Shown here: one piece after another, positions 1-64,000 of the stretch
Position numbering within the stretch: the first letter of the stretch is position 1
Layout: the number at the start of each line of letters is the position of its first letter
Source of the DNA: Planctomycetota bacterium
Lineage (GTDB): Bacteria > Planctomycetota > MHYJ01 > JACPTZ01
Direction: 5' to 3'
Length of the DNA stretch: 64,000 nucleotides
Assembly (NCBI GenBank): GCA_016192525.1
Contig: JACPTZ010000017.1
Coordinates: 1-64,000, forward strand
Notes under the pieces: model-generated
Told to the model about the DNA's origin: nothing
The model's database searches: none
The model's input: only the letters and a program-made list of their open reading frames with translations
Position numbers and translations under genes: made by a program

Positions 1-649
1 GGATGGACATTCCGAACTCGCGCTGGAGGTCGCGCAGGAGCTCGAGGATCTGGGCCTGGATGGTGACGTCGAGCGCGGTCGACGGCTCGTCCGCGATGAG
101 CAGTCTCGGTTTGCAGGCGAGGGCCATGGCGATCATCACGCGCTGTCGCATTCCGCCGGAGAGCTGGTGGGGGTACTCGTCGACCCGGATTTCGGGGGCG
201 GGGATGCGGACCGCCGCAAGGAGGTCGATCGCCCGCCGTCGGGCCTCGCTCTTGCCGACCTTTTCGTGGAGGATGATCGCCTCCATGATCTGGTTTCCGA
301 CCGTGAAGACCGGATTCAGAGAGGTCATCGGCTCCTGGAAGATCATCGAGATCCGGGGCCCCCGGATCGTCCGCACCCTGGACTCCGGCCAGGTGAGGAG
401 ATCCTCGCCCTCGAAGAGGATCCGGGAGCCTTCCATGATCATTCCCTGCGGCTTCTGGATGAGCTGGAGGATCGAGAGAGCGGAGACGCTCTTTCCGGAC
501 CCGCTTTCGCCCACGAGGCCGAGAGTCTTGCCGGGGTAAATGGCGTACGAGACGCCGTCGACGGCCCGGGCCACCCCTTCGTCCGAGTGGAAGTAGGTCC
601 GGACGTTGGAGAGTTCGACGATCGGCAACTCGGCCGTCGGAACGGTCAT
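1..649 (-). CDS. Oligopeptide/dipeptide ABC transporter ATP-binding protein (OppD/DppD type), truncated by window edge
   Basis: This is the ATPase subunit of a peptide importer that powers uptake through the two permeases encoded just upstream. The 216 visible residues contain Walker [10 protein letters not shown]-loop [10 protein letters not shown], signature LSGGMRQR and Walker B LLIADEP, in the normal order. The start ATG (649-647) overlaps the TGA stop of the upstream permease as ATGA, which indicates translational coupling. The C-terminus, including the usual Cys-rich or oligo-binding tail, lies outside the window, so full length cannot be judged. The family call is secure; the peptide specificity is inferred only from the operon. 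Confidence 0.95.
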
Positions 650-2649
650 ATCTTCAGCCTCGGATCGATGGCGTCTCTCATCGCTTCGCCGACGAGGTTG
701 TACGCCGCAACGGTCAGGAAGATCAGGAACCCGGGAAAGGTGATCATCCACCAGTAATCCGGGTTGGCGCGTGCCGTGCTCAGCACGCTTCCCCAGGAGG
801 TGTCGGGAATGGGGACGCCGAGACCGAGGAAGGAGAGACCGGACTCGGTGAGAATGGCCCCGGCGACTCCAAACGAGGCCGCCACCATGACCGGCGCCAG
901 GGCGTTCGGCAGGATGTGGCGGAAGATGATTCGCCAGGCGGGGACGCCGAGCGCCCGCGCCGCGATGACGAAATCCTGGTTTCCGAGACGCAGGAACTCG
1001 CCGCGGACGAGCCTCGCCTCCACGGTCCATCCCGTGAGGCCGATCACGATCATGATGTTGTAGATGCTCGGGGGGAGCAGGGCGACCACGGCCAGGACGA
1101 GGAAGAACGTCGGGACGCAGATCACCCACTCGATGACGCGGGAGATCGCCATGTCCGTCGCGCCCCGGTAATACCCCGCCAGCGAGCCCAGCACGATTCC
1201 GATCACCGTGTAGATTCCGACGGCGACGAACCCCACCGTGAGCGAGATGCGTCCCCCCCACAGGAGACGCGTCAGGAGATCGCGTCCATTCTCGTCCGTG
1301 CCCAGCCAGTAGACGTTGCGGGTCCGCGGGACGGGGAGATTCTCCTCTTTGGACTCCCTCCAGCAGGGTCCGCGGAACTTGTCCGCGAGGTGGTCCTCGT
1401 TCATGCCGTAGAAGACGGGCGGGAGGATCACCTTCTCCGCCTGAATGGCCGTCCTTCCATCCGCGTCCGGAACGAGCCCCGCCTTGTAGTTTACGATGTC
1501 GGTGTGCGCGGGACGGAGGGCCCACAGGGCGCCCGCAAGGCACGGAGGCACGAGGAGGAGCGCGGAGCGGATCCGGAAGCGGCTCTGTCGCGGCCTGAGG
1601 TCCAGTTTGAGGAGGAGGCCCGCGGTCGGCACGAGGACGAGGGCCGTCAGCGTGAGGGTGAGGAAGAAAACGTCCCACCCATGGAGGCTCCGAAGCAGAG
1701 GCCATCGCGTGACCGGAAGAAGGGCCTCAGGTTTCACGTCGAGGGCGGCGGCCGTCCTGTCCTTCAGGGCATTCAGACGCCCCTTGAGCGATTCGGCGGC
1801 TTCGGGCTTCTCCGAAAAGAACTCCTCATCGTTTGCCGTGAGGGTTCGGTACTCCCGTACCGCCTCACGCGCGGTCGCGGCGACATCGGCCGGAACCTGC
1901 TCGGCGAGGAAGTCGAGCTTGAGGGCGATCGCCTCCAGCGCGGCGGCCTTTCGCTTCGAGTAGAGTTCCGAGAGGCCGATCCGGAGGCGTTCGATCCGGG
2001 CGTTGATCTCTCTCACGTCCGAGGCGACCATTCCCGAGAGCAGGCTCTTCACCTCCGCGTCGCTTCCCGCGTCGCGCGCGGCCTTCACCTTCTCCCGGAT
2101 CGGGGCGAGCGCCTTGGACGAATCCTCTCCGAGCGCCTTCTCCCGCACCGCGAGGGCATCGTCGTCGTCGGCCGCCACCGCCGCCAGGACCTCCTTCACG
2201 GTCACCAGTCCGGTCTTCCACTTGAACTCGGAGGGGTTGCGCTCCAGGATCGTCCTCTGGCATCCCTCGATTCCCAGCCCGATGACGTGCCAGTCCTCCG
2301 GTTTCAGTTCCGCCTTGAATTCCTTGAGGTTGGCCTCTCCCTTCTCCCACTTCTGCCGCGCGGCCTGCAGGCCCTTCGGAAGGCCCACCAGTTCCGTGTG
2401 CGCTCCGAACTTCCACTCCCGGAACATCTTCGCATAGAGGCCCGGAAACGTCGCCCGGAGATAGAGCGGTTTGTCGTTCGCGAGGAACGGCGTGAAGATG
2501 GCGCTCAGGAAGAGGATCAGCACGATCCAGAGGCACACGACGGCCACCTTGTTCTTCCGGAATTGCCCGCGGACGATGTCGCCGTACGACTTTCCTTCGT
2601 CCAGCGGGACACGGGCGGGGGCGGAGACAGGGGCGGTCGCGGAGGGCAT
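646..2649 (-). CDS. Peptide ABC transporter permease (OppC/DppC type) with large insertion
   Basis: Inner-membrane permease of the binding-protein-dependent transport family. The C-terminal 230 residues carry the hallmark [10 protein letters not shown] segment, several membrane helices and an EAA loop ([20 protein letters not shown]). At 667 residues it is more than twice the usual 290-300 residues. After the first helix (about residues 35-55) there is a charged, largely helical insertion of about 270 residues, and then an extra helix pair near residues 325-375. Downstream coupling to the ATPase is by a 4-nt overlap; the OppB-type permease lies 15 nt upstream. The role of the insertion is unknown. 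Confidence 0.93.
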
Positions 2650-2664
2650 GGGCGGGTCCGGCGG

Positions 2665-3870
2665 CTACGAGGCCGCCTTGTCATAGGAGATCGTTGGATT
2701 CACCAGGACATAGAGGAGGTCCGAAATCAGCAGCCCCACGAGCGTGAGGACCGCCGCCACGAACACCTCCGCCGTCACGATCGGATAATCGCGATTGATG
2801 ATCGCTTCGTAGATGAGAAGTCCCATGCCGCGGATTCCGAAGATGGCCTCGATGATGACGCTGCCGCCCAGCAGGGCCGGGAGCAGGGTCCCCAGGAGGG
2901 TGATGATCGGGATGAGCGAGTTCCGGAGGGCGTGCTTGAGGATGACGCGCGACTCCGGAAGCCCCTTCGCCCTCGCCGTGCGGATGTAGTCCTGTCTCAC
3001 GCACTCCATCATCCCCGCCCGCATCTGCCGGGAGAGGAAGGCGAATCCGCCGTAGACGAGGCAGAACACCGGCAGCGTGTAGTGCCACCCCCGGTGCAGG
3101 ATCATCACGATCGTGGAGAGGGCATCGATTTCATGGCTTTCGGAGGCGCCGATCGGGAATCTCAACTGAACCGGCCGGTCCGGCATCGCCTGCTGTCCGG
3201 CCCAGCAGAGCAGGACCAGAAGCGACACGAAGATCGCCGGGAGCAGGACGCCCACGACGAGGAAGGACCCCGTCTTCCATCCCCGGGTCGGCGCGGCATC
3301 CATCGCGTAGATGGCGATCAGCAGGTAGGGCAGGAAGAGGAAGCCCAGCCACATCAGACTGGGGGCCGGTTCGCGGCACACGCCGAGGAGGAGCATCGTC
3401 GCCGTCCAGAACGACGGCATCGAGTACAGCACGAACAGCGTCACGGTGAGGGTGTGGTCCGCCACGGTGTAGGGTCGCCACGCGGAGTAGATCCCGATCG
3501 GAATCGCCATCAGGTAGATGAGGATGAAGACGACCACGTTGATGCAGATCGTCACCAGGACGCGCTCCAGGATGACGTCCAGGACCGGTCGCTTGAAGAA
3601 GTAGGAATCGTCGAGGTCGCCCCGGCAGAGCTTCCCGAGCCAGTGTACGTACTGGACGGGGACCGGGCGGTCGAGGAGGTGGTCCCGCCGCCACTTCTCG
3701 AGGGCCTCGCGGGTCGGGGTCTTTCCGCCCATCTGCCCGCTGACCCCGCTGCCGACGATCACGGCTGCGGGATCGCCCGGAGCCAGGCGCATGACGCCGA
3801 ACGCGATGAAGGTGATCCCGAGCAGATTGATCGGGATCAGAAGGAGTCGCTTCAGGATGTAGCTGCGCAT
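2665..3870 (-). CDS. Peptide ABC transporter permease (OppB/DppB type)
   Basis: Partner permease of the importer. The N-terminus (MRSYILKRLLLIPINLLGIT) and the helix GVMRLAPGDPA are typical of OppB/DppB. The EAA loop is TARAKGLPESRVILKHALRN and the C-terminus reaches the conserved YVLVNPTISYD. At 401 residues it is longer than the usual 310-340; the extra residues (about 190-270) add one or two hydrophobic stretches before the EAA loop. It begins immediately after the stop codon of the binding-protein gene, so the two are one transcription unit. Confidence 0.94.
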   Translation of the reverse strand: MRSYILKRLLLIPINLLGITFIAFGVMRLAPGDPAAVIVGSGVSGQMGGKTPTREALEKWRRDHLLDRPVPVQYVHWLGKLCRGDLDDSYFFKRPVLDVILERVLVTICINVVVFILIYLMAIPIGIYSAWRPYTVADHTLTVTLFVLYSMPSFWTATMLLLGVCREPAPSLMWLGFLFLPYLLIAIYAMDAAPTRGWKTGSFLVVGVLLPAIFVSLLVLLCWAGQQAMPDRPVQLRFPIGASESHEIDALSTIVMILHRGWHYTLPVFCLVYGGFAFLSRQMRAGMMECVRQDYIRTARAKGLPESRVILKHALRNSLIPIITLLGTLLPALLGGSVIIEAIFGIRGMGLLIYEAIINRDYPIVTAEVFVAAVLTLVGLLISDLLYVLVNPTISYDKAAS

Positions 3871-5745
3871 CTACTGCTGAAGTTCCTTCGGAATGAACCA
3901 CTCGGTGAGATCGTATCCGGGGCGGAGCCGGTAGAGCTTTACGCCGCGGTAGTTCTTCCGGTAGGCGCAGTAGTCGGGGCGGCAGTAGAGGAAGAAGTAG
4001 GGCTGCTCGTCGTAGATCAGTTTCTGGAGATCGTAGGCCAGCTGATGACGCCGGGCGTCGTCCAACTCGGGACGCGACGCCATGATGAGCTCGTCTCCGC
4101 GGGCGTTCACGAATCCCACGTGATTGGAACCCTGCTCCCCGGTCTGGGACGAGTGCCACGACTGGTAGGAGTCCGACTCGATGCTCATCGTCCAGCCCAG
4201 CATGCAGGCGTCGAAATTCAGCTTCTCGATGTTGGAGATGTAGGTCGGCCACTCGAGCTGCCGGACCGTCATCTCGATCCCCATCCGCTTCATGTTCTCG
4301 ACCATCACCGCCGACATCTGGTTCGAGGGATGATCGGCGGCCGCGGAGTACTTGAGGAGTTCGAACTTGAAGGGGACGCCGTCCTTGTCCCGGAGGCCGT
4401 CCCCGTCGTGGTCGAACCAGCCGGCCTCCATCAGCATTTCGTCCGCCTTCTTGGGGTCGTACGCGGGGGACGTGATGCTCCGGTCGTACGCCTCTCCATA
4501 GTAATACTGCGGGCCGGTGACGATGACTCCGTCGCCGTGATAGACCTTCTTCAGGAAGTCCTCGCGGTCGAGCAGACAGTAGTTCATCGCCTGTCGCACC
4601 GCTTTGTCATCGAACGGACTCTTCCGCATGTTCCATCCGATGTACCCGTAGTTCGGGTAGTAGATCTTCCCCTTGGCGAACTTCTTCAGGAACTCCTCGT
4701 CGTTGGTCTGCTCGTAGAACTGGGGAGTGGTCATGCGGGGGATGAAGTCGATCTCACCGTTTTTGAGGGCCTGCAGCGAGGCGACGTCATCGGTGATGAA
4801 CCGGAAGACCACCTTCTCGATCCGGGCGGCCTTCTCGGGCCAGAAGAAGTTCGGGTTGCGCACCAGAGTGACCTTGGATCCCTTGTCCCATGAGTCCACC
4901 ATGTAGGGCCCGAAGCCGATCGGCCTCATGTGCGTCGGATGCTCCCGGAACGCCTTCATGAACTCCTCGGTCGGATCGCCCGTGAGTTTGCCCTCCGGGT
5001 CGAAGACGTGGCGGGGAAGGAGGTAGAAGCCGCTCCCGGCCATCTCGATGGCGAGGAAGTACTGCTTCTCATTCGTGATGCGGACCGTGTAGTCGTCCAG
5101 CACCTCGCACGACCGCAGGTCGGCGTAGTAGTTCGTGATGTGAGGCTGTTCGAGGAAGGGGGACTTGATGACCTTGAAGGCGAATTCCACGTCGCGCGCC
5201 GTGAGCGGCTTCCCGTCGTGCCACTTGACGTTCTTGCGGAGGAAGAAGGTCATGATGGTCCCGCGCAGGACCTCCTGGGCGTCCTCCTTCTTCACGGCGA
5301 CCGCCTCGCCGTCGTACGGTTTGACCGAGAAGCCCTCCGCCGTCTCCGTCACCTTCCCGCGCACCTCCGTCTTGTCCTTCCGGACGAGACGGTCCTCCAT
5401 CTCCCACTTCTCCGCCACCCACGGCTCCATCAGGAACGACTCGGCGTTTCGGGTGATCATCGTGCCCGAGACATACGACATGATGTACTGCGTGACGGAC
5501 GAGTTATCGAGGATCTCGTTGAGGATCTTCGGCTCGGACTCGTAGCGGATCGTGAGCGATCCGCCGCCGACGGGAGACTCCTTCCCGGTGGACTGGTCGT
5601 TGTATTCGTCGATCTTGACCGCGCCGGGGAGCTTCGAGGAGTCCGTGGCTTTGTCGGCGGCGGTGAGGGACGCGGACATTGTCGTGAGCGCGAGAATCAG
5701 ACTCGCGAACGCGGCGGCGCGAAGGGTGGCGCGGGTGGGGGACAT
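3871..5745 (-). CDS. ABC transporter substrate-binding protein, family 5 (peptide/nickel type)
   Basis: Exported solute-binding protein of the peptide importer. I chose the ATG at 5745 because it is preceded by GGAAGGAG at good spacing and opens a signal peptide (Arg-rich start, hydrophobic core, ASLTAADK cleavage region); the reading frame stays open further upstream but looks non-coding. The 624-residue product has the SBP_bac_5 pattern: KWHDGKPLTARDVEFAFKVI, GFGPYMVDSWDKGSKVTLVR and later the EAGWFDHDGDGL stretch. About 60 charged residues are inserted between the early lobe and the KWHDG motif. It is first in the operon before the permeases. The substrate is inferred, not seen. Confidence 0.93.
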   Translation of the reverse strand: MSPTRATLRAAAFASLILALTTMSASLTAADKATDSSKLPGAVKIDEYNDQSTGKESPVGGGSLTIRYESEPKILNEILDNSSVTQYIMSYVSGTMITRNAESFLMEPWVAEKWEMEDRLVRKDKTEVRGKVTETAEGFSVKPYDGEAVAVKKEDAQEVLRGTIMTFFLRKNVKWHDGKPLTARDVEFAFKVIKSPFLEQPHITNYYADLRSCEVLDDYTVRITNEKQYFLAIEMAGSGFYLLPRHVFDPEGKLTGDPTEEFMKAFREHPTHMRPIGFGPYMVDSWDKGSKVTLVRNPNFFWPEKAARIEKVVFRFITDDVASLQALKNGEIDFIPRMTTPQFYEQTNDEEFLKKFAKGKIYYPNYGYIGWNMRKSPFDDKAVRQAMNYCLLDREDFLKKVYHGDGVIVTGPQYYYGEAYDRSITSPAYDPKKADEMLMEAGWFDHDGDGLRDKDGVPFKFELLKYSAAADHPSNQMSAVMVENMKRMGIEMTVRQLEWPTYISNIEKLNFDACMLGWTMSIESDSYQSWHSSQTGEQGSNHVGFVNARGDELIMASRPELDDARRHQLAYDLQKLIYDEQPYFFLYCRPDYCAYRKNYRGVKLYRLRPGYDLTEWFIPKELQQ

Positions 5746-5867
5746 GAGGGTCTCCTTCCAGGCGAAGAGGGCGGGACCGGGGTCAGGCGACGAAAACTGA
5801 TACGGCCAAGACGGGGAATCGTAGTGCCGGAGGAGCCGAAGGGCAAGGAAAAACGCCCGGCGGGCCG

Positions 5868-6218
5868 CTAGTGGAGCCCCGGCAGCGTCTGAAACTGCCG
5901 CCAGCACCAGAGCATCACCCAGGCGAACGCGGCGAGCCAGACAAGCGTGTAGAGCGAGACAACGACCGTCCAGAACCACTTCCATCCGCGCGAGAGGTTC
6001 GGCGTCTTCCAGAGCCAGGGGAGGCCGCAGGCGGCCGTCGCGCCGAAGAGGACGAGGAAGAGGAGCCAGGTGTGGTGATACCAGGGGATGGCGGATGGGG
6101 GCGAGGGCGGGGTCGCGGGAGCGACGGATTCCGCCGGGGGCCTCGGAGGGGCGGGAGCGAAGCGGGCGATGGGAAGATCGTCCGGCCCGGACAGCGGGGG
6201 GGGAGCGTCCGGGGTCAA
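5868..6218 (-). CDS. Small Pro-rich membrane protein, unknown function
   Basis: A 116-residue protein with a proline-rich N-terminal 45 residues and two predicted membrane helices (HTWLLFLVLFGATAACGL and WFWTVVVSLYTLVWLAAFAW). There is no ATG in a sensible place. The proposed start is TTG at 6218-6216, which overlaps the TGA stop of the upstream LOG gene (TTGA) and sits just after GGAGGAGG in that gene's last codons. This arrangement strongly implies translational coupling. I do not recognise a family. Confidence 0.7.
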   Translation of the reverse strand: MTPDAPPPLSGPDDLPIARFAPAPPRPPAESVAPATPPSPPSAIPWYHHTWLLFLVLFGATAACGLPWLWKTPNLSRGWKWFWTVVVSLYTLVWLAAFAWVMLWCWRQFQTLPGLH

Positions 6219-6730
6219 CAGTACCTCCTCCGTGCCTGGGCCGCGGCGAAGGCCTTCTCCACCGCCTCCGCCGGGGTGCGGGCCTTGACCATCGTGCCAT
6301 ACTGCATCCGGCGCTTGTCGATCTCCCACGTCCCGAGTCCGACCACGGTCAGCCCGGCCTGGAAGGCGTAAGCGATCTCGGAGAGGGTCCCCACCCCGCC
6401 CGCAATGGCGATCACCGCCTCGCCGCCGTAGACCACGCAGACGTTTCGGGCGTATCCCAGCCCGGTCGGGAGCGGGATGGTCACGTACGGGTTCGCCGGC
6501 ATCGGCTCGGGACCGGGCAGAATCCCGATCGTGATCCCGCCCGCCTCCTGAGCCCCCTTGCAGGCCGAGGCCATCACCCCCGTGAGTCCGCCGCAGATGA
6601 GGACCCCGCCTCGACGCGCAATCTCGCGTCCCACCGCCTCCGCCCGTGTCGCCTCCGGACCCGTGCACTTCGAGGCGCCGATCACGGAGATGCGGTAGGG
6701 GCGGGAGACGGTCGACGGGGCGGCGGGCAT
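6215..6730 (-). CDS. LOG-family (TIGR00725-like) nucleotide-binding protein
   Basis: A 171-residue Rossmann-like protein of the LOG/'lysine decarboxylase-like' group, close to the TIGR00725 subgroup. Visible signatures are the N-terminal ISVIGAS, the GGVLICGGLTGVM stretch and GGVGTLSEIAYAFQ, which corresponds to the PGGxGTxxE motif of LOG phosphoribohydrolases. True LOG enzymes release cytokinin-type bases from nucleotides, but this subgroup is biochemically unproven. The start ATG and its GAGGAG ribosome-binding site lie inside a dispersed repeat that also sits at the start of an unrelated gene near 44.8 kb. Confidence 0.85.
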   Translation of the reverse strand: MPAAPSTVSRPYRISVIGASKCTGPEATRAEAVGREIARRGGVLICGGLTGVMASACKGAQEAGGITIGILPGPEPMPANPYVTIPLPTGLGYARNVCVVYGGEAVIAIAGGVGTLSEIAYAFQAGLTVVGLGTWEIDKRRMQYGTMVKARTPAEAVEKAFAAAQARRRYC

Positions 6731-6840
6731 GGGCACTCCTCGGGAAGGGACCGCGAAGGGCGCGAAGGGGGAGAAGGGGGAGAACCACGATTTGCGCCAA
6801 TGACGCGAATTAGACGGATTTCAGAGGGGAAAGAAAAGAA
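6718..6840. repeat. Dispersed repeat, copy A (carries RBS and start codon)
   Basis: The first 58 or so bases are identical to 44802-44860, and similarity continues through GCGAATTAGACGGATTTCAG and an A-rich tail. On the minus strand the shared block contains GAGGAG, a short spacer and the ATG of the LOG gene, plus codons for MPAAP. The outer half contains degenerate CGCGAATTA-type 9-mers seen in other gaps of this window. Confidence 0.85.
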
Positions 6841-6876
6841 GAATTGGGGGAGATGAATTCCGGCGCGAGGCCCGCC

Positions 6877-6905
6877 TTGACTTCCGACTCCCGGGGGGCT
6901 ATGAT
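6877..6905 (+). promoter_or_regulatory. Sigma-70-type promoter for the DUF4175-like gene
   Basis: TTGACT (6877-6882), a 17-nt spacer and TATGAT (6900-6905) match five of six consensus bases at each hexamer. The predicted transcript has a leader of about 115 nt before the ATG at 7029. Confidence 0.7.
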
Positions 6906-7028
6906 TTCAGGAGAGATTTGAACCTTTTCCCCCCTGCGCCGTCTAAGGGAATAAGCGGAAGGAGTGGGGGGTATCCGGGATCAGGGAAGGCCGGATCGCC
7001 CCCTTGTTGCGACCAGAAAGGCGCCGCC

Positions 7029-8711
7029 ATGGAAGGTATCCTCGCCGGAATCCGGACCCGGGTCCGGGAGGTGCAGCGGAGGATGCTCCTCTTCGCCGCC
7101 GCCTCGTGGGCCCTGCGCGGGCTCTTCTACGCCCTGCTCGGGCTCACCATCCTGGCCCTCGTCGACCGGCTCGTCTACCTCGACTACGACCTCCGCGTCC
7201 TCATCCCGTTCGTCATCGCCGTCCCGCTCCTCGTGGGACCCATCCTCGCCTGGGGCCGCCGCGCCTCGCTCCTCCGCGCCGCCATCGCCGCAGATGAACA
7301 GCTGAACGTCCAGGAGCGCCTCTCCAGCGCCCTCGCCCTCGACACCGCCCGGACCCCGATGGAACAGGCGCTCGTCCACGACGCCCAGCGCTGGGCCGAA
7401 CGGCTCCCCCTCACCGCCGCCGCCCGCTTCCGCGCCCCGTGGGAGGCGAAGTGGGCCCCGCTTCCCCTCCTGGCCTGCCTCGCGGTCTTCCTCTTCTGTC
7501 CGCAGTGGGACCTGTTCGGCCGCGCCGCGGAAAAGGAGGAACTCCGGCAGGAGATCGCCCAGGTCCAGAAGAAGGCCGAGCGGCTGAAGAAGATGTCGGA
7601 GGAGTTCGCCAAGGCGGCGAAGGCGGAGGAACTCAAGACCCCGCAGAAGCTCGCCCAGGAGATGGAGCGCCTCTCGGAGGAGTTCGAGAAGGGTCTCCCG
7701 CAGAAGGACGCGCTCGCCAAACTGACCTCGCTCACCGACGAGATCAAGCAGCGCCGGACCGAGCTCGGGCCGAAGATCGACATGGCCAAGGACCTCCAGG
7801 ACATGTTCGGCCCGGACAAGCAGGGTCTGGAGGGGATGGAGAAGAAACTCTCTCAGGGGGCCTTCGGCGAGGCCGCGAAGATGCTGGAGCAGATCCAGAA
7901 GGACCTCAAGGACGGCAACCTGTCCGAGACCCAGAAGGAGAACCTCCGGCGGATGCTGGAAAAGCTCGGGCAGCGGATGAAGGACAACCCGAACCTCTCG
8001 AAGCTGGCCGAGAAACTCCAGAAGGCGATGAACGAACTCGGCGAGAAGGACTACGAGAAGCTGGCGAAGGCGCTGAAATCGCTGCAGAACGACATGCAGC
8101 AGCTCGAAGCCGACCTGAACGAATACGACATGCTGGACATGCAGGAGATCAGCCTCGAGGATCTGAAGTTCGAGCTGACCCATCCCGGCGAACATGTCTG
8201 CAAGAAGTGCGGCCGCAATCTGGAGCCGTTCCGGAAGGGCCAGGACGGTCTGACGTCGCCCGAGGGCGGAGACGCCGATCAGGAGAGCGATGATTGGGAG
8301 GCCCTGACCGAGGAGCGCCCCGAGGAGGAAGAAGACCTGACGGCCGAGGAGGAGGAGCGGGGGGAAGGGGAACAGGGCGAAGACGGAGGCGAGGAGGCTC
8401 AGGTGGGCGAACAAGGTGATCAGGGTGATCAGGGAGAAAACGGTCAACCGGGTGAACAAGCCGGCGGTGAACAGGGGCAGGACGGACAACAGGGCGATCA
8501 GGCCGGCGGGCCGCGGGGGGGGAAGAAGCCCGGCGACCAGGCCGGCGGCAAGAAGCAGGGAGGGCAGCAGGCCGGCCAGAAGGCCGGTTCAAAGGGAGGG
8601 AAGAAGACGGCCGGAACGCAGGGGGCGGGGAAGGGGCAGGGGGCGGAACAAGGAAAGGGGCAAGGGAAGGGGAGCGGAGGCGGGGAGGGGGCGGATGACG
8701 GAGACACCTGA
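7029..8711 (+). CDS. DUF4175-like membrane coiled-coil protein
   Basis: A 560-residue protein with two N-terminal membrane helices (about residues 20-75) and a third near residue 145. A long Lys/Glu-rich coiled coil follows (about 170-380), then a CxxC pair (CKKCGRNL, near residue 395) and a very low-complexity Glu/Gly/Gln/Lys tail. The helix pair plus coiled coil resembles DUF4175-type proteins found beside MoxR/BatA-like genes; that family assignment is from memory. The ATG at 7029 is favoured over the longer open frame because the membrane segment starts directly after it. The tail ends at TGA 8709-8711, and a conserved-looking C-terminal block lies just downstream in the same frame (see 8793). 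Confidence 0.75.
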   Translation: MEGILAGIRTRVREVQRRMLLFAAASWALRGLFYALLGLTILALVDRLVYLDYDLRVLIPFVIAVPLLVGPILAWGRRASLLRAAIAADEQLNVQERLSSALALDTARTPMEQALVHDAQRWAERLPLTAAARFRAPWEAKWAPLPLLACLAVFLFCPQWDLFGRAAEKEELRQEIAQVQKKAERLKKMSEEFAKAAKAEELKTPQKLAQEMERLSEEFEKGLPQKDALAKLTSLTDEIKQRRTELGPKIDMAKDLQDMFGPDKQGLEGMEKKLSQGAFGEAAKMLEQIQKDLKDGNLSETQKENLRRMLEKLGQRMKDNPNLSKLAEKLQKAMNELGEKDYEKLAKALKSLQNDMQQLEADLNEYDMLDMQEISLEDLKFELTHPGEHVCKKCGRNLEPFRKGQDGLTSPEGGDADQESDDWEALTEERPEEEEDLTAEEEERGEGEQGEDGGEEAQVGEQGDQGDQGENGQPGEQAGGEQGQDGQQGDQAGGPRGGKKPGDQAGGKKQGGQQAGQKAGSKGGKKTAGTQGAGKGQGAEQGKGQGKGSGGGEGADDGDT

Positions 8712-8792
8712 GGGGAATACGGCGTCGCGTGCCGACGCGCAGGCGGTGGCTGAAGCGGCGGCGCAGGCTGCACGGGGTGCAGCATCCATCCG

Positions 8793-9140
8793 GTGGGGCT
8801 GGGCGGCGGGCCGGGACCCAGCATGGGTCAGGCGGCCGGCGGCAAGGTCCCGGAGACGCCGGACGACATCGCGTTCGACAAGTCGAAGGTCAAGGGGCAG
8901 ATCGGCAAGGGCGAAATTCTCGGCGGCAAGTTCGTCAAGGGGCTGCCGAAGAAGGGCGAGGTGATGACGGAGTACGTCGACGTGGTCCAGTCGGCGAAGC
9001 AGGAGGCGACCGACGCCTTCTCGAAGGATGACATTCCCGCCGGGTATCGCCGGTACGTGATCGACTATTTCGATTCGATCAACCCGCAGAACGCCCCGGC
9101 GGCGCCGGAGCCGGGCGGCACGACTCAACCGCCGAAGTAG
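8793..9140 (+). CDS. Small protein, probably the detached C-terminus of the preceding DUF4175-like protein
   Basis: A 115-residue frame (GTG at 8793; ATG at 8823 also possible). It has an ordered core, DIAFDKSKVKGQIGKGEI, then LGGKFVKGLPKKGEV and IPAGYRRYVIDYFDSI. Such a block usually closes the large coiled-coil protein encoded upstream (from memory). It is in the same frame as that gene but is separated by two in-frame stops; the intervening coding-like Ala-rich stretch (MTETPEGN...) is in another frame. Either the gene is frameshifted twice across G-rich runs, or this is a coupled separate cistron. Confidence 0.5.
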   Translation: MGLGGGPGPSMGQAAGGKVPETPDDIAFDKSKVKGQIGKGEILGGKFVKGLPKKGEVMTEYVDVVQSAKQEATDAFSKDDIPAGYRRYVIDYFDSINPQNAPAAPEPGGTTQPPK

Positions 9141-9156
9141 GGGGCGGGTACGAGAT

Positions 9157-9262
9157 TGCCGAATTGTCATCCTGAGCGTCCGCCGCAGGCGGACGCGAAG
9201 GATCGCCAGTTCATGCGCCAAGATCGCTCCGGTACGGGTGATCCTTCGCCCTGCCTGCCGGA
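9157..9262. repeat. CATCCTGAGC-family dispersed repeat, copy 1
   Basis: It contains CATCCTGAGC, an 8-bp perfect hairpin (CGTCCGCC/GGCGGACG, 9177-9195) and facing GAAGGATC and GATCCTTC arms. Related copies lie at 36504-36702 and 57715-57771. It fills the gap between two convergent genes. Confidence 0.75.
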
Positions 9263-9296
9263 AGTCTGCAAGGGTATGGACCCATCCCGGGTATGA

Positions 9297-10962
9297 TCAA
9301 CCTGCCGGGACTGGATCGCGCACAACTCCCGGGTCGTCCCTCCGCCGCCACAACCACCAAAGGCCGCCGCCGCCGATCATCGCCACGACCGCGCCGATCA
9401 CGCCCGCCGGCTGTTGACCGAAGAGACTCGCCCCCACGCCCCACATCGTCCCGTAGACGAGTCCCAGCCCGAGAAGCCAGCACAACCCCACGCGACCGAG
9501 CGAGATCGCCGGCCGCACCCCGGGACACTCCTTCGCGATCGGCCCCCACCCGGGTCCGGGCGGACGCACGCGACGGTAGAAGGCCTTGAGATGTTCGCGG
9601 TCGTCGGCGGGGGTGGCCAGGGCGATCAGGATCGCGGGGAGCACCCCCCCCGCCACCACCACGAGGACTCCTCCACATCGGGGTGGCAGGCCACTCGTAG
9701 TACCAGAGAATCGGGTCGCGCAGGACGAAAGTCATGAGCGGCGAGAGGATCATCGCCGAGATCTCGGCCCACGCGTTGACTCTCCACCAGAGCCAGCGCA
9801 GGATCGCCACCACTCCGATCGCCGCGGTGCCGGTGATCACGTATTCAAAGGCCTTCGCGATGCTCTCCGTCAGGAACGCCGTGGCCACCGCCCCCCCCAT
9901 CACCAGCATTGAGGCCACCCGTCCGGCATTGACGTAGTGCCCCGCCGAGGCCTCCGGTCGCAGGAACCGCCGATAGTAGTCATTCACGAGGAGCGAGCCG
10001 CCCCAGTTCATCGACTGGGCGATCGACGACATGAACTCGGCGAAGAACCAGGCGACAACCGCGCCCCGAAGCCCGGCCGGGATCACGCGCGCCATGACGA
10101 TCGGGTAGGCCGCTTCGTGGTCGGGGGAACCGTTCGCCAGCCGCGGAAGGTCGGAGGCGGGCACGAGCACGATCGAGGCCAGCCCCACCAGCACCCAGGG
10201 CCAGCAACGGAGCCCGTAGTGGACGACGGCGTACCACAGGGTGGCGCCCATGGCGTGCCGCTCGTCGCGGCAGGAGGCCCACCGCTGAACCATCACACCG
10301 CTGCCGTCGGTGTTCTTCCACGCCCACCACTGGATCGCGAGAAAGGGGAGACAATATTCAAAGCCGATCCCCTCGAGCGGCAGGATCTGGAGGTGCCCCG
10401 CCGGAAGGGTGGCCGTGACGGCGTCCAGCCCGCCCGCGGCGTCGACGGCATGCCATGCCACCACCCCCGCGCAGAGGAGGATCGAGTCGGTCTTGCCCAG
10501 CCCCGTGAGGGCGGCGGTCACCTTGACCAGACCGGTCACGGCCCAGGCCCCCGCCGTGAAGCAGTTGAACAGCACCCCCCAGTAGAACGACTTGACCCCG
10601 CGCAGCACCGCCGCGCCGTCGCCGGAGTACCGGAGTTCCGTCAGCTCGACGTCCGTCACGACCCGCGCGGACCGCCAGAGCGGGGCGAAGAGAAAGACCG
10701 TCAGGACGGCGCTGATGCCGAATCCCCACCAGAGCCAGTTTCCCCAGAGCCCTTTCGAGCGCACGAGCCCGCTCACCAGGAGCGGCGTGTCCGAGGCGAA
10801 CGATGCGGCGATGAGCGAGGTGCCCGCCATCCACCACGGGAGGGTCCGGCCGGAGACGAAGTAGTCCTCGGCGCCGGCGGAGGCCTTGCGGCTCGGCAGG
10901 AGGCCGATGCCGAGGAGGAGGGCGAAGTAGACGAGGAGGACGGTCCAGTCGAGGGGGGTCAT
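9297..10962 (-). pseudogene. Sodium/solute symporter (SSS/SLC5 family), frameshifted near 9660-9680
   Basis: Twelve or more hydrophobic segments and family landmarks are visible: DYFVSGRTLPWWMAGTSLIA near residue 35, FVVQRWASCRDERHA-like VQRWASCRDERHAM in the middle, and MSSIAQSMNWGGSLLVNDYY. The first frame runs from ATG 10962 to about 9670 and then turns into Arg/Gly-rich nonsense. The expected C-terminus (VVVAGGVLPAILIALATP, ADDREHLKAFYRRVRPPGPG) continues in another frame down to the stop at 9297. Joined, the product would be about 555 residues, a normal length. This is a recent frameshift or an assembly error. The substrate is unknown. Confidence 0.85.
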
Positions 10963-10995
10963 GGAGCGAAGGGCCGAATGACGAGTGAGGACGGA

Positions 10996-11565
10996 TCAGT
11001 CCCCCGGACTCACCGGCCACAGGTCCGGCCGCTTCTGCGCCAGCCAGAAGAAGGCGTTGTGGACGAGGGCGTGCGCGATTTCGCCCCGCGCCAGCATGGC
11101 GGGGATGGTGGAGAGGGGCGAGAGTCGAACGGCGAGATCTTCGGCCTCGTCCGGATCGGGCGCGCCGGTGAGGGCCGCGCCGAGGGCCAGCCAGGTGATG
11201 CACGAGTTTCCCTGGATCGCCGGATTCGGGTTCACGCGTCCGATCTCGTGCCACTCCGGGGCGGTGTATCCGGTTTCCTCCTGGAGTTCGCGACGGGCCG
11301 CGGCGAGCGGCGGCTCCCCCGGATCGACCTGTCCGCCGGGGATCTCGAGCGTGACGCGGCCGGTGCCGTGCCGGTACTGCTCGATCAGAACCACCTGCCG
11401 GCGGTCCGGCGTGAGGGCGATGACGTTGATCCAGTCCGGCGCTTCCATCCGGACGAAGGTGTGGGTGCGGCCGTCGTGGGGGGCGCGGAGATCGTCTTCG
11501 GTGAGGCGGAAGATGCGGCAGGCGTAGGCGGGGCGGGAGGAAAGGCGGGTCCAGGGTTCGGGCAT
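10996..11565 (-). CDS. NUDIX hydrolase, ADP-ribose pyrophosphatase-like
   Basis: A 189-residue NUDIX protein. The Nudix box is complete: G78, E84, then RRELQEETGY with R92 E93 and the two following glutamates needed for metal binding. The preceding VVLIEQYRHGTGRVTLEIPGG is typical of ADP-sugar pyrophosphatases rather than MutT. It would cleave a nucleoside diphosphate linked to another moiety in the cytosol. The start is the ATG at 11565. The neighbouring symporter on the same strand begins 34 nt after its stop. Confidence 0.9.
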   Translation of the reverse strand: MPEPWTRLSSRPAYACRIFRLTEDDLRAPHDGRTHTFVRMEAPDWINVIALTPDRRQVVLIEQYRHGTGRVTLEIPGGQVDPGEPPLAAARRELQEETGYTAPEWHEIGRVNPNPAIQGNSCITWLALGAALTGAPDPDEAEDLAVRLSPLSTIPAMLARGEIAHALVHNAFFWLAQKRPDLWPVSPGD

Positions 11566-11696
11566 TCCGAGATCCTCCGTGACTCGGATCTCCGCGCCCC
11601 CCGCTCCGCTTCGAGGGAGGCCGGCGCAGAAAGGAGGAAGGGGGGAGGGGGAAACAACAACGGCCGACCACGCGCACGATCAGGGTTGACGGATCA

Positions 11697-12692
11697 CTAC
11701 CGCGACGTGAACTCGAACCGCGGCCCGTTTTCCTTCCACCAGGCGTCCCACTTCCGGGCCGAGAGTTCGCGGTCGGAGGTGCTCGCGTAGTACTTGTACC
11801 CGAATTCCTGGCCGGTCGCCTTTCGGAGGATGTCGAAGGCGAGGGCGCACTTCACCGCGTCCGAACTCTTCAATCCCTCAATCAGGATCGGGATCCCCTC
11901 CTTCGCCTTGAGCTGGACGAGCGACCCCGCCGCGGCGAACCGGAGTTCAGAGTTGTTCTTGTCCCCGAGATAGGTGAAGAGGTGCGGGACGGCCGACGGA
12001 TCGCCCTGGAGGCCGAGAATGCGGACCACGCGGATCCGGCTGTCCGGGTTCCTCTTGAGTTCGTCGAGCAGGAAGGACTGGGAGATCCGGGCCGGGACCA
12101 CGGCCAGGGCCTTCTCGGCCCGTGAGCGGAATTCGAAGTCGTTGTCGCCCAGCCCGCGGATGAGGGAGGGAACCACGTCGACCCCGGCGGTGGACACCTG
12201 GCGGAGGAGAGCATCGACCTTCTCGGGGCTCCGTTCGTTCCGGAGCGCCTCCACGAGGGCGGACGGATCGGACGACCCGCGGCCGGGAACCGGGACGGGC
12301 GCGGAGACGAACGGCTTCGCGGCGGGGTCGGCGCCGGCCTTCGGATCGAAGGGGGACGCCACGACGCCGCTGGACGGAATCGCGCCGATCTCGCCGCTCT
12401 TCTGGTTCGACTCCATCCGCTCCACGCGCAACTTGATGGCGCCGACCTGGCGGAGGAGCCGGTCGTTGTCCTCGCGGAGCGTCCGGTACTTGTCCTCCAG
12501 CTCGGTCATGCGGCGCTCCAGCCGGTCGTCCTGAATCGGCGCGGGCGGGAGGGACATCGCCGCCGGCGGCATCTGCGGCTCCGGCTGGGGCGGCGGAGGC
12601 GGGGCGCCTCCTCGACGCACCATGGACTGGCAGCCGACGGTGGAGAGGAGCGTGAGCACGACCGCTCCCCCGCGAAGGGTGAGGTGACGCAT
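11697..12692 (-). CDS. HEAT-repeat lipoprotein
   Basis: A 331-residue lipoprotein. The ATG at 12692 opens a signal peptide ending in the lipobox STVGC (Cys about residue 21). A Pro-rich linker follows, then a short coiled coil (LEDKYRTLREDNDRLLRQVG), and the second half is built of HEAT-like repeats (PSLIRGLGDNDFEFRSRAEK; VPHLFTYLGDKNNSELRFAA). It ends with KWDAWWKENGPRFEF, a tail seen on many planctomycete HEAT proteins (from memory). The likely role is a periplasmic or outer-membrane scaffold; no enzymatic residues are visible. Confidence 0.8.
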   Translation of the reverse strand: MRHLTLRGGAVVLTLLSTVGCQSMVRRGGAPPPPPQPEPQMPPAAMSLPPAPIQDDRLERRMTELEDKYRTLREDNDRLLRQVGAIKLRVERMESNQKSGEIGAIPSSGVVASPFDPKAGADPAAKPFVSAPVPVPGRGSSDPSALVEALRNERSPEKVDALLRQVSTAGVDVVPSLIRGLGDNDFEFRSRAEKALAVVPARISQSFLLDELKRNPDSRIRVVRILGLQGDPSAVPHLFTYLGDKNNSELRFAAAGSLVQLKAKEGIPILIEGLKSSDAVKCALAFDILRKATGQEFGYKYYASTSDRELSARKWDAWWKENGPRFEFTSR

Positions 12693-12868
12693 GGTGAGTC
12701 TCCCTACCAGGGCCGGCGCGGCCGGCACCACCTTCGAATCCCACGCCCCCGCGTGGGTGCGGCGGACAGAGGCTACTCTTTTTTTTTCGGTACTTCAAAT
12801 ATTATCGGTCGTTCCCGGACCCGACTTTTGCCGTGCGGGGCAAGCGAATCGGTGAGGTTCGACCCGGC

Positions 12869-13450
12869 TCAATGGAGGAGTTTCCCCAGCCACGGCGGGA
12901 GCGCGGAACGCCCCACGCGACGACCACCCTCGAACTCAGCGACGAAGCGGAAAGGACGGGTGAGACCGCTGTTGTCGTAGACCAGGATGTGGGGCAGTTT
13001 CCGGATCGCCGACCGGAGGTTCCGCAGGGTCCGAGGATACCGGGACCTCAGTTTCTCGGAAGGGACATCGTGTCCGCCCTGCGACACGCGCATCGCCACC
13101 CGTTCCTCCGAGATCGCTGGTCCGGCCAAACCGATGAAACAAAAGAGGACCTCGTATCCGGCCGCGACCGCGCCTTTCAAGAACGCCAGTTTCTCCCCTG
13201 CGGGATCGGAGAAGACTGTCTCGAAGGCAAAACTCTCCCTGCGCGAGACGAGGGCCCGGCGGAGCGCGTCGGCGGCCCGGGCCGCTCCGTACGGGTCGAG
13301 GCCCAATTCCCGGGCCAAGGTATCCGTGTTGATGAATCTCAGTCCGGCGGAGGCCAGATGGGCGTGATAGAACGTGCTCTTCCCAGCGCCGTTCGGCCCC
13401 GCGAGGGCCACGATGATCGGACGGCGATCGAGGAGCGAGGGGTTCTTCAC
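12869..13450 (-). CDS. Zeta-toxin-like P-loop kinase
   Basis: A 193-residue P-loop ATPase with Walker A GPNGAGKS (residues 18-25), the NTDTLARELG stretch and FAFETVFSDP, the pattern of zeta-toxin-like kinases that phosphorylate UDP-sugars or other small substrates. The GTG start overlaps the antitoxin stop by 4 nt (GTGA), giving an antitoxin-first operon. It is shorter than classical epsilon/zeta toxins (about 270 residues), so it belongs to the chromosomal zeta-like group. Toxicity is inferred from family and context. Confidence 0.85.
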   Translation of the reverse strand: MKNPSLLDRRPIIVALAGPNGAGKSTFYHAHLASAGLRFINTDTLARELGLDPYGAARAADALRRALVSRRESFAFETVFSDPAGEKLAFLKGAVAAGYEVLFCFIGLAGPAISEERVAMRVSQGGHDVPSEKLRSRYPRTLRNLRSAIRKLPHILVYDNSGLTRPFRFVAEFEGGRRVGRSALPPWLGKLLH

Positions 13451-13818
13451 CGCCGGGAAGCCTTGAAGCGGCGTCCCACGAAGCGGCCCAAGGTCGTCCG
13501 TCCCCCTTTCTCGGTTCGGACGATCAACCCGGGGCGGCCCGGGGCGGCGGCGTAGTGCGGGTAGGGAACCGTCTTGAGATAGCCGGCGAGGTTTCGCTCG
13601 CCCTCGCGAGTGCGCACGGACTCAAGGCATGCCGCGAGGGGTCTCGCCTTCCCGGCCTTCCGCAAGGCGAGGGCCCGAGTCCCGTCCAGAAGCGGCTCGA
13701 GGGCGCACCCGAGGCGCGCCCAGAACTCAATCTGACCGGCGATGGAACGATTCAGCCAAGCGCCGGCCAGCCGGGCGTCCAGCACGAGGTCGTCCGCCAG
13801 TTTCACGGGCTGGCTCAT
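13447..13818 (-). CDS. ParD-like antitoxin partner of the zeta-like toxin
   Basis: A 123-residue protein beginning MSQPVKLADDLVLDARLAGA, with LNRSIAGQIEFWARLG, a pattern of ParD-like (RHH-type) antitoxins. The C-terminal half is basic (TLGRFVGRRFKASRR). It is translated first and coupled to the toxin by GTGA overlap. A perfect 15-nt palindrome lies over its promoter, consistent with autoregulation. The ATG at 13818 may be at or next to the transcription start, which would make the mRNA leaderless. Confidence 0.8.
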   Translation of the reverse strand: MSQPVKLADDLVLDARLAGAWLNRSIAGQIEFWARLGCALEPLLDGTRALALRKAGKARPLAACLESVRTREGERNLAGYLKTVPYPHYAAAPGRPGLIVRTEKGGRTTLGRFVGRRFKASRR

Positions 13819-13824
13819 GCCTCG

Positions 13825-13853
13825 AAGGTAGCATAATGCTACTCGCGCGTCAA
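13825..13853 (-). promoter_or_regulatory. Toxin-antitoxin promoter overlapped by palindromic operator
   Basis: On the minus strand TTGACG (13853-13848) and TACCTT (13830-13825) are 17 nt apart. A perfect inverted repeat GTAGCAT-A-ATGCTAC (13828-13842) covers the spacer and the start of the -10. A repressor bound there would block RNA polymerase. Confidence 0.7.
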
Positions 13854-13910
13854 GCTGGATTCCCCCTGGAGTTACCCCGGATCCTCTGATCGTTGTCAAT
13901 CGTCATTTTC

Positions 13911-14062
13911 CGTAGCCCGGGCCTTCAGGCCCGGGAACCCCGTCCGCCCCGCATCTCCCGGCCCCCTTCAGGGGGCCTCCGCGCGCCGTGCCCCGGGAGA
14001 AGCCCCCTGAAGGGGGCTGTGGCCTCATCCTGGCGCCAAGTCCCCAGCCCGGAAGGGCTGGG
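13911..14062. repeat. Cluster of four perfect GC hairpins (REP/BIME-like)
   Basis: Hairpins: CCCGGGCCT/AGGCCCGGG (13916-13935, preceded by GTAG), GGCCCCCT/AGGGGGCC (13960-13977), AGCCCCCT/AGGGGGCT (14001-14018) and CCCAGCCC/GGGCTGGG (14043-14062). The second and third are near-copies in inverted orientation. No T-tracts follow, so they are not ordinary terminators. The leading GTAG is the tetranucleotide typical of REP elements. Confidence 0.8.
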
Positions 14063-14216
14063 CTGGTGGAAAACGCGACCCTCTGGAAAACTTCGGTGCG
14101 GGGACATGAACCGCGCTTCTCCCAGAGGGTCTGTGTGCCCTGCACATGGAACAACCCTGTCCACATCCTCATGTCGAGAAAAAGTACGCATTTGCCGGAT
14201 GAGCCTGAAATCGGGC

Positions 14217-14245
14217 TTGACAATTGCCGTGTGTGTGTGTGTGAT
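14217..14245 (+). promoter_or_regulatory. Promoter with a GT microsatellite in its spacer
   Basis: TTGACA (14217-14222) and TGTGAT (14240-14245) are separated by 17 nt. Bases 14229-14243 are an uninterrupted GT repeat ((GT)7G) spanning spacer and -10. Slippage would change the -35/-10 distance in 2-nt steps. The gene starts at 14299 after a strong GGAGGAGAGGAGG ribosome-binding site. Confidence 0.55.
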
Positions 14246-14298
14246 GATCGTGGCCGTCTTCAATCCCTTCCCGGATTCCCGGAGGAGAGGAGGCGGCC

Positions 14299-15690
14299 AT
14301 GCGCGCGTGGAGGAGACTGTTCGTTCTGTCGGCGGTGCTGGCGGGCGCGAGGGACCTGGCGGCGCAAACGCCGGGACCCGGCGGAATTGTCATCATCGGG
14401 GTGGATCTCTCGGGCCAGTGGGACCTGGACATGACGGTGTTGAACGCCTCGGATCCGGCAATGATCGGAAGGACCTTCACCGGCTCGTTCACCGTCTCGG
14501 GCGGCGTACCGGAGTATTCCGGGGAGGGCACCTTCAACGACCTGCCCGCGACGATCAGCGGGAACGGCGCCGTCGACCCGGCCGACGGGACGACGATCAT
14601 CCTCTCCGACCACATCGCGACCGACGATTCCACGACCACCTTCACGGCCACGCTGATGTCCGGCGATTTCGCAACGGGCGTCTTCACCGGCGGCACGACC
14701 GACGGGACGCAAACGTGGAGCGGGGTCTTCAAGATCGCCATCACCCGCCCGCCGACGCAGACGCCGCGGGAGCAACTGATGAACTACGACGAGGTGGCGT
14801 CGCGCACCCTCTCCGACGTCGCCATAGTCGCGGAAGCAGGCATGTTGGACGTCGCCACGAGCGCTCTGGAGCAGATTGGCAACGCTGCGTCCCGGAAGGA
14901 CAAGCAGGCGATTCGGACGAATGCGCTGCGATCGATGCTCGATATCAGGTCATCCGCATTCCGCCTCATCGAGGAGAACTCTCGCCTGGCGCGAACCGAA
15001 ATCTCAGACCGTCTCGACGCTGCCCCAAACGAGGAACGCGAGAGCCTTCGCCGATTGGCGGGTTCACTGAGGGCTGTGCTGGGTGAGGCCAGTTCGGGGG
15101 CGAAGACCGCGATAGACCGTGCTCTCAGAGACGGAAGAATGCTCATGCAAGATCGCCCTCCAAAGCCCCCCGAACTCGAGCGGAAGAAGCGGTGTTCCAT
15201 CAAGGTGAAGATTCGCTCGGTCCTAGCCAAGACGGACAATTGGCGGAAACTGGACCAAAATGGGGATCCCGTGGGAACCCTGTCTGTCCAGACTTGGTGG
15301 ACGGTGACTTCCGACGGAGAGCAGGTACAGGTTCAACCGAATGTGTAGTTTCTCATCGAAGTCGTGATGCCAGACGGACAGAAACGCAAGGTAGCTCTCC
15401 CCCTATGTTCCCAGCAACCCCCTACTCAGATCCCCAAAGGAGGCACCGACCAGCTGCTCAGGACCCCGTTGGACTGCGGGCGAAGGGAGATTGCAGACGC
15501 GATCATCAATTATCTCGAGCAGAATCCGGGCGTTGCGTTCATTGCGCAAGACTTCTCCGCTCACCTCACGATCAGAGTTGAAGTGGTGGGAACTTGCACG
15601 GGTCCGGGGAGCAATGCACACAATGTCACGGTAGATCTGGATATTTCGATCGATGCCAATGGCGCGGGAAAGGCGCAGTTTCCGAAATGA
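14299..15690 (+). pseudogene. Secreted hypothetical protein interrupted by an in-frame amber stop
   Basis: Signal peptide MRAWRRLFVLSAVLAGARDL..AAQ, then a Thr/Gly-rich beta domain (residues 30-155), a helical segment (about 160-290) and a C-terminal basic domain with CSIKVKIRSVL. TAG at 15346-15348 stops it after residue 349, but the same frame continues without gap (FLIEVVMPDGQKRKVALPLC...) to TGA at 15690, giving a 463-residue composite. The continuation keeps the alternating beta-strand character and uses the ATG overlap with the next gene. Function unknown. Codon use becomes less GC-rich after about 14.8 kb than in neighbours. Confidence 0.6.
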
Positions 15691-17022
15691 CAGGACGTCG
15701 GTTTCCTAGACCTGCGGTGAGCGCTGTGATCGTGTTGGGCCTGCTTGCGGGTGGGCTGTGGTGGCTTTTCGGAAAGGGAGAAACCAGTGTCCCAGCCGCA
15801 GGCCGCCCGAAAGACACGAAGACCGATTGCCGGCCGAGGTTGACCGCATCGCCCGACACAGACGGCACTTCCCATGAGCAAGCTCCAACATCACGCATGG
15901 AGAGTCCACAGGCTCCCGAGCCATCGCCGAACCCCGAATCGCCCAGTGACCTTGCATCGTGGAGCAAGTTCCCAGGATATCAAGAGTGCCCTCTTGCTAT
16001 TTGCGGGTTCTTCTGACCCTATTCGGAGCCAAGTCGGACTTGCTGCACTCTTCGGACTTCGATGCGAAGTCACCATCACCTGCGATGAGGCCGGCAGGTT
16101 TGCCGAAATCCAGGTTGATACACTCCCGAGGGCTGCCGTCTCTTGTTGGGGACCGTTCGAGAAGTCTGTCATGTCAGGTCGGATCTTCAAATCGGGAACA
16201 TTGGCGACAGAGGCGAGGAACGTCGTACTTGCGGCAGCACAGACGGGTGATCCGGGCTTGCGAAGGACCGCCTTCGCATGCCTCATCCGCTCGCCGTTCC
16301 CCGAGGCGGAACCCGTGCTGCTAGGCGCCGTCCGTGGTGGAGGGTCTTCGGCCTTGAGTGCGGTTGCCACTGAAGCCCTGGTTTCCTACAACTCATCGAG
16401 CGCCAAGAGCGCTCTCCTATCCGTCCTGGAATCGCCTCCCCCCTCGCATGCCGAACGCGTCTATCTGAAGGCGGCAGAGTCGGTAATGCGGGATAGCCCG
16501 CTCCACCCGGTGGTTCGCGATGCTATCTGGACACTCTTCGTCCCAGCCTCAGGAAGTCCGGGGTCGCCGCGGTCCCTATCGTCGAGCCTCCAGGGTGCGC
16601 TCGCCGGGATCGTTGTAGATGCGCTGGCGCGCTCCAAGGACGTTGAACTTTCAAGTCTCGTCGACCAAATCGCCGGCATCCCCGAAAGGCCTGATCTTCG
16701 AGTTGCAATCGCCTGTAGAGTCGCGAAGAGAGAAATGCCGGGATGGACTGAACGTATCGCCGCCTGGCAGAGTTCCGAACCGGACCCAAGATCGCGGGAA
16801 GCATTTGAAATCGTAACGCGATTGCTCGATGACCCCGGGGCGGCTGCCGCAATGCGTGACACATTGAAAGGAGATCGGACCCATCTAGAGCAAACACGTC
16901 TTGCCTTGAGCATGAGCAAGACTGTAGCCGAGCGACTGCGTTTGGAAGAAGAGGTGCGTCGCCTCGAGTCCCACGTCTCCATCCTTGTGGCTGCCCTGCC
17001 CGATCTGGAAAGCAGTGACTAG
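15687..17022 (+). pseudogene. Membrane-anchored HEAT-like protein, frameshifted near 15970-15990
   Basis: ATG at 15687 overlaps the stop of the preceding gene (ATGA). The first frame gives a basic N-terminus, one membrane helix (VSAVIVLGLLAGGLWWLFG) and a Ser/Pro-rich linker, and then dies at 16016. The frame one step over picks up at SSQDIKSALLLFAGSSDP and runs to 17022 with alpha-helical repeats (IRSQVGLAALFG, LRRTAFACLIRSPF, DLRVAIACRVAKRE) and a final coiled coil. Joined length is about 445 residues. It is probably a partner of the 14299 gene; both share lower GC and both are broken. Confidence 0.6.
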
Positions 17023-17107
17023 CGAGCGTTGGGTTGCGTGGGGAACGCGTTCGGTCTCTCAGGATTGGCGCGCTCTTCTCCGTACCGTCGGCGCGGGTCG
17101 TGTGAAA

Positions 17108-17146
17108 ACTCCGAACTCGAGTCAAGCGCGCATTCGGAGTGTTTTT
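17108..17146 (+). terminator. Rho-independent terminator after the HEAT-like gene
   Basis: Stem ACTCCGAA (17108-17115) pairs with TTCGGAGT (17133-17140), followed by GTTTTT. It follows the plus-strand stop at 17022 by 86 nt. Confidence 0.7.
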
Positions 17147-17173
17147 CGGCCGAGCTCCTCGCTGGGCCCTGCA

Positions 17174-18244
17174 TTACCCCTCTCCCACCACCCTCACCGT
17201 CCGATCCCCCTTCACCACCTTCCCGATGACCTGCGCGCGCTCGCCCCGTCGGTTCAGGCGGCGCGTCATCACCTTTGCGTAGTAGGGGTCGGCCACGATC
17301 GCCATCCCGATCCCCATGTTGAAGACCCGGTACATCTCCTCCCGCGGGACCTCCCCCAGTTCCTCCAGCCACGGGAAAACCGCCGGGACCGGCCAGGAGC
17401 CCTCCCGGATCTCGACGGCGCACCCCTCCGGCAGAATGCGCGGGAGGTTCTCGATCATCCCCCCCCCGGTGATGTTCGCCATCCCCTTCACCGCATGCTT
17501 CACCCGGTAGTGCGCGCAGCAGTCGCGGACACTCTTCACGTAGATCCGGGTCGGCGTGAGCAGCGCCCCGCCCACCGTGTCCCCCAGGACCGCCACCCGC
17601 TCGTCCGCCTTCAGCCGGGCCTTCTCGAAGACGATCTTCCGGGCCAGCGAATAGCCGTTCGAGTGGAGGCCGCTCGAGGAGAGCCCGATCACCGCGTCGC
17701 CGGGGCGGATCGTGCGACCGTCGATCATCCGCGACTTCTCGACGATTCCCACCGCGAATCCCGCCAGATCGTACTCCCCGGCGGCATACATCCCCGGCAT
17801 CTCCGCCGTCTCCCCCCCGAGGAGGGCGCAGCCGGCCTGCTCGCACCCGGCCACGATCCCCCGGACGATCTCCAGAAGCTGTTTGCGATCCGTCTTCGAC
17901 GTGGCGATGTAGTCGAGGAAAAAAAGCGGCTCGCCCCCCGTGACGATGAGGTCGTTCACGCTCATCGCGACGAGATCGATCCCCACGGTGTCGTGGCGGC
18001 CGACCGCCGAGGCGATCTTGAGTTTGGTCCCCACGCCGTCGGTGCAGGCGACGAGGACCGGGTTCCGGTAGTTCTGGCGGAAGAGCGGCTGATTGGCCGT
18101 GAGGGAGAAGAGGCCGGCGAAGCCCCAGGGGACATCGATCACGCGCGGGCCGTGCGTCCGACGCATGAGGGCGAGAATCTGGTCGACGGCCGCGTCCTTC
18201 GCGGCCTGATCGACCCCGGCGTCCTTGTAGGTGAGACCGGGCAC
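17174..18244 (-). CDS. purM: Phosphoribosylformylglycinamidine cyclo-ligase (AIR synthetase)
   Basis: Fifth step of de novo purine synthesis: ATP-dependent closure of FGAM to aminoimidazole ribotide. The 356-residue product has the PurM landmarks TYKDAGVD at the N-terminus, VACTDGVGTKLKIA (phosphate loop region), GIDLVAMSVNDLIVTGGEPLFFLDY, LLGGETAEMPGMY and ITGGGMIENLPR. The GTG start at 18244 overlaps the last base of the purF stop codon, so the genes are coupled. Length and motifs are normal. Confidence 0.97.
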   Translation of the reverse strand: MPGLTYKDAGVDQAAKDAAVDQILALMRRTHGPRVIDVPWGFAGLFSLTANQPLFRQNYRNPVLVACTDGVGTKLKIASAVGRHDTVGIDLVAMSVNDLIVTGGEPLFFLDYIATSKTDRKQLLEIVRGIVAGCEQAGCALLGGETAEMPGMYAAGEYDLAGFAVGIVEKSRMIDGRTIRPGDAVIGLSSSGLHSNGYSLARKIVFEKARLKADERVAVLGDTVGGALLTPTRIYVKSVRDCCAHYRVKHAVKGMANITGGGMIENLPRILPEGCAVEIREGSWPVPAVFPWLEELGEVPREEMYRVFNMGIGMAIVADPYYAKVMTRRLNRRGERAQVIGKVVKGDRTVRVVGEG

Positions 18245-19647
18245 TACCTTCGCTCCAGCACGAACTTGTCCAGCCCGGCCTCGATCGGGACGGGGTACTT
18301 TCCGGAGTAGCAGGCGGTGCAGTACGATTCGGCGCCGAACGACGTGGCGCGCAGCAGCCCGTCGAGACTCAGATACCCCAGCGAATCCACCTCGAGAATC
18401 TTTGCGATGTCCGGAATGTCGTGCTGGGCCGCGATCAGTTCGGTCTTCGTCGGGAAGTCGATCCCGTAGTGGCAGGGGTTCCGCACCGGCGGACAGGCGA
18501 TCCGCATGTGGACCTCCCGCGCCCCGGCGGCCCGGAGGCGCCGCACGTGCGCCCGCGAGGTGGTCCCCCGGATGATCGAATCGTCCACGATCACCACCCG
18601 CTTTCCGCGGACGACGTCGACGACGAGATTGAGTTTCATTCCCACATCGGCGGCGCGCGTCCCCTGTGTCGGCTGGATGAAGGTGCGGCCGACGTAGTGG
18701 TTCCGGATGAATCCCATCTCGAAGGTGAGACCGGAGGCCCGCGCGTAGCCAAGGGCGGCGGACGTGCCGGAGTCGGGGATCGGCATCACGATGTCCGCGG
18801 GCGCCGGGTGTTCTTCGGCGAGGATTTCGCCGCAGCGGCGCCGCACGGCATGGACCGAGTCGCCGAAGACCCGCGAATCGGGCCGCGAGAAATAGACGTG
18901 CTCGAAGATGCAGTGGGCGCGCTTCGTCTCGGCGGGCGCGACGAACCGGGTCGAGCGGAGCGGCCGCCCCGGGGCGAGGAAGACCATCTCGCCCGGCTCG
19001 ACCTCCCGCAGGTACTTCGCGCCGACGAGGTCGAAGGCGCAGGTCTCGGAGGCGACGACGAACCCGTCCCCGAGCGATCCGATGACGAGCGGCCGGAACC
19101 CCTGCGAGTCGCGGATGGCGATCACCTCGTCCGGCGTGAGGAGGAGGAGCGAGAAGGCGCCCCGGATCTCCCGCATCGTGGCCACGAGGGCGTCTTCGAA
19201 CCGGTCCTGCGGCCGGTGGGCGAGGAGGTGGAGGATCACCTCGCTGTCGGTGGAGGTCTGGAAGATCGAACCGTGCGCCTCGTACTCGGCCCGGAGCGAG
19301 GAGGAGTTCACGAGATTCCCGTTGTGGGCGAGGGCCAGGGGCCCCTTCCCGGTCTTCGCCACGAGCGGCTGGGCGTTCGCCACGTTCGAGGAGCCGGTGG
19401 TGGAGTATCGGACGTGCCCCACGGCCACGTTCGAGGCGAGCCGGGCGAGATCGGCCTGGCTGAAGACGTCGCCCACCAGCCCCATCCCGCGATGGGCGAT
19501 GATGTCGCCCTCGCGCGGGATCGCGATGCCCGCGGACTCCTGCCCCCGGTGCTGAAGGGCATAGAGCCCGAAGTAGGTCTTTTCCGCGGCGGCGGCGACG
19601 CCGACGGCGGCGAAGAGGCCGCAGAACTCACGGGGATGATCGGACAT
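18244..19647 (-). CDS. purF: Amidophosphoribosyltransferase
   Basis: Committed step of purine synthesis (PRPP plus glutamine to phosphoribosylamine). Cys9 (EFCGLFA) would become the N-terminal nucleophile after an 8-residue propeptide is removed; YALQHRGQESAGIA follows. The PRPP site is VVIVDDSIIRGTTSR. Cysteines in AHCIFEH, NPCHYGID and YCTACYSGKYP match the Bacillus-type enzyme that carries a [4Fe-4S] cluster, unlike the E. coli form. At 467 residues it is full length. It is coupled to purM. Confidence 0.97.
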   Translation of the reverse strand: MSDHPREFCGLFAAVGVAAAAEKTYFGLYALQHRGQESAGIAIPREGDIIAHRGMGLVGDVFSQADLARLASNVAVGHVRYSTTGSSNVANAQPLVAKTGKGPLALAHNGNLVNSSSLRAEYEAHGSIFQTSTDSEVILHLLAHRPQDRFEDALVATMREIRGAFSLLLLTPDEVIAIRDSQGFRPLVIGSLGDGFVVASETCAFDLVGAKYLREVEPGEMVFLAPGRPLRSTRFVAPAETKRAHCIFEHVYFSRPDSRVFGDSVHAVRRRCGEILAEEHPAPADIVMPIPDSGTSAALGYARASGLTFEMGFIRNHYVGRTFIQPTQGTRAADVGMKLNLVVDVVRGKRVVIVDDSIIRGTTSRAHVRRLRAAGAREVHMRIACPPVRNPCHYGIDFPTKTELIAAQHDIPDIAKILEVDSLGYLSLDGLLRATSFGAESYCTACYSGKYPVPIEAGLDKFVLERR

Positions 19648-19713
19648 GGCGAGACACCCAAGGGAACTCCCCTCTCCCTTCGGGAGAGGGGTACGACGAC
19701 CCGCATCCCGCGC

Positions 19714-20304
19714 TCAGGACGACCGGTCGGCGGAACCTGACGCCCCGTGGCCGGAAACGCCCGACGCGGGGCGGCGCTTCCTGCGTCTCAGGTCGGTCAA
19801 CTCCTCCCGGATCTGGTGCAGCCACTTTCCGTTGGCGTCCTTGGTCCGGCAGAGGGCGAGGCAGCGGCGGGCCCGCCAGCGGGCCCCCATCGCCTTGTAG
19901 GTCATGGCGAGATGAAAGTAGGCGTCCGCATCGTCGCTGTCCAGCCGGAGAATGCTGCGAAGTTCGCGCCGGGCGGCGGCGAGATCGTTCCGGAGGTAGT
20001 GGGTGAGGGCGTCGAGAAAGAGCCGCCGCTTCGAGTCGCGGACGCTCTGGAGGCCGCGCCAGTAGGCGATGCGGAAGAAGTCGAGGGTGGCATAGAGCCA
20101 GTAGACGGAGCCGGCGCAGGCCAGGGCGACGGAGATGTCCCGTCCGAACCCGTCTCCGTGCCAGAGGAACGGGGCGATGATGAAGCCGTTCACGAAGAAG
20201 GTGAAGCCGAAGAAGAGCAGCACGCCCCGGAAGCAGCGCCCGATGGCGATGTGCCCCAGGCCCGGGATGAGGGCAAGGACGGTGCAGATCGCCTTCCAGA
20301 CCAT
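19714..20304 (-). CDS. Membrane protein with short TPR-like region
   Basis: A 196-residue protein with about three hydrophobic segments in the first 80 residues (CTVLALIPGLGHIAIGRC; LLFFGFTFFVNGFIIAPFLW; a third near 65-80). A soluble helical part follows, AARRELRSILRLDSDDADAYFHLAMTY in type, which reads as one or two TPR-like hairpins. It lies 95 nt after the membrane-protein cluster on the same strand and could be its last gene, or belong with purF 66 nt downstream. Function unknown. Confidence 0.75.
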   Translation of the reverse strand: MVWKAICTVLALIPGLGHIAIGRCFRGVLLFFGFTFFVNGFIIAPFLWHGDGFGRDISVALACAGSVYWLYATLDFFRIAYWRGLQSVRDSKRRLFLDALTHYLRNDLAAARRELRSILRLDSDDADAYFHLAMTYKAMGARWRARRCLALCRTKDANGKWLHQIREELTDLRRRKRRPASGVSGHGASGSADRSS

Positions 20305-20398
20305 CGAGACGGGCCTCCGCGGCGCGGGAATCGACTCCGCAGCCCATTGATTCTAGCAGGCCGGGAGGGGGTCAACAAGCGAAATGGGCCGGGCGGGC

Positions 20399-21130
20399 TC
20401 AGGCCTTCGCGGCCTGCTTTCGGCTGTCGTGGCGGTCCCACAGGAGGAGGACCAGCGCCGTGCCGGCGAGGAGGATCGGCGTGGCGTAGAAGTACCGGCC
20501 GCCGGCGTACATGATGAGATCGTCGCAGCGGCCGATGAGGAGCGAGACCCGGCCCATGACCGTCAGGCCGAAGGAGGTGCCGAAGGACACCATGAGGAAG
20601 TAGATGCCGGCGGTCGCCAGCCACTTGACCGGCCCCTTGTGCTCGATCGAGTAGAAGAAGTAGGTGAGCACGGTGACCACGCCGATGAGGATGATGATGG
20701 CGGGGTACATCGGGACGGTCGAGTCCCCGCTCACGGTCAGCAGCGGCTTGACGGTGGCGCTCATGGGCGTCATCAGGTTCGAGGTCACGAACCGGGGAAT
20801 GGCGAGCCCGGAGACGATCCCCATCAGGGCGGCGTAGGCGTACCGGCTCGTCCAGGCCAGAGGCTTGATGAACCGCATGAAGAGGAGGACCGTCATGATC
20901 GCGGGCACGATCATCCACCTGTCGGTCCCGTTCCAGAGTTCCATCGTCAGCTTGGGGTGGATCGTGTCGTAATAGTACCGGATCGCATAGTACCCCATCG
21001 AGACCCCGACGAACAGGTTCTCGCCCACCTTGTAGAGCGGGTTGTCGCGGTAGAGAAAACTGAGCAGGAAGAGGGTGCAGGCCACCGACACCCACACGCC
21101 GATCAGGTCGCTCAGGGGCGGCGGCTCCAT
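20399..21130 (-). CDS. Polytopic membrane protein of the MutL-associated cluster
   Basis: A 243-residue protein with about seven hydrophobic segments, starting MEPPPLSDLIGVWVSVACTL. Charged loops are short, so it is mostly embedded in the membrane. The ATG at 21130 follows the upstream stop (21132) directly, which indicates one operon. I do not recognise a named family. Polar motifs such as YYAIRYYYDTIHPKLTMELW near residue 50 may be useful for profile searches. Confidence 0.85.
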   Translation of the reverse strand: MEPPPLSDLIGVWVSVACTLFLLSFLYRDNPLYKVGENLFVGVSMGYYAIRYYYDTIHPKLTMELWNGTDRWMIVPAIMTVLLFMRFIKPLAWTSRYAYAALMGIVSGLAIPRFVTSNLMTPMSATVKPLLTVSGDSTVPMYPAIIILIGVVTVLTYFFYSIEHKGPVKWLATAGIYFLMVSFGTSFGLTVMGRVSLLIGRCDDLIMYAGGRYFYATPILLAGTALVLLLWDRHDSRKQAAKA

Positions 21131-21131
21131 T

Positions 21132-22019
21132 CTATCGCTCCGCTCCGGTCGAAGCGGCGGTTCGCAGCTTCGACGCAAAATAGATGACGTTCGAGAACAG
21201 GATGAACGCGATGATCAGGAAGTGGTCCACCGAGAGCACCTGGACCCCCACCGATCCCTTCCCCTCCGCGTTCTTCACTTCCGTGCCGTATTTATCCTTG
21301 AGAAGCCGCTCATATTCGGCCCCGCCCCGAAGCCCGCCGAGGAGGCCGTTCATCTGCTTCGCCTGAAAGTACGAGAGGTACTGCGTGATGCTGACGGCCG
21401 TCGAGCCGCCGCCCAGGAGACATCCGGACTCGCCCTGGCCGTAGATCACCCACTGTTCGAGCCCGGGGTCGCCGGCGGAGATCGAGACCACGTAGGCGAA
21501 GTCCTTGAGCGACTCGATCTTCCTCCCGTCCGCCTTCACCAGGATCGGCAGCGACGCGGTGTCCATCCCGTCGCGGTCTTTCGGATAGGTCTCGGTCAGG
21601 TTCCGCACCATGTTGGCGATCGCCGCCTGCTGTCCCGCGTTGTAGCCCAGGAAGGCCCAGTCCTCGTTCTTCCTGAGGTGGGGAAACTCGACCGTCATCT
21701 GCTGGAGGATGTCCTGGGTGAGCGCCAGCCCCCCGGGCCAGAGGGTCATCACCACCACCCGCTGCTTCCGGTGGAAGGCGTGTCGGAGGATGGCCAGCGT
21801 CATCGGCCGGAGTTCGGCGGCGGAGCCGGGGTCGTAGTCGTTCGAGAAGAGGATCACCGAGCCGGCGGGAAGGGTGTCGATCGTGTCGAAGATGCCCCGG
21901 GTGGGGTCGGTCACCTCGACCCGGACGAGCGAGAAGGGAAAGATGAGCGGGAGCGCGGTGGCGACGGCGATGCAGAGGAAGATCCAGCGCCGATCGAGTT
22001 TGAGGAGGCGATCCAGCAT
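21132..22019 (-). CDS. Membrane-anchored protein of the MutL-associated cluster
   Basis: A 295-residue protein with one N-terminal helix (RRWIFLCIAVATALPLIFPF) and one C-terminal helix (HFLIIAFILFSNVIYFA), leaving a soluble domain of about 220 residues outside. That domain begins with strand-loop signatures (GSVILFSNDYDPGSAAELRP; KQRVVVMTLWPGGLALTQDI) like a Rossmann or periplasmic-binding half-domain. Start ATG overlaps the upstream TGA by one base. Function unknown. Confidence 0.85.
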   Translation of the reverse strand: MLDRLLKLDRRWIFLCIAVATALPLIFPFSLVRVEVTDPTRGIFDTIDTLPAGSVILFSNDYDPGSAAELRPMTLAILRHAFHRKQRVVVMTLWPGGLALTQDILQQMTVEFPHLRKNEDWAFLGYNAGQQAAIANMVRNLTETYPKDRDGMDTASLPILVKADGRKIESLKDFAYVVSISAGDPGLEQWVIYGQGESGCLLGGGSTAVSITQYLSYFQAKQMNGLLGGLRGGAEYERLLKDKYGTEVKNAEGKGSVGVQVLSVDHFLIIAFILFSNVIYFASKLRTAASTGAER

Positions 22020-22702
22020 CACTTGTCCCCCCCGAGGTAGCCGCGTTCCAGGCCGATGATGACCCGGAGCGAGGTGGCGATCACGCCCAGACTGACGCCG
22101 ATCAGAATTCCGCGCTTCCCGGCGACCACCAGCACCTGCTGCATGAACCCCGTGATGTCCGCCATCGTGGGAATCCTGTCGCCCGTGGCGTGGTAGAGCT
22201 TCTCCCAGAGCCACGCCCCCAGCGGCGCCTGGCCGAAGAGGATGATGATCGCCGTGGCGAGGAGACAGAACGCGGCGAGGGTCCGCGCGCGGAAGGCGCG
22301 GAAGGCGGCCGAGGCGATGAAGAAGGCGAGCAGGGCGAACATCGTGGCGTTGAGCGGTATGTACAGGTAGAAGTAGAACCAGCCGAATGAGGTCAGTTCG
22401 GCCTCCTCCGTGTACTCCTTCCCGTTCTCCCAGAGGCCCAGGGCCACGCCCGCCAGGATGCTCCCGATCACGATCAGGCTGTAGGCCCAGCCGGCCTTCT
22501 GCTTCAGAATCTGCTCGCCGTGCACGACGACGAGCACCGTGGCCCCGAGGATGAGCGCCACCGCCAGCATCACCTCGAGCCACTTCAGGATCTCGCCGGA
22601 GACCTCGTCGGAGGCGCGGTTCGGCACGTAGTAGCAGACCATCACGGTCATGCCGAAGAGGAAGGTCAGGAAGAGCGGAAGTTGTCGCTTCAGGAACAGC
22701 AT
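22019..22702 (-). CDS. Polytopic membrane protein of the MutL-associated cluster
   Basis: A 227-residue protein with about six membrane helices (LFLTFLFGMTVMVCYYVP; VMLAVALILGATVLVVV; SLIVIGSILAGVALGLW; YLYIPLNATMFALLAFFIAS and others). It sits 7 nt downstream of the DUF6754-like gene and overlaps the next gene by one base. Unknown family; co-transcription with the neighbours is nearly certain from spacing. Confidence 0.85.
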   Translation of the reverse strand: MLFLKRQLPLFLTFLFGMTVMVCYYVPNRASDEVSGEILKWLEVMLAVALILGATVLVVVHGEQILKQKAGWAYSLIVIGSILAGVALGLWENGKEYTEEAELTSFGWFYFYLYIPLNATMFALLAFFIASAAFRAFRARTLAAFCLLATAIIILFGQAPLGAWLWEKLYHATGDRIPTMADITGFMQQVLVVAGKRGILIGVSLGVIATSLRVIIGLERGYLGGDK

Positions 22703-22709
22703 CCCGGAC

Positions 22710-24107
22710 TCACCCCGCGAACGGCGTCTTGAAGAAATCCACGAAATAGTGCAGCGGACCGAACGTCTCCGGTCCCAGGGCCACCGCCGTGGCCGAGAGG
22801 GCGCCGACGATCGCCACGAGGATCAGGAACCCCTTCCCGAGGTCCTGGCCGCGCAGCGTCCCCAGCAGGATCGGCTCCCGGGAGACATAGGCCGCGGCGG
22901 CGTACAGTTCCTCGCCGATCAGCGTGTAGTCGCAGGCGGCGAAGAAGAACGGAAGCTGGTGATCGGCGTCCGTGGCCCCCACCTGGATGGCGCCCACGCT
23001 GTTCCCGGTCTCCGCGAGGAGCAGCGACTCGGCGTAGTAGTAGCCGAAGTACATGATCGCCGCGGGCTTCTCGCGGGAGATCATGGCGGTCACGGCGGCC
23101 GTGTAGGAGAACTGGTCGGTGGAGATGTACGGGTTGATGTCCTCCTTGAAGGCGTCGGGCCGTCCGGCGCGGATGTAGGACTCGCGCGTCATCTCCTGGC
23201 AGACGCCGGCGACGACCGGGTCGGTGTGCGGCACCTTCAGGGCGCAGTCGTAGGTGGCCACCCGTTCGGCGACCTTGCCGAGGACGATCATGGCGGCGAT
23301 GGTGGAGACGCTCTTCTCGTTGTCGGAGAGCCCCAGCCGGCCGGTGAGGTAGTAGAGCGGCTTTCCCATCTCCGTGGCGCGGCCGATCGCCTCGTCGAGC
23401 GCGGCGAGGCCGGGGATCTTGCGAAGGAAGAGCTCCTTGCCCCGGCGGGCCACGATGATGAAGCCGATGATCCCGCCGCAGAGGAAGAGGGTCAGGAGGA
23501 GGTGCGGCGTCTTGACGGTGTTGAAGTAATTGCCGCCGGCGGTCGCCGCCACCGGCGGAGAGGCGGCCTCGCCGTCTTTCGTCTTCGCCACGATCTGGTA
23601 GTAGTGCGCCCGCCCCCGGATCTGCCGGTTCTCCTGGCCGATCGATTCCTCCAGCTCGCGCTGCTCCTGATTCAGGCCGGGAATCAGGGAGGCGTCCCCG
23701 CCCGGCCTTCCGGCCTCCTTGATGGCCTCGTTGACCTTCTGGAGCTTCGCCTTTTCGGTCGGGGGAAGCGCCTCGGACGGATCGATCCTGGCGTGGTGCA
23801 CGCCCTTGTTGGAGTCGAAGTACCAGAAGAGATCCGGGGCCTCGTCCTTCCAGCCCTCCCCCGCCTTCACCTCGGCCGCCTTCGTGAAGGGTCCCTCCGC
23901 GCGGTCGGAGATGCGGACTTCGTAGACGACACTGTTCTCCTTCTCGCCGGCCACCGGGTTCCAGGTGACGGAAACACTCTCCCCCTTGTCGTTGGGGGTG
24001 TCGAAGGCGGCGACCCCGGCGGGCGCGGGAGGCGGGGATTGAGGAAGGGAGCGCGAGGGCAGGGCGACCAGGCAGAGGGCGAGCAGGCAGAGGCGTCGGA
24101 CAGTCAT
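22710..24107 (-). CDS. DUF6754-like protein: Fn3-type ectodomain plus membrane helices
   Basis: A 465-residue protein with a signal peptide (MTVRRLCLLALCLVALPSRS), an Fn3-like segment (VSVTWNPVAGEKENSVVYEV; later HYYQIVAKTKDGEAASPP), a helix (LLLTLFLCGGIIGFIIVARR) and a large cytosolic-looking region. That region has AAMIVLGKVAERVATYDCAL, AIMYFGYYYAESLLLAETGN and GAIQVGATDADHQLPFFFAA, followed by a final helix. The layout matches what I recall of DUF6754 proteins, which accompany MutL-like genes in several phyla. No catalytic motif is evident. Confidence 0.75.
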   Translation of the reverse strand: MTVRRLCLLALCLVALPSRSLPQSPPPAPAGVAAFDTPNDKGESVSVTWNPVAGEKENSVVYEVRISDRAEGPFTKAAEVKAGEGWKDEAPDLFWYFDSNKGVHHARIDPSEALPPTEKAKLQKVNEAIKEAGRPGGDASLIPGLNQEQRELEESIGQENRQIRGRAHYYQIVAKTKDGEAASPPVAATAGGNYFNTVKTPHLLLTLFLCGGIIGFIIVARRGKELFLRKIPGLAALDEAIGRATEMGKPLYYLTGRLGLSDNEKSVSTIAAMIVLGKVAERVATYDCALKVPHTDPVVAGVCQEMTRESYIRAGRPDAFKEDINPYISTDQFSYTAAVTAMISREKPAAIMYFGYYYAESLLLAETGNSVGAIQVGATDADHQLPFFFAACDYTLIGEELYAAAAYVSREPILLGTLRGQDLGKGFLILVAIVGALSATAVALGPETFGPLHYFVDFFKTPFAG

Positions 24108-24110
24108 TCG

Positions 24111-25239
24111 TCAACTCTCGATGATCTCGACGTTCGCCCTCGGGACCACGGCCGAGGCGCCGTCGCTGAATTCCGCTTCAAGGACGCGGACAGGACTCTC
24201 CGTGGCGATCGAGGTCAGCTCCGGCGGCAGCGATCTCACCTTCGCCAGACGGCCGAAGTACGGGGCGCGGATGAGGCGGATCGGGTCCCCCGGCTTGAGT
24301 CCTTCCCGTTCCCCCGCCGGGGGGCGGGCGGCGTTCGTCTCGCCGGCGCCCAGCGGAATGACGATCTCCGGCCGAAGGACGCCGGCGCGAATCTGCGTCG
24401 CGCCGCTGAGCGAGGCGCGGCATCCGACCTTCGAGCCGAGCAGGTCGAACGTCCGCTTCGCCATGGCGATCCTACCGAAGCCCTCCGTGAGAATCAACGT
24501 AAAGCCGACGTTCTCGGTCCCCGTGATCGCCACCCCGAGGTCGTAGCCGAGGATCGCCCGCAGGTCGGAATCGTCGAATCCCCCGACGACGATCCCGCGG
24601 ACGCCGATCTCCCTCGCCCGCGTCAGCGTGGCGCTCGGGACGTACGCCCCGCCGAACACGATCTTGTCCCGGTGCTCCGGCTTCAGCTTCTCCGGCGTGA
24701 GGTCCTCGTCGGGACGCTCGCAGGCCCGCGCGATCTCCCCCACCTGCTCCCCGCCGATCCCGAAGATCCCCTGCACGAACGACGCCTCCGTCTCGACGAC
24801 CACGCCCTCCCGCGCCATCACCTCGACGATCGTCCCGTCGACGTAGGCGCGGAGTTCGAGCGCCCGCGGCGGCTCCCGGAGCAGGACCTGGCCGGTGACC
24901 TCGGAGATGTTCTCGATCTTTCCGGCGACGGGTGATTTCACCGCCGTCTTGAACCACTTGAGGAGCGGCTTGTTCTCGGCCAGCGCCTCATCGACCGCGA
25001 CCGGGTCGCCCTCCCTTTTCAGCATGAAGGTCTTGATCTCGTTCGCCGCGATCCCGAGGGCGTTGACGACGTTGACGGTGTGGACCTTCCCGGGGAGGTC
25101 CGTGGAGGCGACCACCGACTCCGCCTTCACGGCGTCCCCGACCGCCACGCGCACCGTCCCCTGGAGCGGCAGAAGGCGCCGCTTGCGGAGGACCGCGCGA
25201 TCGGTGACGCGGAGACCAGGGGTGTAAGTATGGGCCATT
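24111..25239 (-). CDS. Barrel-sandwich/KOW-type protein of the MutL-associated cluster
   Basis: A 375-residue soluble protein. The N-terminal third has two lipoyl/RnfC-like barrel-sandwich strands (SPVAGKIENISEVTGQVLL and YVDGTIVEVMAREGVVVET) but no biotin or lipoyl lysine motif. The middle is an alpha/beta segment (VRGIVVGGFDDSDLRAILGY), and the C-terminus has a KOW-like loop (LKPGDPIRLIRAPYFGRLAK). The ATG at 25239 is chosen because further upstream the frame runs into a REP repeat. It ends 3 nt before the DUF6754-like gene. A scaffold or ligand-handling role is only a guess. Confidence 0.8.
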
Positions 25240-25249
25240 TCGCGTTCCG

Positions 25250-25310
25250 CACAGGCTGGAAAGCCTGTGCTACCTTTCACAGTGAGTGGCACAGGCTTTC
25301 CAGCTTCGCA
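25250..25310. repeat. REP hairpins downstream of the RAYT gene
   Basis: GCACAGGCT-GGAA-AGCCTGTGC is followed by TACC, that is GGTAGCAC plus hairpin read on the minus strand. A degenerate inverted partner (GGCACAGGCTTTCCAGC) lies at about 25288-25305. The transposase stop codon TAG at 25272-25270 lies inside the GGTAGCAC head. Confidence 0.85.
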
Positions 25311-25803
25311 CGGGATTCACCCTCACGTAGTTCCACTTCTCGATGAACTCAGCTTCATCTCGCACGATGCGGTCGTACGATTCCGCCTGCCAGAACTGTC
25401 CTCTCCGGCCCCGTCGCTCGTTGATCTGCCGGCTGGTGAACCCCTTGAGACCCTGCATGATCTTCGCAAAGGGGAAGTCTCCGCCGGCGGCCATCCGCAG
25501 CGGCTTCAGAACGGCGTGTCCATGGTCCAGCATCACGACGATCACGGTCAACCAGTAACGCTTGAGATGCCAGAACTTGAACGCCGAAAGAACCACATCC
25601 CGCTCGGACGGGGCGAGTTCTCCCTGTCTCGACCGGAAGGTGACGAAGTAGATCGAGCCATTCATGCTCCAATGCGGCATGTTTCTGCGGGTGATGTGCC
25701 GGACAGGTTCCGGACAGCCGCGAGGTTCGCGCGTTCCCGTCAGCCCGGACTTTCCAGACTGTGCGGCAGGCGGCAGCACTTCGCTCGACCCTTGACTCTG
25801 CAT
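25270..25803 (-). mobile_element. REP-associated tyrosine transposase (RAYT, TnpA-REP / IS200-like)
   Basis: A Y1 HUH-type transposase that mobilises REP hairpins. Visible features are the core opening PHWSMNGSIYFVTFR, the HUH pair in MLDHGHAVLKPL and the catalytic tyrosine in QAESYDRIVRDEAEFI, ending YVRVNPVRSWKA. The frame is open from 25803; the ATG at 25680 (MPHW) may be the true start because residues before it look unstructured. REP hairpins flank it on both sides. The insertion separates the MutL gene from the rest of its cluster. Confidence 0.88.
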
Positions 25804-25819
25804 CTCTCATCCTCCCGGC

Positions 25820-25951
25820 CGGCGCAGGCTGGAAAGCCTGCGCCTACCGTTTCGGGGGGGGGGCGCCCACCGCGGATAGGCGGTAGCACTGGCATTCCAG
25901 CCCGTGCGCCATCCTGCAACCGGTAGCACAGACTTTCCAGCCTGTGCGGCC
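25820..25951. repeat. REP hairpins upstream of the RAYT gene
   Basis: Three related units occur: GCGCAGGCT-GGAA-AGCCTGCGC followed by CTACC (25820-25848); GGTAGCACTGGCATTCCAGC (from about 25881); and GGTAGCACAGACTTTCCAGC with CTGTGC (from about 25922). The GGTAG head and TTCC/GGAA loop are shared with the copies at 25250-25310. Confidence 0.85.
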
Positions 25952-25952
25952 C

Positions 25953-27752
25953 CTACGCCGGGTACAGTCCAACAGCGCTCGCCCACTTCTGGAGCGCCGC
26001 CACGCGCTCCGCCTTCGAATCGGGCAGGACGAGCGGACGGCCCCGGCCATCGAGGAGCAGCCCCGCCGCGCCGCCGCGAAGATCGGCCTCCATCGGTTTC
26101 CCTCGTCCGGCGCCGCAGTCAAACCCCTTCGCCGGCTTGAAGACGCCCTTCGCGGTCAGCCCCTCGGCCAGCGGGAGCATCTTCAGTGCGCCGAACGGGA
26201 GCGACCCTTCGTGGCGGGAACCGTCGGAGGCGGTCACCTCGTACGTCATGCAGGACTCGCCCGACCGGCCGGTCCCCGCGGCGGCGACGCAGTCGCCGAG
26301 GTACACCATGCAGTCGCGCTCGAAGACGTCCATCGCCGCCTTCTCGTTCACCGTCGCGAGCACGCCGAGGTGCGGCATCATGAAGATCGAGTCCACGGCG
26401 AGGCGCGTCACTCCGAGCGGCTGATAGGCATCCACCATCATCACCATCGACTGCATGCGGCGAGGCGCGTGCGAGAGGATCCCGCCGCTCCCGACGATGA
26501 GGTCGAGGTCCTCCATCCGGATGAGGGTCTGCCCGGTGGCGGTCTGGTCAAAGGCATCCGCGATCCCGCGCTCCTGCTGGATCCCCTTGAGGCCGACGGC
26601 GAGCAGTTTGTGCTGGTCGAGGGCGAGCCGGAGCGCCTCGCGGCAGATCGCCTGCTCGATCTGGAGTTCGTCGAGCGTCTGCGGAACGGTGGTCGGACGG
26701 ATCATCTTGTTCTTGATGCGGTTCCGGAGATCGCCCTCGTCCACGTCGAACGGGACCCAGCGCATGATGTTGGCGAGTCCCGCCTCGGCGAGGACGTTCG
26801 AGATCGAGTAGGACATCCCGAGGTTGGCGCTGACGGTCCGGTTGAAGATGCCTTGGAAGACGGAGAAGACGTCGGTCGTGGCGCCGCCGATATCGGCCCC
26901 GAGGACGGTGATCCCCTGCCGCTTCGCGATCGTCTCCATGATGGAACCGACGGCCGCGGGGGTGGGGAGGATCGGAGCCCCGGTCCAGGACATGAGCTTC
27001 TTGTACCCCGGCGCCTGGGCCATCACGTGCTCGAGGAACAGGTCGTGGATCTTGTGCCGGGCCGGCATCAGGTTTTCGCGTTCGAGCGTGGGGCGGATGT
27101 TGTCGGTGACGGTCAGCGCGGCCTTCTCGCCGAGGATGCGCTGAATCTCGCTGCGGGCGCCGACGTTTCCGGCGTAGATGATGGGGAGCTTGTAACCGAT
27201 CCCGAGGCGCGGCTTCGGGTCGGCGGCGCTCACGTACTCGGCGAGCTCGACGACGTGCGTGACGGTGCCGCCGTCCGTACCGCCCGAGAGGAGGATCATG
27301 TCCGGGCGGAGCTGGCGGATGCGTTCGATCTTCTCGTGGCCGTGACGACCGTCGTTCGACGCGAGGACGTCCATGACGATCGCGCCGCCGCCGAGGGCGC
27401 AGCGCTGCGCGCTCTCGCCGGTCATCGCCTTGACGGCGCCGGCCACCATCATCTGGAGTCCGCCCCCGGCGCTCGAGGTGGAGACGTAGATGTCCACCCC
27501 GGTCTTTCCGCCGTCGTTCGGCGTGATGATCCGTTCTCCGTCGAGGATTCTCCGGCCGGAGAGTTCTTCGACCTCCTGGATCGAGTTCAGGACCCCGCGG
27601 GTGACGTCTTCAAACGGGGCCTCGACGGTGGTGGGAGATTCGCCCCGAAAGGTCTGGCGGTAGACGTCGCCCTTCCTCTCGATGAGGATGGCCTTGGTGG
27701 TGGTGGAGCCGCAGTCGGTCGCGATAATTACGTCAAGGGGCTTTTCGGCCAT
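25953..27752 (-). CDS. MutL-family (glutamate mutase L-like) ASKHA ATPase
   Basis: A 599-residue protein of the GlmL/MutL family, named after the gene between the two subunits of B12-dependent glutamate mutase. ASKHA-fold motifs are clear: phosphate-1 ATDCGSTTTKAILIE at residue 11, a second loop LGADIGGATTDVFSVF near 300 and the adenosine-type loop VGSGGILSHAPRRMQ near 440. No mutase gene is present here; it heads a cluster of membrane proteins instead. The stop TAG at 25953 abuts a REP array. A B12-mutase link is unsupported here; a chaperone or ATP-switch role is inference. Confidence 0.9.
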   Translation of the reverse strand: MAEKPLDVIIATDCGSTTTKAILIERKGDVYRQTFRGESPTTVEAPFEDVTRGVLNSIQEVEELSGRRILDGERIITPNDGGKTGVDIYVSTSSAGGGLQMMVAGAVKAMTGESAQRCALGGGAIVMDVLASNDGRHGHEKIERIRQLRPDMILLSGGTDGGTVTHVVELAEYVSAADPKPRLGIGYKLPIIYAGNVGARSEIQRILGEKAALTVTDNIRPTLERENLMPARHKIHDLFLEHVMAQAPGYKKLMSWTGAPILPTPAAVGSIMETIAKRQGITVLGADIGGATTDVFSVFQGIFNRTVSANLGMSYSISNVLAEAGLANIMRWVPFDVDEGDLRNRIKNKMIRPTTVPQTLDELQIEQAICREALRLALDQHKLLAVGLKGIQQERGIADAFDQTATGQTLIRMEDLDLIVGSGGILSHAPRRMQSMVMMVDAYQPLGVTRLAVDSIFMMPHLGVLATVNEKAAMDVFERDCMVYLGDCVAAAGTGRSGESCMTYEVTASDGSRHEGSLPFGALKMLPLAEGLTAKGVFKPAKGFDCGAGRGKPMEADLRGGAAGLLLDGRGRPLVLPDSKAERVAALQKWASAVGLYPA

Positions 27753-28068
27753 CGACCTCTTCCAGCAGGGCGCACAACCGCGGGATCGCCCCGCGTCTTT
27801 CGCAGATCCGTGACGCCAGTTCCAGGTCGGCCGCGGGCACCCCCAGTTCGAGCAAGGGGCGCAGGGCGAGCATCCCCTGGCTGCCGACGAACTGGACCGG
27901 CGTGAGCGATTCGAGCGTAAAGAGCGCGGGGAGGGTCATCCTGCGTTCGGCGATCCCCTTCGCGATCCGGGCCAGGAGCACTTCGTCCTCGGCCGTGAGC
28001 GCCTCTCCCGGGCCCGAGATCGCAAAGGCATGCGCCCACTTCTCCCTCAGCGAGGCCCAGCGGCCCAT
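27733..28068 (-). CDS. Small helical protein, first gene of the MutL cluster
   Basis: A 111-residue, mostly helical soluble protein (MGRWASLREKWAHAFAISGP; LTAEDEVLLARIAKGIAERR). It overlaps the MutL gene by 20 nt, so the two are translationally coupled and probably form a complex. AGGAG lies 8 nt before the ATG, and a strong promoter lies 35 nt upstream. No family recognised. Confidence 0.8.
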   Translation of the reverse strand: MGRWASLREKWAHAFAISGPGEALTAEDEVLLARIAKGIAERRMTLPALFTLESLTPVQFVGSQGMLALRPLLELGVPAADLELASRICERRGAIPRLCALLEEVDGRKAP

Positions 28069-28102
28069 CCCGAGGCTCCTTTCGCCTTTCCGCGGGATCG
28101 CC

Positions 28103-28132
28103 CTTATACGGGCCTTCGAGGGGACAGGTCAA
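28103..28132 (-). promoter_or_regulatory. Sigma-70-type promoter of the MutL cluster
   Basis: On the minus strand TTGACC (28132-28127), an 18-nt spacer and TATAAG (28108-28103) match five of six consensus bases at each hexamer. The leader to the ATG at 28068 would be about 28 nt. Confidence 0.75.
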
Positions 28133-28240
28133 GGGAATGGCACGGGGCACAACCCGTTGCCATCGGGCGCGCCGCGTGGTAATCTCTCCTTCTCGCCGCC
28201 CGGCCTTCCGCCGCGCGAATCGACCTCCGGAGACTACGCC

Positions 28241-30550
28241 ATGCCGTGCCGCCTCATGCTCCTCACCCTGGTCCCCGCCTTCGGACTCATCCTCTGGCTC
28301 GCCCTCCTGCCCGGCTGCCGGAGCGCCCCACGGGTCACCTACCCCGCGGCGCGAACCGTCCCGCAGGTGGACGACTACCACGGAACGCGCGTCGCCGATC
28401 CGTACCGATGGCTCGAAGAACTCGATTCGCCCGAGACCCGGCGCTGGATCGAGGAGCAGAACCGCGTCACGCGCCGCGTCCTCGACCGGTTCCCGGGCCG
28501 ACCGTCGATCGGTCGGCGTCTGACGGAACTCTGGAACTTCGAGCGGTACGGGGTGCCCTTCAAACGCGGCGGGCGGTACTTCTTTCACAAGAACGACGGT
28601 CTGCAGAACCAGTCGGTCCTCTACGTCACGGAGGATTTCAACCGGCCGCCCCGCGTCCTCATCGATCCCAACACCCTCTCGGCGGACGGCACCGTGGCGC
28701 TCGGCGGAATGGAGGTGAGCGAGGACGGACGGCTGCTGGCCTACTCGGTCTCGGCGGCGGGCTCCGACTGGCTCGAGTGGAAGGTCCGCGACATCGAGAC
28801 GGGAAAGGACCTCGACGACCACCTCCTCTGGAGCAAGTTTTCCGGGGCGGCCTGGTCGCACGACGGGAAGGGGTTCTACTACGGACGGTACGACGCGCCG
28901 AAGGAGGGCGAGGAGTTCAAGGAGGCGAACTACTTCCAGAAGATCTACTACCACCGGCTCGGCACGCCGCAGGCGGAGGACACGCTCGTCTACGAGCGGC
29001 CGGACCAGAAGGAGTGGGGATTCGACGCGGGCGTCTCGGAAGACGGCCGGTATCTCCTCCTCCACGTGTGGGCGGGAACCGATCCGAAGAACCGGGTCTT
29101 CTACCGCGATCTCCAGGACCCCGCCGGGAAGGTGGTGGAACTGCTGAACGAATTCGACGCGGGCTACGTCTTCCTCGGCAACGACGGGCCGGTCTTCTGG
29201 TTCCGGACCGATCTCGACGCCACCCGCGGTCGCGTGATCGCCATCGACACGCGGAATCCGGCGCGGTCGGCCTGGAAGGAGCTGATCCCGCAGTCGGCGG
29301 ACACGCTCGAACAGGTGCAGCTGGTGGGGAACCGCTTTATCGGGTTGTATCTGAAGGACGCGAGGTCGGTGGTGCGGGTGTTCGAGACCGATGGGCGGCC
29401 CGTCAGGGAACTGTCGCTCCCGGGGATCGGGACCGCCGGCGGTTTCGGGGGGCGGAGGGAGTACCGCGAGACGTTCTATTCGTATGCCAGCTACAACACC
29501 CCCGCCACGATCCACCGGCTCGACATGAACACGCTGGAAAGCAAGACGCTCTTCCGACCCCGATTGCTCTTCGATCCGGAGTCGATCGCGGTGGAGCAGG
29601 TCTTCTATCCGAGCAAGGACGGGACGAGGATCCCGATGTTCCTGGCGTACAAGAAGGGTGACGCATTGGCGGCCGCAACCGGAGATTCACCGTCCGCCCT
29701 GAGCGAGGGGCGCGCGGGGCGCGACCCGAGTCGAAGGGCGCAGGGGACGGGAGACCCTTCGACTCGCCCCGCAACGGAGACAAGCCCCACCGCAGCCCCG
29801 AGTAGCCCGCCGAAGGCGGGCGTAACGAGGGGCGGTCTGGCGCACGACGGCTCCCACCGCGTCCTCCTGTACGGCTACGGCGGGTTCGGGATCCCGATGA
29901 CCCCGTCATTCTCGGTCCCGTACCTCACCTGGATGGAGCGGGGCGGGGTGCTGGCGGTGGCCTGCCTGCGCGGCGGCGGCGAGTACGGGGAGGAGTGGCA
30001 CCAGGCGGGGACGAAGTCGAACAAGCAGAATGTCTTCGACGACTTCATCGCCGCGGCCGAATGGCTCGTGGAGGAGGGTTACACGGCGCCCTCCCGGCTC
30101 GCCATTCATGGACGGTCGAACGGCGGGCTGCTGATTGGGGCCTGCATGTCGCAGAGGCCGGAACTGTTTGGAGCGGCGGTCCCCGGCGTGGGGGTGATGG
30201 ACATGCTGCGGTTCGACAAGTTCACGATCGGCTGGGCGTGGACCTCCGACTACGGCGATCCTGACGAGGCCGCCGAATTCCCGGCCTTGCGCGCCTACTC
30301 CCCGCTCCACAACCTCAAACCGGGCACCTCGTATCCACCCACCCTGGTCCTGACCGGCGACCACGACGATCGGGTCTTCCCGGCCCACTCCTTCAAGTTC
30401 GCCGCCGCGCTCCAGGCCGCGCAGACCGGCCCGAACCCGACGCTCATCCGGATCGAGACCCGCGCGGGCCACGGCGCCGGGAAGCCCACGTCGAAGCAGA
30501 TCGACGAGTGGGCGGACGTGCTGGCGTTTCTGGAGGGGGAGTTGAGGTAG
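28241..30550 (+). CDS. Prolyl oligopeptidase (S9A) lipoprotein with in-frame repeat insertion
   Basis: Serine peptidase cleaving after proline in short peptides. The ATG at 28241 opens a lipoprotein signal (LALLPGC). The beta-propeller half starts VDDYHGTRVADPYRWLEELD. Catalytic residues: Ser626 (HGRSNGGLLIG), Asp709/710 (GDHDDRVFPAHSF) and His744 (AGHGAGKP). At 769 residues it is about 50-60 residues longer than expected; the excess (about residues 474-530) is Ser/Pro/Arg-rich and encoded by repeat DNA at the propeller-hydrolase junction, just before VLLYGYGGFGI. The frame is preserved, so the enzyme may still be active. Confidence 0.92.
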   Translation: MPCRLMLLTLVPAFGLILWLALLPGCRSAPRVTYPAARTVPQVDDYHGTRVADPYRWLEELDSPETRRWIEEQNRVTRRVLDRFPGRPSIGRRLTELWNFERYGVPFKRGGRYFFHKNDGLQNQSVLYVTEDFNRPPRVLIDPNTLSADGTVALGGMEVSEDGRLLAYSVSAAGSDWLEWKVRDIETGKDLDDHLLWSKFSGAAWSHDGKGFYYGRYDAPKEGEEFKEANYFQKIYYHRLGTPQAEDTLVYERPDQKEWGFDAGVSEDGRYLLLHVWAGTDPKNRVFYRDLQDPAGKVVELLNEFDAGYVFLGNDGPVFWFRTDLDATRGRVIAIDTRNPARSAWKELIPQSADTLEQVQLVGNRFIGLYLKDARSVVRVFETDGRPVRELSLPGIGTAGGFGGRREYRETFYSYASYNTPATIHRLDMNTLESKTLFRPRLLFDPESIAVEQVFYPSKDGTRIPMFLAYKKGDALAAATGDSPSALSEGRAGRDPSRRAQGTGDPSTRPATETSPTAAPSSPPKAGVTRGGLAHDGSHRVLLYGYGGFGIPMTPSFSVPYLTWMERGGVLAVACLRGGGEYGEEWHQAGTKSNKQNVFDDFIAAAEWLVEEGYTAPSRLAIHGRSNGGLLIGACMSQRPELFGAAVPGVGVMDMLRFDKFTIGWAWTSDYGDPDEAAEFPALRAYSPLHNLKPGTSYPPTLVLTGDHDDRVFPAHSFKFAAALQAAQTGPNPTLIRIETRAGHGAGKPTSKQIDEWADVLAFLEGELR
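29660..29835. repeat. Repeat DNA inserted in frame in the prolyl oligopeptidase gene
   Basis: Two repeat types are fused. One has a 12-nt perfect inverted repeat CGAGTCGAAGGG/CCCTTCGACTCG (about 29727-29766). The other is CCCCGAGTAGCCCGC, loop, GCGGGCGTAACGAGG (29796-29833), which also occurs twice inside the inverted-repeat element at 52363-52575. Confidence 0.8.
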
Positions 30551-30556
30551 GCAGAA

Positions 30557-30575
30557 GCCGCCCCGGAGGGGCGGC
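30557..30575. repeat. Hairpin after prolyl oligopeptidase
   Basis: GCCGCCCC-GGA-GGGGCGGC, an 8-bp perfect stem 6 nt after the stop and before a convergent gene. There is no T-tract; it may act as a bidirectional termination aid or be a REP. Confidence 0.5.
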
Positions 30576-30588
30576 AGAGGCGCTGAGA

Positions 30589-31869
30589 TCAGCGGGGTGA
30601 CGGCTCGATGAGGTAGTATGCCCGGGGAGCCCGAAGCGTCAAGTCGATGGCGTCTCCACCGCGAAGATCCTCAACGCGAAGGTGAATCCAGACATCCATC
30701 CAGTATTCCCGATTGGCTTCGTCCGGCGTCACCGTCGCCGGAAAGGAACGGGTCGACGTGCCGTTTCCCCCGGGATGAAGACTGAACAGGGTGCGCGTCC
30801 AATCACCGGCGCCGGAGGGGCCGTCGGATACATTGAATCTGCAATGTCCCTCCAACGCACGGGAAGCTCCGGGTTCCAGCGTGAAGCTGGATGAATCGAT
30901 AGAGAAGATCCCGGATGAGCTGAACCCTCCGCCTTCGCGGGATTGGGTGGTGCACCTGTCCAGGGCGGTGATCGAAAGAGCGACGGCGCCCTCGTTGACG
31001 ATTCGGGCCTTCAACTCGCATCCGCCGTCCTCGAGCGGGCTCCGGTCCAGAACAAACCTGAGCTCGTGCAACAGCAGATTCTCTCTCTCCCGGACGGTCC
31101 GTCGACCCGCCAGGTAGCTCAATGTCTGTGCCTGAACCCGCTGAAACTCATCCTCGTTCAAAAACTGCCACCTCCACTCCGTTCCGCTCCCGTTCACCCG
31201 CCAGCACACGCGCCCCCGCCGGCCGGCCCTCTTGCAGCAGCATTCCCAGTCCCCCGCGGACGCATAGTACATGAGGATCAGACCCGCTGGATCATCCTCC
31301 CGCAACCCCTCGTTGTAGCGATAACAGCAGAGATCTTCCGTCAGGCTGCGGGTACTCTGCCAATGGGCTTCGGCCGCCCGCGCCAGCACGTGGGAGGTGA
31401 AGAAGTGAACGTCGTGCTCGTTCTCGAATGCCCGAGCCAGGGAATCCCACTCATCCCTGCCCCCCCTGGGGTACCAGCCCTCATGGCTTGAAGCGTACTG
31501 GTCGAACGCGAAATGGGTGAAGTTCCGGCAGTTGAAGCAGGACTGCTCGCCCAGAATCGTGTGGTCGGCGGAGAACCGTAGTCCCCAGGCGACTCCGATC
31601 AGCAGGGCCAGGGAACAGGGGACGGAGAGGAGGACCCTCTGCTTGAGCCGGCGGTGAACGAAGAGGAAGGGGAGGATGCTCCACGCGAGGAGAATCCCCG
31701 CGACGCAGGGCGGCCGCAGCCACCATGGAATGAGATCACCGCAGGGCGGGTGTTCGCCGAGATCGAGGAACGATTGCGGCTTGAGAGGGACACAGGAGAA
31801 GGCGATGGCCGCCGCGCCGATGGAGACCGCGAGACCCAAGCGGAAGCGGGTGGAGTCGGACAGGCGCAT
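30589..31869 (-). CDS. Membrane protein with Cys-rich and beta-sandwich regions, unknown
   Basis: A 426-residue protein (ATG 31869; a GTG one codon earlier is possible). Three hydrophobic segments occur in the first 105 residues (LGLAVSIGAAAIAFSC; CVAGILLAWSILPFLFV; LLSVPCSLALLIGVAWGL). A Cys-rich extracytoplasmic region follows (CFNCRNFTHF; DLCCYRYN; WECCCKRAGRRG), and then a beta-rich C-terminal half. Many cysteines suggest disulfides or metal binding. No family recognised. Confidence 0.65.
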   Translation of the reverse strand: MRLSDSTRFRLGLAVSIGAAAIAFSCVPLKPQSFLDLGEHPPCGDLIPWWLRPPCVAGILLAWSILPFLFVHRRLKQRVLLSVPCSLALLIGVAWGLRFSADHTILGEQSCFNCRNFTHFAFDQYASSHEGWYPRGGRDEWDSLARAFENEHDVHFFTSHVLARAAEAHWQSTRSLTEDLCCYRYNEGLREDDPAGLILMYYASAGDWECCCKRAGRRGRVCWRVNGSGTEWRWQFLNEDEFQRVQAQTLSYLAGRRTVRERENLLLHELRFVLDRSPLEDGGCELKARIVNEGAVALSITALDRCTTQSREGGGFSSSGIFSIDSSSFTLEPGASRALEGHCRFNVSDGPSGAGDWTRTLFSLHPGGNGTSTRSFPATVTPDEANREYWMDVWIHLRVEDLRGGDAIDLTLRAPRAYYLIEPSPR

Positions 31870-32173
31870 CACCCCTCACGCGATGCCCCCGGTGAAAGAC
31901 TCGATATCCTCGATGAGTTGTTCTTGAGAGGGGCTCTACGCGCTCATCGATCCTATCGCCGCAGGTCGGAGATGTCAACGTCGCCGGCGGAACGGCGACT
32001 CCGGACCGCATCGGTTCTGCGATCCCCACCGCCCTCGTCTCCGCCGTGCGCGAACTCCTCGCAAGGCACGGGAAGCAGGTCCCGGCGGGAACGGGCTTGG
32101 CCCGAGCCGGGTGTGCGGTGTTCGGCAAGTAGTCAAACACTTCATCACGGTCCGGCCACGCGCCTTGGTACCG
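31870..32173. other. Intergenic stretch without a convincing gene
   Basis: About 300 bases. One plus-strand frame (about 31917-32127) is open and has coding-like third-position GC (GSAIPTALVSAVRELLARHG near its end) but lacks a start codon. It may be the remnant of a lost gene. No promoter or terminator was found. Confidence 0.4.
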
Positions 32174-32668
32174 CTACTGGGGCGAGGTCCGCCTCCGCTC
32201 GTCCTGCTCCTTTTGCAACTCCTCCAGTCGTGTCACTTGGCGCCGCAGTTTCTCCAGATCCTGCTGGAATCCTTGCGAGCCTCCTTTTCCTCCGCCTCCT
32301 CCCTGTTGCTCTCCATAGTACCGCGCCGCAGCCATGCCCGCGCACGCAATCGCCAAGGCACTTTCCAGGGCAAGATCCTGTTGCGCCTCCAGCGCTTTCC
32401 GGGCGCCGGCCTGCGCACTGTTCAATCCCCCCATCAACTTCAGCATGCGTTCAATCTCGTCGCGTTGCCGCTCGCTCTCCTTGCCCTGTTCGAACTGAGC
32501 GACGATCACGCCAAAGAACGCACATGCGGTAAACAACGCGCTCAGCACACCGAAGCTATCCCCCAAGTGCGCCATGTCCTGTAGATTGCGGTTCGATACC
32601 ACGTAGCCGAAGGCAACGCAGATAACCACTACACTCACGACTGCCACGACGTAGGTTGTCTTGAACAT
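32174..32668 (-). CDS. Small membrane protein with coiled coil, unknown
   Basis: A 164-residue protein starting MFKTTYVVAVVSVVVICVAF. It has two N-terminal membrane helices (second: GVLSALFTACAFFGVIVAQF), then a charged helix (QGKESERQRDEIERMLKLMG), a Gly-rich hinge and a C-terminal coiled coil. The ATG at 32668 is preferred over the longer frame because the helix begins at once. Composition is visibly less GC-rich than neighbours, and it sits between repeats and a toxin-antitoxin pair, so horizontal origin is plausible. Confidence 0.65.
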   Translation of the reverse strand: MFKTTYVVAVVSVVVICVAFGYVVSNRNLQDMAHLGDSFGVLSALFTACAFFGVIVAQFEQGKESERQRDEIERMLKLMGGLNSAQAGARKALEAQQDLALESALAIACAGMAAARYYGEQQGGGGGKGGSQGFQQDLEKLRRQVTRLEELQKEQDERRRTSPQ

Positions 32669-32781
32669 CTTCGGCCCTTTCGAGAGACATGGCCTCACCT
32701 CCAAGCATCATCGTGGCGAGGCGGGATGGCGCTGTCAATGGCGCGGGCGAGCCCGGATGAATGCCGGTCAGCCGCCCGGCG

Positions 32782-32836
32782 GCGCGGGGAGCGTGGCTCC
32801 CTGCGCGCGAAAGTGCAAGTGTGGCTTCCGCCACAC
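32782..32836. repeat. Two tandem hairpins
   Basis: GCGCGGGGAGC-GTG-GCTCCCTGCGC (32782-32806) and GTGTGGC-TTCC-GCCACAC (about 32819-32836). They lie just after the toxin gene stop and resemble a small BIME. Confidence 0.6.
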
Positions 32837-32864
32837 GGAAGGCGGACAGGTGCGCACTCCAGAG

Positions 32865-33143
32865 TCACATCCCCCGCAGATAGCGCTGCACGACGTCGTG
32901 ACCCCCGACCCGCGCCGCCACGAGTTCGTTGGAGCGCAGACCGAAGACGAGGCGGATCCCCCGATCGGCCCTTGCTTCCCAGATCCCGCTGGGGTGGATC
33001 TTCCGGAGCCCAATGCCCGAGTGGGCGTGCGGGCGGCGAAAGGCCTCCTCGATCTCGATCAGAGTCAGGAGGACACGAATGCGCGCGTCCTCCGGCAGGG
33101 CGCGCAGGTCCCGCTGGAACCCCTCCGTGAGGGTGATCGTCAC
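32865..33143 (-). CDS. RelE/ParE-superfamily toxin
   Basis: A 92-residue basic protein of the RelE/ParE type: MTITLTEGFQRDLRALPEDA, then GLRKIHPSGIWEARADRGIR and LVFGLRSNELVAARVGGHDV, the usual strand pattern of mRNA interferase-like or gyrase-targeting toxins. The GTG start is one base after the antitoxin stop. The exact target is not visible. Confidence 0.8.
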   Translation of the reverse strand: MTITLTEGFQRDLRALPEDARIRVLLTLIEIEEAFRRPHAHSGIGLRKIHPSGIWEARADRGIRLVFGLRSNELVAARVGGHDVVQRYLRGM

Positions 33144-33144
33144 C

Positions 33145-33435
33145 TCACTCCCCCTTGCCCCTGGCGCCCTTCCTGCCGGCCGAGCCGAGAAGCGCCTTCC
33201 CCGAGGAGAAGGACGTCAACCGACCCGATCTCCGTTCCCGTCCGATCCCCTCCCAGAATCGGACCGCCTGCGCATCGGTGAGGCGCGGCGCCAGCTCCAG
33301 ATCATCGCTGGTGACGGGCGTCAGCGTCACGACGGGGCGTGATCCCCGAAGCAGCACGACCTGCTCGCCCGCCTGGGCCCGGCGAACCAGGTCGTTCAGC
33401 GAAATACGGGCCTCTCGCAGAGTTCGGGTGATCAT
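33145..33435 (-). CDS. Phd/YefM-type antitoxin
   Basis: A 96-residue protein with the Phd/YefM N-terminal DNA-binding pattern (TLREARISLNDLVRRAQAGE QVVLLRGSRPVVTLTPV, split here) and a basic, flexible toxin-neutralising tail. It is first in the operon, with the toxin immediately after. Direct repeats over the promoter suggest autorepression. Confidence 0.82.
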   Translation of the reverse strand: MITRTLREARISLNDLVRRAQAGEQVVLLRGSRPVVTLTPVTSDDLELAPRLTDAQAVRFWEGIGRERRSGRLTSFSSGKALLGSAGRKGARGKGE

Positions 33436-33440
33436 GAGTG

Positions 33441-33491
33441 GTATCCCCTAGTAGTATCCATAAGTGTATCCGCACCGGGGCGGCAACGCAA
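33441..33491 (-). promoter_or_regulatory. Promoter and GTATCC direct-repeat operator of the Phd/RelE pair
   Basis: On the minus strand TTGCGT (33491-33486) and TACACT (33468-33463) are 17 nt apart. GTATCC occurs three times on the plus strand at 33441, 33454 and 33466 (13- and 12-nt steps), the last touching the -10, as expected for a cooperative antitoxin operator. Confidence 0.55.
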
Positions 33492-33561
33492 GGGGAAAGG
33501 ACGGGATGAACAAGAGGGCATGGCTCCCCGTCAAGGCGCAGGCCGGGGGCAAGCCCCGGCC

Positions 33562-36165
33562 CTACACGCGGGACATCTCCATCTCCGCGCCCGCGGCCTT
33601 CGGCGGCTTCACCGCGATCGTGTCCCCCTCCCGAAAACGGCCGTCCAGGAGGCCGAGCGCGATCGGGTCCTGCACGCGACGCTGCACCACGCGCTTGAGG
33701 GGCCGCGCGCCCCACGTGGGATCGTACCCCTCCCGGGCGAGGAACTCCTTCGCGGCGTCGGTGACGTTCAGCGCGATCTTCTTCGGAGCGAGACGCTTCC
33801 CGAGGTCGCGCAACTGGAGGTCGAGAATCTGCTTCACCTGATCGAGCGTGAGCGGGTGGAAGACGATCTGCTCGTCGAGCCGGTTCAGGAACTCCGGACG
33901 GAAGTGGCGCTTCACCGATTCCAGCACCCGCCGCCGCGTCGATTCCTGGATCCCCTCGGCCACGTTCTCGACCGTGAGATGCTCAGTCCCCAGGTTCGAC
34001 GTGAGGATCACCAGCGTGTTCCGGAAATCGACCGTCCGCCCCTGCCCGTCGGTGAGCCGCCCATCGTCGAGCAGCTGGAGCAGGACATTGAACACCTCCG
34101 GGTGCGCCTTTTCCACCTCGTCGAACAGCGCCACCGAGTAGGGCCGGCGCCGCACCGCCTCCGTGAGCGCCCCTCCCTCCTCGTACCCCACGTACCCCGG
34201 CGGCGCCCCCATGAGCCGCGAGACCGCGTGCTTCTCCATGTACTCCGACATGTCGATCCGAACCATCGCCTGATCCGAGTCGAAGAGAAACTCCGCCAGA
34301 GCCCGGGCGAGCTCGGTCTTTCCCACCCCCGTCGGGCCGAGGAACAGAAACGCCCCGATCGGACGGTGCGGGTCCGAGAGTTCCGCCCTCGCCCGCCGCA
34401 CCGCGTTCGCCACCGCGTGGATCGCCTCCTTCTGACCGATCACCCTCTGCGCGATCCGCTCCTCCATGTGCACCAGCTTCGACTTCTCGCTCTCGAGCAT
34501 CCGCGCCACGGGGATGCCGGTCCAGCGCGCCACCACCTCCGCAATCTCCGGCTCTCCCACCTCCTCCCGCAGCATCCGCTGCTCCTCCGGGATCTTCGAC
34601 AGTTTCGCCTGCGCCTTGTCCAGCTCCTTCTGCAGCCCGGGAATCGTGCCGTATCGGATCTCGGCCACCTTCTCGAGATCCCCCTTCCGCTGGAGCTCCT
34701 CCGCCCGGGTCTTCTGCGACTCGACCTGCTCCTTCAGCAGCCGGATGTCGGCGATCGCCTGACGCTCCTTCTCCCAGTGCGCCTTCCGTTCGCGCGACTC
34801 CTCCCGAACGTCGGCCAGTTCCTTCTCGATCTTCCTCTGCCGGTCCTTCGACGCGGCGTCGGTCTCGCGCTTCAGCCCCTGGACCTCGATCTCCATCTGG
34901 GTGGCCCGCCGCTGAAGCTCGTCCAGTTCGCGCGGCATCGAGTCGAGCTCGATCTTGAGCGCGGCGGCGGCCTCGTCGACGAGGTCGATCGCCTTGTCCG
35001 GAAGGAATCGGTCGCTGATGTACCGGTGCGAGAGAGTGGCGGCGGCGACGAGCGCGCCGTCCTGGATGCGGACCCCGTGATGCACCTCGTACCGTTCGCG
35101 CAGGCCGCGCAGGATGGCGATCGTATCCTCCGCGGAGGGCTCGCCGACGAATACCGGCTGAAAGCGGCGCTCCAGCGCCGCGTCCTTCTCGATGTGCTTG
35201 CGGTACTCGTCGAGCGTGGTGGCCCCGATGCAGCGGAGTTCGCCGCGGGCGAGGGCCGGCTTCAGCATGTTGGCGGCGTCCTGCGCCCCCTCGGCGGCGC
35301 CGGCGCCGACGAGCGTGTGCAGCTCATCGATGAACAGGATGATCTCGCCGTCGGAGGCGGTGATCTCCCGGAGAAGCGCCTTCAGCCGGTCCTCGAACTC
35401 GCCCCGGAACTTCGTCCCGGCCACGAGCGCGCCGAGATCGAGGGCGAGCACGCGGCGGCTCCGCAGACCGTCCGGCACGTCTCCGGCCACGATCCGGCGG
35501 GCGAGCCCCTCCGCGATCGCCGTCTTCCCCACGCCCGGATCGCCGATCAGCACCGGGTTGTTCTTGGTCCGGCGCGAGAGCACCTGCATGAGGCGCCGGA
35601 TCTCGCTGTCGCGGCCGATCACCGGGTCGAGCTTCCCCCGGCGGGCGAGGTCGGTGAGGTCGCGGGTGTACTTCTCGAGGACCTGGTACTTGGCCTCCGG
35701 ATTCTGATCGGTGACACGCTGGTTTCCGCGGATCTGCGCAATGGCCTCCGCCACGGCCCGTTTGGCGATGCCGGCCCGCTGGAGCAACCGCCCGCACGGC
35801 GACTTCGCGTCCTCGCACAGCGAGAGGAGCAGGTGCTCCGCGGAGACGTACTGGTCCTTCATGGCCTGCGCCTCGTCCCAGGCGATGTCCAGCACCTTCT
35901 TGAGGGCGGGGCTGATCAGAAGTTGACCGGTCACGCCGCCCCCGCTCTCGGCGAACTTGTCGAGCTCGCGGTCGAGATTCCCCTGGAGGACGCTCAGGTT
36001 GGCCCCGAGCTTCTCGAGGACGGGCCGAACAACTCCGTCGGCCTGCTCGAGCAGGACCCAGAGGAGGTGCTCCGGCTGAAGCTCGGTATGGTGCCGTCTG
36101 TCCGCCAGTTCCTGCGCGGCCTGGAGGGCCTCCTGTGACTTGTGGGTGAACTTGTCGAGGCGCAT
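33562..36165 (-). CDS. clpB: ATP-dependent disaggregase ClpB
   Basis: Hsp100 chaperone that rescues aggregated proteins together with DnaK. The 867 residues from ATG 36165 ([20 protein letters not shown]) contain the N-domain repeats, NBD1 ([22 protein letters not shown]), the coiled-coil M-domain (about residues 410-525), and NBD2 ([29 protein letters not shown]), ending with the conserved C-terminal ATPase small domain. There is no ClpP-binding IGL/F loop signature in NBD2, consistent with ClpB. GGGAGAGA precedes the start. Length is typical. No clear CIRCE element is seen upstream. Confidence 0.97.
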
Positions 36166-36503
36166 GGATCTCTCCCGCTTGGGCACAATGCCGGTCTCAG
36201 CCCGCATGCTGCATGGAAGCAATGATCGTGCCGGGGATTCCGACAGTCCTCGGGAGTGCAAGATATTACGAATCAATGCATTGTGATGTCGGTGACGCAG
36301 GAGGATTGAGGAGGGCTACTGGACTTGCGTTCGCAGTGCCAGATTGGCAGGGAGTGGCAAGCCTGAACCGGTAGGCGCGAACACCGTTGAGAACGCCCCT
36401 GAGAGGCCTTCTGAGGGGCCCGCCGTGGGGGCACGGGGGTGTGTAGGGACGCGGGCGGCGCCGTCGGGGCACGGCGGCGCCGTGCCCCTACGGACGGAGA
36501 GCC
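36166..36503. other. clpB upstream region with an AT-rich island and a GC palindrome
   Basis: An AT-rich stretch at 36262-36296 includes CAATGCATTG and, on the minus strand, CCGACA-18-TAATAT, a weak promoter candidate for clpB. GGGGCACGGCG-G-CGCCGTGCCCC (36466-36488) is a perfect 11-bp palindrome. No coding region is supported. Confidence 0.45.
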
Positions 36504-36702
36504 TTAGAGCGTCTATCAGAATGAACTTGTCATCCTGAGCTTCGCCCGCCTCCGTTTGGCGGCCCTGAGCGCAGCGAAGGGGAAGGATCACCAGCTCAGT
36601 GCTCAGCCGGTTCCAGACGGGTGATCCTTCGGCCCCGCAGCACGTGCTGCGGGGCGGCCTCAGGATGACATGCTACGGCGGTCATTCTGATAGGCGCTCT
36701 TA
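36504..36702. mobile_element. MITE-like element (CATCCTGAGC family, copy 2)
   Basis: The ends are inverted repeats (TTAGAGCGTCTATCAGAATG on the left; its complement with GCGCCT on the right). Inside lie CATCCTGAGC and CTCAGGATGACA in inverted order, facing GGATCACC and GGTGATCC arms, and a 22-nt palindrome around GCAGCACGTGCTGC. It is about 200 bp, has no ORF, and is related to the copies at 9157 and 57715. Confidence 0.75.
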
Positions 36703-36711
36703 GAAAAGTCT

Positions 36712-37530
36712 TTAAGGCCTCCGCGGCGATTTCGTCGAGGGCGTAGGGGTCTTCTTCGGCGCTGCCTTCATGTAATCGCGCCAGTTGGGATCGCGGGAGT
36801 AGGGGCTGCCGCCCGAGGGCGGGGGGGTGGTGCTGTTCTGTCGCTTGAGCGCCTCGGAGACCGCTCGATCGGCCTTGTTCTGTTCGTTCGTCTTGACCCC
36901 GCTCGATCCCCAACTGCCCAGGTTCTCGATGTCCACGCTGGTGGCCGGGTTCTTCTCGCGGTTGAACACGAACCAGAAGGCATTCTCGAGCTCGACGAAA
37001 TCCTGAAGCTGTCTCCCGGACAAACTCTCGATCAGGACCCGCTTGCGCCGTCCCTCGAGCTGAACCGAGAGCGCGCGCGTGTTGGCATCTATCCGTTTGA
37101 GAGCGGTCAGGTCCGGCTCCGGGGCATCCGGCATGCGCCAGAACCCCTTGACGTCGAGGGCCTGGATGAGGGAGGCCATGTCTTCGTCGTTCCCGATCTT
37201 GGTGGTGGGATTCCAGTAAGACGTGTACGCGTCCCGGAACCAGATGCCGTCGGGTCGGCTCGCCCAGCGGTCGGTGACCAGCGCTGTATACTCGCCATGA
37301 CTCTTCATGGAGCTCTTCCCCTTCCCGAGGACGAAGTGGGAGATCCAGAAGTTTGGAGCGGTCCCGTAGGAAGTCTTGGCGGTGGATCCATCGGCCGGGT
37401 TCCCTGCGGCGGCACCCTCGCGACCCCGCCCCGCCCCGCCGGGTCCGCCGGAAGTCGGTCCGCCGGCGCAGCCGGCCAGGACGATGGAGAAGGTGAGCGC
37501 GACGGCGCCCGGGATCAGGAGGGTGCGCAT
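36712..37530 (-). CDS. Lipoprotein, unknown function
   Basis: A 272-residue lipoprotein: MRTLLIPGAVALTFSIVLAG-C gives a clean lipobox (LAGC). A Gly-rich linker follows, then a globular domain (YGTAPNFWISHFVLGKGKSS ... DEDMASLIQALDVKGFWRMP) and a Pro/Thr/Lys-rich tail. It lies downstream of proS on the same strand. No family recognised. Confidence 0.7.
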   Translation of the reverse strand: MRTLLIPGAVALTFSIVLAGCAGGPTSGGPGGAGRGREGAAAGNPADGSTAKTSYGTAPNFWISHFVLGKGKSSMKSHGEYTALVTDRWASRPDGIWFRDAYTSYWNPTTKIGNDEDMASLIQALDVKGFWRMPDAPEPDLTALKRIDANTRALSVQLEGRRKRVLIESLSGRQLQDFVELENAFWFVFNREKNPATSVDIENLGSWGSSGVKTNEQNKADRAVSEALKRQNSTTPPPSGGSPYSRDPNWRDYMKAAPKKTPTPSTKSPRRP

Positions 37531-37575
37531 AGGGATCGTCTCCTCAGCGAGGGGATGTGGACCTGCCCGGCGCCG

Positions 37576-39336
37576 TCATGGCGCGGGAGCCGCTGAGAAG
37601 ATTATCGGTCCCCGGGCCGCCGTCTGCACCGCCTCCACCACCTTCGAGACCGGGTCCACCGGCACTGTCGTGAAGCCCTCCTTCTTTCGGCTCTTCACCT
37701 CCACATTTCCCTGCTCCACCGCCTTCCCGACGGTCACGCGCAGGGGAATGCCGATCAGATCCGCGTCCTTGAACTTCACCCCGGCCTGCGAGTCGCGGTC
37801 GTCCCACAGGACCTCGAACGCCTCGCCGGTCTCCGGATCCCGGGCCGCCGAAAGCGCCTCGTAGATCCTCTGCGAGGCCTCCGCCACCTTCGGCTTCTTG
37901 AGATCGACCGACGTAACGAGCACGTGATACGGGGCGATCGCCCAGGGCCATTGGATGCCGCGGTCGTCGCTCGCGTTTTCCAGGCAGGCGGCCACGATGC
38001 GGTTCACGCCGATTCCGTAGCAGCCCATCACGGCCGGGATCCCCTTTCCCGCCTCCGTCAGGATGTGAGCCTTGAGGGCGTCCGAGTACTTTGTCCCGAG
38101 TTTGAAGACGTGCCCCACCTCGATTCCGTGCGTCACGGCCGTCCGGCGCCCGCACTTCGGGCAGGGATCGCCGTCGACGGCCATCCGCAGGTCCCACACC
38201 TCGGCCGCCTTGTAGTCGCGGTTCCATACGGCGTGACGGAGGTGCGTATCAGCCCGGTTCCCGCCGACGATCGCCTCGGACATCGCCGCCACGGCGCGGT
38301 CGGCGTAGATCGGGATCGTCAGCCCCACCGGCCCGGAGAAGCCCAGCGGGCCGCCCGTGACACGCTGGATCGTGGCTGCGTCCGCGAGCGCCACGTCCGC
38401 CGACTTGAGGGAACGGATCAGTTTCGGGATCGAAAGTTCGTGATCGCCGCGGACGAGCGCCGCGAAGGGCTTCCCGCCGCTCGTGCAGATGAGCGTCTTC
38501 ACGAGATCGGCCGGCCGTCCGTCCATCGCCCGGCAGACCTGCTCGACGGTGTGCGATCCGGGGGTGCTCACCGGCTCCGGCGGGGGGATCGATCCGACGC
38601 GTGAGTCCGCGACGCCGGCGACCGGCCCCTCCGCGATTTCGATGTTCGCCCCGTAGCCGCACTCGCAGGAGACGATCAGGTCCTCCCCCGCCGGACTCGG
38701 GACCATGAACTCGCAGGAGGCGCTCCCGCCCATGAGGCCGCTGTCGGCCTGCACCACGCGGAAGACCAGCCCGCAGCGGGTGAAGATCCGTCCGTACGCC
38801 TCGTACATCTTCTCGTACGACTTGTCCATCCCGGCGGTGTCGACGTCGAAGGAGTAGGCGTCCTTCATGATGAACTCGCGGCTGCGGAGGACGCCGAAGC
38901 GGGGGCGGATCTCGTCCCGGAACTTCACCTGGATCTGGTAGAGCGTGATGGGGAGCTGGCGGTAGGAGTTGATCTCGTTCCGGACGATGTCGGTCACCAC
39001 CTCCTCGTGCGTCGGTCCGAGGACGTTCATGCGGCCGGTCCGGTCCTGGAACTGGCACATGATCGGCCCGAAGGCCTCGTAGCGCCCGGTCTCCTTCCAG
39101 AGTTCCACCGGCTGGAGGGCGGGCATGAGGATCTCGTTCGCCCCGGCCCGGTCCATCTCGTCGCGGACGATGTGGACCACCTTGTTGAGGGCGCGGAAAC
39201 CGAGCGGGAGATAGTTGTACGTCCCCGAAGCGAGCTTCCGGATCAGACCGGCCCGGAGCATCAGCTTGTGGCTGACGACCTCGGCGTCCGCCGGGGTCTC
39301 CTTGAGCGTCGGGATCAGCGTCTGCGTCCAGCGCAT
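37576..39336 (-). CDS. proS: Prolyl-tRNA synthetase, bacterial type with editing domain
   Basis: Class II synthetase charging tRNA-Pro. The ATG at 39336 gives MRWTQTLIPTLKETPADAEV and then motif 1 region LASGTYNYLPLGFRALNKV. GPTHEEVVTDIVRNEINSYR and RFGVLRSREFIMKDAYSFD (motif 2) follow. A YbaK/INS editing domain occupies about residues 235-390 (DLVKTLICTSGGKPFAALVR). Motif 3 lies near the C-terminus (MGCYGIGVNRIVAACLE), followed by the anticodon-binding domain. 586 residues is normal. The frame stays open upstream through a CTG/TTG tract that would add poly-Leu, so a longer start is formally possible but unlikely. Confidence 0.97.
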   Translation of the reverse strand: MRWTQTLIPTLKETPADAEVVSHKLMLRAGLIRKLASGTYNYLPLGFRALNKVVHIVRDEMDRAGANEILMPALQPVELWKETGRYEAFGPIMCQFQDRTGRMNVLGPTHEEVVTDIVRNEINSYRQLPITLYQIQVKFRDEIRPRFGVLRSREFIMKDAYSFDVDTAGMDKSYEKMYEAYGRIFTRCGLVFRVVQADSGLMGGSASCEFMVPSPAGEDLIVSCECGYGANIEIAEGPVAGVADSRVGSIPPPEPVSTPGSHTVEQVCRAMDGRPADLVKTLICTSGGKPFAALVRGDHELSIPKLIRSLKSADVALADAATIQRVTGGPLGFSGPVGLTIPIYADRAVAAMSEAIVGGNRADTHLRHAVWNRDYKAAEVWDLRMAVDGDPCPKCGRRTAVTHGIEVGHVFKLGTKYSDALKAHILTEAGKGIPAVMGCYGIGVNRIVAACLENASDDRGIQWPWAIAPYHVLVTSVDLKKPKVAEASQRIYEALSAARDPETGEAFEVLWDDRDSQAGVKFKDADLIGIPLRVTVGKAVEQGNVEVKSRKKEGFTTVPVDPVSKVVEAVQTAARGPIIFSAAPAP

Positions 39337-39349
39337 GGGTGGCACCGCG

Positions 39350-39565
39350 AAAACAACAACGGACGGGGGAAACCGCGAATTACGCGAATGGCGCGAATTC
39401 AACAACAGCAACAGAAAGAACAGCAACAGCAACAGCAACAGCAACAGCCACAGCCACAGCCACAGCCACAGCCACAGCCACAGCCACAGAAACAACAGCA
39501 TCAGAAACAACAGCAACAGAAACAACAGCAACAGAAACAACAGCAACAGAAACAACAGCAACAGA
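39350..39565. repeat. CGCGAATTA 9-mer repeat followed by CAACAG/CAGCCA microsatellite
   Basis: CCGCGAATTACGCGAATGGC and GCGAATTC (39370-39400) lead into about 165 nt of CAACAG-, CAGCCA- and CAGAAACAACAG-type hexamers and dodecamers. The same module order (9-mers plus a purine/CAA-rich or complementary tract) recurs at 39800-39912, 44850-44922 and 50052-50192. It lies directly before proS. Confidence 0.85.
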
Positions 39566-39910
39566 ATCGTATCCGTTCTCGTTTTTCTTCACTCACCGCC
39601 GTCGTTTGGAACCGTAACGAAATGACCGAAGCGATTCCCCCCCCGTAGGGGCGACCCTTGCCTGCCCTGAGCCCCGCCGAAGGGCGGTCGCCCCCCTGTG
39701 GGAGACGCCTCGGTGCCCCTGCTCCGGGCCGCTTGAAGCGCCACTCGACAGGGAGGGCGGGGGCGAGCCCCGCCCCTGCGCTACCCGTACAAGTTGCGCC
39801 GTTCCCTTGTTGCGGTTCCTTTCTTCCTCTGCTTCCGTTGTCGTTTCTTCTGTCGTTTCGGCTGTCTCTTCTTCTGTTTGAATTCGCGTAATTCGCGCAA
39901 TTCGCGGTCT
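39566..39910. repeat. Gap between proS and the kinase: second 9-mer/pyrimidine tract
   Basis: No gene is supported. A TTCTTC/CTGTTT-rich pyrimidine tract (39805-39880) leads into GAATTCGCGTAATTCGCGCA (39879-39912), the reverse orientation of the module at 39350. An inverted pair around GCCCCTGC and GGGGGCG signals near 39645-39780 may be further repeat debris. Confidence 0.6.
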
Positions 39911-42900
39911 TCACCGGCGTCGTTCGGTGGCTTCGCGGACCCACTCGGAGTCGAGCGTCCCGACGATCCGGATCTCATCGACGAGCGCGCGGGAATTGAC
40001 GAGCCAGATGGAGAGCCCGCCGCGGGTGAGTTCGGAGTTCTCCGCCTCGGCCACCTTCACCTCGCCGGCGATGAAGCGCACCACCGGGCCCTGCCGCTCG
40101 AGGCGGAGGGGACCGTAGGTCTGGCCGCTCACGAGCCGCGGCTCCGACTTGGAACCGAGGACCCGCAGGGACTCCGGGCCCTTCCCCTGGGTGGTGTCGA
40201 TCCGGAGGAGGGCGTTCGGGGCGGCGACGATTCGGGTCAGGGCCCGGTTGTCTCCGCCGATCCCCAGGACGCCGAGGTACATCCGACCGTCGCCCTCGCC
40301 GCAGAAGGTCATCCCGAGGTTCTTGTCGTCCTTCGCCACCGCGCGCATCTCGAAGAGGCAGTCTCCCGCCAGTTTCCCCTTCCAGACGAATCGCGCCGTC
40401 CCGCCGATATCCAGCATTCCCTTCCCGTCGCAATTCTTCTGGGCGTCCATTCCACGGTCGGCCAGGAACTTCAGGTTGATCGGCTGGCTCTCCCAGTCCT
40501 GCTGCTGGTCCGCCGAGGTGAAGTCGTACGTGATCGAGACCCGGTTCCCCTCTCGCCGGACCTTGCCGCGGAAGAGTTCTTCAATCGTCCCGGGGGTTCC
40601 CGGACCGGGCCCGGGACCCGGCCCGGCGCTGAGCCGGGCGCGACACTTGCCGATCATCTCCTCGATCTTTCCCCGGTTGGCCTTCACCACGGCGGCGTCG
40701 GGGAAGTCCTTCAGCAGCCGCTCGTAGGCGTCCCGGGCCGCCGCGAAGTCAGCCCGGAGGTAGGCCGCCTCCGCCTCCTCGAAGATCCCCTGCGGATCAT
40801 GGGCGCCCGGCGAAACCGCGCTTCCCCCCCCGAGCAGATCCAGATAGTACGTGGCCCGCGCGATCCCCCCGTCGCGCGCCGCCTCCAGTTCCGGCACCGC
40901 CTCCTTCTCGAGACCGGCGAAGTAGGCGTACACCCCCAGGTTCATTCGCGCCTCGACCGACTTCAGGTCTTCCACCTTGCCGATGAAGAACCGGACGTCC
41001 GACCAGCCCAGCCCCTTCCGGTCGAAGCCCACGCGCGCGTTGTTCATCTGCGGTAATTCCACGACCACTCTTCCGCCTTCCTTCACGAGTCGCACCTGCT
41101 GGCCCTTCTGCTTCGAGAGCTCGATCACTTCGCCGAGGCAGCCCTCGATCCCTCTCGTGAGATCGTTGTCCGCGGTGAGCAGCCGGCCGACATCCTCCCG
41201 ATCCAGTGCCAGCCGGTCGCGCACGCTCTCCATGGCGGGATCGGAGATCGCCCGGTCCACCGCCTCTTGCATCCCGGTCCAGTCCCGCGCGGATCCGAGG
41301 GATTTCAGCGACTCGCCGAGCTTCGCGTACGCTTCCGAAGCCGCCTTCCGGCGGGTCGCCATCTCCTCCTCGCGGGCCTGCTCCACCTGCCGTCTCCGTT
41401 CCGCGTACCCCTTCTGCATCGACGGGGGGGCCGTCTTCAGGAGGCCGTCGAGGATGCGGAGCGCGAGGTCGAAGTCCTTCTGGCCGACCGCCTTCTCGAT
41501 GCGCCCCTCGTCGTCTTTCAGCCGGGCGGAGAGCCGGCCCTTCAGGGCGTCGGCGGTCTGCCGGGCCGTCGCGGCGGCCTTCGTCTTCTGGAGCGCCGGC
41601 GGAAAGGCCTCGTACACCTCGATGGCCTTCACGAGGTCCCCCTGCTTTTCGAACGGATCCGCCAGCCCCCGGGTCCGGTGGAGCGCCTCGTCTCCCGACT
41701 CCTCCACGTGGCGCTGGAACTTCTCCTGCGAGTCGAGGATGTCCTTTCCGGCGGGTGTGTCGCCGTACTTCGAGACGAGCCCGTCGTACTTCTGCAGGAT
41801 CTCCTCGAAGCGGTTGATGTTCTCCCAGTTCTTCTGCGCGACGGCGTCGAGGCTGGCGAGCGAGTCGCGCCCGACGTCGCCGGTCTTCGGATCGAGGATC
41901 GGCGTCGGAGGCGGGGGCGGAGGCTCCGGCGAAGAGGTCGTCGAGGTCGTGCTCGTCGTCGGTCCGACGATTCCGCCGCCGTTCCCGCCGCCGTTCCCGT
42001 TCCCGGCCGGCTTCCCGCTCCGGGAGAGCGCCATCCCCACGAGGGCGAGGAGGAGCACGGCGCCGACCACCCCCGCCATCATCCCGATCGATCGGCGCGC
42101 CGGCGCGGCGGGCGCCGGGTGGGCGGCCACGGCAGTGATGGCCGGCTCGCTCTCCACCGGTTCCGCGGCGAGGGCCAGATGCCTCGGTGGCTTTCCGGTC
42201 AGCATCAGGGTGAGATCGTCGATCACTTCGGCGGGGGTCTGGTACCGGCCCTCGCGACGCTTCGACATGAGCCGGCAGACGAAGGCGTCGGTCGTGGCGG
42301 TGATGTCCGGTCGCACCTTCCGCGGGGGGACCAGCGCCTCCGTGACGTGCTTCGTCATCACCACGGCCGCGGTCGAACCGTTGAAGGGAACGCCGCCGGT
42401 GAGGAGGTGATAGAGCGAGGCGCCGAGCGAGTAGAGGTCGCTCCGGATGTCGATGTTCGGCTCGCCCCGGGCCTGCTCCGGCGAGATGTAGAACGGGGTG
42501 CCGACCGAGGTGCCGGACTGGGTGAGCGAGGAGTCGCTCGTGGTCTCCTTGGCGAGTCCGAGGTCGCAGAGCTTGGCGACCCCGTCCTTCGTGACCATCA
42601 TGTTCTCGGGCTTCACGTCGCGGTGAACGAGGGAGTGCGTGTGGGCGTGGTCGAGGGCGCGGGCGATCTGGAGGATGATGCCAAGGGCGCGTTTCTCGTC
42701 GAGGCGTTTCTCGCGCTTCAGCGCCTGGGCGACCGTCTCGCCGTCCACGTACTCCATGACGAAGTAGTGGAGACCCGACGCCTCCCCGACGTCGATCCCG
42801 ACGATGATGTTCTCGTGATTGAGTTTCGCGACGGCGCGGGCCTCGCGCACGAAGCGGGTGACGAAGGTCCGGTCGCGCCCGAGCCGGGGCGGCAGGAGTT

Positions 42901-43243
42901 TGACGGCGACGACGCGGTCCATCGAGAGCTGCTTCGCCTTGTAGACGGCCCCCATGGCCCCCTGGCCCAGCTTCGAGAGCAGCTGATATCCGGGAATCTG
43001 GGTGGCGCCGCTCCCGGCCTCGGGCGCGATCGAGCGCTGGATCGACCCGGCCTGCTCTTTCGTGAGGTGCCCCTTCTCGACGAGGATCTCGCTCAGGCGT
43101 TTTGAAACGCCGAGTTCCTGGACCTTCGACTGGATTTCGAGACACTCGTTGATCTGCTCCGTCGTGACGAGCCGCTGCTTCATCGCGGCCTGGCCGAACG
43201 CGAGGTCTTCTTTGGAGCAGGGCGAGGTCGACGGATCGGCCAT
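39911..43243 (-). CDS. Membrane-bound Ser/Thr protein kinase with TPR-like and DUF1080/laminin-like ectodomain
   Basis: Hanks-type kinase, 1110 residues. An N-terminal helical region (about 10-75) precedes the kinase domain: LGQGAMGAVYKA (92-103), catalytic Lys115 (VAVKLLPP), H207-R208-D209-VKPEN and D227-L-G in place of DFG, then FYISPEQARGE. One membrane helix follows (about 386-406). The outside part has long helical repeats (about 440-860) and a C-terminal beta-sandwich (RFVWKGKLAGDCLFEMRAVA; GLSIWLVNSRALVDEIRI) like DUF1080/concanavalin-type domains. This layout is common in planctomycetes. The ATG at 43243 is chosen because coding character stops upstream. Confidence 0.93.
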   Translation of the reverse strand: MADPSTSPCSKEDLAFGQAAMKQRLVTTEQINECLEIQSKVQELGVSKRLSEILVEKGHLTKEQAGSIQRSIAPEAGSGATQIPGYQLLSKLGQGAMGAVYKAKQLSMDRVVAVKLLPPRLGRDRTFVTRFVREARAVAKLNHENIIVGIDVGEASGLHYFVMEYVDGETVAQALKREKRLDEKRALGIILQIARALDHAHTHSLVHRDVKPENMMVTKDGVAKLCDLGLAKETTSDSSLTQSGTSVGTPFYISPEQARGEPNIDIRSDLYSLGASLYHLLTGGVPFNGSTAAVVMTKHVTEALVPPRKVRPDITATTDAFVCRLMSKRREGRYQTPAEVIDDLTLMLTGKPPRHLALAAEPVESEPAITAVAAHPAPAAPARRSIGMMAGVVGAVLLLALVGMALSRSGKPAGNGNGGGNGGGIVGPTTSTTSTTSSPEPPPPPPTPILDPKTGDVGRDSLASLDAVAQKNWENINRFEEILQKYDGLVSKYGDTPAGKDILDSQEKFQRHVEESGDEALHRTRGLADPFEKQGDLVKAIEVYEAFPPALQKTKAAATARQTADALKGRLSARLKDDEGRIEKAVGQKDFDLALRILDGLLKTAPPSMQKGYAERRRQVEQAREEEMATRRKAASEAYAKLGESLKSLGSARDWTGMQEAVDRAISDPAMESVRDRLALDREDVGRLLTADNDLTRGIEGCLGEVIELSKQKGQQVRLVKEGGRVVVELPQMNNARVGFDRKGLGWSDVRFFIGKVEDLKSVEARMNLGVYAYFAGLEKEAVPELEAARDGGIARATYYLDLLGGGSAVSPGAHDPQGIFEEAEAAYLRADFAAARDAYERLLKDFPDAAVVKANRGKIEEMIGKCRARLSAGPGPGPGPGTPGTIEELFRGKVRREGNRVSITYDFTSADQQQDWESQPINLKFLADRGMDAQKNCDGKGMLDIGGTARFVWKGKLAGDCLFEMRAVAKDDKNLGMTFCGEGDGRMYLGVLGIGGDNRALTRIVAAPNALLRIDTTQGKGPESLRVLGSKSEPRLVSGQTYGPLRLERQGPVVRFIAGEVKVAEAENSELTRGGLSIWLVNSRALVDEIRIVGTLDSEWVREATERRR

Positions 43244-43413
43244 GGCGGGGAAGAACCCTGAAGGCGAAGTCCCGGTCCTAACGAACGAAGAAGACGTGAA
43301 TTGTGGACGAAGTCGGGCGCGCCGGCGCTTGAGGGCCCGAGCGTGGCCGGCAGGCAACCCCGCAGTATAGCGGTCGGGAGGGGGGGGCGCCAGCGAAAGT
43401 GGCCCGCTGCAAC

Positions 43414-44814
43414 TCACACCGGCATTGGGGCGACCACGGCAGGGACGGGCGCCGGGGCCGCCATCCAGGCCCAGACGAGCCGCTCCGCGGCGTCCTGATG
43501 CGTGATGCCCGCAACGACGGCCCGCGCCGCCGTCGAGAAGAAGATGCGGGAGGAGGTCAGGGTGGAATCGACGATCCGGATGGCCTCGGCCACATCCTGC
43601 GGCTCGACGGCCGCCGACTTCCGGCCATAGGCGGAGGCACGGGCGTACCAGCCGATGGCGGCGCAAGAGGCCCCGAGAACGGCGATCCCGGTCAGATAGG
43701 GCTGTCCGCCAGCGTTCGGACCGTACGTGAGTTGTCCGAAGATCTTCGACGAGCAGAACCGCTCGAACATGGCCTCGATCTCGGGATGCGCGGGCGGGGG
43801 GGGCATCGCGTCGATCGTAGGGAGCGGGAGCGCCCCGCCCAGGTCGCGCATCACGATCTCCCCGCGGCCGAGGGCGAAGCGAAGCCCGTTCGTGAAGAAC
43901 CGGATCTGAAGTTTCATCCTCGCGAAGAACGAAGCGCCCGCGAAGTCGACGAACTCTCTCAGGGTGAACATCCGGAGGAACTGCCGGAACTGGATCCGGG
44001 TCCCGGTCTTCGGCAGTCCCGGAGGGATCATCTGTCCGGCGGAGGCCTGGGCGGCGAAGTCCTTCCCCATGATGCGGCAGAACTCGATCGCCTGTCCCCC
44101 CTCGAGGGCGGAGAGCCGCGCCTCGGAGAGGAGCCGGGCCAGTCGAAGGACGGAGACGAGTCGGGGAAAGAACGGAATCCCGCGCTGTCGGAACAGTCCG
44201 TCGAACACCTCCTGCACCCCGATGAGATCGGTCCAGGGGAGCCGGAGTTTCCGGGTGAACCGCACCGTGCCGGAGATCGGAGTCGGGAGAATGTCCCGGG
44301 CCGCGGCGGACGCGAGGGCTGCGACCTCCTCCCGCTGCTCCTCCATCGGTCGACCCTTCCCGGCGATGGCGGAGGGGCAGGACATCTTCACGCTGACGAA
44401 GATCCCGCTTGGGGTGTGGGTGAACGTGTAGGGATAGATGCGGCAGACGAGCGGCTTCGCGGCGGACCCCAGTTGTTCGTGAATGCGGCAGCGGTTGTTC
44501 CCGTCGAGGAAGATGCAGGTGCCGTCCGCCTTGTGTGAGAGGCGGTACATCCGGCCTTCGGGCATCTGCACGGGGGGCTCGAAGACGGGAACGCCCTTCA
44601 GGTCGGGAAAGAGTTCACCCCAGTCGCGCGAGAGGGTCCGCTGTGCCTCGGCCTCGGAGCACAGGATCATCCAGTCGCGACAGCAGCGTCCGCAGGCGTG
44701 ACAGTCGTAGCGGAGGTCGGCCGGCATGAAGACGCGGGCGGCGGTCGTCATGCGGTTCACGATACCATTCCCCCGGGCCGGGCGCGACAGGATTTGCGCC
44801 GGGGCGGCGGGCAT
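43414..44814 (-). CDS. YkgJ-family cysteine-cluster protein
   Basis: A 466-residue protein whose N-terminal third carries the YkgJ/PF03692 cysteine cluster: CHACGRCCRDW, CIFLDGNNRCRIHE and LVCRIYPYTFTH. Such clusters bind a metal or Fe-S centre; FliB flagellin lysine methylase carries a related one, so a link with the flagellin at 50.2 kb is possible but unproven. The rest is helical without known motifs. The ATG at 44814, with GAGGAG, lies inside dispersed repeat copy B; the ATG at 44751 would exclude the repeat-encoded residues. Confidence 0.85.
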   Translation of the reverse strand: MPAAPAQILSRPARGNGIVNRMTTAARVFMPADLRYDCHACGRCCRDWMILCSEAEAQRTLSRDWGELFPDLKGVPVFEPPVQMPEGRMYRLSHKADGTCIFLDGNNRCRIHEQLGSAAKPLVCRIYPYTFTHTPSGIFVSVKMSCPSAIAGKGRPMEEQREEVAALASAAARDILPTPISGTVRFTRKLRLPWTDLIGVQEVFDGLFRQRGIPFFPRLVSVLRLARLLSEARLSALEGGQAIEFCRIMGKDFAAQASAGQMIPPGLPKTGTRIQFRQFLRMFTLREFVDFAGASFFARMKLQIRFFTNGLRFALGRGEIVMRDLGGALPLPTIDAMPPPPAHPEIEAMFERFCSSKIFGQLTYGPNAGGQPYLTGIAVLGASCAAIGWYARASAYGRKSAAVEPQDVAEAIRIVDSTLTSSRIFFSTAARAVVAGITHQDAAERLVWAWMAAPAPVPAVVAPMPV

Positions 44815-44922
44815 GGGCACTCCTCGGGAAGGGACCGCGAAGGGCGCGAAGGGGGAGAACCGCGAATTACGCTGATTACGCGAATTAGACGGATTTCAGA
44901 GGGGAAAGAAAAAAGAAACGGA
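44802..44922. repeat. Dispersed repeat, copy B (carries RBS and start codon)
   Basis: About 58 nt identical to copy A (6718-6775), followed by CCGCGAATTACGCTGATTAC and GCGAATTAGACGGATTTCAG. The minus strand contains GAGGAG and the ATG of the YkgJ-type gene. Confidence 0.85.
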
Positions 44923-44929
44923 GAGGCTT

Positions 44930-46369
44930 CTATCGATCAGGGGAGGGCAGGTCTGTGCGGAGAACTCTGCGCGGCTGGCCCGGCGTGAACTCCGCAGTTT
45001 CGGTCAGCTCGAAGATCGTTTCCTCTCGGGCGAACTCCCCGTTCAGCCGAAAAGCCGTGAGCGATTCGATTCGGGCCGTCTGCCCGGGCTCGAACCCGAA
45101 TACCTCGGCAGAGATTTCCTCAATTCGAGTTCTCCCGGTGTGGAGGGGAAACTTGATGGCGGTTCGTCCCCAGCCGGATTGTTCGTAACGCAGGAGCGGC
45201 AGGCTGTGATCCGAATGGCTCCAGGCGCCGTCGGCGCCGACACCCGCGCGGACGCCGAAGGACCACCGTGCCGACGCCGGGGCATCCACCTCCGCTTCCA
45301 TGTAGACATAGTCCCGGAGGCCGATCAGTTTGATGCTGCGTGGATCGAGAACGCCCTCGGGCCCGCATTTCCGTTCGGCGACCAGCTCCTCTTCGCACCG
45401 ACGGACGATCCACGGACGTTCGTCCAGCAGCCGCTCGCGCGGCCCCGCTCCGTCCCACGGGACCGGCGCCAGTGCAAAGAAAAGCGGTTCTCGATCCTGA
45501 CGCATCCATTCCTCCACCTCCCGGTCGGTGAGCGTGTTGAAGTCGTTGGCCACGCCCAGGACGGGGTGCGATCCGATTCTTCGGCCCGTGAAGGGCGCGG
45601 TCCGGTGCGGCCCCTGGTGGTACTCCTCCCGCACGATGTTCCCACCCTGGTCGACTTCCACCCGGTAGGTCCACTCGATGTCGACCATTCGCCCGTATCG
45701 GGCCATGAGCAGCGGGGGGAGCATGCCGGTTCCCCCGTCCTCATTGCTCCAGATCATGGAGTAGGTGTACTCCCTTCCCGTTTCCGTCGGTCTCTCCGTG
45801 TAGAACGCGAGGAGCGGCAGGTCCGAGTCCGTCAGGGGCCGGCACCGACGAACGTGACGGCCCGGTGGATTCCACTGCAACCGGCCGCGCAGAATCGGAG
45901 CCCATCGCAGGGCCTCCGGAGCCCGAGCGCACTTGAACTCCGCACGGAGAATTCGGACCCGCGCCGCATCGGTGGGCGGAGGATCCGATTGAATGAGCTC
46001 GAGGCGCGTCGGTCCCGCCCGGAGCGGCCCGGAGAAGAGCCGGTACTCGGTCGCCGAACCGATGACGACGAGCGAAGATCGGGTTTCTCCACCCACGTCC
46101 AGCCTGACGACCACCGGAGAGTGTCGCGTCGGACGCTCCGCAGGTTCGATCACAAATTCGGCGAGAATCTCGTCGTCCGCGTGTTCAACGACCGTCTCGG
46201 CGTGCCAGAGGACCGGAGTGGGGGGGAGAGGCCTGCTCAGCAGGGGGCCTGAGGAGGAGGCCCGACACCCCGCGAACAACGCGACACCCGCCAGCATCAA
46301 GACCGACGGGAAGATCCGGGCGGGTGTGCGCGCCAAGAGGGCCCTATCCCCTGATGAACCGGATCGCAT
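44930..46369 (-). CDS. Lipoprotein, unknown function
   Basis: A 479-residue lipoprotein: after a basic N-terminus, VLMLAGVALFAGC forms the signal and lipobox. The remainder is beta-rich with no family I recognise (SPVVVRLDVGGETRSSLVVI; RFGVRAGVG-like stretches near residue 380). The 5' end overlaps the 3' end of the DedA-like gene by 26 nt. It resembles the 30589 protein in having many Trp/Arg-rich beta segments, but I cannot show homology. Confidence 0.7.
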   Translation of the reverse strand: MRSGSSGDRALLARTPARIFPSVLMLAGVALFAGCRASSSGPLLSRPLPPTPVLWHAETVVEHADDEILAEFVIEPAERPTRHSPVVVRLDVGGETRSSLVVIGSATEYRLFSGPLRAGPTRLELIQSDPPPTDAARVRILRAEFKCARAPEALRWAPILRGRLQWNPPGRHVRRCRPLTDSDLPLLAFYTERPTETGREYTYSMIWSNEDGGTGMLPPLLMARYGRMVDIEWTYRVEVDQGGNIVREEYHQGPHRTAPFTGRRIGSHPVLGVANDFNTLTDREVEEWMRQDREPLFFALAPVPWDGAGPRERLLDERPWIVRRCEEELVAERKCGPEGVLDPRSIKLIGLRDYVYMEAEVDAPASARWSFGVRAGVGADGAWSHSDHSLPLLRYEQSGWGRTAIKFPLHTGRTRIEEISAEVFGFEPGQTARIESLTAFRLNGEFAREETIFELTETAEFTPGQPRRVLRTDLPSPDR

Positions 46370-46975
46370 AGAACCCGCCGATGATGCCCGCGGCGAGGAG
46401 GAGGGTGATCCACTCGAAGTACTTCTCGATGAGGGCCCTGACGCGCTCCCCGAAGAGGTAGAGCAGGGTCGCCACCAGGAAGAATCGACCCGCGCGGCCG
46501 ATCGCCGAGGCGAGAACGAACGGCAGGAAGGCGATCTGACAGACTCCCGCCGCGATGGTGAACACCTTGTAGGGGATGGGGGTGAAGGCGGCGATGAAGA
46601 CGCACCAGAAGTCGTACTTCTGGTAGAGATTCTGGACGTTGTCGAACGTCTCCTGGCTGAAAATGTAGGGGATGAAGACTCCCTTCACCGCGAGCCAGAG
46701 CCCCCATCCGATTCCGTAGCCGAGGATGCCGCCGAGGACGGAGCCTGCCGCGCTGATGAACGCGTGGCGGAAGGCCTTGGTCCGCTCCGCCAGGGTCATG
46801 GCGATCTGGAGCACGTCTGGCGGGATCGGGAAGAACGAGGATTCGATGAAGGCGATCCCGAACAGGGCGAACTCCGCTCTCGGATGCGCCGCGAGCGAGA
46901 TCACCCAGTGGTAGAGCCGCCGGAGCGGGTTCCGGGAGGGCGAAGGGGGGGGGGGAGCCGCCGGGGCCGCAGCAT
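46344..46975 (-). CDS. DedA/YqaA-type membrane protein; start disturbed by a poly-G tract
   Basis: Small SNARE-associated (DedA/YqaA-like) membrane protein: PLRRLYHWVISLAAHPRAEF, FIESSFFPIPPDVLQIAMTL, an amphipathic GSVLGGILGYGIGWGLW segment and TPIPYKVFTIAAGVCQIAFL. Such proteins act in lipid flipping or membrane homeostasis. No start codon lies near the expected N-terminus in its own frame. The ATG at 46975 (MLRPRRL) would fit if the G11 run at 46945-46955 were one base different. Translation may depend on the overlapping upstream gene, or the tract may be mis-sequenced. Confidence 0.75.
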
Positions 46976-48964
46976 CGGCCGGGGGTAGTTCCCGGCCGCG
47001 GGCGAATCCGGCGCCAGGGCGAGGGTCAGGGAGCCCGGCCGGTAGACCGACTCCGCCGCCTCGACCAGGGCCGCCCGCGCGGGGTCGTCGGCCCGACCCA
47101 CGATCACCACCTTCGGCGGGGGATGGAGGTGATACGCCGCCGCGAGGCCGAGCGTGGCCGCGAACGTGCCGTATCCGGGCAGGACCCCGGCGAAGGCCTG
47201 GAGGATCTCTCCGGCCCGCTCCGCATACTTCGGCGCGTCCGTGAGGGCCGCGAGACGGTCGTTTACGAGCGCCGCCACCGCGTTTCCGCCCGGCATCGGA
47301 GCGTCCTCGAAGTTTTTTTTGCGGGCGCCGAGCAGCCCGAGGTCCGGCTCCGGACCCGACGGGTCGCGGTCGAAGTACCCCCCGCCCTTCGCGTCCCACA
47401 GCCGGGCGTCGCAGTACGCCACGAGGTCGCGGGCGATGTCGAGATACCTCGCCTCCCCCGTAGCGGCATACGCGTCGGTGCAGGCCCATGCCGTCCAGAC
47501 CTGGTCGTCGAGCAGCCCCTCCCCGCGGGCCACCCCGTTTCCGTCGGCGTGGAGCATCCCCTTTCCCGGCCGGTAGCACCTCGAAAGGAGCCGGTCGAGA
47601 CTCTTGCGGGCGAGGGCGGCGCACTCCGGTCTCCGGAGCGACCCCGCCGCCTCGAAAAAGGCGCCCGCCATCATCGCGTTGTAGGCGGTGAAGAGCGTGG
47701 GGTCGACGAACGGTGCCGGCGACCGCTTCGCCCGAACCTCCCGGAGCACGGCGAGCGACCGCCCGAGCGAGGCCTCCACCTCCGCCGGAGTCGCTTCCAC
47801 CGTGTTCGCCACCTCCTCCAGCGACGCCACCCGGTAGAGCACGTTCCGGTCCACCATCTCGTGGAGGTCCCGCGGGACGGTGCGGATGTTGTAGGCTGCG
47901 ACGAAAATCTCCCGGTCCCTCCCCGCGAGCGCCGCCTCGATTTCCTTCTTCGTCCAGGTGAAGTAGGAGCCGTCGTCTTCGAGCGAGATGTCGGCATCCT
48001 GAAAGGCGTAGAAGCCGCCCTCCCGGGGATCGCTCAGCACTTCCGTGACGAACCGGATGATCCCCTCGGCCACCGACCGGAGGCGCGGATCGCCGGTCCA
48101 TCGCGCGGCGTGCGCGTAATTGCGGAGGAGTTCCGAATTGTCGTACGCCATCTTCTCGAAGTGGGGGACATGCCAGTACGGATCGACCGAATACCGGTGA
48201 AATCCGCCGCCGACGTGATCGTGCACGCCGCCCTGCGCCATCGCCTCGAGCGTGAGCCGCACCACGGCGGCCATCCGCTCGTCCTTCTGCTCCACGGCGC
48301 GCCAGAGGGCGAACTCCACGGCCCCGGTGCTCGGGAACTTCGGGCCTCCTCCCTTGCCGAAGCCGCCGTGCTCCGGATCGAACCGGTCGTGGAGCGCATC
48401 GGCGAGCGCCTCCAGGAGCGGCGATTCCACCTTTCCGCTCCGGGGCGACTCCTCCTCGTGCGACGCGATCTGCGAGGCCATCCGCTCGGCCTGTTCCCGG
48501 ACCTTCTTCGGGTCGTCGCGATACGTCTTTGCGAGTTCACGCAGGAGCCGCTTCAGGCCGGGGCGCCCCATGGCGTCGTCGGGCGGGAAGTAGGTCCCGC
48601 CGAAAAAGACCCTTCCCTCCGGCGTGAGGAACCCGGTGAGCGGCCATCCGCCGCCGCCCGTGAGCGCGCCGATCACCGTCTGGTAGCGGCGATCGACGTC
48701 CGGTCGCTCGTCCCGGTCCACCTTCACCGGCACGAAGTTCTCGTTGATGAGTTTCGCGATCTCGGCGTTCTCGTACGACTCGCGGTCGATGACGTGGCAC
48801 CAGTGGCACCAGACGGCGCCGATGTCGAGCAGGACCGGTCGATCCAGCTTCTGCGCGAGGGCGAGGGCCTCGGGGCCCCACTCCTGCCAGGCGACCGGCT
48901 GGTCTTTGGCGCTGCGGAGGTAGGCGCTCGCGGAGGTGGAGAGGCGGTTTTCGAGTGGGGGCAT
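46901..48964 (-). CDS. DUF255 thioredoxin-domain protein (YyaL/spermatogenesis-associated-20-like)
   Basis: A 687-residue protein with an N-terminal thioredoxin-like DUF255 domain (VLLDIGAVWCHWCHVIDRES; INENFVPVKVDRDERPDVDR; FFGGTYFPPDD) followed by a six-hairpin glycosidase-like alpha/alpha barrel. Both CHWCH cysteines are present, unlike the UGA-containing neighbours. The last 30 residues become Pro/Arg-rich after a G11 run, so the normal C-terminus may be lost. Upstream, the same frame encodes a hydrophobic stretch (LIPALLVLLLSAGSQDVP) that could be a signal peptide lacking a start. It is downstream of the two UGA genes. Confidence 0.9.
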   Translation of the reverse strand: MPPLENRLSTSASAYLRSAKDQPVAWQEWGPEALALAQKLDRPVLLDIGAVWCHWCHVIDRESYENAEIAKLINENFVPVKVDRDERPDVDRRYQTVIGALTGGGGWPLTGFLTPEGRVFFGGTYFPPDDAMGRPGLKRLLRELAKTYRDDPKKVREQAERMASQIASHEEESPRSGKVESPLLEALADALHDRFDPEHGGFGKGGGPKFPSTGAVEFALWRAVEQKDERMAAVVRLTLEAMAQGGVHDHVGGGFHRYSVDPYWHVPHFEKMAYDNSELLRNYAHAARWTGDPRLRSVAEGIIRFVTEVLSDPREGGFYAFQDADISLEDDGSYFTWTKKEIEAALAGRDREIFVAAYNIRTVPRDLHEMVDRNVLYRVASLEEVANTVEATPAEVEASLGRSLAVLREVRAKRSPAPFVDPTLFTAYNAMMAGAFFEAAGSLRRPECAALARKSLDRLLSRCYRPGKGMLHADGNGVARGEGLLDDQVWTAWACTDAYAATGEARYLDIARDLVAYCDARLWDAKGGGYFDRDPSGPEPDLGLLGARKKNFEDAPMPGGNAVAALVNDRLAALTDAPKYAERAGEILQAFAGVLPGYGTFAATLGLAAAYHLHPPPKVVIVGRADDPARAALVEAAESVYRPGSLTLALAPDSPAAGNYPRPMLRPRRLPPPLRPPGTRSGGSTTG
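46945..46955. repeat. Homopolymer G11 tract
   Basis: Eleven consecutive G lie at the junction of the DUF255 and DedA-like frames. One base more or less would fuse or reset either frame. Confidence 0.9.
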
Positions 48965-49067
48965 CTCGGACTCCCGGGAAGGGGGAGGGGGGACGTCTTG
49001 AGACCCGGCGGAGAGGAGGAGGACGAGGAGGGCCGGGATCAGGGGCCGGGGAGGACGAGAGGGCGGA

Positions 49068-49436
49068 TCACTTCCCCGGGTTGGACCCGGCCTTCGCCCG
49101 CGCCGAGGCGATTTTCTTCAGCATCTCCGGCGGCGGGATGAATCCGATCTGGGTTTCGAGCACCTTTCCGCCGGACGAGAGCAGGCGCACGTCCGGGATG
49201 TACGTCACCCCCAGCGAACCGGCGGTCTCGGGATGGCGGTCGGTGTTGACGCGAACGCACACGAAATCCTTCGCCAGTTCGGCGTCCACCTGCGGGTTGG
49301 AGAGCGTCACGGCCTCCAGCTGGCGGCAGGAGGGTCACCAGTCGGCGGTGAGATCGACGAAGAGCATCTTGCCGTCCTTCGTCGCGCGCTCCAGCCCCTG
49401 TTCATAGTCCTCGATCCACTCCACGGTGCCCGGCAT
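49068..49436 (-). CDS. Thioredoxin-fold selenoprotein (UGA codon 34, U-P-S-C)
   Basis: Reading TGA at 49337-49335 as selenocysteine gives a 122-residue thioredoxin-fold protein: MPGTVEWIEDYEQGLERATK, MLFVDLTADW-U-PSC-RQLEAV, then FVCVRVNTDRHPETA and GVTYIPDVRLLSSGG (cis-Pro region IPD). The UGA falls exactly on the first redox cysteine of the CxxC motif after a Trp, as in thioredoxins. AGGA precedes the ATG at 49436. Everything downstream of the UGA keeps strong coding character to the TGA stop at 49068. A stem-loop follows the UGA. A short protein starting after the UGA would lack half the fold. It lies 19 nt from the paralogous gene upstream. Confidence 0.85.
49299..49337 (-). promoter_or_regulatory. 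Candidate bacterial SECIS, gene at 49068
   Basis: The UGA (49337-49335) is followed by 17 nt and then GGAGG-C-CG-UGA-CG-C-UCUCC (49317-49299): a five-pair lower stem including one G-U, one C-C mismatch, two upper pairs and a three-base loop. Distance matches the other two UGA genes. Confidence 0.6.
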
Positions 49437-49455
49437 GGTGAGTTCCTTTCGCCGC

Positions 49456-49806
49456 TTACCCCGCTTTGGCGCGGGCGTCCTCGATCATCTTCAGCATCGC
49501 CGGAGGCGGCACGAAGCCGATCTTCTGCATGAGGACCTGTCCCTGGGAATTGAGGATCCTCACATCGGGGATCTGCAGCGCCCCAAGGGCCGATGCTGTA
49601 TCCGGGTCCTTCATCATGTCGATGTGGACCGCCACGAAGTCTTTCTGGATCTCCCCCACGACCTGGGGGTTGGAGAACGTGACGCTCTCCAGTTTCTTGC
49701 AGGCCCCTCAGCCCTCCGAGTCGATGTCCAGCAGGACCTTCTTGCCGCCCTGTTTCGCGGCCTCGAGCGCTTCCGGGTACGAGGTCATCCAGTTCAGCCC
49801 GGCCAT
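49456..49806 (-). CDS. Thioredoxin-fold selenoprotein (UGA codon 33, U-G-A-C)
   Basis: Reading TGA at 49710-49708 as selenocysteine gives 116 residues: MAGLNWMTSYPEALEAAKQG, KVLLDIDSEG-U-GAC-KKLE, SVTFSNPQVVGEIQKDFVAV, then ALQIPDVRILNSQGQVLMQK. It is a clear paralog of the next gene (shared SNPQV, IPDVR and IGF(V/I)PPP segments). The UGA is at the first position of UxxC. AAAGGA precedes the ATG at 49806. The stop is TAA. The tandem pair plus DUF255 makes a run of three thioredoxin-fold genes, probably one operon handling thiols or protein disulfides in the cytosol (no signal peptide). Confidence 0.85.
49672..49710 (-). promoter_or_regulatory. Candidate bacterial SECIS, gene at 49456
   Basis: The UGA (49710-49708) is followed by 17 nt and then GGAGAGCG-UCA-CGUUCUCC (49690-49672), an eight-pair uninterrupted stem (one G-U) with a three-base loop. 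It is the best folded of the three. Confidence 0.65.
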
Positions 49807-50051
49807 GGACGTTGTCCTTTCAAGTGGATGCTGGCACGTCTATGCTAGCCTCGGGCCGGCGGGGCGGCAACAGTTTCTTGATCCCACCCCCCGACCTCAC
49901 GCCGAACGGGCCCCGGGCGGCCGGCGGGCGGGTCCCGACCTCGTGGCCCGGACGGGGCCGTCCGGGGTCCGAAGTCCTCACCCGTTCACACATCTCTCTG
50001 CCTCCGACGACCGGTCGGTCCCCGCCCCTACCCTCGTCGGAAGGCACACCC

Positions 50052-50192
50052 CGCGGAGGTCCATTGTCTCTTCTTCTGTGTCCGTTTCTTCTTCTGTGTC
50101 CGTTGTTTCACCTCTGTTTCCCAAGACTCCTTTTCTGTTGTCTCCGTTTGAATTCGCGCAATTCGCGGTTCTCCCTTCGCGTCATTTGCGGT
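50052..50192. repeat. 9-mer/pyrimidine-tract repeat module next to flagellin
   Basis: TTCTTCTGTGTCCGTTTCTT-type pyrimidine repeats lead into GAATTCGCGCAATTCGCGGT and GCGTCATTTGCGGT, same order as at 39805-39912. It ends at the flagellin stop codon. The rest of the gap (49807-50051) shows no gene. Confidence 0.75.
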
Positions 50193-51644
50193 CTACTTGG
50201 GCTCCAGCGCCTGCAACAGCCTGGACGCGAGGTTCCGTGGGAAATCGTTCGCGATGATGAGCGAACTGGTCGCACTCTCGATCCTCGCCTGTGCGAGCGA
50301 GAGGGTCGTCGTCTCCGTGGCGATGTCGGTATCCTGCACGATCCCGAGCGCCCCGGTGATCTCCGTCGTCGTGTCTTCGAGGGCGTCAATCGTCGGTTCG
50401 AGGGAGGTCGAGATGATGCTCCCGAGGAACGAACGATAGGACGACACCTGGGTCTGGGCCGTACCCACGATCGACGAGGCGTTGGACGGGTTCGTCGAGA
50501 GGTCGTTCGCCCCGCCCCCCCCGACGCTGCTCAGGAAGCCGCCCACATCGAGTCCGCCGAGCGTTTCCGCCGTGACGCCGAGGGCGCTCGCGAGCGTCGT
50601 GTTGAGCCCGATAGTAAGCCGGTCGCTGGGGAGCGGCTGCGTTCCGATCTGGTAGGTGAGGCCTCCCTTGGCGACGGTGATGGAGTAGGACCCGGCGCCG
50701 GTTCCCGCCCTCAACGCGAAGGTGAGGTTGAACTGCGCCGTCGAGGCGGTGACCTGGTTTCCGGCCGCCCCGAAGGAGGCGCCGTTCACCGTGCCTGCGG
50801 CATCCGCCCCCGTGTCGGACTGAAAGGCGTCGATCGGAGATCCGGTATCGTCCAGGAAGCTGCCTCCCGCAATCGTCTCGGTCGAGATCACCGCGTTCGA
50901 GCCGAACGCCTCGCTCCGAAGTTCCCCGATCGCCGCGTCGTAATACACTCCCGTCTGGGCCCGCACGGTGTTGACCTTGGTCCCGAAAGTGGCGCCCGTG
51001 TCCGCGATGACGAGGCTGATATCGGCGGTCCCCTTTGGACCGGTGAGGCGCACGGTGGTGGCCCCTGAGGCGGCCGCATCTCCCGCATCGGGAACATTGG
51101 CCAGACGCGCCTGCTCGGCGGGAGTGCCCACCACCACGCTGAACGTGACCGACGATCCGCTCCCAAACTCGACCCGACGCGGGTTCACGTCGGTGAGCGC
51201 CGCCGATTTCGACGTCACGGGGATCGCCGCCGTGTTGTTGAGGAGGTAGGTGCTGCCGAACCGGCTGGAGAGCGTCAGACGGTTGATGGAGGCAATGGCA
51301 TCATCGACCGTCGCCTGCTCGGTCGCCACGTCGGCCCCGCCTCCGAGCACGGCGGTGACGGAGGCCGAGATCGTGTCGAGGAGCGATTCGATCTGTTCGA
51401 GGGTGACGTCGGCCGTCGACAACTGGGAGTTCGCGAGCTGGGTGTTCTCGCTCGCCTGGGTGAGCGTGGCGAGGTGGACGCGGAACCGGCTGGCAAGGAA
51501 CGAGCCGGCGGGGTCGTCCGCAGGAGAGTTGATGCGGAGTCCCGTGGCGAGACGGAGCAGGGAACGGTTCTGGGTGCGGTTCGCGGAATCGAGGGCGCGG
51601 ATGACCTGCAGGGCGGACGTATTGGTACTGATGGAAATGGCCAT
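50193..51644 (-). CDS. Flagellin
   Basis: Filament subunit, 483 residues. The ATG at 51644 opens MAISISTNTSALQVIRALDS, followed by RLATGLRINSPADDPAGSFL, the conserved flagellin D0/D1 N-terminus. The C-terminus (ALGIVQDTDIATETTTLSLA; NDFPRNLASRLLQALEP) is the matching D0 helix. The middle is a Thr/Ala/Gly-rich variable domain. GGAGG precedes the ATG. No other flagellar gene is in the window. Typical bacterial flagellins end in an LL..Q motif, which is present here. Confidence 0.95.
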   Translation of the reverse strand: MAISISTNTSALQVIRALDSANRTQNRSLLRLATGLRINSPADDPAGSFLASRFRVHLATLTQASENTQLANSQLSTADVTLEQIESLLDTISASVTAVLGGGADVATEQATVDDAIASINRLTLSSRFGSTYLLNNTAAIPVTSKSAALTDVNPRRVEFGSGSSVTFSVVVGTPAEQARLANVPDAGDAAASGATTVRLTGPKGTADISLVIADTGATFGTKVNTVRAQTGVYYDAAIGELRSEAFGSNAVISTETIAGGSFLDDTGSPIDAFQSDTGADAAGTVNGASFGAAGNQVTASTAQFNLTFALRAGTGAGSYSITVAKGGLTYQIGTQPLPSDRLTIGLNTTLASALGVTAETLGGLDVGGFLSSVGGGGANDLSTNPSNASSIVGTAQTQVSSYRSFLGSIISTSLEPTIDALEDTTTEITGALGIVQDTDIATETTTLSLAQARIESATSSLIIANDFPRNLASRLLQALEPK

Positions 51645-52362
51645 GACGACGATCCTCCGTGATCGTGCTGAGCGTCCCGGGGCGGGACGCGCGACGATCG
51701 GAGGGGCCGCGCCGGGTCTCAACCGGCGGGGTCGCGTCGCGCGGGCCTCGGGGAGGTCCTCCTCGGCCGCCATCCATGGCAGCCTCGCGTCTCCGGACGC
51801 GGGGGGACCGGCAACGGCCGCTGTGAAAGAGCGCGCCGTGACCGCCCCGAGGGCTCGCGATCGCGGGTCAAGAAACGATGCCGTCCCTGCCGATAACAAG
51901 GGTGTCCGGAAGTACGCCCGGACCTCCCTCAGGGACGAACAAGGAGTGCGCCGCGGAAACGGCGCCCTCCGGAGTGCGCGACGGAAGTCGCGCGCGCGTG
52001 GCGGGTGGACGCGGTAACGGGAGGCGCCCCGATCGTCAGGGAGCGACCCCGTCGCGGTGGGAACGGCGGCGTGCGGGATGTGACCTGAAAACAGAATCGC
52101 GCAAGGAGCCGGTTGCTGACGGTTCCAGACGCCTGGCCCTCGGGAAGGTGTCCACAGCGTCCGGTACCGCACCCAGACCGCGCTTTTTGCCACGCAAAGG
52201 CCGAGGCTGCCACCTCGGCCTTTGTTTTTTTCGGGGACGCCGCCCGCGTTCCGGCCCACACGGCCGTCCGCCGGGCGCCGCCCTCCATCCACCTGAACTC
52301 TATCCCACCCCCCCCTCGCTGTCAAGCGTCACTATGGAGTGCGGCGACCCCTCGGCAGGCTC
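51645..52362. other. Flagellin upstream region with a sigma-28-like -10 on the opposite strand
   Basis: About 700 bases without a convincing gene. GCCGATAA, an exact match to the sigma-28 -10 box, lies on the plus strand at 51889-51896 with a poor -35 (AAGA, 15 nt before). It points away from flagellin toward the terminator at 52196-52231. An unannotated RNA of about 330 nt is possible. I see no good minus-strand promoter for flagellin. Confidence 0.35.
52196..52231 (+). terminator. Strong orphan rho-independent terminator
   Basis: AAAGGCCGAGG (52196-52206), loop CTGCCA, CCTCGGCCTTT (52213-52223), then G and seven T. An 11-bp perfect stem with T-tail reads in the plus direction, yet no plus-strand gene precedes it within 13 kb or so except across many minus genes. 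Confidence 0.85.
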
Positions 52363-52575
52363 CTAGCCCGGATTATTCGCGAGTTCTCCGGCGTTCCCTG
52401 GCGAGAGAGCGTTCCTGCGGATTGCCGAGGCCCCGAGTAGGCGCGGCCGTACACGCGCCGTAACGAGGGGCTGGCCCTGCATTCGGGGCAGCGTGGCCTG
52501 GGCCGCCCCTCGTTACGCGGCCTGCGGGCCGCTACTCGGGGCTACGGCGTCTGGTTCACGAATAATCCGGGCTAG
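52363..52575. mobile_element. Nested inverted-repeat element (MITE/BIME-like)
   Basis: Outer arms CTAGCCCGGATTATTCG (52363-52379) and its exact complement (52559-52575), 17 nt. Inner imperfect arms GGCCCCGAGTAG...CGTAACGAGGGGC (about 52429-52477 and 52499-52545) face each other. The right end supplies the TAG stop of the adjacent HEAT gene (52574-52572). No ORF. Confidence 0.85.
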
Positions 52576-53768
52576 CGCGGGCCCGCCTCGACCGCCCGCA
52601 GATCGCGGTCCAGCCGCTCAAGTTCGCGTCGACGTGCCGGGTCCCGGACCCACTGCGTGTTCATCCCCCACGGCCAGAGCAGATTCGAGATGGCCGCACG
52701 TCGCGTCTCCGGCGCATGGGACGCGTCGTGGGCGACCGCCAGGAGGGTGTCCCGAACCTCGGTGTCGCGCTGCGTGGCATAGCGGGAAACGGCGTCGAGG
52801 ATCTTTTTCTGCAGCGTCGGGTCCGGGTCGCGCGTCGCCAGATCGAGCATGACCCGGAAATCGGAAGAGGTCGCGATCTGCCCCAGCCGATCGACGGCCG
52901 CCGCTCTCACGGAAGGGTCCGCGTCCGAACGAATGGACTCCAGCAGGAGGCCCCGTGCCTCCGGGAAGTTCAACGGGGAGTTCGCAAGGGCGCCCCGACG
53001 CAGGTCGGGATCGGTCTCCGATCGCACGGCCCGGCACCACCGATCGTACAGTTCGATCGACCCCGTGTAATCCAGGTGCTCCAGCGCCTTCCTCCGGTTC
53101 GCCGGGTCCGGGTCGTCGGCCAGTTTCATCAGAAGCCGGTTGTACTCGTCCCGCACGGATTCCGGGACTTGTTTAAGGAGACACCCCGATGTGTGGCCGG
53201 TCCGTTCCAGATCCTCGATCTCGTCTCCGATCCACTCGGCGAAGAGCTCGTGGCGCTCCTCACCCAGGGCGTCGTAGAGACCGAGCGCCAGGGCGGCGAC
53301 GTCCGTTTCCCGAACCTCGCCGAACAGATGGCTTGCCTCCCGCAAGATGTAGAGCCCGCAAAAGTCATCTCTCGTCTTCAACCACCTCGGGGTGACCCTG
53401 GCGCGGACGAGCTCGACGATCCCCCGGACCTTTTCGCGGAGCGTCTCTCCCGGCACTTCGGACAGGCCCCCGGGAAGCCAGTGTCCCCGGCGATCAGTGT
53501 GCGGCTTCGACCCGGTCGCCCCGGAAGCCGGAGACGGCGCCGACCCCGCGCCCGACGGGGGCAGGTCGTCGGTGACGGAGCAGTTCGGGCAGAGCCTCGT
53601 GGCGGGGGCGCCACTCGGGGGAACCTCCGCGGCCAATGGGGAATGGTCCGGGGACGGCGTCGCCGCCCGGGAATCAAGTGAAGTCCGCGCCCGGAGCATC
53701 CCCGCGCCGCCGCAGACGGCCGCCATCGTGGCGGCGACCGCATAGACCTTGAGCGCCCTACTTCCCAA
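52572..53768 (-). CDS. Membrane-anchored HEAT-repeat protein, paralog A
   Basis: A 398-residue protein with TTG start at 53768 (GGAGG six bases before), one N-terminal helix (LKVYAVAATMAAVCGGAGML) and a short zinc-ribbon-like RLCPNCSV. The motif GGLSEVPGETLREKVRGIVE is followed by HEAT repeats (DPDPANRRKALEHLDYTGS; SDADPSVRAAAVDRLGQIA; QRDTEVRDTLLAVAHDAS). It overlaps the next paralog by 11 nt. Its stop lies in the inverted-repeat element. Only one CxxC of a zinc ribbon is present, and its fourth residue is Ser where the paralogs have Gly. Confidence 0.85.
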   Translation of the reverse strand: MGSRALKVYAVAATMAAVCGGAGMLRARTSLDSRAATPSPDHSPLAAEVPPSGAPATRLCPNCSVTDDLPPSGAGSAPSPASGATGSKPHTDRRGHWLPGGLSEVPGETLREKVRGIVELVRARVTPRWLKTRDDFCGLYILREASHLFGEVRETDVAALALGLYDALGEERHELFAEWIGDEIEDLERTGHTSGCLLKQVPESVRDEYNRLLMKLADDPDPANRRKALEHLDYTGSIELYDRWCRAVRSETDPDLRRGALANSPLNFPEARGLLLESIRSDADPSVRAAAVDRLGQIATSSDFRVMLDLATRDPDPTLQKKILDAVSRYATQRDTEVRDTLLAVAHDASHAPETRRAAISNLLWPWGMNTQWVRDPARRRELERLDRDLRAVEAGPR

Positions 53769-54987
53769 GTCCCGCCTCCCCGGCCATGGACGCGCGAAGG
53801 GTCGCCAGCATTTCCTGGAGCGTCTGCCGCTCCCCGGCGTCGGTGACGAATTGCCTGCAGCTCGCGTAAAGCAGGATCTCGATACTCCGCCCCCGCAGTT
53901 TCAACGGGCGGGCCGGATCGCGTGCCACCTCGAACAGCGCATCACGTGCCTCCCGGTCTCGATGGCTCGCCTCTCCGCTGAGTCCCGTGATGATGGCCTC
54001 CTGGAGGCCCGGGTCCGGCCGTTGGCGGAGCATCTCGATCATCGACGTGAATTCCTGCGTGTCGGCGAAGCGGAACACCTCAGGGATGGCGGCGGCCCTC
54101 ACGCCGGCGTCCGGATCGGATCGCGCCGTCTCCATCAGGCTCCGCCTCAACTCGGGGATTCGGAATCGGGGGTGGTCGGAGGGGACTTCGTCCAGGGCGC
54201 CGCCCGGGTCATCGGGGAACCGCAGAGGGAGATTCTCCGCCGCCGTTGCGCGCACCGAGGGATCCGGGTCCGTGGCCAGGAGACGGAGCCAGGAGTCGAC
54301 GACCCCCGGGAAGGTCGAGTAGTGGAGCAGGCGAAGCGCTTTCCGGCGATCCGACGGATCCGGGCTCGCGCGCATGTCGACAACGATGCGGGCGAACTCC
54401 TCCTCTTCCGCGTCTGTGGTGGAGAAGGGCGACATCTCCTCGATCCCGTGAGCGATGAGCCCTCCCACGTGCTCGTCCTTCTCCCCGCGGAAGAGGTCGA
54501 GGAGAAGGCGGACAAACCCGTCGGGATCCTGATCGACCGCCTCTTCGCAGAAATTCTCAACCTCCCTCTCCCGATCCCACTGCCCCGGGTACTCCGGCGT
54601 TCTTCCGCCCATCACGGATCGCAGCCCGTCGAAGAAGTTCCGGGTCTTTTCCCTCAGGTCGTGTCCGGGGAGGTCGTCCAGGCTCCGCGGCGGCCAGTTT
54701 TCGGGGGGCTTCGTGGCATCAGGGTCTGCGGGAGTGTCGGACGTCGTGGGAGGAGGGGGGGCGGCGTCCGTCGCACCAGCCGCATCCGCCGCGGACAGGT
54801 CACGGCCGCAACGGGGGCACGCCTCGCGGAGCGGCGCAGACGGGGCGGCGCTCTTCGTCCGGGCCGTCTCGCCCGGAGGCGGGCGTCTGTGCTCTCCGCC
54901 GATTCCCGCCACGCTCCACCAGGCTCCGGCGAGACCGCAGGTGGCGATCGTCACGAGGAGGGAGTAGACGGCGAGGAGATGCCTCAC
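53758..54987 (-). CDS. Membrane-anchored HEAT-repeat protein, paralog B
   Basis: A 409-residue paralog: GTG start overlapping the upstream stop (GTGA), helix MRHLLAVYSLLVTIATCGLA, zinc-ribbon-like EACPRCGRDL, then NWPPRSLDDLPGHDLREKTR and HEAT repeats (TDPDPSVRATAAENLPLRF; SDPDAGVRAAAIPEVFRFA; HRDREARDALFEVARDPAR). The C-terminus is a short helix pair (VTDAGERQTLQEMLATLRAS). Middle member of a four-gene overlapping run. Confidence 0.87.
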   Translation of the reverse strand: MRHLLAVYSLLVTIATCGLAGAWWSVAGIGGEHRRPPPGETARTKSAAPSAPLREACPRCGRDLSAADAAGATDAAPPPPTTSDTPADPDATKPPENWPPRSLDDLPGHDLREKTRNFFDGLRSVMGGRTPEYPGQWDREREVENFCEEAVDQDPDGFVRLLLDLFRGEKDEHVGGLIAHGIEEMSPFSTTDAEEEEFARIVVDMRASPDPSDRRKALRLLHYSTFPGVVDSWLRLLATDPDPSVRATAAENLPLRFPDDPGGALDEVPSDHPRFRIPELRRSLMETARSDPDAGVRAAAIPEVFRFADTQEFTSMIEMLRQRPDPGLQEAIITGLSGEASHRDREARDALFEVARDPARPLKLRGRSIEILLYASCRQFVTDAGERQTLQEMLATLRASMAGEAGLGK

Positions 54988-56285
54988 TTGCCCTCCGTTC
55001 CGCTCGTCCCCGCCTGCTTGATCCGCGTCATCATCGCCTCCAGTTCGCTCCGCTCCGCCCGGTCCTCCACGAACGAACCGGAGTGGCCCCAGAGGAGATC
55101 CTGCAGCGCCTGCATCCGCACCGAGGCGGCGCGGGAGGGATCGCGCGCGACGTCCAGGAGCGCCGTCCGCACCTCCGTGTCGCGCGGAGTGGCGCCGTAG
55201 GAGAAGGCGCGGATCGCCGCCTCCTGCACCGCCACGCTCGGATCGGTGCGGAGGAGTCGGACGAGGACGCCCATCTCGGTCGGCGAGGCGGTCTCGCCGA
55301 GACTCCGGATCGCCGCGAGGCGGACCGTGAGGTCGCTGTCGTACTGCGCGGCCTGGACCAGCATGTCCCCTCCGTCCGGGAAACGGCGAAGCGGGTGTTC
55401 GGCGGCGACGGCGCGGACGGTCGGGTCGTAGTCGGATCGCAGCGCCTGCGCCCAGCGGTCCCGGTCCTCGTCGTCGTTCGAGGCGCTGAGGTGGCGGAAT
55501 CCCTTGCGACGCTGGAGCGGGTCGGTGCTCGACGTCAGGGTGTCGAGGAGGCGATCGAACTCCGCGCGCTCCTCGGTCGGCAGCTTCATCACCTGCAGGT
55601 GCCAGCCGAGCGCCTCGGCCACGATCTCCTCCGACTCGCCGGTGAAGAGATCGAGGAGCACGCGCGGGAGGGCGGGATCGTTCTTGGCCTCCTTGAGCAC
55701 CCCGCTCAGCATTTCCCGGAGCCGGTAACGCCCCTTGAGATCGCCCGGCGGCAGACCCTCGACCTCCGCGCGGAGACGCTCGATGAAGGTCGCGACCTTG
55801 TCTCGAAGCGTCCCGCCGGGCACATCGGCGAGCGACTGCGGCGGCCAGGGCCAGTCCTGAAGCGGAGGGGGAGAGGGGTCTTTCCTCGTGCCCTTGCCCG
55901 CAGGCGCCTTATCGGCCGGGACCGGCGGAACGCCTGTCACGGAGGAGTCGAGGCTCTTGCCGCAATGCGGGCAGCGGGCCGGCGCGTCCGTCCGGTTCGT
56001 CGGTTCAGACGCGAGGCTGTCGGTTGTTGTTCCTGTTTTTCCCCTCTCCCCCGCAGCGGGAAAGGGCAGGGTGAGGGGGGACACGTCCCTCCCCGCGGGC
56101 GACGGTGTTTCCTCTCTCACCCCAGGCCCCCATCTCCCTCCGGGGGAAAGGGGAGCATGCCGTTCTGTGACGAGTTGGTCGAACTCGACCCGGGTGAGCC
56201 ACCAGCCCGCCGCGCAGGCGATGGCGGCCGCGGTGACAAGCACGCCGTAGGCGACGAGCAGACGGTGGGAGTTCACGCCGGTCAC
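54984..56285 (-). CDS. Membrane-anchored HEAT-repeat protein, paralog C, with repeat insertion
   Basis: A 433-residue paralog (GTG start, GTGA overlap). Helix HRLLVAYGVLVTAAAIACAA, then an in-frame repeat-derived segment (PLSPGGRWGPGVREETPSPA; SPLTLPFPAAGERG), zinc-ribbon-like ARCPHCGKSLD, WPPQSLADVPGGTLRDKVAT and HEAT repeats (SDYDPTVRAVAAEHPLRRF; PRDTEVRTALLDVARDPSRA). The repeat segment lies in the linker between helix and zinc motif, where extra length should be tolerated. Confidence 0.87.
   Translation of the reverse strand: MTGVNSHRLLVAYGVLVTAAAIACAAGWWLTRVEFDQLVTERHAPLSPGGRWGPGVREETPSPAGRDVSPLTLPFPAAGERGKTGTTTDSLASEPTNRTDAPARCPHCGKSLDSSVTGVPPVPADKAPAGKGTRKDPSPPPLQDWPWPPQSLADVPGGTLRDKVATFIERLRAEVEGLPPGDLKGRYRLREMLSGVLKEAKNDPALPRVLLDLFTGESEEIVAEALGWHLQVMKLPTEERAEFDRLLDTLTSSTDPLQRRKGFRHLSASNDDEDRDRWAQALRSDYDPTVRAVAAEHPLRRFPDGGDMLVQAAQYDSDLTVRLAAIRSLGETASPTEMGVLVRLLRTDPSVAVQEAAIRAFSYGATPRDTEVRTALLDVARDPSRAASVRMQALQDLLWGHSGSFVEDRAERSELEAMMTRIKQAGTSGTEGK
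56035..56160. repeat. CTCTCCC/GGGAGAGG-type repeat within paralog C
   Basis: CCCCTCTCCCCCGCAGCGGG, GGCAGGGTGAGGGGGGACAC and CTCTCACCCCAGGCCCCCAT form a head-to-head repeat. A close relative lies at 57345-57455 at the same place of paralog D. Confidence 0.75.
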
Positions 56286-57622
56286 TTCCTCTGGAGCGCC
56301 TGTTCCTTCATGAGTTCGAGGGTCATTTGCCCCAGTTCCCTCTCCAGGATCGGGTCCTGGATCAGGCCCCCCGAACCCGCGAATCGGAGCACATTGAGGG
56401 ACTCGATCCGCAGTCCGATGGGGCGCTGAGGATCACGCCCGATCTCAAGGAGCGCGTCCCGCACCTCGGTGTCCCGCGTCGTTGCGCCGAGCTGAAACGT
56501 CCAGAGGATCGACTTCTGCACCGCAAACTCCGGCTCGCGTCGCAGCAGGGCCAGCATGGCCCGGAATTCCTCCTGAGTGGCGCCATGGGCAAGGCTCTGA
56601 ACGCCGTTCGCCCGGACCCCCGGGTCGGGATCGTACTGCGCGGCCTGGAGCAGAAGCGATCTCGCCTCCGGAAACCCGATCGGGCGCTCCTCGGCCGCCG
56701 CGGCGCGGACGCCGGCGTCCGGGTCCGCCGCCAGCGCGATACGCCACCGTTCGAGGGCCTCCGGGGTGCGCAGGTAGGTGGCGCCCTGCAGTGATTTTCG
56801 GCGCTCCAGCGGGTCGGTGCTTTGCGACAGCTCCGCCAGCAAGCGTTCGTGCTCCGCCTTCTCCTCCGCCGTCGCGTCCTTCAGGACCGGCCAGCAGAGT
56901 TTCGTCCCGATCAACTCGGCGAGGAGCTCGTTCCGCTCACTTTGAAAGAGGTCGAGCAGCACCCGCGGCAGGCCGGAGGCGTCCTCCTGCCCCGCCTCCT
57001 CGAGGATCTCCTCCACCGGGTCCCGGATCTTCGCCACCCGGAGCACGTCGTCCCGGCTCACGTCGCCGGCCTGGTCGCGCGCAGAATCGATCAGCGCGGT
57101 GATCTTTTCCCGAAGCGTGGCGCCGGGGAGATCGGCGAGCGAACGCGGCGGCCAGGATCCGTCCGGAGAAGGGGGGCGAGAGGCGCTCTTTGCGGACGCT
57201 CCCGCCGCCGGTTCTGGTTTGGGACCTCCGGGAGGCGTTCCCGTCACAACGGGGTCGAAGCCCCGGCCGCAGTGAGGGCAGGGCGCACCCGTGGGCGTCG
57301 CCTCGGGGGTGTCCGCTGGCGTCGTTGTTTCCGCTTCTCGCCCCTCCCCCGCACCGGGAGAGGGCAAGGTGAGTGGGGATTCGTCCCTCCCCGCGTGCGG
57401 CGGTGTTCCCCTCCTCATCCCCGGCCTCTCTCCCTCTCCCCGGGAGGGCGGAGGGCCGACCTGGTCCAACTCGGCCCGTGTCGACCACCACCCGATTCCG
57501 AGGGCGATCGACGCCACCGTCGCGAACATCGCCCACGCGACGACCAGCGTGAAGGCGAATGAACCGACCGCGGGCAGGCGCGGCGGGGACGGAGGTGGAG
57601 CCGCGGCGTTTGCGTCAGGCAT
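56282..57622 (-). CDS. Membrane-anchored HEAT-repeat protein, paralog D, with repeat insertion
   Basis: A 446-residue paralog, first of the four-gene run. ATG 57622 (MPDANAAAP) is preceded by GGAGGG. Helix FTLVVAWAMFATVASIALGI, repeat-derived linker (PPSRGEGERPGMRRGTPPHA; SPLTLPSPGAGEGRE), zinc-ribbon-like APCPHCGRGFDP, WPPRSLADLPGATLREKITA and HEAT repeats (ADPDAGVRAAAAEERPIGF; TRDTEVRDALLEIGRDPQRP). The C-terminus is a coiled helix (LERELGQMTLELMKEQALQ). Confidence 0.87.
   Translation of the reverse strand: MPDANAAAPPPSPPRLPAVGSFAFTLVVAWAMFATVASIALGIGWWSTRAELDQVGPPPSRGEGERPGMRRGTPPHAGRDESPLTLPSPGAGEGREAETTTPADTPEATPTGAPCPHCGRGFDPVVTGTPPGGPKPEPAAGASAKSASRPPSPDGSWPPRSLADLPGATLREKITALIDSARDQAGDVSRDDVLRVAKIRDPVEEILEEAGQEDASGLPRVLLDLFQSERNELLAELIGTKLCWPVLKDATAEEKAEHERLLAELSQSTDPLERRKSLQGATYLRTPEALERWRIALAADPDAGVRAAAAEERPIGFPEARSLLLQAAQYDPDPGVRANGVQSLAHGATQEEFRAMLALLRREPEFAVQKSILWTFQLGATTRDTEVRDALLEIGRDPQRPIGLRIESLNVLRFAGSGGLIQDPILERELGQMTLELMKEQALQRK
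57345..57455. repeat. CTCTCCC/GGGAGAGG-type repeat within paralog D
   Basis: CCCCTCCCCCGCACCGGGAG, AGGGCAAGGTGAGTGGGGAT and CTCTCCCTCTCCCCGGGAGG correspond block by block to the insertion in paralog C. Confidence 0.7.
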
Positions 57623-57714
57623 GATTTCACACCCTCCGAGGTACGTGGCCGCCGTCCCTGGCGTTGTCATCCTGGAGCCTGAGAAGAAATGCGCCGACGA
57701 GCGAGGCGCCAGAT

Positions 57715-57771
57715 TGTCATCCTGAGCGTCGGGCGCAGCCCCGCAGCACGTGCTGCGGGGCTCAGGATGTC
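57715..57771. repeat. CATCCTGAGC-family repeat, copy 3, with a 26-nt perfect palindrome
   Basis: CATCCTGAGC and CTCAGGATG flank AGCCCCGCAGCAC/GTGCTGCGGGGCT (57737-57762). The central 22 nt are shared with the MITE-like element at 36504-36702. Supplies the stop codon of the gene at 57762. Confidence 0.85.
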
Positions 57772-58124
57772 ATTGCGGAAACCTCGCTCTCCTCCGGATC
57801 GTCGCACGGGGGTGCGGCCGGGGTCAACGCAATATCCGCTCGACCCGTCCCGGCGCGACGGTACGCGGCGATGTCGGAGACCGCGTTCGCGTTCTCTTCC
57901 AGAAGCCGTCCCAGACGCGCCGCTGTGCCGATCAGTTCGTCGACCTCCCCGGCGATGGCGACATCCGCCCCGGCGGTCAGCCGGGTCCGCGCGGCGTGGA
58001 GTCGGTTCCGCCATTCCCAGAGGCGGCTGACCTCCACCTCCTCCGCTGTCGTTCCCTGTGGCCCGAGTGGATTCTCACGCAGGGTGACGACCAGGCGGCC
58101 AACGTCATCATCAGGCGGCGGCAT
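57762..58124 (-). CDS. Small hypothetical protein
   Basis: A 120-residue acidic helical protein (MPPPDDDVGRLVVTLRENPL; LWEWRNRLHAARTRLTAGAD; VDELIGTAARLGRLLEENAN). It has no signal or membrane segment. The stop codon and last residues come from the flanking repeat, so the native C-terminus may have been replaced. No family recognised. Confidence 0.6.
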   Translation of the reverse strand: MPPPDDDVGRLVVTLRENPLGPQGTTAEEVEVSRLWEWRNRLHAARTRLTAGADVAIAGEVDELIGTAARLGRLLEENANAVSDIAAYRRAGTGRADIALTPAAPPCDDPEESEVSAMTS

Positions 58125-58233
58125 GGGAGGCTCTCAGGACGCACGGGACGCGCCTCATTATGCCGCGGTCTGCCCTTCGCGCAAGAGGAACCGCTAGTGG
58201 TGTTTGACGCTTCAATCTGTGCCGTCACCGGGT

Positions 58234-58292
58234 GGCACGGGCGGCTCGTCCGCCCGTGCCCGGCAGCACGGGCAGCAAGCTCCCCGTGCCAC
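58234..58292. repeat. Paired hairpins in the gap before the third UGA gene
   Basis: GGCACGGGCGG-CTCGT-CCGCCCGTGCC (58234-58260) is an 11-bp perfect stem; GCACGGG and CCCGTGC (about 58266-58292) form a second, inverted relative. No gene is visible in 58125-58457. Confidence 0.7.
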
Positions 58293-58457
58293 TCACAAGT
58301 CCGATGTTGAAGACCTACTGGCGATCCGTCAGCGCTGATTCAGCGAGCGGCCTGTCGTTGTTTCCCCCCTTCGTCATTCCTCCTTCCGCACTCGTCATTC
58401 TTGCCTCCCCGCCCCCGCCCGCCGTATCATGGCGCCTCCCTGCACAAGGAGACGCCC

Positions 58458-59585
58458 ATGCCGCTCCCCGCCCTTCGCCCTGTCCTCGTGGCCGCCGTGC
58501 TCCTCGCCGCCCTCGCCGCCCGTTCCGCTTTTGGGGGGAGCGAGACCCCGCCCGAGGGGCCGCCCTGGAAGCGCGACTTCCTCGAGGCCCAGAAGGAGGC
58601 CCTCAAGGAGGGGAAGCCGATTTTCATCTACCTCACGAAGACCTACTGACCCCACTGCGTCGTCGTGGAGAAGCAGTTGCTTCCCAACCCCGATCTGAAA
58701 CCGGTCTACGACAAGGTGGTCTGGCTCTACGTCTTCCGCGACTTCTCCGCGAAGGGGGACGACCTCAAGGCGGAGCGCACGTCGCTCCGGTTCGGGCTGT
58801 CGTCCTACCCGCAGCTCTTCCTCGTCGATCCCGAATCGCTCGAAACGATCGGCGAGACCGGTCGCGAAGTGGATACGTTTCTGAATGCCGTGCGGAACGC
58901 CCACGTCCGCAAGGCGAGGGACCTCAAGGCGCTGGAACGGGTCCAGCAGGCCGACTCCCGGGCCGAGGAGCTGGAGAAGAAGGACTCGGTTGAACTCGCG
59001 AAGAAGTACTTCGCCGACGAAGACATCGTCGTCCGCACCCGGGCGCTCCGCATCCTGGCCGAGAAGGAGCCGGGTCTCGTGGCGGCGAAGGCGAAGGACC
59101 TGCTCGAGATCGAGAACGACACCTTCCGCTATGAAGTGTGCAAGGCCCTCAAGAAGGCGGGCGATGTGAAGGCCGCGCGCGCACTCGATGAGGTGGCGCA
59201 GAATCCGAAGGGGAGCCGAAACCCGAATGTGCTCTCCTCGGAGGCGGCCGCCGCACTGGAGACCTGCGGAGACATGAAGTCGATCGCGGCCCTCGCGCCG
59301 AGGATCACCCGGGGGGACTACAAGAACAGCGGGACGCGGATCGCCATCGATTCCGTGATGGGGATTGTCAAGCGGTTCCCGAAGGCGAAGGGCGAGGCGA
59401 AGGATGTTCTCCGACAGGGATTTCCGGAGCCCTGCGATCCCAAGGAGAGCGACAACCTGCGGAACATGTGCGAGGCCTTCGCGAAACACCTCCACGACTG
59501 TCTCGAGGATCTCACCGGAAAGAAGGTCCCGTTTCCGGATCCGTACGACGCCAGGGGGCGCGAGCGACTGATGAAGGCGTGGTGA
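58458..59585 (+). CDS. Exported thioredoxin-fold selenoprotein with HEAT-like tail (UGA codon 64, U-P-H-C)
   Basis: Reading TGA at 58647-58649 as selenocysteine joins two parts into one 375-residue protein. N-terminal signal peptide (LPALRPVLVAAVLLAALAAR), WKRDFLEAQKEALKEGKPIF, IYLTKTY-U-PHC-VVVEKQLL, then SSYPQLFLVDPESLETIGET (cis-Pro, SYP) completes a thioredoxin fold. HEAT-like helices follow (ADEDIVVRTRALRILAEKEP; ALETCGDMKSIAALAPRIT). AAGGAGA precedes the ATG. The UGA is the first redox position of UxxC. It lies between HEAT paralogs D and E, which suggests a shared extracytoplasmic role. Confidence 0.88.
58647..58685 (+). promoter_or_regulatory. Candidate bacterial SECIS, gene at 58458
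   Basis: The UGA (58647-58649) is followed by 17 nt and then GGAGAAGC-AGUU-GCUUCCC (58667-58685), seven pairs with one bulged A and a four-base loop. Same GGAG start and spacing as the other two. Confidence 0.62.
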
Positions 59586-59598
59586 GGGGGGGGGCGCC

Positions 59599-60948
59599 TC
59601 ACCGGACCTCCCCCTCCGGCTCATCCCAGATCGCCTGCTCCAGCGCCTCGAGTTCCCGGCGCTGCTCCGCGTTCTGGACGTACCCGTCCCCGCCGTTGGT
59701 CCCCCACAAGAGCGCGCTCACGGCGCTCCCCCTCAGCGACTGCGGCTGCGACCGATCCCGGGCAATCTCGAGCAGTGTGTCCCGGACCTCCGTGTCGCGA
59801 ATGCTGGCGGACCAGGCGACGGCGTCGAGCACGGCCTGCGGCACCTCGGGGTCGCGATCCGACCGCATGATTCCGAGGAGAGTCCGCATCTCGGCTGCGG
59901 TGGGGTTGTACCCGACGGTGTAGATCGCGTTCGTCCGGACGGTGCTGCTCGGGTCGAACTCCGCGGCGCGGAGGAGGAGGGAGCGGGAGGCATCCGTCCG
60001 GCTGGTCGGAGGGAGGACGGCGGCCTCGGCGCGGACCTGCTCGTCCGGATCGGAGAGGAGCATCCGGCTCCAGAGGTCGGCGGTCTCGGGTAGATCGATC
60101 TGCTGGGCCTGGCCCAAGGCCTTGACCCGATCGGCGGCGACGGGGCTGGTTCCGAGGGAGAGGAGGAGGCCGACGAACTCGTTGCGCTCGGTATCGGTCC
60201 TGGTCAATCCCCAGAGATGGGTGCCGAGGGTGCGCGCGAGAGTGGGGTCCGACTCCGCCCGGAAGAGGTCGAAGAGCGCGGCGCGGGTGGCCGAAAGGTC
60301 CTGCTTCTGGGCCTCGGAGAGAAGTTCGCTGAGCCTCGCCTGCGCGAGGTTGAATTGGTTCGCGTAGGACTGCCGCGCGTTTGGATCCCCTTCCGGCGGC
60401 GGGGGGACCGCCTCGTGGATGCGCGTGAGGAGGGACCGCAACTTGTCGGCGACGGTGACCCCGGGAATGTCGGCGAGGCGGTTCGGGAGGTTCGCGGCTC
60501 CCGCGAGGACGGAGATCATCGTGTCGAGATTCGCGCCGTTGACGGCGGTGGTCCCCGTCGTTGCCTTCCCGCCGGCGGACACCGAGGTGCCGCAGTTCGG
60601 GCAGCGTGCCGGGGCCCCCGGATCGGACGGGCCGGCGGGCGTGACGGCGACGCCGACAGTCGAAGCGGGCGATCCCGAGGTGTCTCCCATTCCTCCCGCA
60701 GCCTCGACAGCGGAATCCGGATCTCGTCCCGCTTCGAGCGGGGCGGCCCCGTGCGAAGGTCCCCTCGCCGCGGCCGGACCCGTCCGGCCCCTCCCCCCCG
60801 GCGGCCCCGGTCGCAGGATCGGCGGGCGCACGGCCGCGGGCGCCGAGCTATCCTCAACGCGCTCCGCCGCCCGCCACCACCCGACCGCGCAGACGAATGC
60901 CGCGGCGGTGACCGTCACGCTGTAGGCCGTCAGGACCGTCTTTGACAA
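59599..60948 (-). CDS. Membrane-anchored HEAT-repeat protein, paralog E
   Basis: A 449-residue paralog. I prefer the TTG at 60948 (LSKTVLTAYSVTVTAAAFVC) because the other four begin their helix at once and GGGAGG lies ten bases upstream; ATG 61062 would add 38 residues of Gly-rich sequence. It has a linker, ARCPNCGTSVS, LPNRLADIPGVTVADKLRSL and HEAT repeats (SDPDEQVRAEAAVLPPTSR; IRDTEVRDTLLEIARDRSQ). It faces the UGA gene convergently with a 13-nt gap. Confidence 0.83.
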   Translation of the reverse strand: MSKTVLTAYSVTVTAAAFVCAVGWWRAAERVEDSSAPAAVRPPILRPGPPGGRGRTGPAAARGPSHGAAPLEAGRDPDSAVEAAGGMGDTSGSPASTVGVAVTPAGPSDPGAPARCPNCGTSVSAGGKATTGTTAVNGANLDTMISVLAGAANLPNRLADIPGVTVADKLRSLLTRIHEAVPPPPEGDPNARQSYANQFNLAQARLSELLSEAQKQDLSATRAALFDLFRAESDPTLARTLGTHLWGLTRTDTERNEFVGLLLSLGTSPVAADRVKALGQAQQIDLPETADLWSRMLLSDPDEQVRAEAAVLPPTSRTDASRSLLLRAAEFDPSSTVRTNAIYTVGYNPTAAEMRTLLGIMRSDRDPEVPQAVLDAVAWSASIRDTEVRDTLLEIARDRSQPQSLRGSAVSALLWGTNGGDGYVQNAEQRRELEALEQAIWDEPEGEVR

Positions 60949-61126
60949 GATGCCGTTTCCTCCCAGCTCTGCGGCCGCCCCGGGGATTTCACCCCCTCCG
61001 CCTTCGCCATTCACCAGCACCCCGTTGTCCGTGCCCGCACCTCGCAAACCGCGTTTGTCCATTCGTCATTCATTCGTCATTCCTCATTCCGCATTCGTCA
61101 TTGCCTCGTCCCTCACCCCTTACCCC

Positions 61127-62497
61127 TCACGTTCCCTTCCTCTTCTTCTCCGCCTCCGCCATCTTCTGCCTCGCCGTCGCGGCGAAGGCGGTCCCGGGGT
61201 ACTTCTCGATCACTCGCTTGTACTCGACGATGGCCTTTTCGTACATCTTGTTCTTGAAGTAGTTGTCTCCATTGCGGAGCCACTTCTCGCAGTCCGCCCG
61301 GGCCTGCTCCTCCTTCATCGCCTTCTGGACCTCCGGGTCCTTTTCCAGGTCCTCGATCCGTTGTTTCGCCTCGGCGGCCTTCGTGACGAGCGGACAGGTC
61401 TCGACGATCTTCCGGTACAGGCCGATCGCCTTCGGCCAGGCCTTCGCCTTCTCCGCCGCCTCGGCCTGTTTCCAGAGATCGGCGGCGGCGGCCGACTGGC
61501 GCGTCGCCTCGACGATCGCGTTCGCCTCCGGGTCCTGGTGGATCGCGTCGATCTTCCCTTCCGCCTCCTTCGCAGCGGGGGTGCCGGCGAACTTCGTTTT
61601 CACCTCGGTGAGGGCGGTTTCGGCCTCGGAGAACTTCTTGGCCGCGACGAGGGCCGCCGCCGCATCGAGCGCCACCTTCGCCTGGGACTCGATCTGGTCG
61701 ATCGCGATCGTCACCTTCTCCGCGAGATCAGGCGCCACCTTCGCCTTCTTCTCCTCGATGGCGGCCCGGGCTCTCCTGAGCGTCCCGTACGCGGCGGCGA
61801 AGTCGCCCGCCTCCTGCGCCTTGAGCCCCTGTTCCGCGTCCTGGGTCGCCGCCCGGGCGAGGGCCGCCTCCGCCGGGTCCTGCCCGATACACTTCTCCAC
61901 GCACTCCGCGATCGACGCCCTCTGCTCCGGCTCGTAGCCGAGCGCGTGAAGGCGGATGACCCCCTCGCGGTCGACGACGATCGTCATCGGCGTCCGAAAC
62001 TCCTTGTTGACAGGATACCGCTCAATCGTGGCGCGGCCCCGGTCCCGGGCGATCGGGAAGGGAAGCTGCAGCATCTGGAACCAGGCCTGGGCCATTTCCG
62101 GCCTCTGATGCGCCTCATTCCCCAGGACACTCCAGACCCCCACCACCGTGAGCCCCTTCTCCCTGAACTGGGCGTGGAGCTCCTTGGCGTGAGGAAGACT
62201 GTAGGCCTCGCAGATCCCGCCGGTCATCTCGAAGAACGACACGAGAACGACCCGCCCGCGGAGGCTTCGCGGGTCGGAGGCCGGCCCCTGGATCCAGTCC
62301 TTCTCCACGTCGAAGTCCCGGAACTCCTTCCCGAGGAATTCGGACTCTACCGGTGGGGCGGGCGTCCCGCCTGCCCCGCCGTCCCCGCCCGCCCCGGCGC
62401 CGTCCCCGCCGGGAGGCTGGGTGTCCTGGGCCGGGAGCGGAGCGGATCCCGCGAGGAGGATGAGGAGGCCGACCGCGAGCGCCATTCGGAGAGACAT
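61127..62497 (-). CDS. Exported redoxin/TlpA-like protein with helical repeat tail
   Basis: A 456-residue protein: signal peptide (MALAVGLLILLAGSAPLPAQ), a Gly/Pro linker, then a thioredoxin-like TlpA/redoxin domain (LRGRVVLVSFFEMTGGICEA; GLTVVGVWSVLGNEAHQRPE; FRTPMTIVVDREGVIRLHAL). At the CxxC position it reads TGGIC, so only one of the two cysteines remains; disulfide exchange would need another partner. The C-terminal half is helical/TPR-like (GDFAAAYGTLRRARAAIEEK; KMYEKAIVEYKRVIEKYPGT). ATG 62497 with GGAG is preferred to the ATG four codons upstream. Confidence 0.85.
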   Translation of the reverse strand: MSLRMALAVGLLILLAGSAPLPAQDTQPPGGDGAGAGGDGGAGGTPAPPVESEFLGKEFRDFDVEKDWIQGPASDPRSLRGRVVLVSFFEMTGGICEAYSLPHAKELHAQFREKGLTVVGVWSVLGNEAHQRPEMAQAWFQMLQLPFPIARDRGRATIERYPVNKEFRTPMTIVVDREGVIRLHALGYEPEQRASIAECVEKCIGQDPAEAALARAATQDAEQGLKAQEAGDFAAAYGTLRRARAAIEEKKAKVAPDLAEKVTIAIDQIESQAKVALDAAAALVAAKKFSEAETALTEVKTKFAGTPAAKEAEGKIDAIHQDPEANAIVEATRQSAAAADLWKQAEAAEKAKAWPKAIGLYRKIVETCPLVTKAAEAKQRIEDLEKDPEVQKAMKEEQARADCEKWLRNGDNYFKNKMYEKAIVEYKRVIEKYPGTAFAATARQKMAEAEKKRKGT

Positions 62498-62623
62498 GGG
62501 GGGCTCCATCCGGGACGTACGGCGAATCGCCGCATTCTACCGGGTGGAGAGGGGGGAAGCAAGGTCGTCGCGGGGTTTGAATCGCTTCAGAAACCGCCCC
62601 TTCCGGACCGGCCTGAGCGACAC

Positions 62624-62652
62624 TTGACATCCCGGATCGGGTTCGCTACCGT
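62624..62652 (+). promoter_or_regulatory. Sigma-70-type promoter
   Basis: TTGACA (62624-62629), 17 nt, TACCGT (62647-62652). Same TAxxxT style of -10 as the zeta antitoxin promoter. Drives the gene at 62685. Confidence 0.6.
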
Positions 62653-62684
62653 TCCCCACGAACCCCACTCGGCGGAGGAGATCC

Positions 62685-63458
62685 ATGAGCGAGTTCGTCG
62701 TTGAGTCCGTGCGGAACGGCACCCGCCTGACGCTGGTCCCCGCCGGAGACCGGGCCTACTCCGCCTCCATCGAGGGTCCCGGCCTTCGCGCGGCGGCGAC
62801 GGTCTGCGATGCAGGCGGCGAGACGCGCGGGTTCGCGGACCTCTGGTGCGATCTGGCCCGGCAGTGGCGAAACTGGGGAGGGGGCAAGTCGTGGAGTTCG
62901 TCCGGCGAAGCGTTCCGCATCGAAATTCGCGCGGACCGGACCGGCCATGTCGAGGCGCACGCCTGGCTCACGTGCGCGGCGCCGTTCACCTGGCGAGGAG
63001 AAGCGGCCCTTCTCCTCGATCCGGCCCGGCTCGACGCCCTGGCTTCCCAGGCCGTCGCCTTCGTCGATTCCCTCCTGGGCGAGACGCGTGACAGGCGACC
63101 CGTCGCGCCGGCCGCGGCGGCCGCGGTCCCCGGGCTCGACGCCCTCGCCGCGCAGGCGGTCTCCCTCGTGGAGTCGCTCCTCCCGCGACCGCAGGAGGTG
63201 CGCCCCAGCGCCCGGGCCTGTCCCAAGTGCGGAGGGTGCGGAAAGGTGCACCGGACATCGATGCCTCACAAACCTCCGGACTGCTTTTTCTGCGAGGAGT
63301 GTTCCGGCTGCTCCGGGACCGGCGTCGTGCCGGAGGGCGCCTCGCGCTGCCCCCGGTGCAAAGGGGAGGGGCGCTATCACGAGAGCACGATGTCGCACAG
63401 TCCGGGGTGTATCTTCTGCACGGAGTGCGAGACCTGCGGTGAGAAGGGCTGGATCTGA
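62685..63458 (+). CDS. DnaJ-type zinc-finger-like protein
   Basis: A 257-residue cytosolic protein. The first 110 residues are a beta-rich domain I cannot name; a Pro/Ala linker follows. The C-terminal 75 residues hold a Cys-rich array (CPKCGGCGKVH, CFFCEECSGCSGTG, CPRCKGEGRYH, CIFCTECETCGEKG), a spacing like DnaJ zinc centres but with irregular extra His/Cys. It probably binds two or more zinc ions. GGAGGAGATCC precedes the ATG and a TTGACA promoter lies 55 nt upstream. Confidence 0.8.
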   Translation: MSEFVVESVRNGTRLTLVPAGDRAYSASIEGPGLRAAATVCDAGGETRGFADLWCDLARQWRNWGGGKSWSSSGEAFRIEIRADRTGHVEAHAWLTCAAPFTWRGEAALLLDPARLDALASQAVAFVDSLLGETRDRRPVAPAAAAAVPGLDALAAQAVSLVESLLPRPQEVRPSARACPKCGGCGKVHRTSMPHKPPDCFFCEECSGCSGTGVVPEGASRCPRCKGEGRYHESTMSHSPGCIFCTECETCGEKGWI

Positions 63459-64000
63459 TCACCGATCCGCCCCGCGGGCGTCTTCGAGGAAGGGGGCCTC
63501 GAGGACGGGCCAGTGCCAGACGGGGCCCTCGGAGGCGGTGAAGGTGACGTCGATTGTCCAGTCGTCGAACTTGTCCGAGTCCTTCATCTTCAGCAGCCCC
63601 ACCCACAACTCCTGCGTGTGCGGCTGGAAGGCGACCGTCTCCGGCCGCGCATTGGCGCTCGTGAGCTTCGAGGCGTCCAGTCCCCATCCGCCGGAGGTCA
63701 CCGCGCGTGTCACCGTCCCCCTCGATATCTTTTTTTCGAAGAAGGAAACCGTCACCGACCCCTCCTGCCGCGTCACCGGCTTTCCCTGCTCGTCCTCAAA
63801 AGCGAAGACGAGGAAGACCACGTCGCCCGTGTACTTCATCTGCTTCTTGCGGCCGGTGAACCGACCCTCCACGTCGCCGATCCCTGCGAGCCGGACCTTC
63901 GCCGCCTTCGCCGGCTTCTTCGGCTTTGGGCCTTTCGGTCCCGCCGCCGCCGGCGCTTCCGAGGCGGGCAGACGTTCCACCACGGGGGCGCTGAAGGACT
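63459..64000 (-). CDS. Hypothetical protein, 5' end outside the window
   Basis: The frame is open to the window edge, so the start is not visible; a GTG at 63983 is only an internal possibility. The 180 visible residues have a Pro/Ala/Lys-rich linker, then a beta-sandwich-like domain (YTGDVVFLVFAFEDEQGKPV; PHTQELWVGLLKMKDSDKFD; DDWTIDVTFTASEGPVWHWP). It faces the zinc-finger-like gene convergently with no gap. Family unknown. Confidence 0.7.
   Translation of the reverse strand, partial: SFSAPVVERLPASEAPAAAGPKGPKPKKPAKAAKVRLAGIGDVEGRFTGRKKQMKYTGDVVFLVFAFEDEQGKPVTRQEGSVTVSFFEKKISRGTVTRAVTSGGWGLDASKLTSANARPETVAFQPHTQELWVGLLKMKDSDKFDDWTIDVTFTASEGPVWHWPVLEAPFLEDARGADR

Follow-up and report, generated by a model that had tools for sequence, protein, structure and literature searches.

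Three genes in a 64,000-nucleotide stretch of DNA from a Planctomycetota bacterium (hereafter, the window) are proposed, with a probability of about 0.93, to be thioredoxin-like selenoprotein genes of the Thioredoxin_7 type, in which an in-frame UGA is read as selenocysteine (Sec) and the hairpins that follow are bacterial SECIS (bSECIS) elements. Decoding the UGA, which replaces the first Cys codon of the CxxC motif, as Sec would yield UxxC redox sites. The SECIS would be a hairpin that starts about 18 nt beyond the UGA and whose apical loop, roughly 23-25 nt after this codon, contains a G. From established biology, we infer that SelB carrying Sec-tRNA would bind this loop and deliver Sec at the UGA of each of the three genes, while the terminal UGAs of the first and third would act as stops. 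The system is one of ordinary bacterial Sec decoding; the three genes, here termed g1, g2, and g3, are new, and the selenoprotein kinds that they represent are already known.

Three Thioredoxin_7 genes and their in-frame UGA codons

The genes, their UGA codons, and the hairpins are listed in Table 1. All three proteins match Thioredoxin_7 (PF13899) above the Pfam gathering cut-off of 27 bits (g1, 65 bits, E 7e-18; g2, 52.2 bits, E 7e-14; g3, 38.3 bits, E 1.5e-9), and in each the in-frame UGA occupies the first Cys of CxxC and aligns with the Cys of homologs. Gene g2 adjoins g1 on the upstream side; g3 also features an N-terminal signal-like stretch and HEAT_2 repeats. The terminal stop of both g1 and g3 is an ordinary UGA, and neither of these terminal codons matched a SECIS model. 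A DsbH-like (DUF255) gene downstream of g1 provides an internal Cys control and scored 8.1 bits (E 0.82) with the covariance model described below. Elsewhere on the minus strand of the window (52572-57670 and 59599-61062), there are tandem copies of related genes whose products combine a membrane-like segment at the N terminus with a CPxC-like motif and a C-terminal part rich in repeats.

Table 1. Coordinates of the genes, UGA codons, and candidate hairpins within the window.
Feature	Position	Strand	Remarks
g1, 122-aa Thioredoxin_7 selenoprotein (predicted)	49068..49436	-	motif ADW-U-PSC-RQLE
Putative Sec UGA codon of g1 (U34)	49335..49337	-	covariance model 36.2 bits
Candidate bSECIS hairpin of g1, +18 to +36	49299..49317	-	GGAGGC-CGUGAC-GC-U-CUCC, one bulged U
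g2, 116-aa Thioredoxin_7 selenoprotein (predicted)	49456..49806	-	motif SEG-U-GAC-KKLE; TAA stop
Putative Sec UGA codon of g2 (U33)	49708..49710	-	frame read through UGA and covariance model
Candidate bSECIS hairpin of g2, +18 to +36	49672..49690	-	GGAGAGCG-UCA-CGUUCUCC, 8 bp
g3, 375-aa protein (predicted selenoprotein)	58458..59585	+	Thioredoxin_7 domain, motif KTY-U-PHC-VVVE
Putative Sec UGA codon of g3 (U64)	58647..58649	+	frame read through UGA and covariance model
Candidate bSECIS hairpin of g3, +17 to +37	58666..58686	+	UGG-(A)-GAAGC-AGUU-GCUUCCCA, bulged A
DsbH-like (DUF255) gene, downstream of g1	46901..48964	-	Cys (CHWC) at equivalent position

That the window derives from a fragmented MAG (227 contigs) might suggest pseudogenes, or sequencing errors at a TGC or TGT codon. 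We consider this exceedingly improbable, as a TGA stands at the equivalent codon in several domains of the same genome and in dozens of homologs from many genomes, and the UGA codons here have coding-like flanks and a conserved protein downstream.

Relative to known systems, g1-g3 resemble the thioredoxin-like UxxC selenoproteins, such as thiol:disulfide interchange protein and thioredoxin (PMC13188914 Table 1; PMC1088965), in having a Trx fold, Sec in place of the first Cys of CxxC, and common Cys homologs; unlike these, g3 carries a HEAT_2 region. None of the three scores above the cut-off of a named NCBIfam selenoprotein family. They share a domain of the Thioredoxin_7/DsbD-gamma type with NF041199 (Trx7/PDZ domain-containing (seleno)protein) and NF045694 (TsoB/DsbD-like selenoprotein), but fall far below both cut-offs (for NF041199, with a cut-off of 300: g1, 38 bits; g2, 29.8; g3, 16.9).

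The hairpins and the spacing of GGAG

An earlier note on this DNA observed that a GGAG begins 18 nt after the UGA of all three genes, with 17 nt between them (49317, 49690, and 58667), and that it opens a small stem-loop in each. Both observations are borne out: hairpins starting at +17 or +18 fold in g1, g2, and g3, immediately 3' of the in-frame UGA and within the coding region. Their folding energies are about -9.0 to -9.5, -12.9, and -9.9 kcal/mol, respectively. The 6-nt loop of g1 (CGUGAC) lies 23 nt after the UGA, that of g2 (GUCAC, or the 3-nt UCA) 24-25 nt, and the 4-nt loop of g3 (AGUU) 25 nt.

The rules applied to these structures come from the bSECIS consensus model given in PMC13188914: a loop of 3-9 nt, an upper stem of 4-16 bp, an energy <= -7.5 kcal/mol, a UGA-to-loop distance of 16-37 nt, and a G in the first two loop positions. 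All three hairpins satisfy the loop-size, stem, and energy rules, with bulged stems in g1 and g3, and their UGA-to-loop distances are within the range. A G is found in the first two loop positions of g1 and g3; the UCA loop of g2 is without one unless its closing G-C pair opens to GUCAC. Compared with the consensus, this group has a narrower loop distance (23-26 nt in most homologs) and no new structural element. Rfam at its gathering thresholds returned no match in the window.

Codon shuffling, the check that the earlier note had asked for, separates the genes. With synonymous recoding under local codon usage, chance is rejected for g2 (p=0.0075) and g3 (p=0.0090) but not for g1 (p=0.135), and the Fisher combined p over the three is 7e-4. 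The g1 hairpin is the weakest, and an ungapped-stem score detected no ungapped stem beyond chance in this gene (P=0.90).

GGAG itself corresponds to codons 6 and 7 after the UGA, the (L/V)-E pair of the family motif [U/C]xxCxx[L/M/V][E/D]. In UGA and Cys homologs alike, Met or Leu predominates at residue 6 and Glu or Asp at residue 7, and GGAG is present at +18 in 18 of 63 Cys homologs versus 10 of 56 UGA homologs. Given the Leu/Val-Glu residues and local codon usage, GGAG would appear in all three genes with a probability of 0.021; at most, these codons slightly favor G as their wobble base. GGAG alone is no signal, and the argument from its spacing is wrong: it is the protein motif common to the three genes that sets this distance. 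The earlier note also took g3 as not closely related to g1 and g2 in sequence, but g3 is not independent of them, as all three genes encode a Thioredoxin_7 domain. The proposal that these are bSECIS elements recognized by SelB is nevertheless well supported by other evidence, namely the homologs, Cys controls, covariance model, pairing changes, and selA/selB. The tetranucleotide would largely reflect the codons of the conserved Leu/Val-Glu pair, co-opted to form the 5' side of the stem.

Hairpins in UGA and Cys homologs

These same results could be extended to a purely coding explanation, in which GGAG and its spacing are simply the [U/C]xxCxx[L/M/V]E motif and the stem is incidental. It accounts for the GGAG frequencies in Cys and UGA homologs, the acidic residue 7 in most of both, and a g1 stem within chance. 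To weigh it, we turn to 56 UGA and 63 Cys homologs from the same genome and relatives of its class or phylum; as they are related to one another, their counts are not independent. Mean folding energy from +15 to +42 is -10.0 kcal/mol in UGA homologs against -5.1 in Cys homologs (p=2e-12). Energies under the 5% level of a gene's own synonymous versions occur in 30 of the 56 UGA homologs versus 3 of the 63 with Cys, and the stem score relative to synonymous recoding has z=13.5 in the UGA set and z=2.0 in the Cys set. Moreover, UGA homologs with GGAU, GGAC, GGAA, GGCC, or CGAG instead of GGAG retain the hairpin, and altered letters of the 5' stem have pairing partners in the 3' strand (GGAU..GUAUCC, GGAC..GUCC, GGAA..UUCC). 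The coding explanation therefore holds only for the letters GGAG, and we judge it improbable as an account of the stems.

Returning to the bSECIS reading, 51 of 56 UGA and 32 of 63 Cys homologs pass the bSECIS model. This is weak evidence alone because about half of the synonymous versions also pass such loose rules; the test is also approximate, with a truncated sequence of the E. coli fdhF hairpin scoring -6.7. The distinguishing feature of the UGA genes is a near-constant distance of 23-26 nt from the UGA to a G-containing apical loop (42 of the 51 that pass). Homolog loops are mostly GGU, AGUU, GAUA, AGGU, and GUC, as the bSECIS rules expect. A symmetric-centre score calculated at every position was not informative. 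Separately, one Cys gene (L060) retains the hairpin GGACGCGGGCGCGUUCAGC of its Sec relative L067 and reaches 32.5 bits under the SECIS model; it may have switched from Sec to Cys recently and kept the SECIS as a remnant.

A covariance model (R1) was trained on 22 UGA homologs from other genomes only, chosen for recognizable hairpins. Across both strands of the window, it ranks g2 first (44 bits, E 1e-12), g1 second (36.2, E 4e-10), and g3 third (13.6, E 0.013). A sequence-only model (R2) scores g2 at 31.9 and g1 at 24.8 bits, 11-12 bits lower than R1, and misses g3. Because part of the R1 score reflects coding conservation and its training set was selected for hairpins, R1 supports but does not replace the other controls.

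The search for compensatory changes in homologs, also called for earlier, did find them, though the events are few. In eight sequences selected for sharing the g1/g2 register, 81% of cells are paired versus 28-63% in slid versions; pairs +18/+36 and +21/+33 change from G-C to C-G, and 1 of 500 shuffles yields a covariation score this high. A group with the motif UxxU shows one pair as A-U, G-U, and G-C. A set of 22 mixed-register homologs gave weak covariation under a fixed-column structure and no consensus with RNAalifold. The reason is that the register of the stem moves by 1-3 nt among homologs, and register-specific sets performed better.

Sec machinery and the probable selenoproteins of the lineage

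The genome that contains the window (G000) is an 82% complete MAG. Its selA is intact and over the cut-off. Its best selB match lacks the first part of the gene at a contig end; selB is the best family, and the score is below the family cut-off, as expected of a truncated gene. Neither selD nor tRNA-Sec (selC) was found in this 82% complete assembly: the selD match reads as a ThiL-like kinase, and the apparent tRNA-Sec match is a tRNA-Ser. Among 40 genomes (this one and 39 relatives), selD is present in 29, mostly with one UGA, and a tRNA-Sec match is over the cut-off in 26, although some of these matches could be tRNA-Ser, like the one in G000. ARAGORN identified tRNA-Sec with anticodon TCA in all four of the strong loci checked in relatives. 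SelD of these relatives, an unrelated protein, features a similar hairpin in three of five UGA loci read; in one (L175), the loop is about 27 nt after the UGA.

Within G000, TGA occurs inside 9 of 14 Thioredoxin_7 domains and, where read, replaces the first Cys of CxxC. So many in-frame TGAs within one protein family could mean that this lineage has reassigned UGA to one of the standard amino acids, Trp or Gly for example. Yet TGA also ends genes, g1 and g3 among them; the in-frame TGAs examined occupy the redox Cys position, a confinement to which the window scan also points; and selA and selB are present. Reassignment thus has a negligible likelihood beside Sec decoding.

Several other proteins were observed alongside these. 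G000 encodes an NF041199 member with two UGAs (393 bits, cut-off 300), which contains one of the nine TGA-bearing Thioredoxin_7 domains, and relatives in the class harbor dozens more Thioredoxin_7 matches with an in-frame TGA. Six Trx7/PDZ-type proteins (L030, at G000:C177:12387-12635, L069, L071, L082, L084, and L093) have the motif FR-U-xx-U-xx-C, in which two UGAs 9 nt apart precede a single hairpin of the GGACA-GGU-UGUCC type; one SECIS seems to serve both UGAs, with its loop lying about 26 and 35 nt downstream of them. In L086, L094, and L102, Cys takes the place of the first U of this motif. Finally, L027 (G000:C180:7246-7500) is a DsbD-like membrane protein with a putative Sec in its C-terminal thioredoxin domain (UTNC) and a weak hairpin.

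For annotation, the Sec reading corrects three genes that would otherwise be cut at the UGA. When SECIS elements are sought in coding sequence that is rich in GC, a common tetranucleotide at constant spacing, or even a passing bSECIS score, is weak evidence, and the comparison of UGA with Cys homologs, combined with synonymous recoding, is a useful control that separates signal from coding constraint. For the organism, the genome is rich in predicted thioredoxin-like selenoproteins, and the selenoproteome of the lineage as a whole seems large. We offer one speculative and rather doubtful explanation for this abundance: the Thioredoxin_7 fold may be predisposed to acquire a SECIS through a few synonymous changes, with the conserved [L/M][E/D] at codons 6-7 and Ser/Pro farther along already supplying GGA and UCC half-stems. 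If true, such a predisposition would explain both the frequency of TGA among the Thioredoxin_7 domains of this genome (9 of 14) and the uniform loop distance.

What the first reader, a model, noticed from the sequence alone, without database searches (positions are those of the whole stretch)
49456..49806. Second, tandem UGA-containing thioredoxin-fold paralog
TGA at 49710-49708 gives U-G-A-C. Two adjacent paralogs both having UGA at the aligned redox position makes sequencing error very unlikely. Tandem selenoprotein thioredoxins next to a Cys-containing DUF255 protein suggest a dedicated selenol/thiol relay.
Basis: partly seen in the sequence, partly recalled or inferred. Interest (0 to 1): 0.82.

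Follow-up and report, generated by a model that had tools for sequence, protein, structure and literature searches.

The report
Twin selenium-containing thioredoxin-like genes
Two neighbouring genes of an uncultured Planctomycetota bacterium very probably read a UGA 'stop' as selenocysteine in the active site of small thioredoxin-like proteins; this is a known kind of protein, here part of a large lineage-specific set, and the proposed electron relay with the next gene is not supported.

Summary
Gene A (49806..49456, -) has an in-frame UGA at 49710-49708 giving U-G-A-C. Gene B (49436..49068, -) has UGA at 49337-49335 giving U-P-S-C. Both are Thioredoxin_7 proteins, 48-50% identical across the UGA. 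The selenocysteine (Sec) reading is strongly supported. In 100 distinct homologous domains examined, 52 carry UGA at the first catalytic position, all 52 with the resolving Cys kept; 44 carry Cys there. Coding composition and purifying selection continue past the UGA. A hairpin follows the UGA in Sec genes beyond what their protein sequence explains, and not in Cys homologs. The genome holds selA and a truncated selB, and nine UGA-bearing members of the family. Against it: selC and selD were not found in this 82%-complete assembly, although relatives of the class have both. Individually, the hairpin of A is borderline and that of B not significant. The 'dedicated relay' with the DUF255 neighbour is unsupported: no Sec-thioredoxin lies beside six relatives' DUF255-type genes. 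Sec thioredoxins, tandem Sec thioredoxins and planctomycete selenoproteins are all in print; this is a new member of a known kind, notable mainly for the size of the family in this class.

The parts
49456..49806 (-). Gene A: 116-residue thioredoxin-like protein with UGA at codon 33 (U-G-A-C)
   Evidence: Thioredoxin_7 6.9e-14; AlphaFold model pLDDT 93.1; nearest solved fold DsbD gamma
49708..49710 (-). In-frame UGA of A, aligned to the first catalytic Cys of homologs
49671..49691 (-). SECIS-like hairpin of A, 9-bp stem, loop starting 25 nt after the UGA
   Evidence: synonymous null p 0.050
49815..49820 (-). AAAGGA ribosome-binding-like site of A
   Evidence: sequence
49068..49436 (-). Gene B: 122-residue tandem paralog with UGA at codon 34 (U-P-S-C), ends in UGA
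   Evidence: Thioredoxin_7 7e-18
49335..49337 (-). In-frame UGA of B
49298..49318 (-). SECIS-like hairpin of B, 6-bp stem, 9-nt loop starting 22 nt after the UGA
   Evidence: synonymous null p 0.133, not significant alone
49444..49449 (-). AAAGGA ribosome-binding-like site of B
   Evidence: sequence
46901..48964 (-). Downstream DUF255 / Thioredox_DsbH protein with C-H-W-C (Cys, no Sec); may start further upstream
58458..59585 (+). Third UGA-bearing Thioredoxin_7 gene of the window (UGA 58647-58649, U-P-H-C), with an N-terminal signal-peptide-like stretch and HEAT repeats

Best explanation
A and B are co-oriented, probably cytosolic (no signal peptide seen), thioredoxin-fold selenoproteins of the Thioredoxin_7 group. 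UGA33 in A and UGA34 in B are decoded as selenocysteine; the hairpin just after the codon is the expected recruiting element for SelB carrying Sec-tRNA. In the folded protein the selenol is the attacking residue and the Cys three residues on is the resolving one (UxxC); the selenenylsulfide would be reduced by thioredoxin reductase or low-molecular thiols. They would work as general or stress-related disulfide reductases. Shown here: UGA position, continued coding and selection past it, Sec/Cys exchange with homologs, predicted fold, selA and partial selB, and the group-level hairpin. Inferred: Sec insertion itself, redox activity, electron donor, substrates and cotranscription.
For: Of 100 distinct domains aligned, 52 have U at the first catalytic position with Cys at the second in 52 of 52; 44 have CxxC, 2 DxxS, 1 CxxS, 1 AxxA. 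Downstream pN/pS is below 1 in 24 of 24 pairs tested, and A/B show pS 0.56, pN 0.33. Hairpin against a synonymous-codon null: p<=0.05 in 25 of 52 Sec genes and 2 of 45 Cys genes; score difference p 1e-11, and at most 1.8e-4 with one sequence per genome and label. selA 572 bits. selB missing only its N-terminus at a contig edge. In the own genome 9 of 16 family hits carry UGA, all at the catalytic position. tRNA-SeC(tca) by ARAGORN in 13 of 14 relatives' loci checked. selD over cut-off in 22 of 30 genomes. B itself ends in UGA, so UGA is not globally reassigned. Sec and Cys switch at least 4 times on supported branches.
Against: selC was not found in the own genome by Rfam, by a model of 13 relatives' selC or by pattern. 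The only selD-like hit of any strength is a thiamine-phosphate kinase. The assembly is 82% complete, and selC and selD lie on one fetched stretch in some relatives, but absence by assembly gap is an assumption. The hairpins of A (p 0.050) and B (p 0.133) are weak alone. As folded, A's 3-nt loop has no G; opening one pair gives a loop starting with G. No expression or mass-spectrometry data.
Confidence: 0.92

Rival explanations
1. UGA at this site is decoded, but as cysteine, by a variant tRNA (selC*-like tRNA-Cys) rather than as selenocysteine.
For: The own genome lacks a detected selC but has a long-arm, tRNA-Sec-like tRNA-Cys with U73. A selC* tRNA-Cys class, some with UCA anticodon, is described (PMC7609411, passages read).
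Against: Its anticodon is GCA, which reads UGU/UGC, not UGA. Two of the four genomes with it also have a strong tRNA-Sec hit (G008, G013). The Sec synthesis enzyme selA is present.
Confidence: 0.03
2. A and B are ordinary stop-terminated or decaying genes: the UGA ends translation, or is a sequencing error or pseudogene.
For: UGA is a normal stop in this genome (B ends in UGA); a GTG start with a 67-residue frame exists after A's UGA.
Against: UGA at the same column in 52 distinct sequences, purifying selection after it, little-changed third-position GC; the product before UGA would be a fragment of a thioredoxin fold without its active site.
Confidence: 0.03
3. A, B and the DUF255 neighbour form a dedicated selenol/thiol relay.
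For: Same strand, 19-nt gap between A and B, DUF255 following B closely; DUF255 has its own thioredoxin domain with C-H-W-C.
Against: No Sec-thioredoxin near DUF255-type genes in 6 of 6 relatives' loci; no DUF255 match in 7 of 7 loci around other Sec-thioredoxins. Promoter scan of the region found nothing, which is uninformative.
Confidence: 0.08

Closest known systems
Bacterial Sec-thioredoxin (Trx, PF00085, UxxC) and Sec thiol:disulfide interchange protein (PF13098, UxxC), as listed in PMC13188914 Table 1 (passages read)
   Same: Thioredoxin-fold protein, Sec at first and Cys at second catalytic position
   Different: A and B match Thioredoxin_7 best and stay below the curated cut-offs of every NCBIfam model listed
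Trx7/PDZ selenoprotein, NF041199 (CxxU in PMC13188914)
   Same: Thioredoxin_7 domain, Sec-bearing family
   Different: A and B are single-domain, UxxC rather than CxxU; 29.8 and 38.0 bits against a cut-off of 300
Brachyspira tandem Sec.1/Sec.2 thioredoxin-like cluster (PF13192; PMC5330540, passages read)
   Same: Tandem Sec thioredoxin-like paralogs in one gene cluster, with bacterial SECIS
   Different: Other Pfam family, other motifs (CxU, UxC); the cluster includes a Cys paralog
DsbD gamma domain (1uc7, 1vrs)
   Same: Nearest solved fold (TM 0.78-0.81)
   Different: Periplasmic domain of a membrane protein, C-x-x-C (recalled); A and B are free-standing without signal peptide

Membership tests
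Bacterial selenoprotein | In-frame UGA aligned to a conserved redox Cys of homologs | tested here: met
   52 U and 44 C with the second Cys kept, of 100 distinct domains
Bacterial selenoprotein | Coding and purifying selection continue past the UGA | tested here: met
   24 of 24 pairs pN<pS; GC3
Bacterial selenoprotein | SECIS hairpin directly downstream of the UGA | tested here: inconclusive
   Met for the group; A p 0.050, B p 0.133 alone
Bacterial selenoprotein | selA, selB, selC, selD in the genome | tested here: inconclusive
   selA yes, selB truncated, selC no, selD no in an 82%-complete assembly; relatives have selC and selD
Bacterial selenoprotein | Selenium in the protein | not testable with these tools
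   needs 75Se labelling or mass spectrometry
Thioredoxin_7 (PF13899) | Score over Pfam gathering cut-off | tested here: met
   A 52.2, B 65.0 bits against 27
Thioredoxin fold | Beta-alpha order with active site at the start of a helix and a conserved Pro (cis-Pro of thioredoxins, recalled) | tested here: met
   Model pLDDT 93.1, helix from residue 34; DsbD gamma hit; P80 in at least 90% of rows
Thioredoxin equivalog TIGR01068 | Score over NCBIfam cut-off | tested here: not met
   31.0 and 45.7 bits against 96.8
trx7_PDZ_seleno NF041199 | Score over NCBIfam cut-off | tested here: not met
   29.8 and 38.0 bits against 300

The most novel reading that the evidence does not exclude
A class of uncultured Planctomycetota has expanded Thioredoxin_7 oxidoreductases into a large, largely selenium-based redox set (nine UGA members in this incomplete genome; family hits of up to 32 per genome in the class, many with UGA), with repeated Sec/Cys swaps and tandem copies. 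A and B would be a cytosolic UxxC subfamily not covered by current named models.
Probability: 0.5. Interest if true: 0.5.

Novelty: new member of a known kind. Interest (0 to 1): 0.36.

Why it matters
Standard gene calling truncates or loses such genes at the UGA, so a set of redox proteins of this class is probably mis-annotated. The family offers many natural Sec/Cys homolog pairs, including within one genus, for asking when selenium is worth its cost in a thioredoxin-fold enzyme.

Tried and rejected
DUF255 relay: looked for conserved adjacency and found none. selC in the own genome: Rfam, a phylum-specific model and a pattern; none found. The Rfam hit over cut-off in the own genome is a tRNA-Ser by ARAGORN. 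selD in the own genome: the best hit is thiL. Rfam scan of the window at gathering threshold: nothing; the permissive scan gave only chance snoRNA/miRNA matches, so the hairpin claim rests on my own test. MFE z-scores of the hairpin region alone are modest (A -1.5, B -0.4). The quick tree first split A from B, but holding them together gave a better likelihood (p-AU 0.851), so the tree does not argue against a tandem duplication. The closest Cys homologs of B outside the genome (G016, G003) are long open frames carrying this domain, not DUF255 fusions by reading (no domain search was run on them). A plasmid search gave mostly thioredoxins and DsbD among the rows shown. A genome-contig scan with A+B found no relative, which may leave out the window's own genome.

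Full report
What is there. On the minus strand, A (49806..49456) and B (49436..49068) lie 19 nt apart, each after an AAAGGA site. Each is open through a single internal UGA, at 49710-49708 (A, U-G-A-C) and 49337-49335 (B, U-P-S-C). A ends in UAA and B in UGA, so UGA is still a stop in this genome. Both score over the Pfam cut-off for Thioredoxin_7 (52.2 and 65.0 bits against 27). They are 48-50% identical over their length. A folds confidently as a thioredoxin in prediction (pLDDT 93.1, pTM 0.85, 26-sequence alignment), nearest to DsbD gamma.

Source. The host genome (G000) is a 4.18-Mb assembly in 227 contigs, 82% complete. Two contigs of relative G006 and one of G027 have the lengths of records titled Planctomycetota (WSZJ01000014.1, WSZJ01000058.1, JASMLP010000101.1). 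G006 is of the same class as G000, so the phylum is Planctomycetota by inference from contig lengths.

Is the UGA a sense codon? A search of 59 genomes with B found relatives in 50. In the subset examined, 100 distinct domains aligned: 52 have UGA at the first catalytic position, all with Cys at the second; 44 are CxxC; 2 DxxS; 1 CxxS; 1 AxxA. The 52 come from 20 of 30 genomes in that subset. Downstream of the UGA, pN is below pS in 24 of 24 pairs with at least 55% identity; A against B gives pS 0.56, pN 0.33. On a quick tree of 96 domains Sec and Cys change 14 times (shuffled mean 31.9), at least 4 on supported branches. Within one genus (g7) the second gene of a tandem is Sec in G006, G008 and G014 and Cys in G011 and G018 (orthology judged from position and tree, not tested further).

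Hairpin. Bacterial SECIS elements lie just after the UGA and have a small apical loop with a G (PMC1088965, passages read). I scored the best hairpin whose loop starts 18-26 nt after the codon, against synonymous recoding that keeps the protein. Sec genes: 25 of 52 at p<=0.05, mean score 14.8 observed against 7.1 expected. Cys genes: 2 of 45, 7.1 against 6.3. The difference in score has p 1.1e-11; with one sequence per genome and label (20 against 21) the p over 200 draws is at most 1.8e-4. A alone has p 0.050 and B p 0.133. A's hairpin as folded has a 3-nt loop without G.

Machinery. selA is complete (572 bits). selB is a 542-residue frame that begins at the contig edge and covers profile positions 92-581 (203.9 bits against a cut-off of 242 for the whole protein). 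selC and selD were not found. Among relatives, ARAGORN calls tRNA-SeC(tca) in 13 of 14 loci, the exception being L072, a tRNA-Cys; 13 of 13 wider stretches carry it. selD passes its cut-off in 22 of 30 genomes, mostly with its own UGA. In one search, selC lies on the same fetched stretch as selB in 2, selA in 6 and selD in 4 of 13 stretches. I therefore read the absence of selC and selD here as an assembly gap, which is an assumption.

How many. With a family alignment the own genome has 16 hits, 9 of them with UGA, all at the catalytic position; one (C177) has two UGAs in U-E-K-U-K-D-C. In the class, hits at E<=1e-5 reach 32 per genome (G006), Cys members included (row list cut off). Across named genomes the DNA of A/T-D-W-U-G-x-C-K was found in at least 119 stretches; of the 80 listed, 67 encode this domain at E<=1e-3. 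Titles among the 80 include Planctomycetota, Poribacteria and Melainabacteria.

Mechanism. Most likely a cytosolic UxxC disulfide reductase: selenol attacks, Cys resolves, the selenenylsulfide is reduced by the thioredoxin-reductase or thiol pool. These steps are inference from the thioredoxin fold. The DUF255 relay is not supported: 6 of 6 DUF255-type loci of relatives lack a Sec-thioredoxin nearby, and tblastn of the DUF255 protein found nothing at E 1e-6 in 7 of 7 loci around other Sec-thioredoxins, three of them from the own genome.

Known or new. Sec thioredoxins (UxxC) and more than 80 prokaryotic selenoprotein families are in print (PMC13188914 and PMC9312934, passages read). A tandem cluster with two Sec thioredoxin-like genes is described in Brachyspira (PMC5330540, passages). 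Selenoproteins and Sec machinery are described in Planctomycetes (PMC4807772, passages). The two reviews have no match to 'planctomyc'. I found no paper on a large Thioredoxin_7 Sec set in Planctomycetota in the listings of four searches, nor any paper holding both 'selenoprotein' and 'Poribacteria'; the library holds open-licence papers only. No NCBIfam model reaches its cut-off for A or B. Hence: new member of a known kind, with the lineage-level expansion as the part worth a specialist's look.

Noticed in passing
window 58458-59585 (+): Third UGA-bearing Thioredoxin_7 gene in the window (UGA 58647-58649, U-P-H-C) with a signal-peptide-like start and HEAT repeats; GC3 0.97/0.94 around the UGA.
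   Followed up: partly
L002 1500-1593 (-), i.e. G000:C164:70432-70525; also L072, L318, L319: A long-variable-arm tRNA with GCA anticodon, U73, 7-bp acceptor and a tRNA-Sec-like 6-bp D stem. A model of it hits 6 of 40 genomes: four strongly, all of this class (G000, G018, G013, G008), and two weakly (G030, and G035 where the hit is a tRNA-SeC). It resembles selC* tRNA-Cys, which the review passages read (PMC7609411) report from other phyla and as 8/4, not 7/5.
   Followed up: partly
L154 (G000:C177:12384-12671): Thioredoxin-like domain with two in-frame UGAs, U-E-K-U-K-D-C, a possible double-Sec active site.
   Followed up: no
L148/L153 (G000:C79): Another tandem pair: one copy with D..S at the catalytic positions (no redox residues), the next with U-H-G-C.
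   Followed up: no
G014:C207 and G014:C85: Two strong tRNA-Sec hits (77.2 and 73.4 bits) in one genome.
   Followed up: no

Follow-up and report, generated by a model that had tools for sequence, protein, structure and literature searches.

Within a 64,000-nt stretch of contig JACPTZ010000017.1 (Planctomycetota bacterium, assembly GCA_016192525.1), hereafter the window, translation table 11 yields two closely spaced open reading frames, one at 58401-58649 that ends in TGA and one at 58665-59585. This raises the question as to whether the TGA at 58647-58649 is a stop codon between two genes or a selenocysteine (Sec) codon within one, as in the original prediction, which read both halves together as a thioredoxin-HEAT selenoprotein of a possibly new family.

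A thioredoxin-HEAT reading frame across an in-frame TGA

When the TGA is read through, U64 divides the 375-residue product into 63 N-terminal and 311 C-terminal residues, and the joined protein carries a hydrophobic leader, the sequence KTY-U-PHC, and a long helical tail (Table 1). Both halves have a coding-type composition, with G+C contents by codon position of 0.70/0.49/0.90 before the TGA and 0.66/0.40/0.87 after it. A profile search with the joined sequence supports the predicted union of the two halves: Pfam Thioredoxin_7 (PF13899) matches residues 37-125 unbroken across the TGA (1.5e-9; 38.3 bits, exceeding the gathering score of 27 bits), and a HEAT_2 match follows at residues 182-251 (1.2e-7). 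The position of signal peptide cleavage is a predicted one, and no lipobox Cys is seen within the signal peptide (approximately residues 1-27).

Table 1. Positions in the window of the selenoprotein gene, its features, and two further genes with in-frame TGA codons
Feature	Position	Strand	Description and basis
Selenoprotein gene, complete	58458-59585	+	375 residues, then stop TGA 59583-59585; full-length orthologs
Shine-Dalgarno-like AAGGAG	58446-58451	+	6 nt upstream of ATG 58458; sequence reading
In-frame TGA, codon 64 (Sec64)	58647-58649	+	TGA at the same codon in 20/20 orthologs
Redox motif Sec64-Pro65-His66-Cys67 (UxxC)	58647-58658	+	Conservation in the ortholog alignment
Signal peptide, approximately residues 1-27	58458-58538	+	Hydrophobic leader in all orthologs; leader helix 8-21 in the model, low pLDDT at 15-27
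Thioredoxin-fold domain, residues 37-147	58566-58898	+	PF13899 at residues 37-125; secondary structure of the model
Pro118, usual cis-Pro position of thioredoxin folds	58809-58811	+	Invariant column; presumed role, from the fold family
C-terminal HEAT superhelix, residues 157-374	58926-59579	+	HEAT_2 in 19/19 aligned orthologs; helices of the model
SECIS-type hairpin	58666-58686	+	Covariation, synonymous constraint, folding of 20 sequences, published bSECIS rules (PMC13188914)
Small Thioredoxin_7 gene, UPSC	49068-49436	-	In-frame TGA at 49335; stable downstream hairpin
Small Thioredoxin_7 gene, UGAC	49456-49806	-	In-frame TGA at 49708; adjoins 49068-49436; stable downstream hairpin

A single confident model that passes through U was obtained with AlphaFold2 from nine sequences (pLDDT 89.3, pTM 0.84), its tail a regular superhelix. 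U64 opens the active-site helix, and the two-residue-spaced redox motif UPHC (residues 64-67) starts this first helix (residues 65-73 in the model), as in thioredoxin-fold active sites. In a structure search, the thioredoxin part comes nearest to DsbD-gamma, DsbH, and AGR2 among solved folds (TM 0.56-0.68 by target length), and the tail to repeats of the HEAT/ARM type; no solved structure among the matches fits the model over its whole length. A sequence search of the PDB was uninformative and gave no match to the DsbD C-terminal (gamma) domain, DsbH, or AGR2.

The frame is shared by a family of genes. A search of related genomes returned four full-length relatives (47-48% identity), each with exactly one internal TGA, and when 392 genomes of the phylum were searched with a profile, 20 gave matches, 19 of them with one internal TGA. 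A scan of 84,980 species using an alignment-based query of two conserved peptides found eight loci, all labeled Planctomycetota or Pirellulaceae, seven of which are identical in DNA to genes already found, with L056 the only new one; an earlier contig scan with a single protein as query had given no matches. The ortholog set comprises 20 Planctomycetota genomes, with 19 near-full-length genes and one fragment that are 34-55% identical to the window protein, and the flanks on both sides of the TGA are open as thioredoxin and HEAT. Class-level searches around genomes G162 and G122 added no further orthologs and no Cys forms, and the family has been found so far only in Planctomycetota.

At codon 64, all 20 orthologs have TGA, and the surrounding residues follow the pattern T-K-x-[YH]-U-P-[HS]-C; none has Cys at this codon, and no other stop codon replaces the TGA. 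Conservation of UGA at one codon with both flanks conserved in 20 genomes shows that the arrangement is not due to chance, and it bears out the proposal of a UGA-encoded selenoprotein: each ortholog reads through the TGA, and none ends or starts there. Cys homologs, the other comparison that the original prediction called for, are absent from the 20 members of the orthologous family and occur only among more distant exported thioredoxins with other tails. Thioredoxin_7 and HEAT_2 both match in 19/19 aligned members. Invariant residues cluster at the active site (P54, F56, Y58, T60, K61, U64, P65, C67, V68, E71, L75, and P76), P118 is also invariant, and H66 is conserved in >90% of orthologs. 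Median dN/dS values of 0.36-0.60 carry little weight because dS is high.

We note one shortened gene copy (L076; genome G048, contig C118, 30353-30919), in which FVYLT is joined to EKKPAVVV. A stretch corresponding to approximately residues 62-203 is missing, and with it the Sec site and the greater part of the thioredoxin domain; the copy has no internal TGA, and G048 still has SelA and tRNA-Sec. This copy represents either Sec loss through in-frame deletion or an assembly artifact.

Decoding of the UGA

The SECIS-type hairpin starts 16 nt 3' of the UGA and has a 5-bp upper stem set off by a bulged A from as many as three additional pairs, with an AGUU tetraloop at 58675-58678 (+25 nt from the UGA). 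Among 18 gap-free sequences, pair 25-36 is GC, AU, or CG and is unbroken in all, pair 21-39 switches between CG and GC, and the outer two pairs are absent in eight. None of 500 shuffles equals the real alignment in paired percentage, in the number of cells with changes on both sides, or in covariation score, and sliding the partner along lowers pairing from 90% to 36-67%. Synonymous codon choice follows the same pattern: a K, E, Q, or G residue at +8 accompanies CTT, CTC, or CTG for Leu at +11, silent choices that are explained by RNA pairing, and of the near-full-length genes, the 18 with Leu at +10 all encode it by TTG, a codon that makes up 8% of the Leu codons in their remaining sequence. 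Two orthologs (L073 and L074) retain the hairpin through a shifted or bulged stem, with an AGUUG or AGGU loop.

Published bSECIS rules specify a loop of 3-9 nt, a stem of 4-16 bp, a G within the first two loop positions, a distance of 16-37 nt from the UGA, and a minimum free energy (MFE) of at most -7.5 kcal/mol (PMC13188914). All 20 hairpins conform, with AGUU, AGUUG, or AGGU loops, a spacing of 25 nt, and hairpin MFEs of -7.9 to -11.4 kcal/mol. Taken individually, only 8 of the 20 exceed their synonymous shuffles in stability at P < 0.05, and it is therefore the comparative evidence that bears the SECIS assignment. An Rfam search of the window gave no matches.

The host encodes SelA (469 bits) and a SelB that is truncated by a contig end; its assembly (82% complete, 227 contigs) yielded neither tRNA-Sec nor SelD. 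Two host tRNA-Sec candidates were rejected, the best match being tRNA-Ser(UGA) and another a long-armed tRNA-Cys(GCA), as was a SelD-profile match (L103) that proved ThiL-like on reading its sequence. Within the 392-genome sample, SelA is present in 245 genomes, including 18 of the 19 that carry the gene and 227 of the 373 others (P = 0.0013, with relatedness ignored). A strong tRNA-Sec match is present in 14/19 carrier genomes, with a UCA anticodon in all 13 that were read, and the remaining five comprise the host and four assemblies of 70-88% completeness.

We consider it close to certain that the UGA is decoded as Sec. Counting against this reading are the missing tRNA-Sec and SelD matches in the host assembly, the outer pairs absent from eight sequences, and the small share of hairpins that individually stand out from shuffles. 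A very improbable alternative is that the UGA is recoded to Trp or Cys, through general suppression or a change in genetic code. The host does contain an odd tRNA (L003; contig C164, 1499-1593, minus strand) with a GCA anticodon, a 6-bp D stem, a 9-bp variable arm, and discriminator U, which resembles a tRNA-Sec-shaped tRNA-Cys, and a pattern search of the incomplete host assembly found no ordinary tRNA-Cys; tRNA-Sec-like cysteine tRNAs, some with a UCA anticodon, have been described in other phyla (PMC7609411). However, a GCA anticodon is unable to read UGA, the carrier genomes have SelA and canonical tRNA-Sec(UCA), and a SECIS-type hairpin lies 3' of the UGA. Moreover, TGA terminates the selenoprotein gene itself and many of its orthologs, which excludes a change in genetic code.

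That the TGA is an ordinary stop, so that a short exported peptide would precede a second gene beginning at GTG 58665, is the annotation to be expected of a standard gene caller but is barely credible. Although the two open reading frames called with table 11 are just what this reading predicts, the second would lack the first strand and the active site, whereas a single thioredoxin domain and a single confident fold cross the TGA, the frame is kept in 20 orthologs without exchange of TGA for another stop, and a conserved RNA hairpin lies downstream. A sequencing error or decaying pseudogene, for which the fragmentation of the host genome into 227 contigs might be invoked, can be dismissed, as 19 more genomes of several families have the same TGA with the protein conserved on both sides.

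Relationship to known families and proposed function

The only selenoprotein family touched in NCBIfam 20.0 is NF041199 (Trx7/PDZ), with a sub-threshold match to residues 37-78 (E 0.0024). Its members resemble the window protein in having a Thioredoxin_7-type domain with Sec, but they combine CxxU with a PDZ tail (PMC13188914, PMC9312934), and the window protein, with UxxC, a HEAT tail, and a score of 16.9 bits against a cut-off of 300, lies outside the family. The thiol:disulfide interchange selenoprotein of the PF13098 type (PMC13188914) likewise has UxxC in a related thioredoxin-like domain, and PF13098 weakly matches residues 49-126 of the window protein (24.1 bits, below the Pfam cut-off of 27). 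However, its catalog entry mentions no HEAT tail (PMC13188914). DsbD-gamma, DsbH, and AGR2, the nearest folds to the thioredoxin part, also lack a HEAT tail. DsbD and DsbH act outside the cytoplasm, and the solved DsbD-gamma, DsbH, and AGR2 proteins use Cys.

Neither the 2026 catalog (PMC13188914) nor the 2022 catalog (PMC9312934) contains a HEAT selenoprotein, and Planctomycetes has zero occurrences in both; a 2016 genome paper refers the selenoprotein candidates of two planctomycetes to a supplementary table (PMC4807772). The suggestion that the family may be new thus holds up as far as the 2026 catalog and NCBIfam 20.0 extend, where a matching family is absent; an existing annotation under another name, in nr or in preprints, is conceivable. 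The best reading is that these exported thioredoxin-fold selenoproteins with UxxC form a new family that apparently has no Cys members, its architecture apparently new and the kind of protein otherwise well known.

Established thioredoxin chemistry leads us to infer a selenol/thiol oxidoreductase that works outside the cytoplasm and uses Sec as its nucleophile. In this scheme, SelB, sitting on the hairpin, would bring Sec-tRNA-Sec to the UGA, and the signal peptide would export the chain, which would fold as a thioredoxin domain, with its Sec64-Pro-His-Cys67 active site, followed by the HEAT superhelix. Sec64 would attack disulfides or oxidized thiols (possibly peroxides) of extracytoplasmic partners, Cys67 would resolve the intermediate, and the HEAT tail would hold the partner or client. 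We regard it as quite probable that the gene encodes a Sec-containing, exported selenol/thiol oxidoreductase, with export and the direction of catalysis predicted and the redox role suggested by the fold. The chances are about even that the HEAT tail is a client- or partner-binding module.

A more specific possibility is a selenium-using chaperedoxin like CnoX/YbbN, in which the tail would hold oxidized or unfolded envelope proteins and the Sec site would repair or protect their thiols. The two share a layout, a thioredoxin domain followed by a helical-repeat superhelix, and YbbN structures rank among the top matches to the whole model, although these matches are weak (3qdn, E 1.2e-3; 3qou, E 3.3e-3); CnoX is described as a thioredoxin plus TPR protein with holdase and redox functions (PMC6282202). 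However, CnoX/YbbN has a TPR tail and an SxxC or CxxC site (PMC6282202), whereas the window protein has UxxC and a tail that matches HEAT_2 with no TPR match, and there is no whole-length superposition (rmsd of ~22, TM of ~0.2). We therefore consider a CnoX-like protein rather unlikely. A tentative version particular to this family, which we also regard as less likely than not, is an extracytoplasmic 'seleno-chaperedoxin' of Planctomycetota that exists in the Sec form only, its HEAT superhelix perhaps presenting oxidized envelope proteins to UPHC, where Cys would be unable to substitute.

Other UGA-containing thioredoxins and the gene neighborhood

The original prediction called this the third UGA protein, and the two small Thioredoxin_7 genes in Table 1, in both of which U occupies the first motif position, are most likely the first two. 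Among looser matches in the phylum are exported thioredoxins that have different tails and either U or C at the same site, with Sec forms UKAC, UPPC, UGPC, UKHC, and UPYC, and Cys forms CPHC, CNPC, and CGWC; L017, for example, is a distant exported thioredoxin with CPHC and a different tail. Sec thus recurs at this site in planctomycete exported thioredoxins, of which the thioredoxin-HEAT family is one stable branch. Further thioredoxin-like proteins have Sec at the first motif position and varied C-terminal tails (L018, L019, L020, L021, L024, L027, L029, L035, L037, L039, and L040), several with a signal-peptide-like leader, and thioredoxin-like selenoproteins absent from the catalogs seem to be plentiful in the phylum.

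The family contributes a selenoprotein architecture that is not yet catalogued, in a phylum with no mentions in two prokaryotic selenoprotein reviews even though 245 of the 392 sampled genomes have SelA. Searches for Cys/Sec pairs rest on Cys homologs, and the deep-Sep authors state that their method may fail to recognize selenoproteins lacking them (PMC13188914, PMC12013277). Because of this dependence, Cys-free families are probably detected too rarely and entered in annotations as a stub and a HEAT protein clipped at its N terminus, and if the family is indeed Sec-only, finders that require Cys homologs would overlook it and others like it. It also offers a test case for why certain redox sites appear to accept only Sec.

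No operon partner is conserved between families of orthologs, and gene context therefore says little about function. Shared neighbors (an ABC-2 type permease, a KDPG-aldolase-type protein, and a DUF6159 protein) occur only among orthologs of one family (f64), which suggests a stand-alone gene. The description of the locus as a HEAT-paralog region is apt for the window, where 59599-61062 (minus strand) encodes a HEAT_2 protein, but the orthologs do not share this setting. Close to the selenoprotein gene, 61127-62509 (minus strand) encodes a TPR-tailed protein that has an AhpC-TSA/redoxin domain and looks exported, a possible, if unsupported, redox partner. The minus-strand genes at 52572-57670 resemble the 59599-61062 protein by eye; the products of these tandem genes combine a HEAT-like C terminus with a membrane anchor and a CPxCG-type motif, and the genes, between which the selenoprotein gene lies, are probably paralogs of each other.
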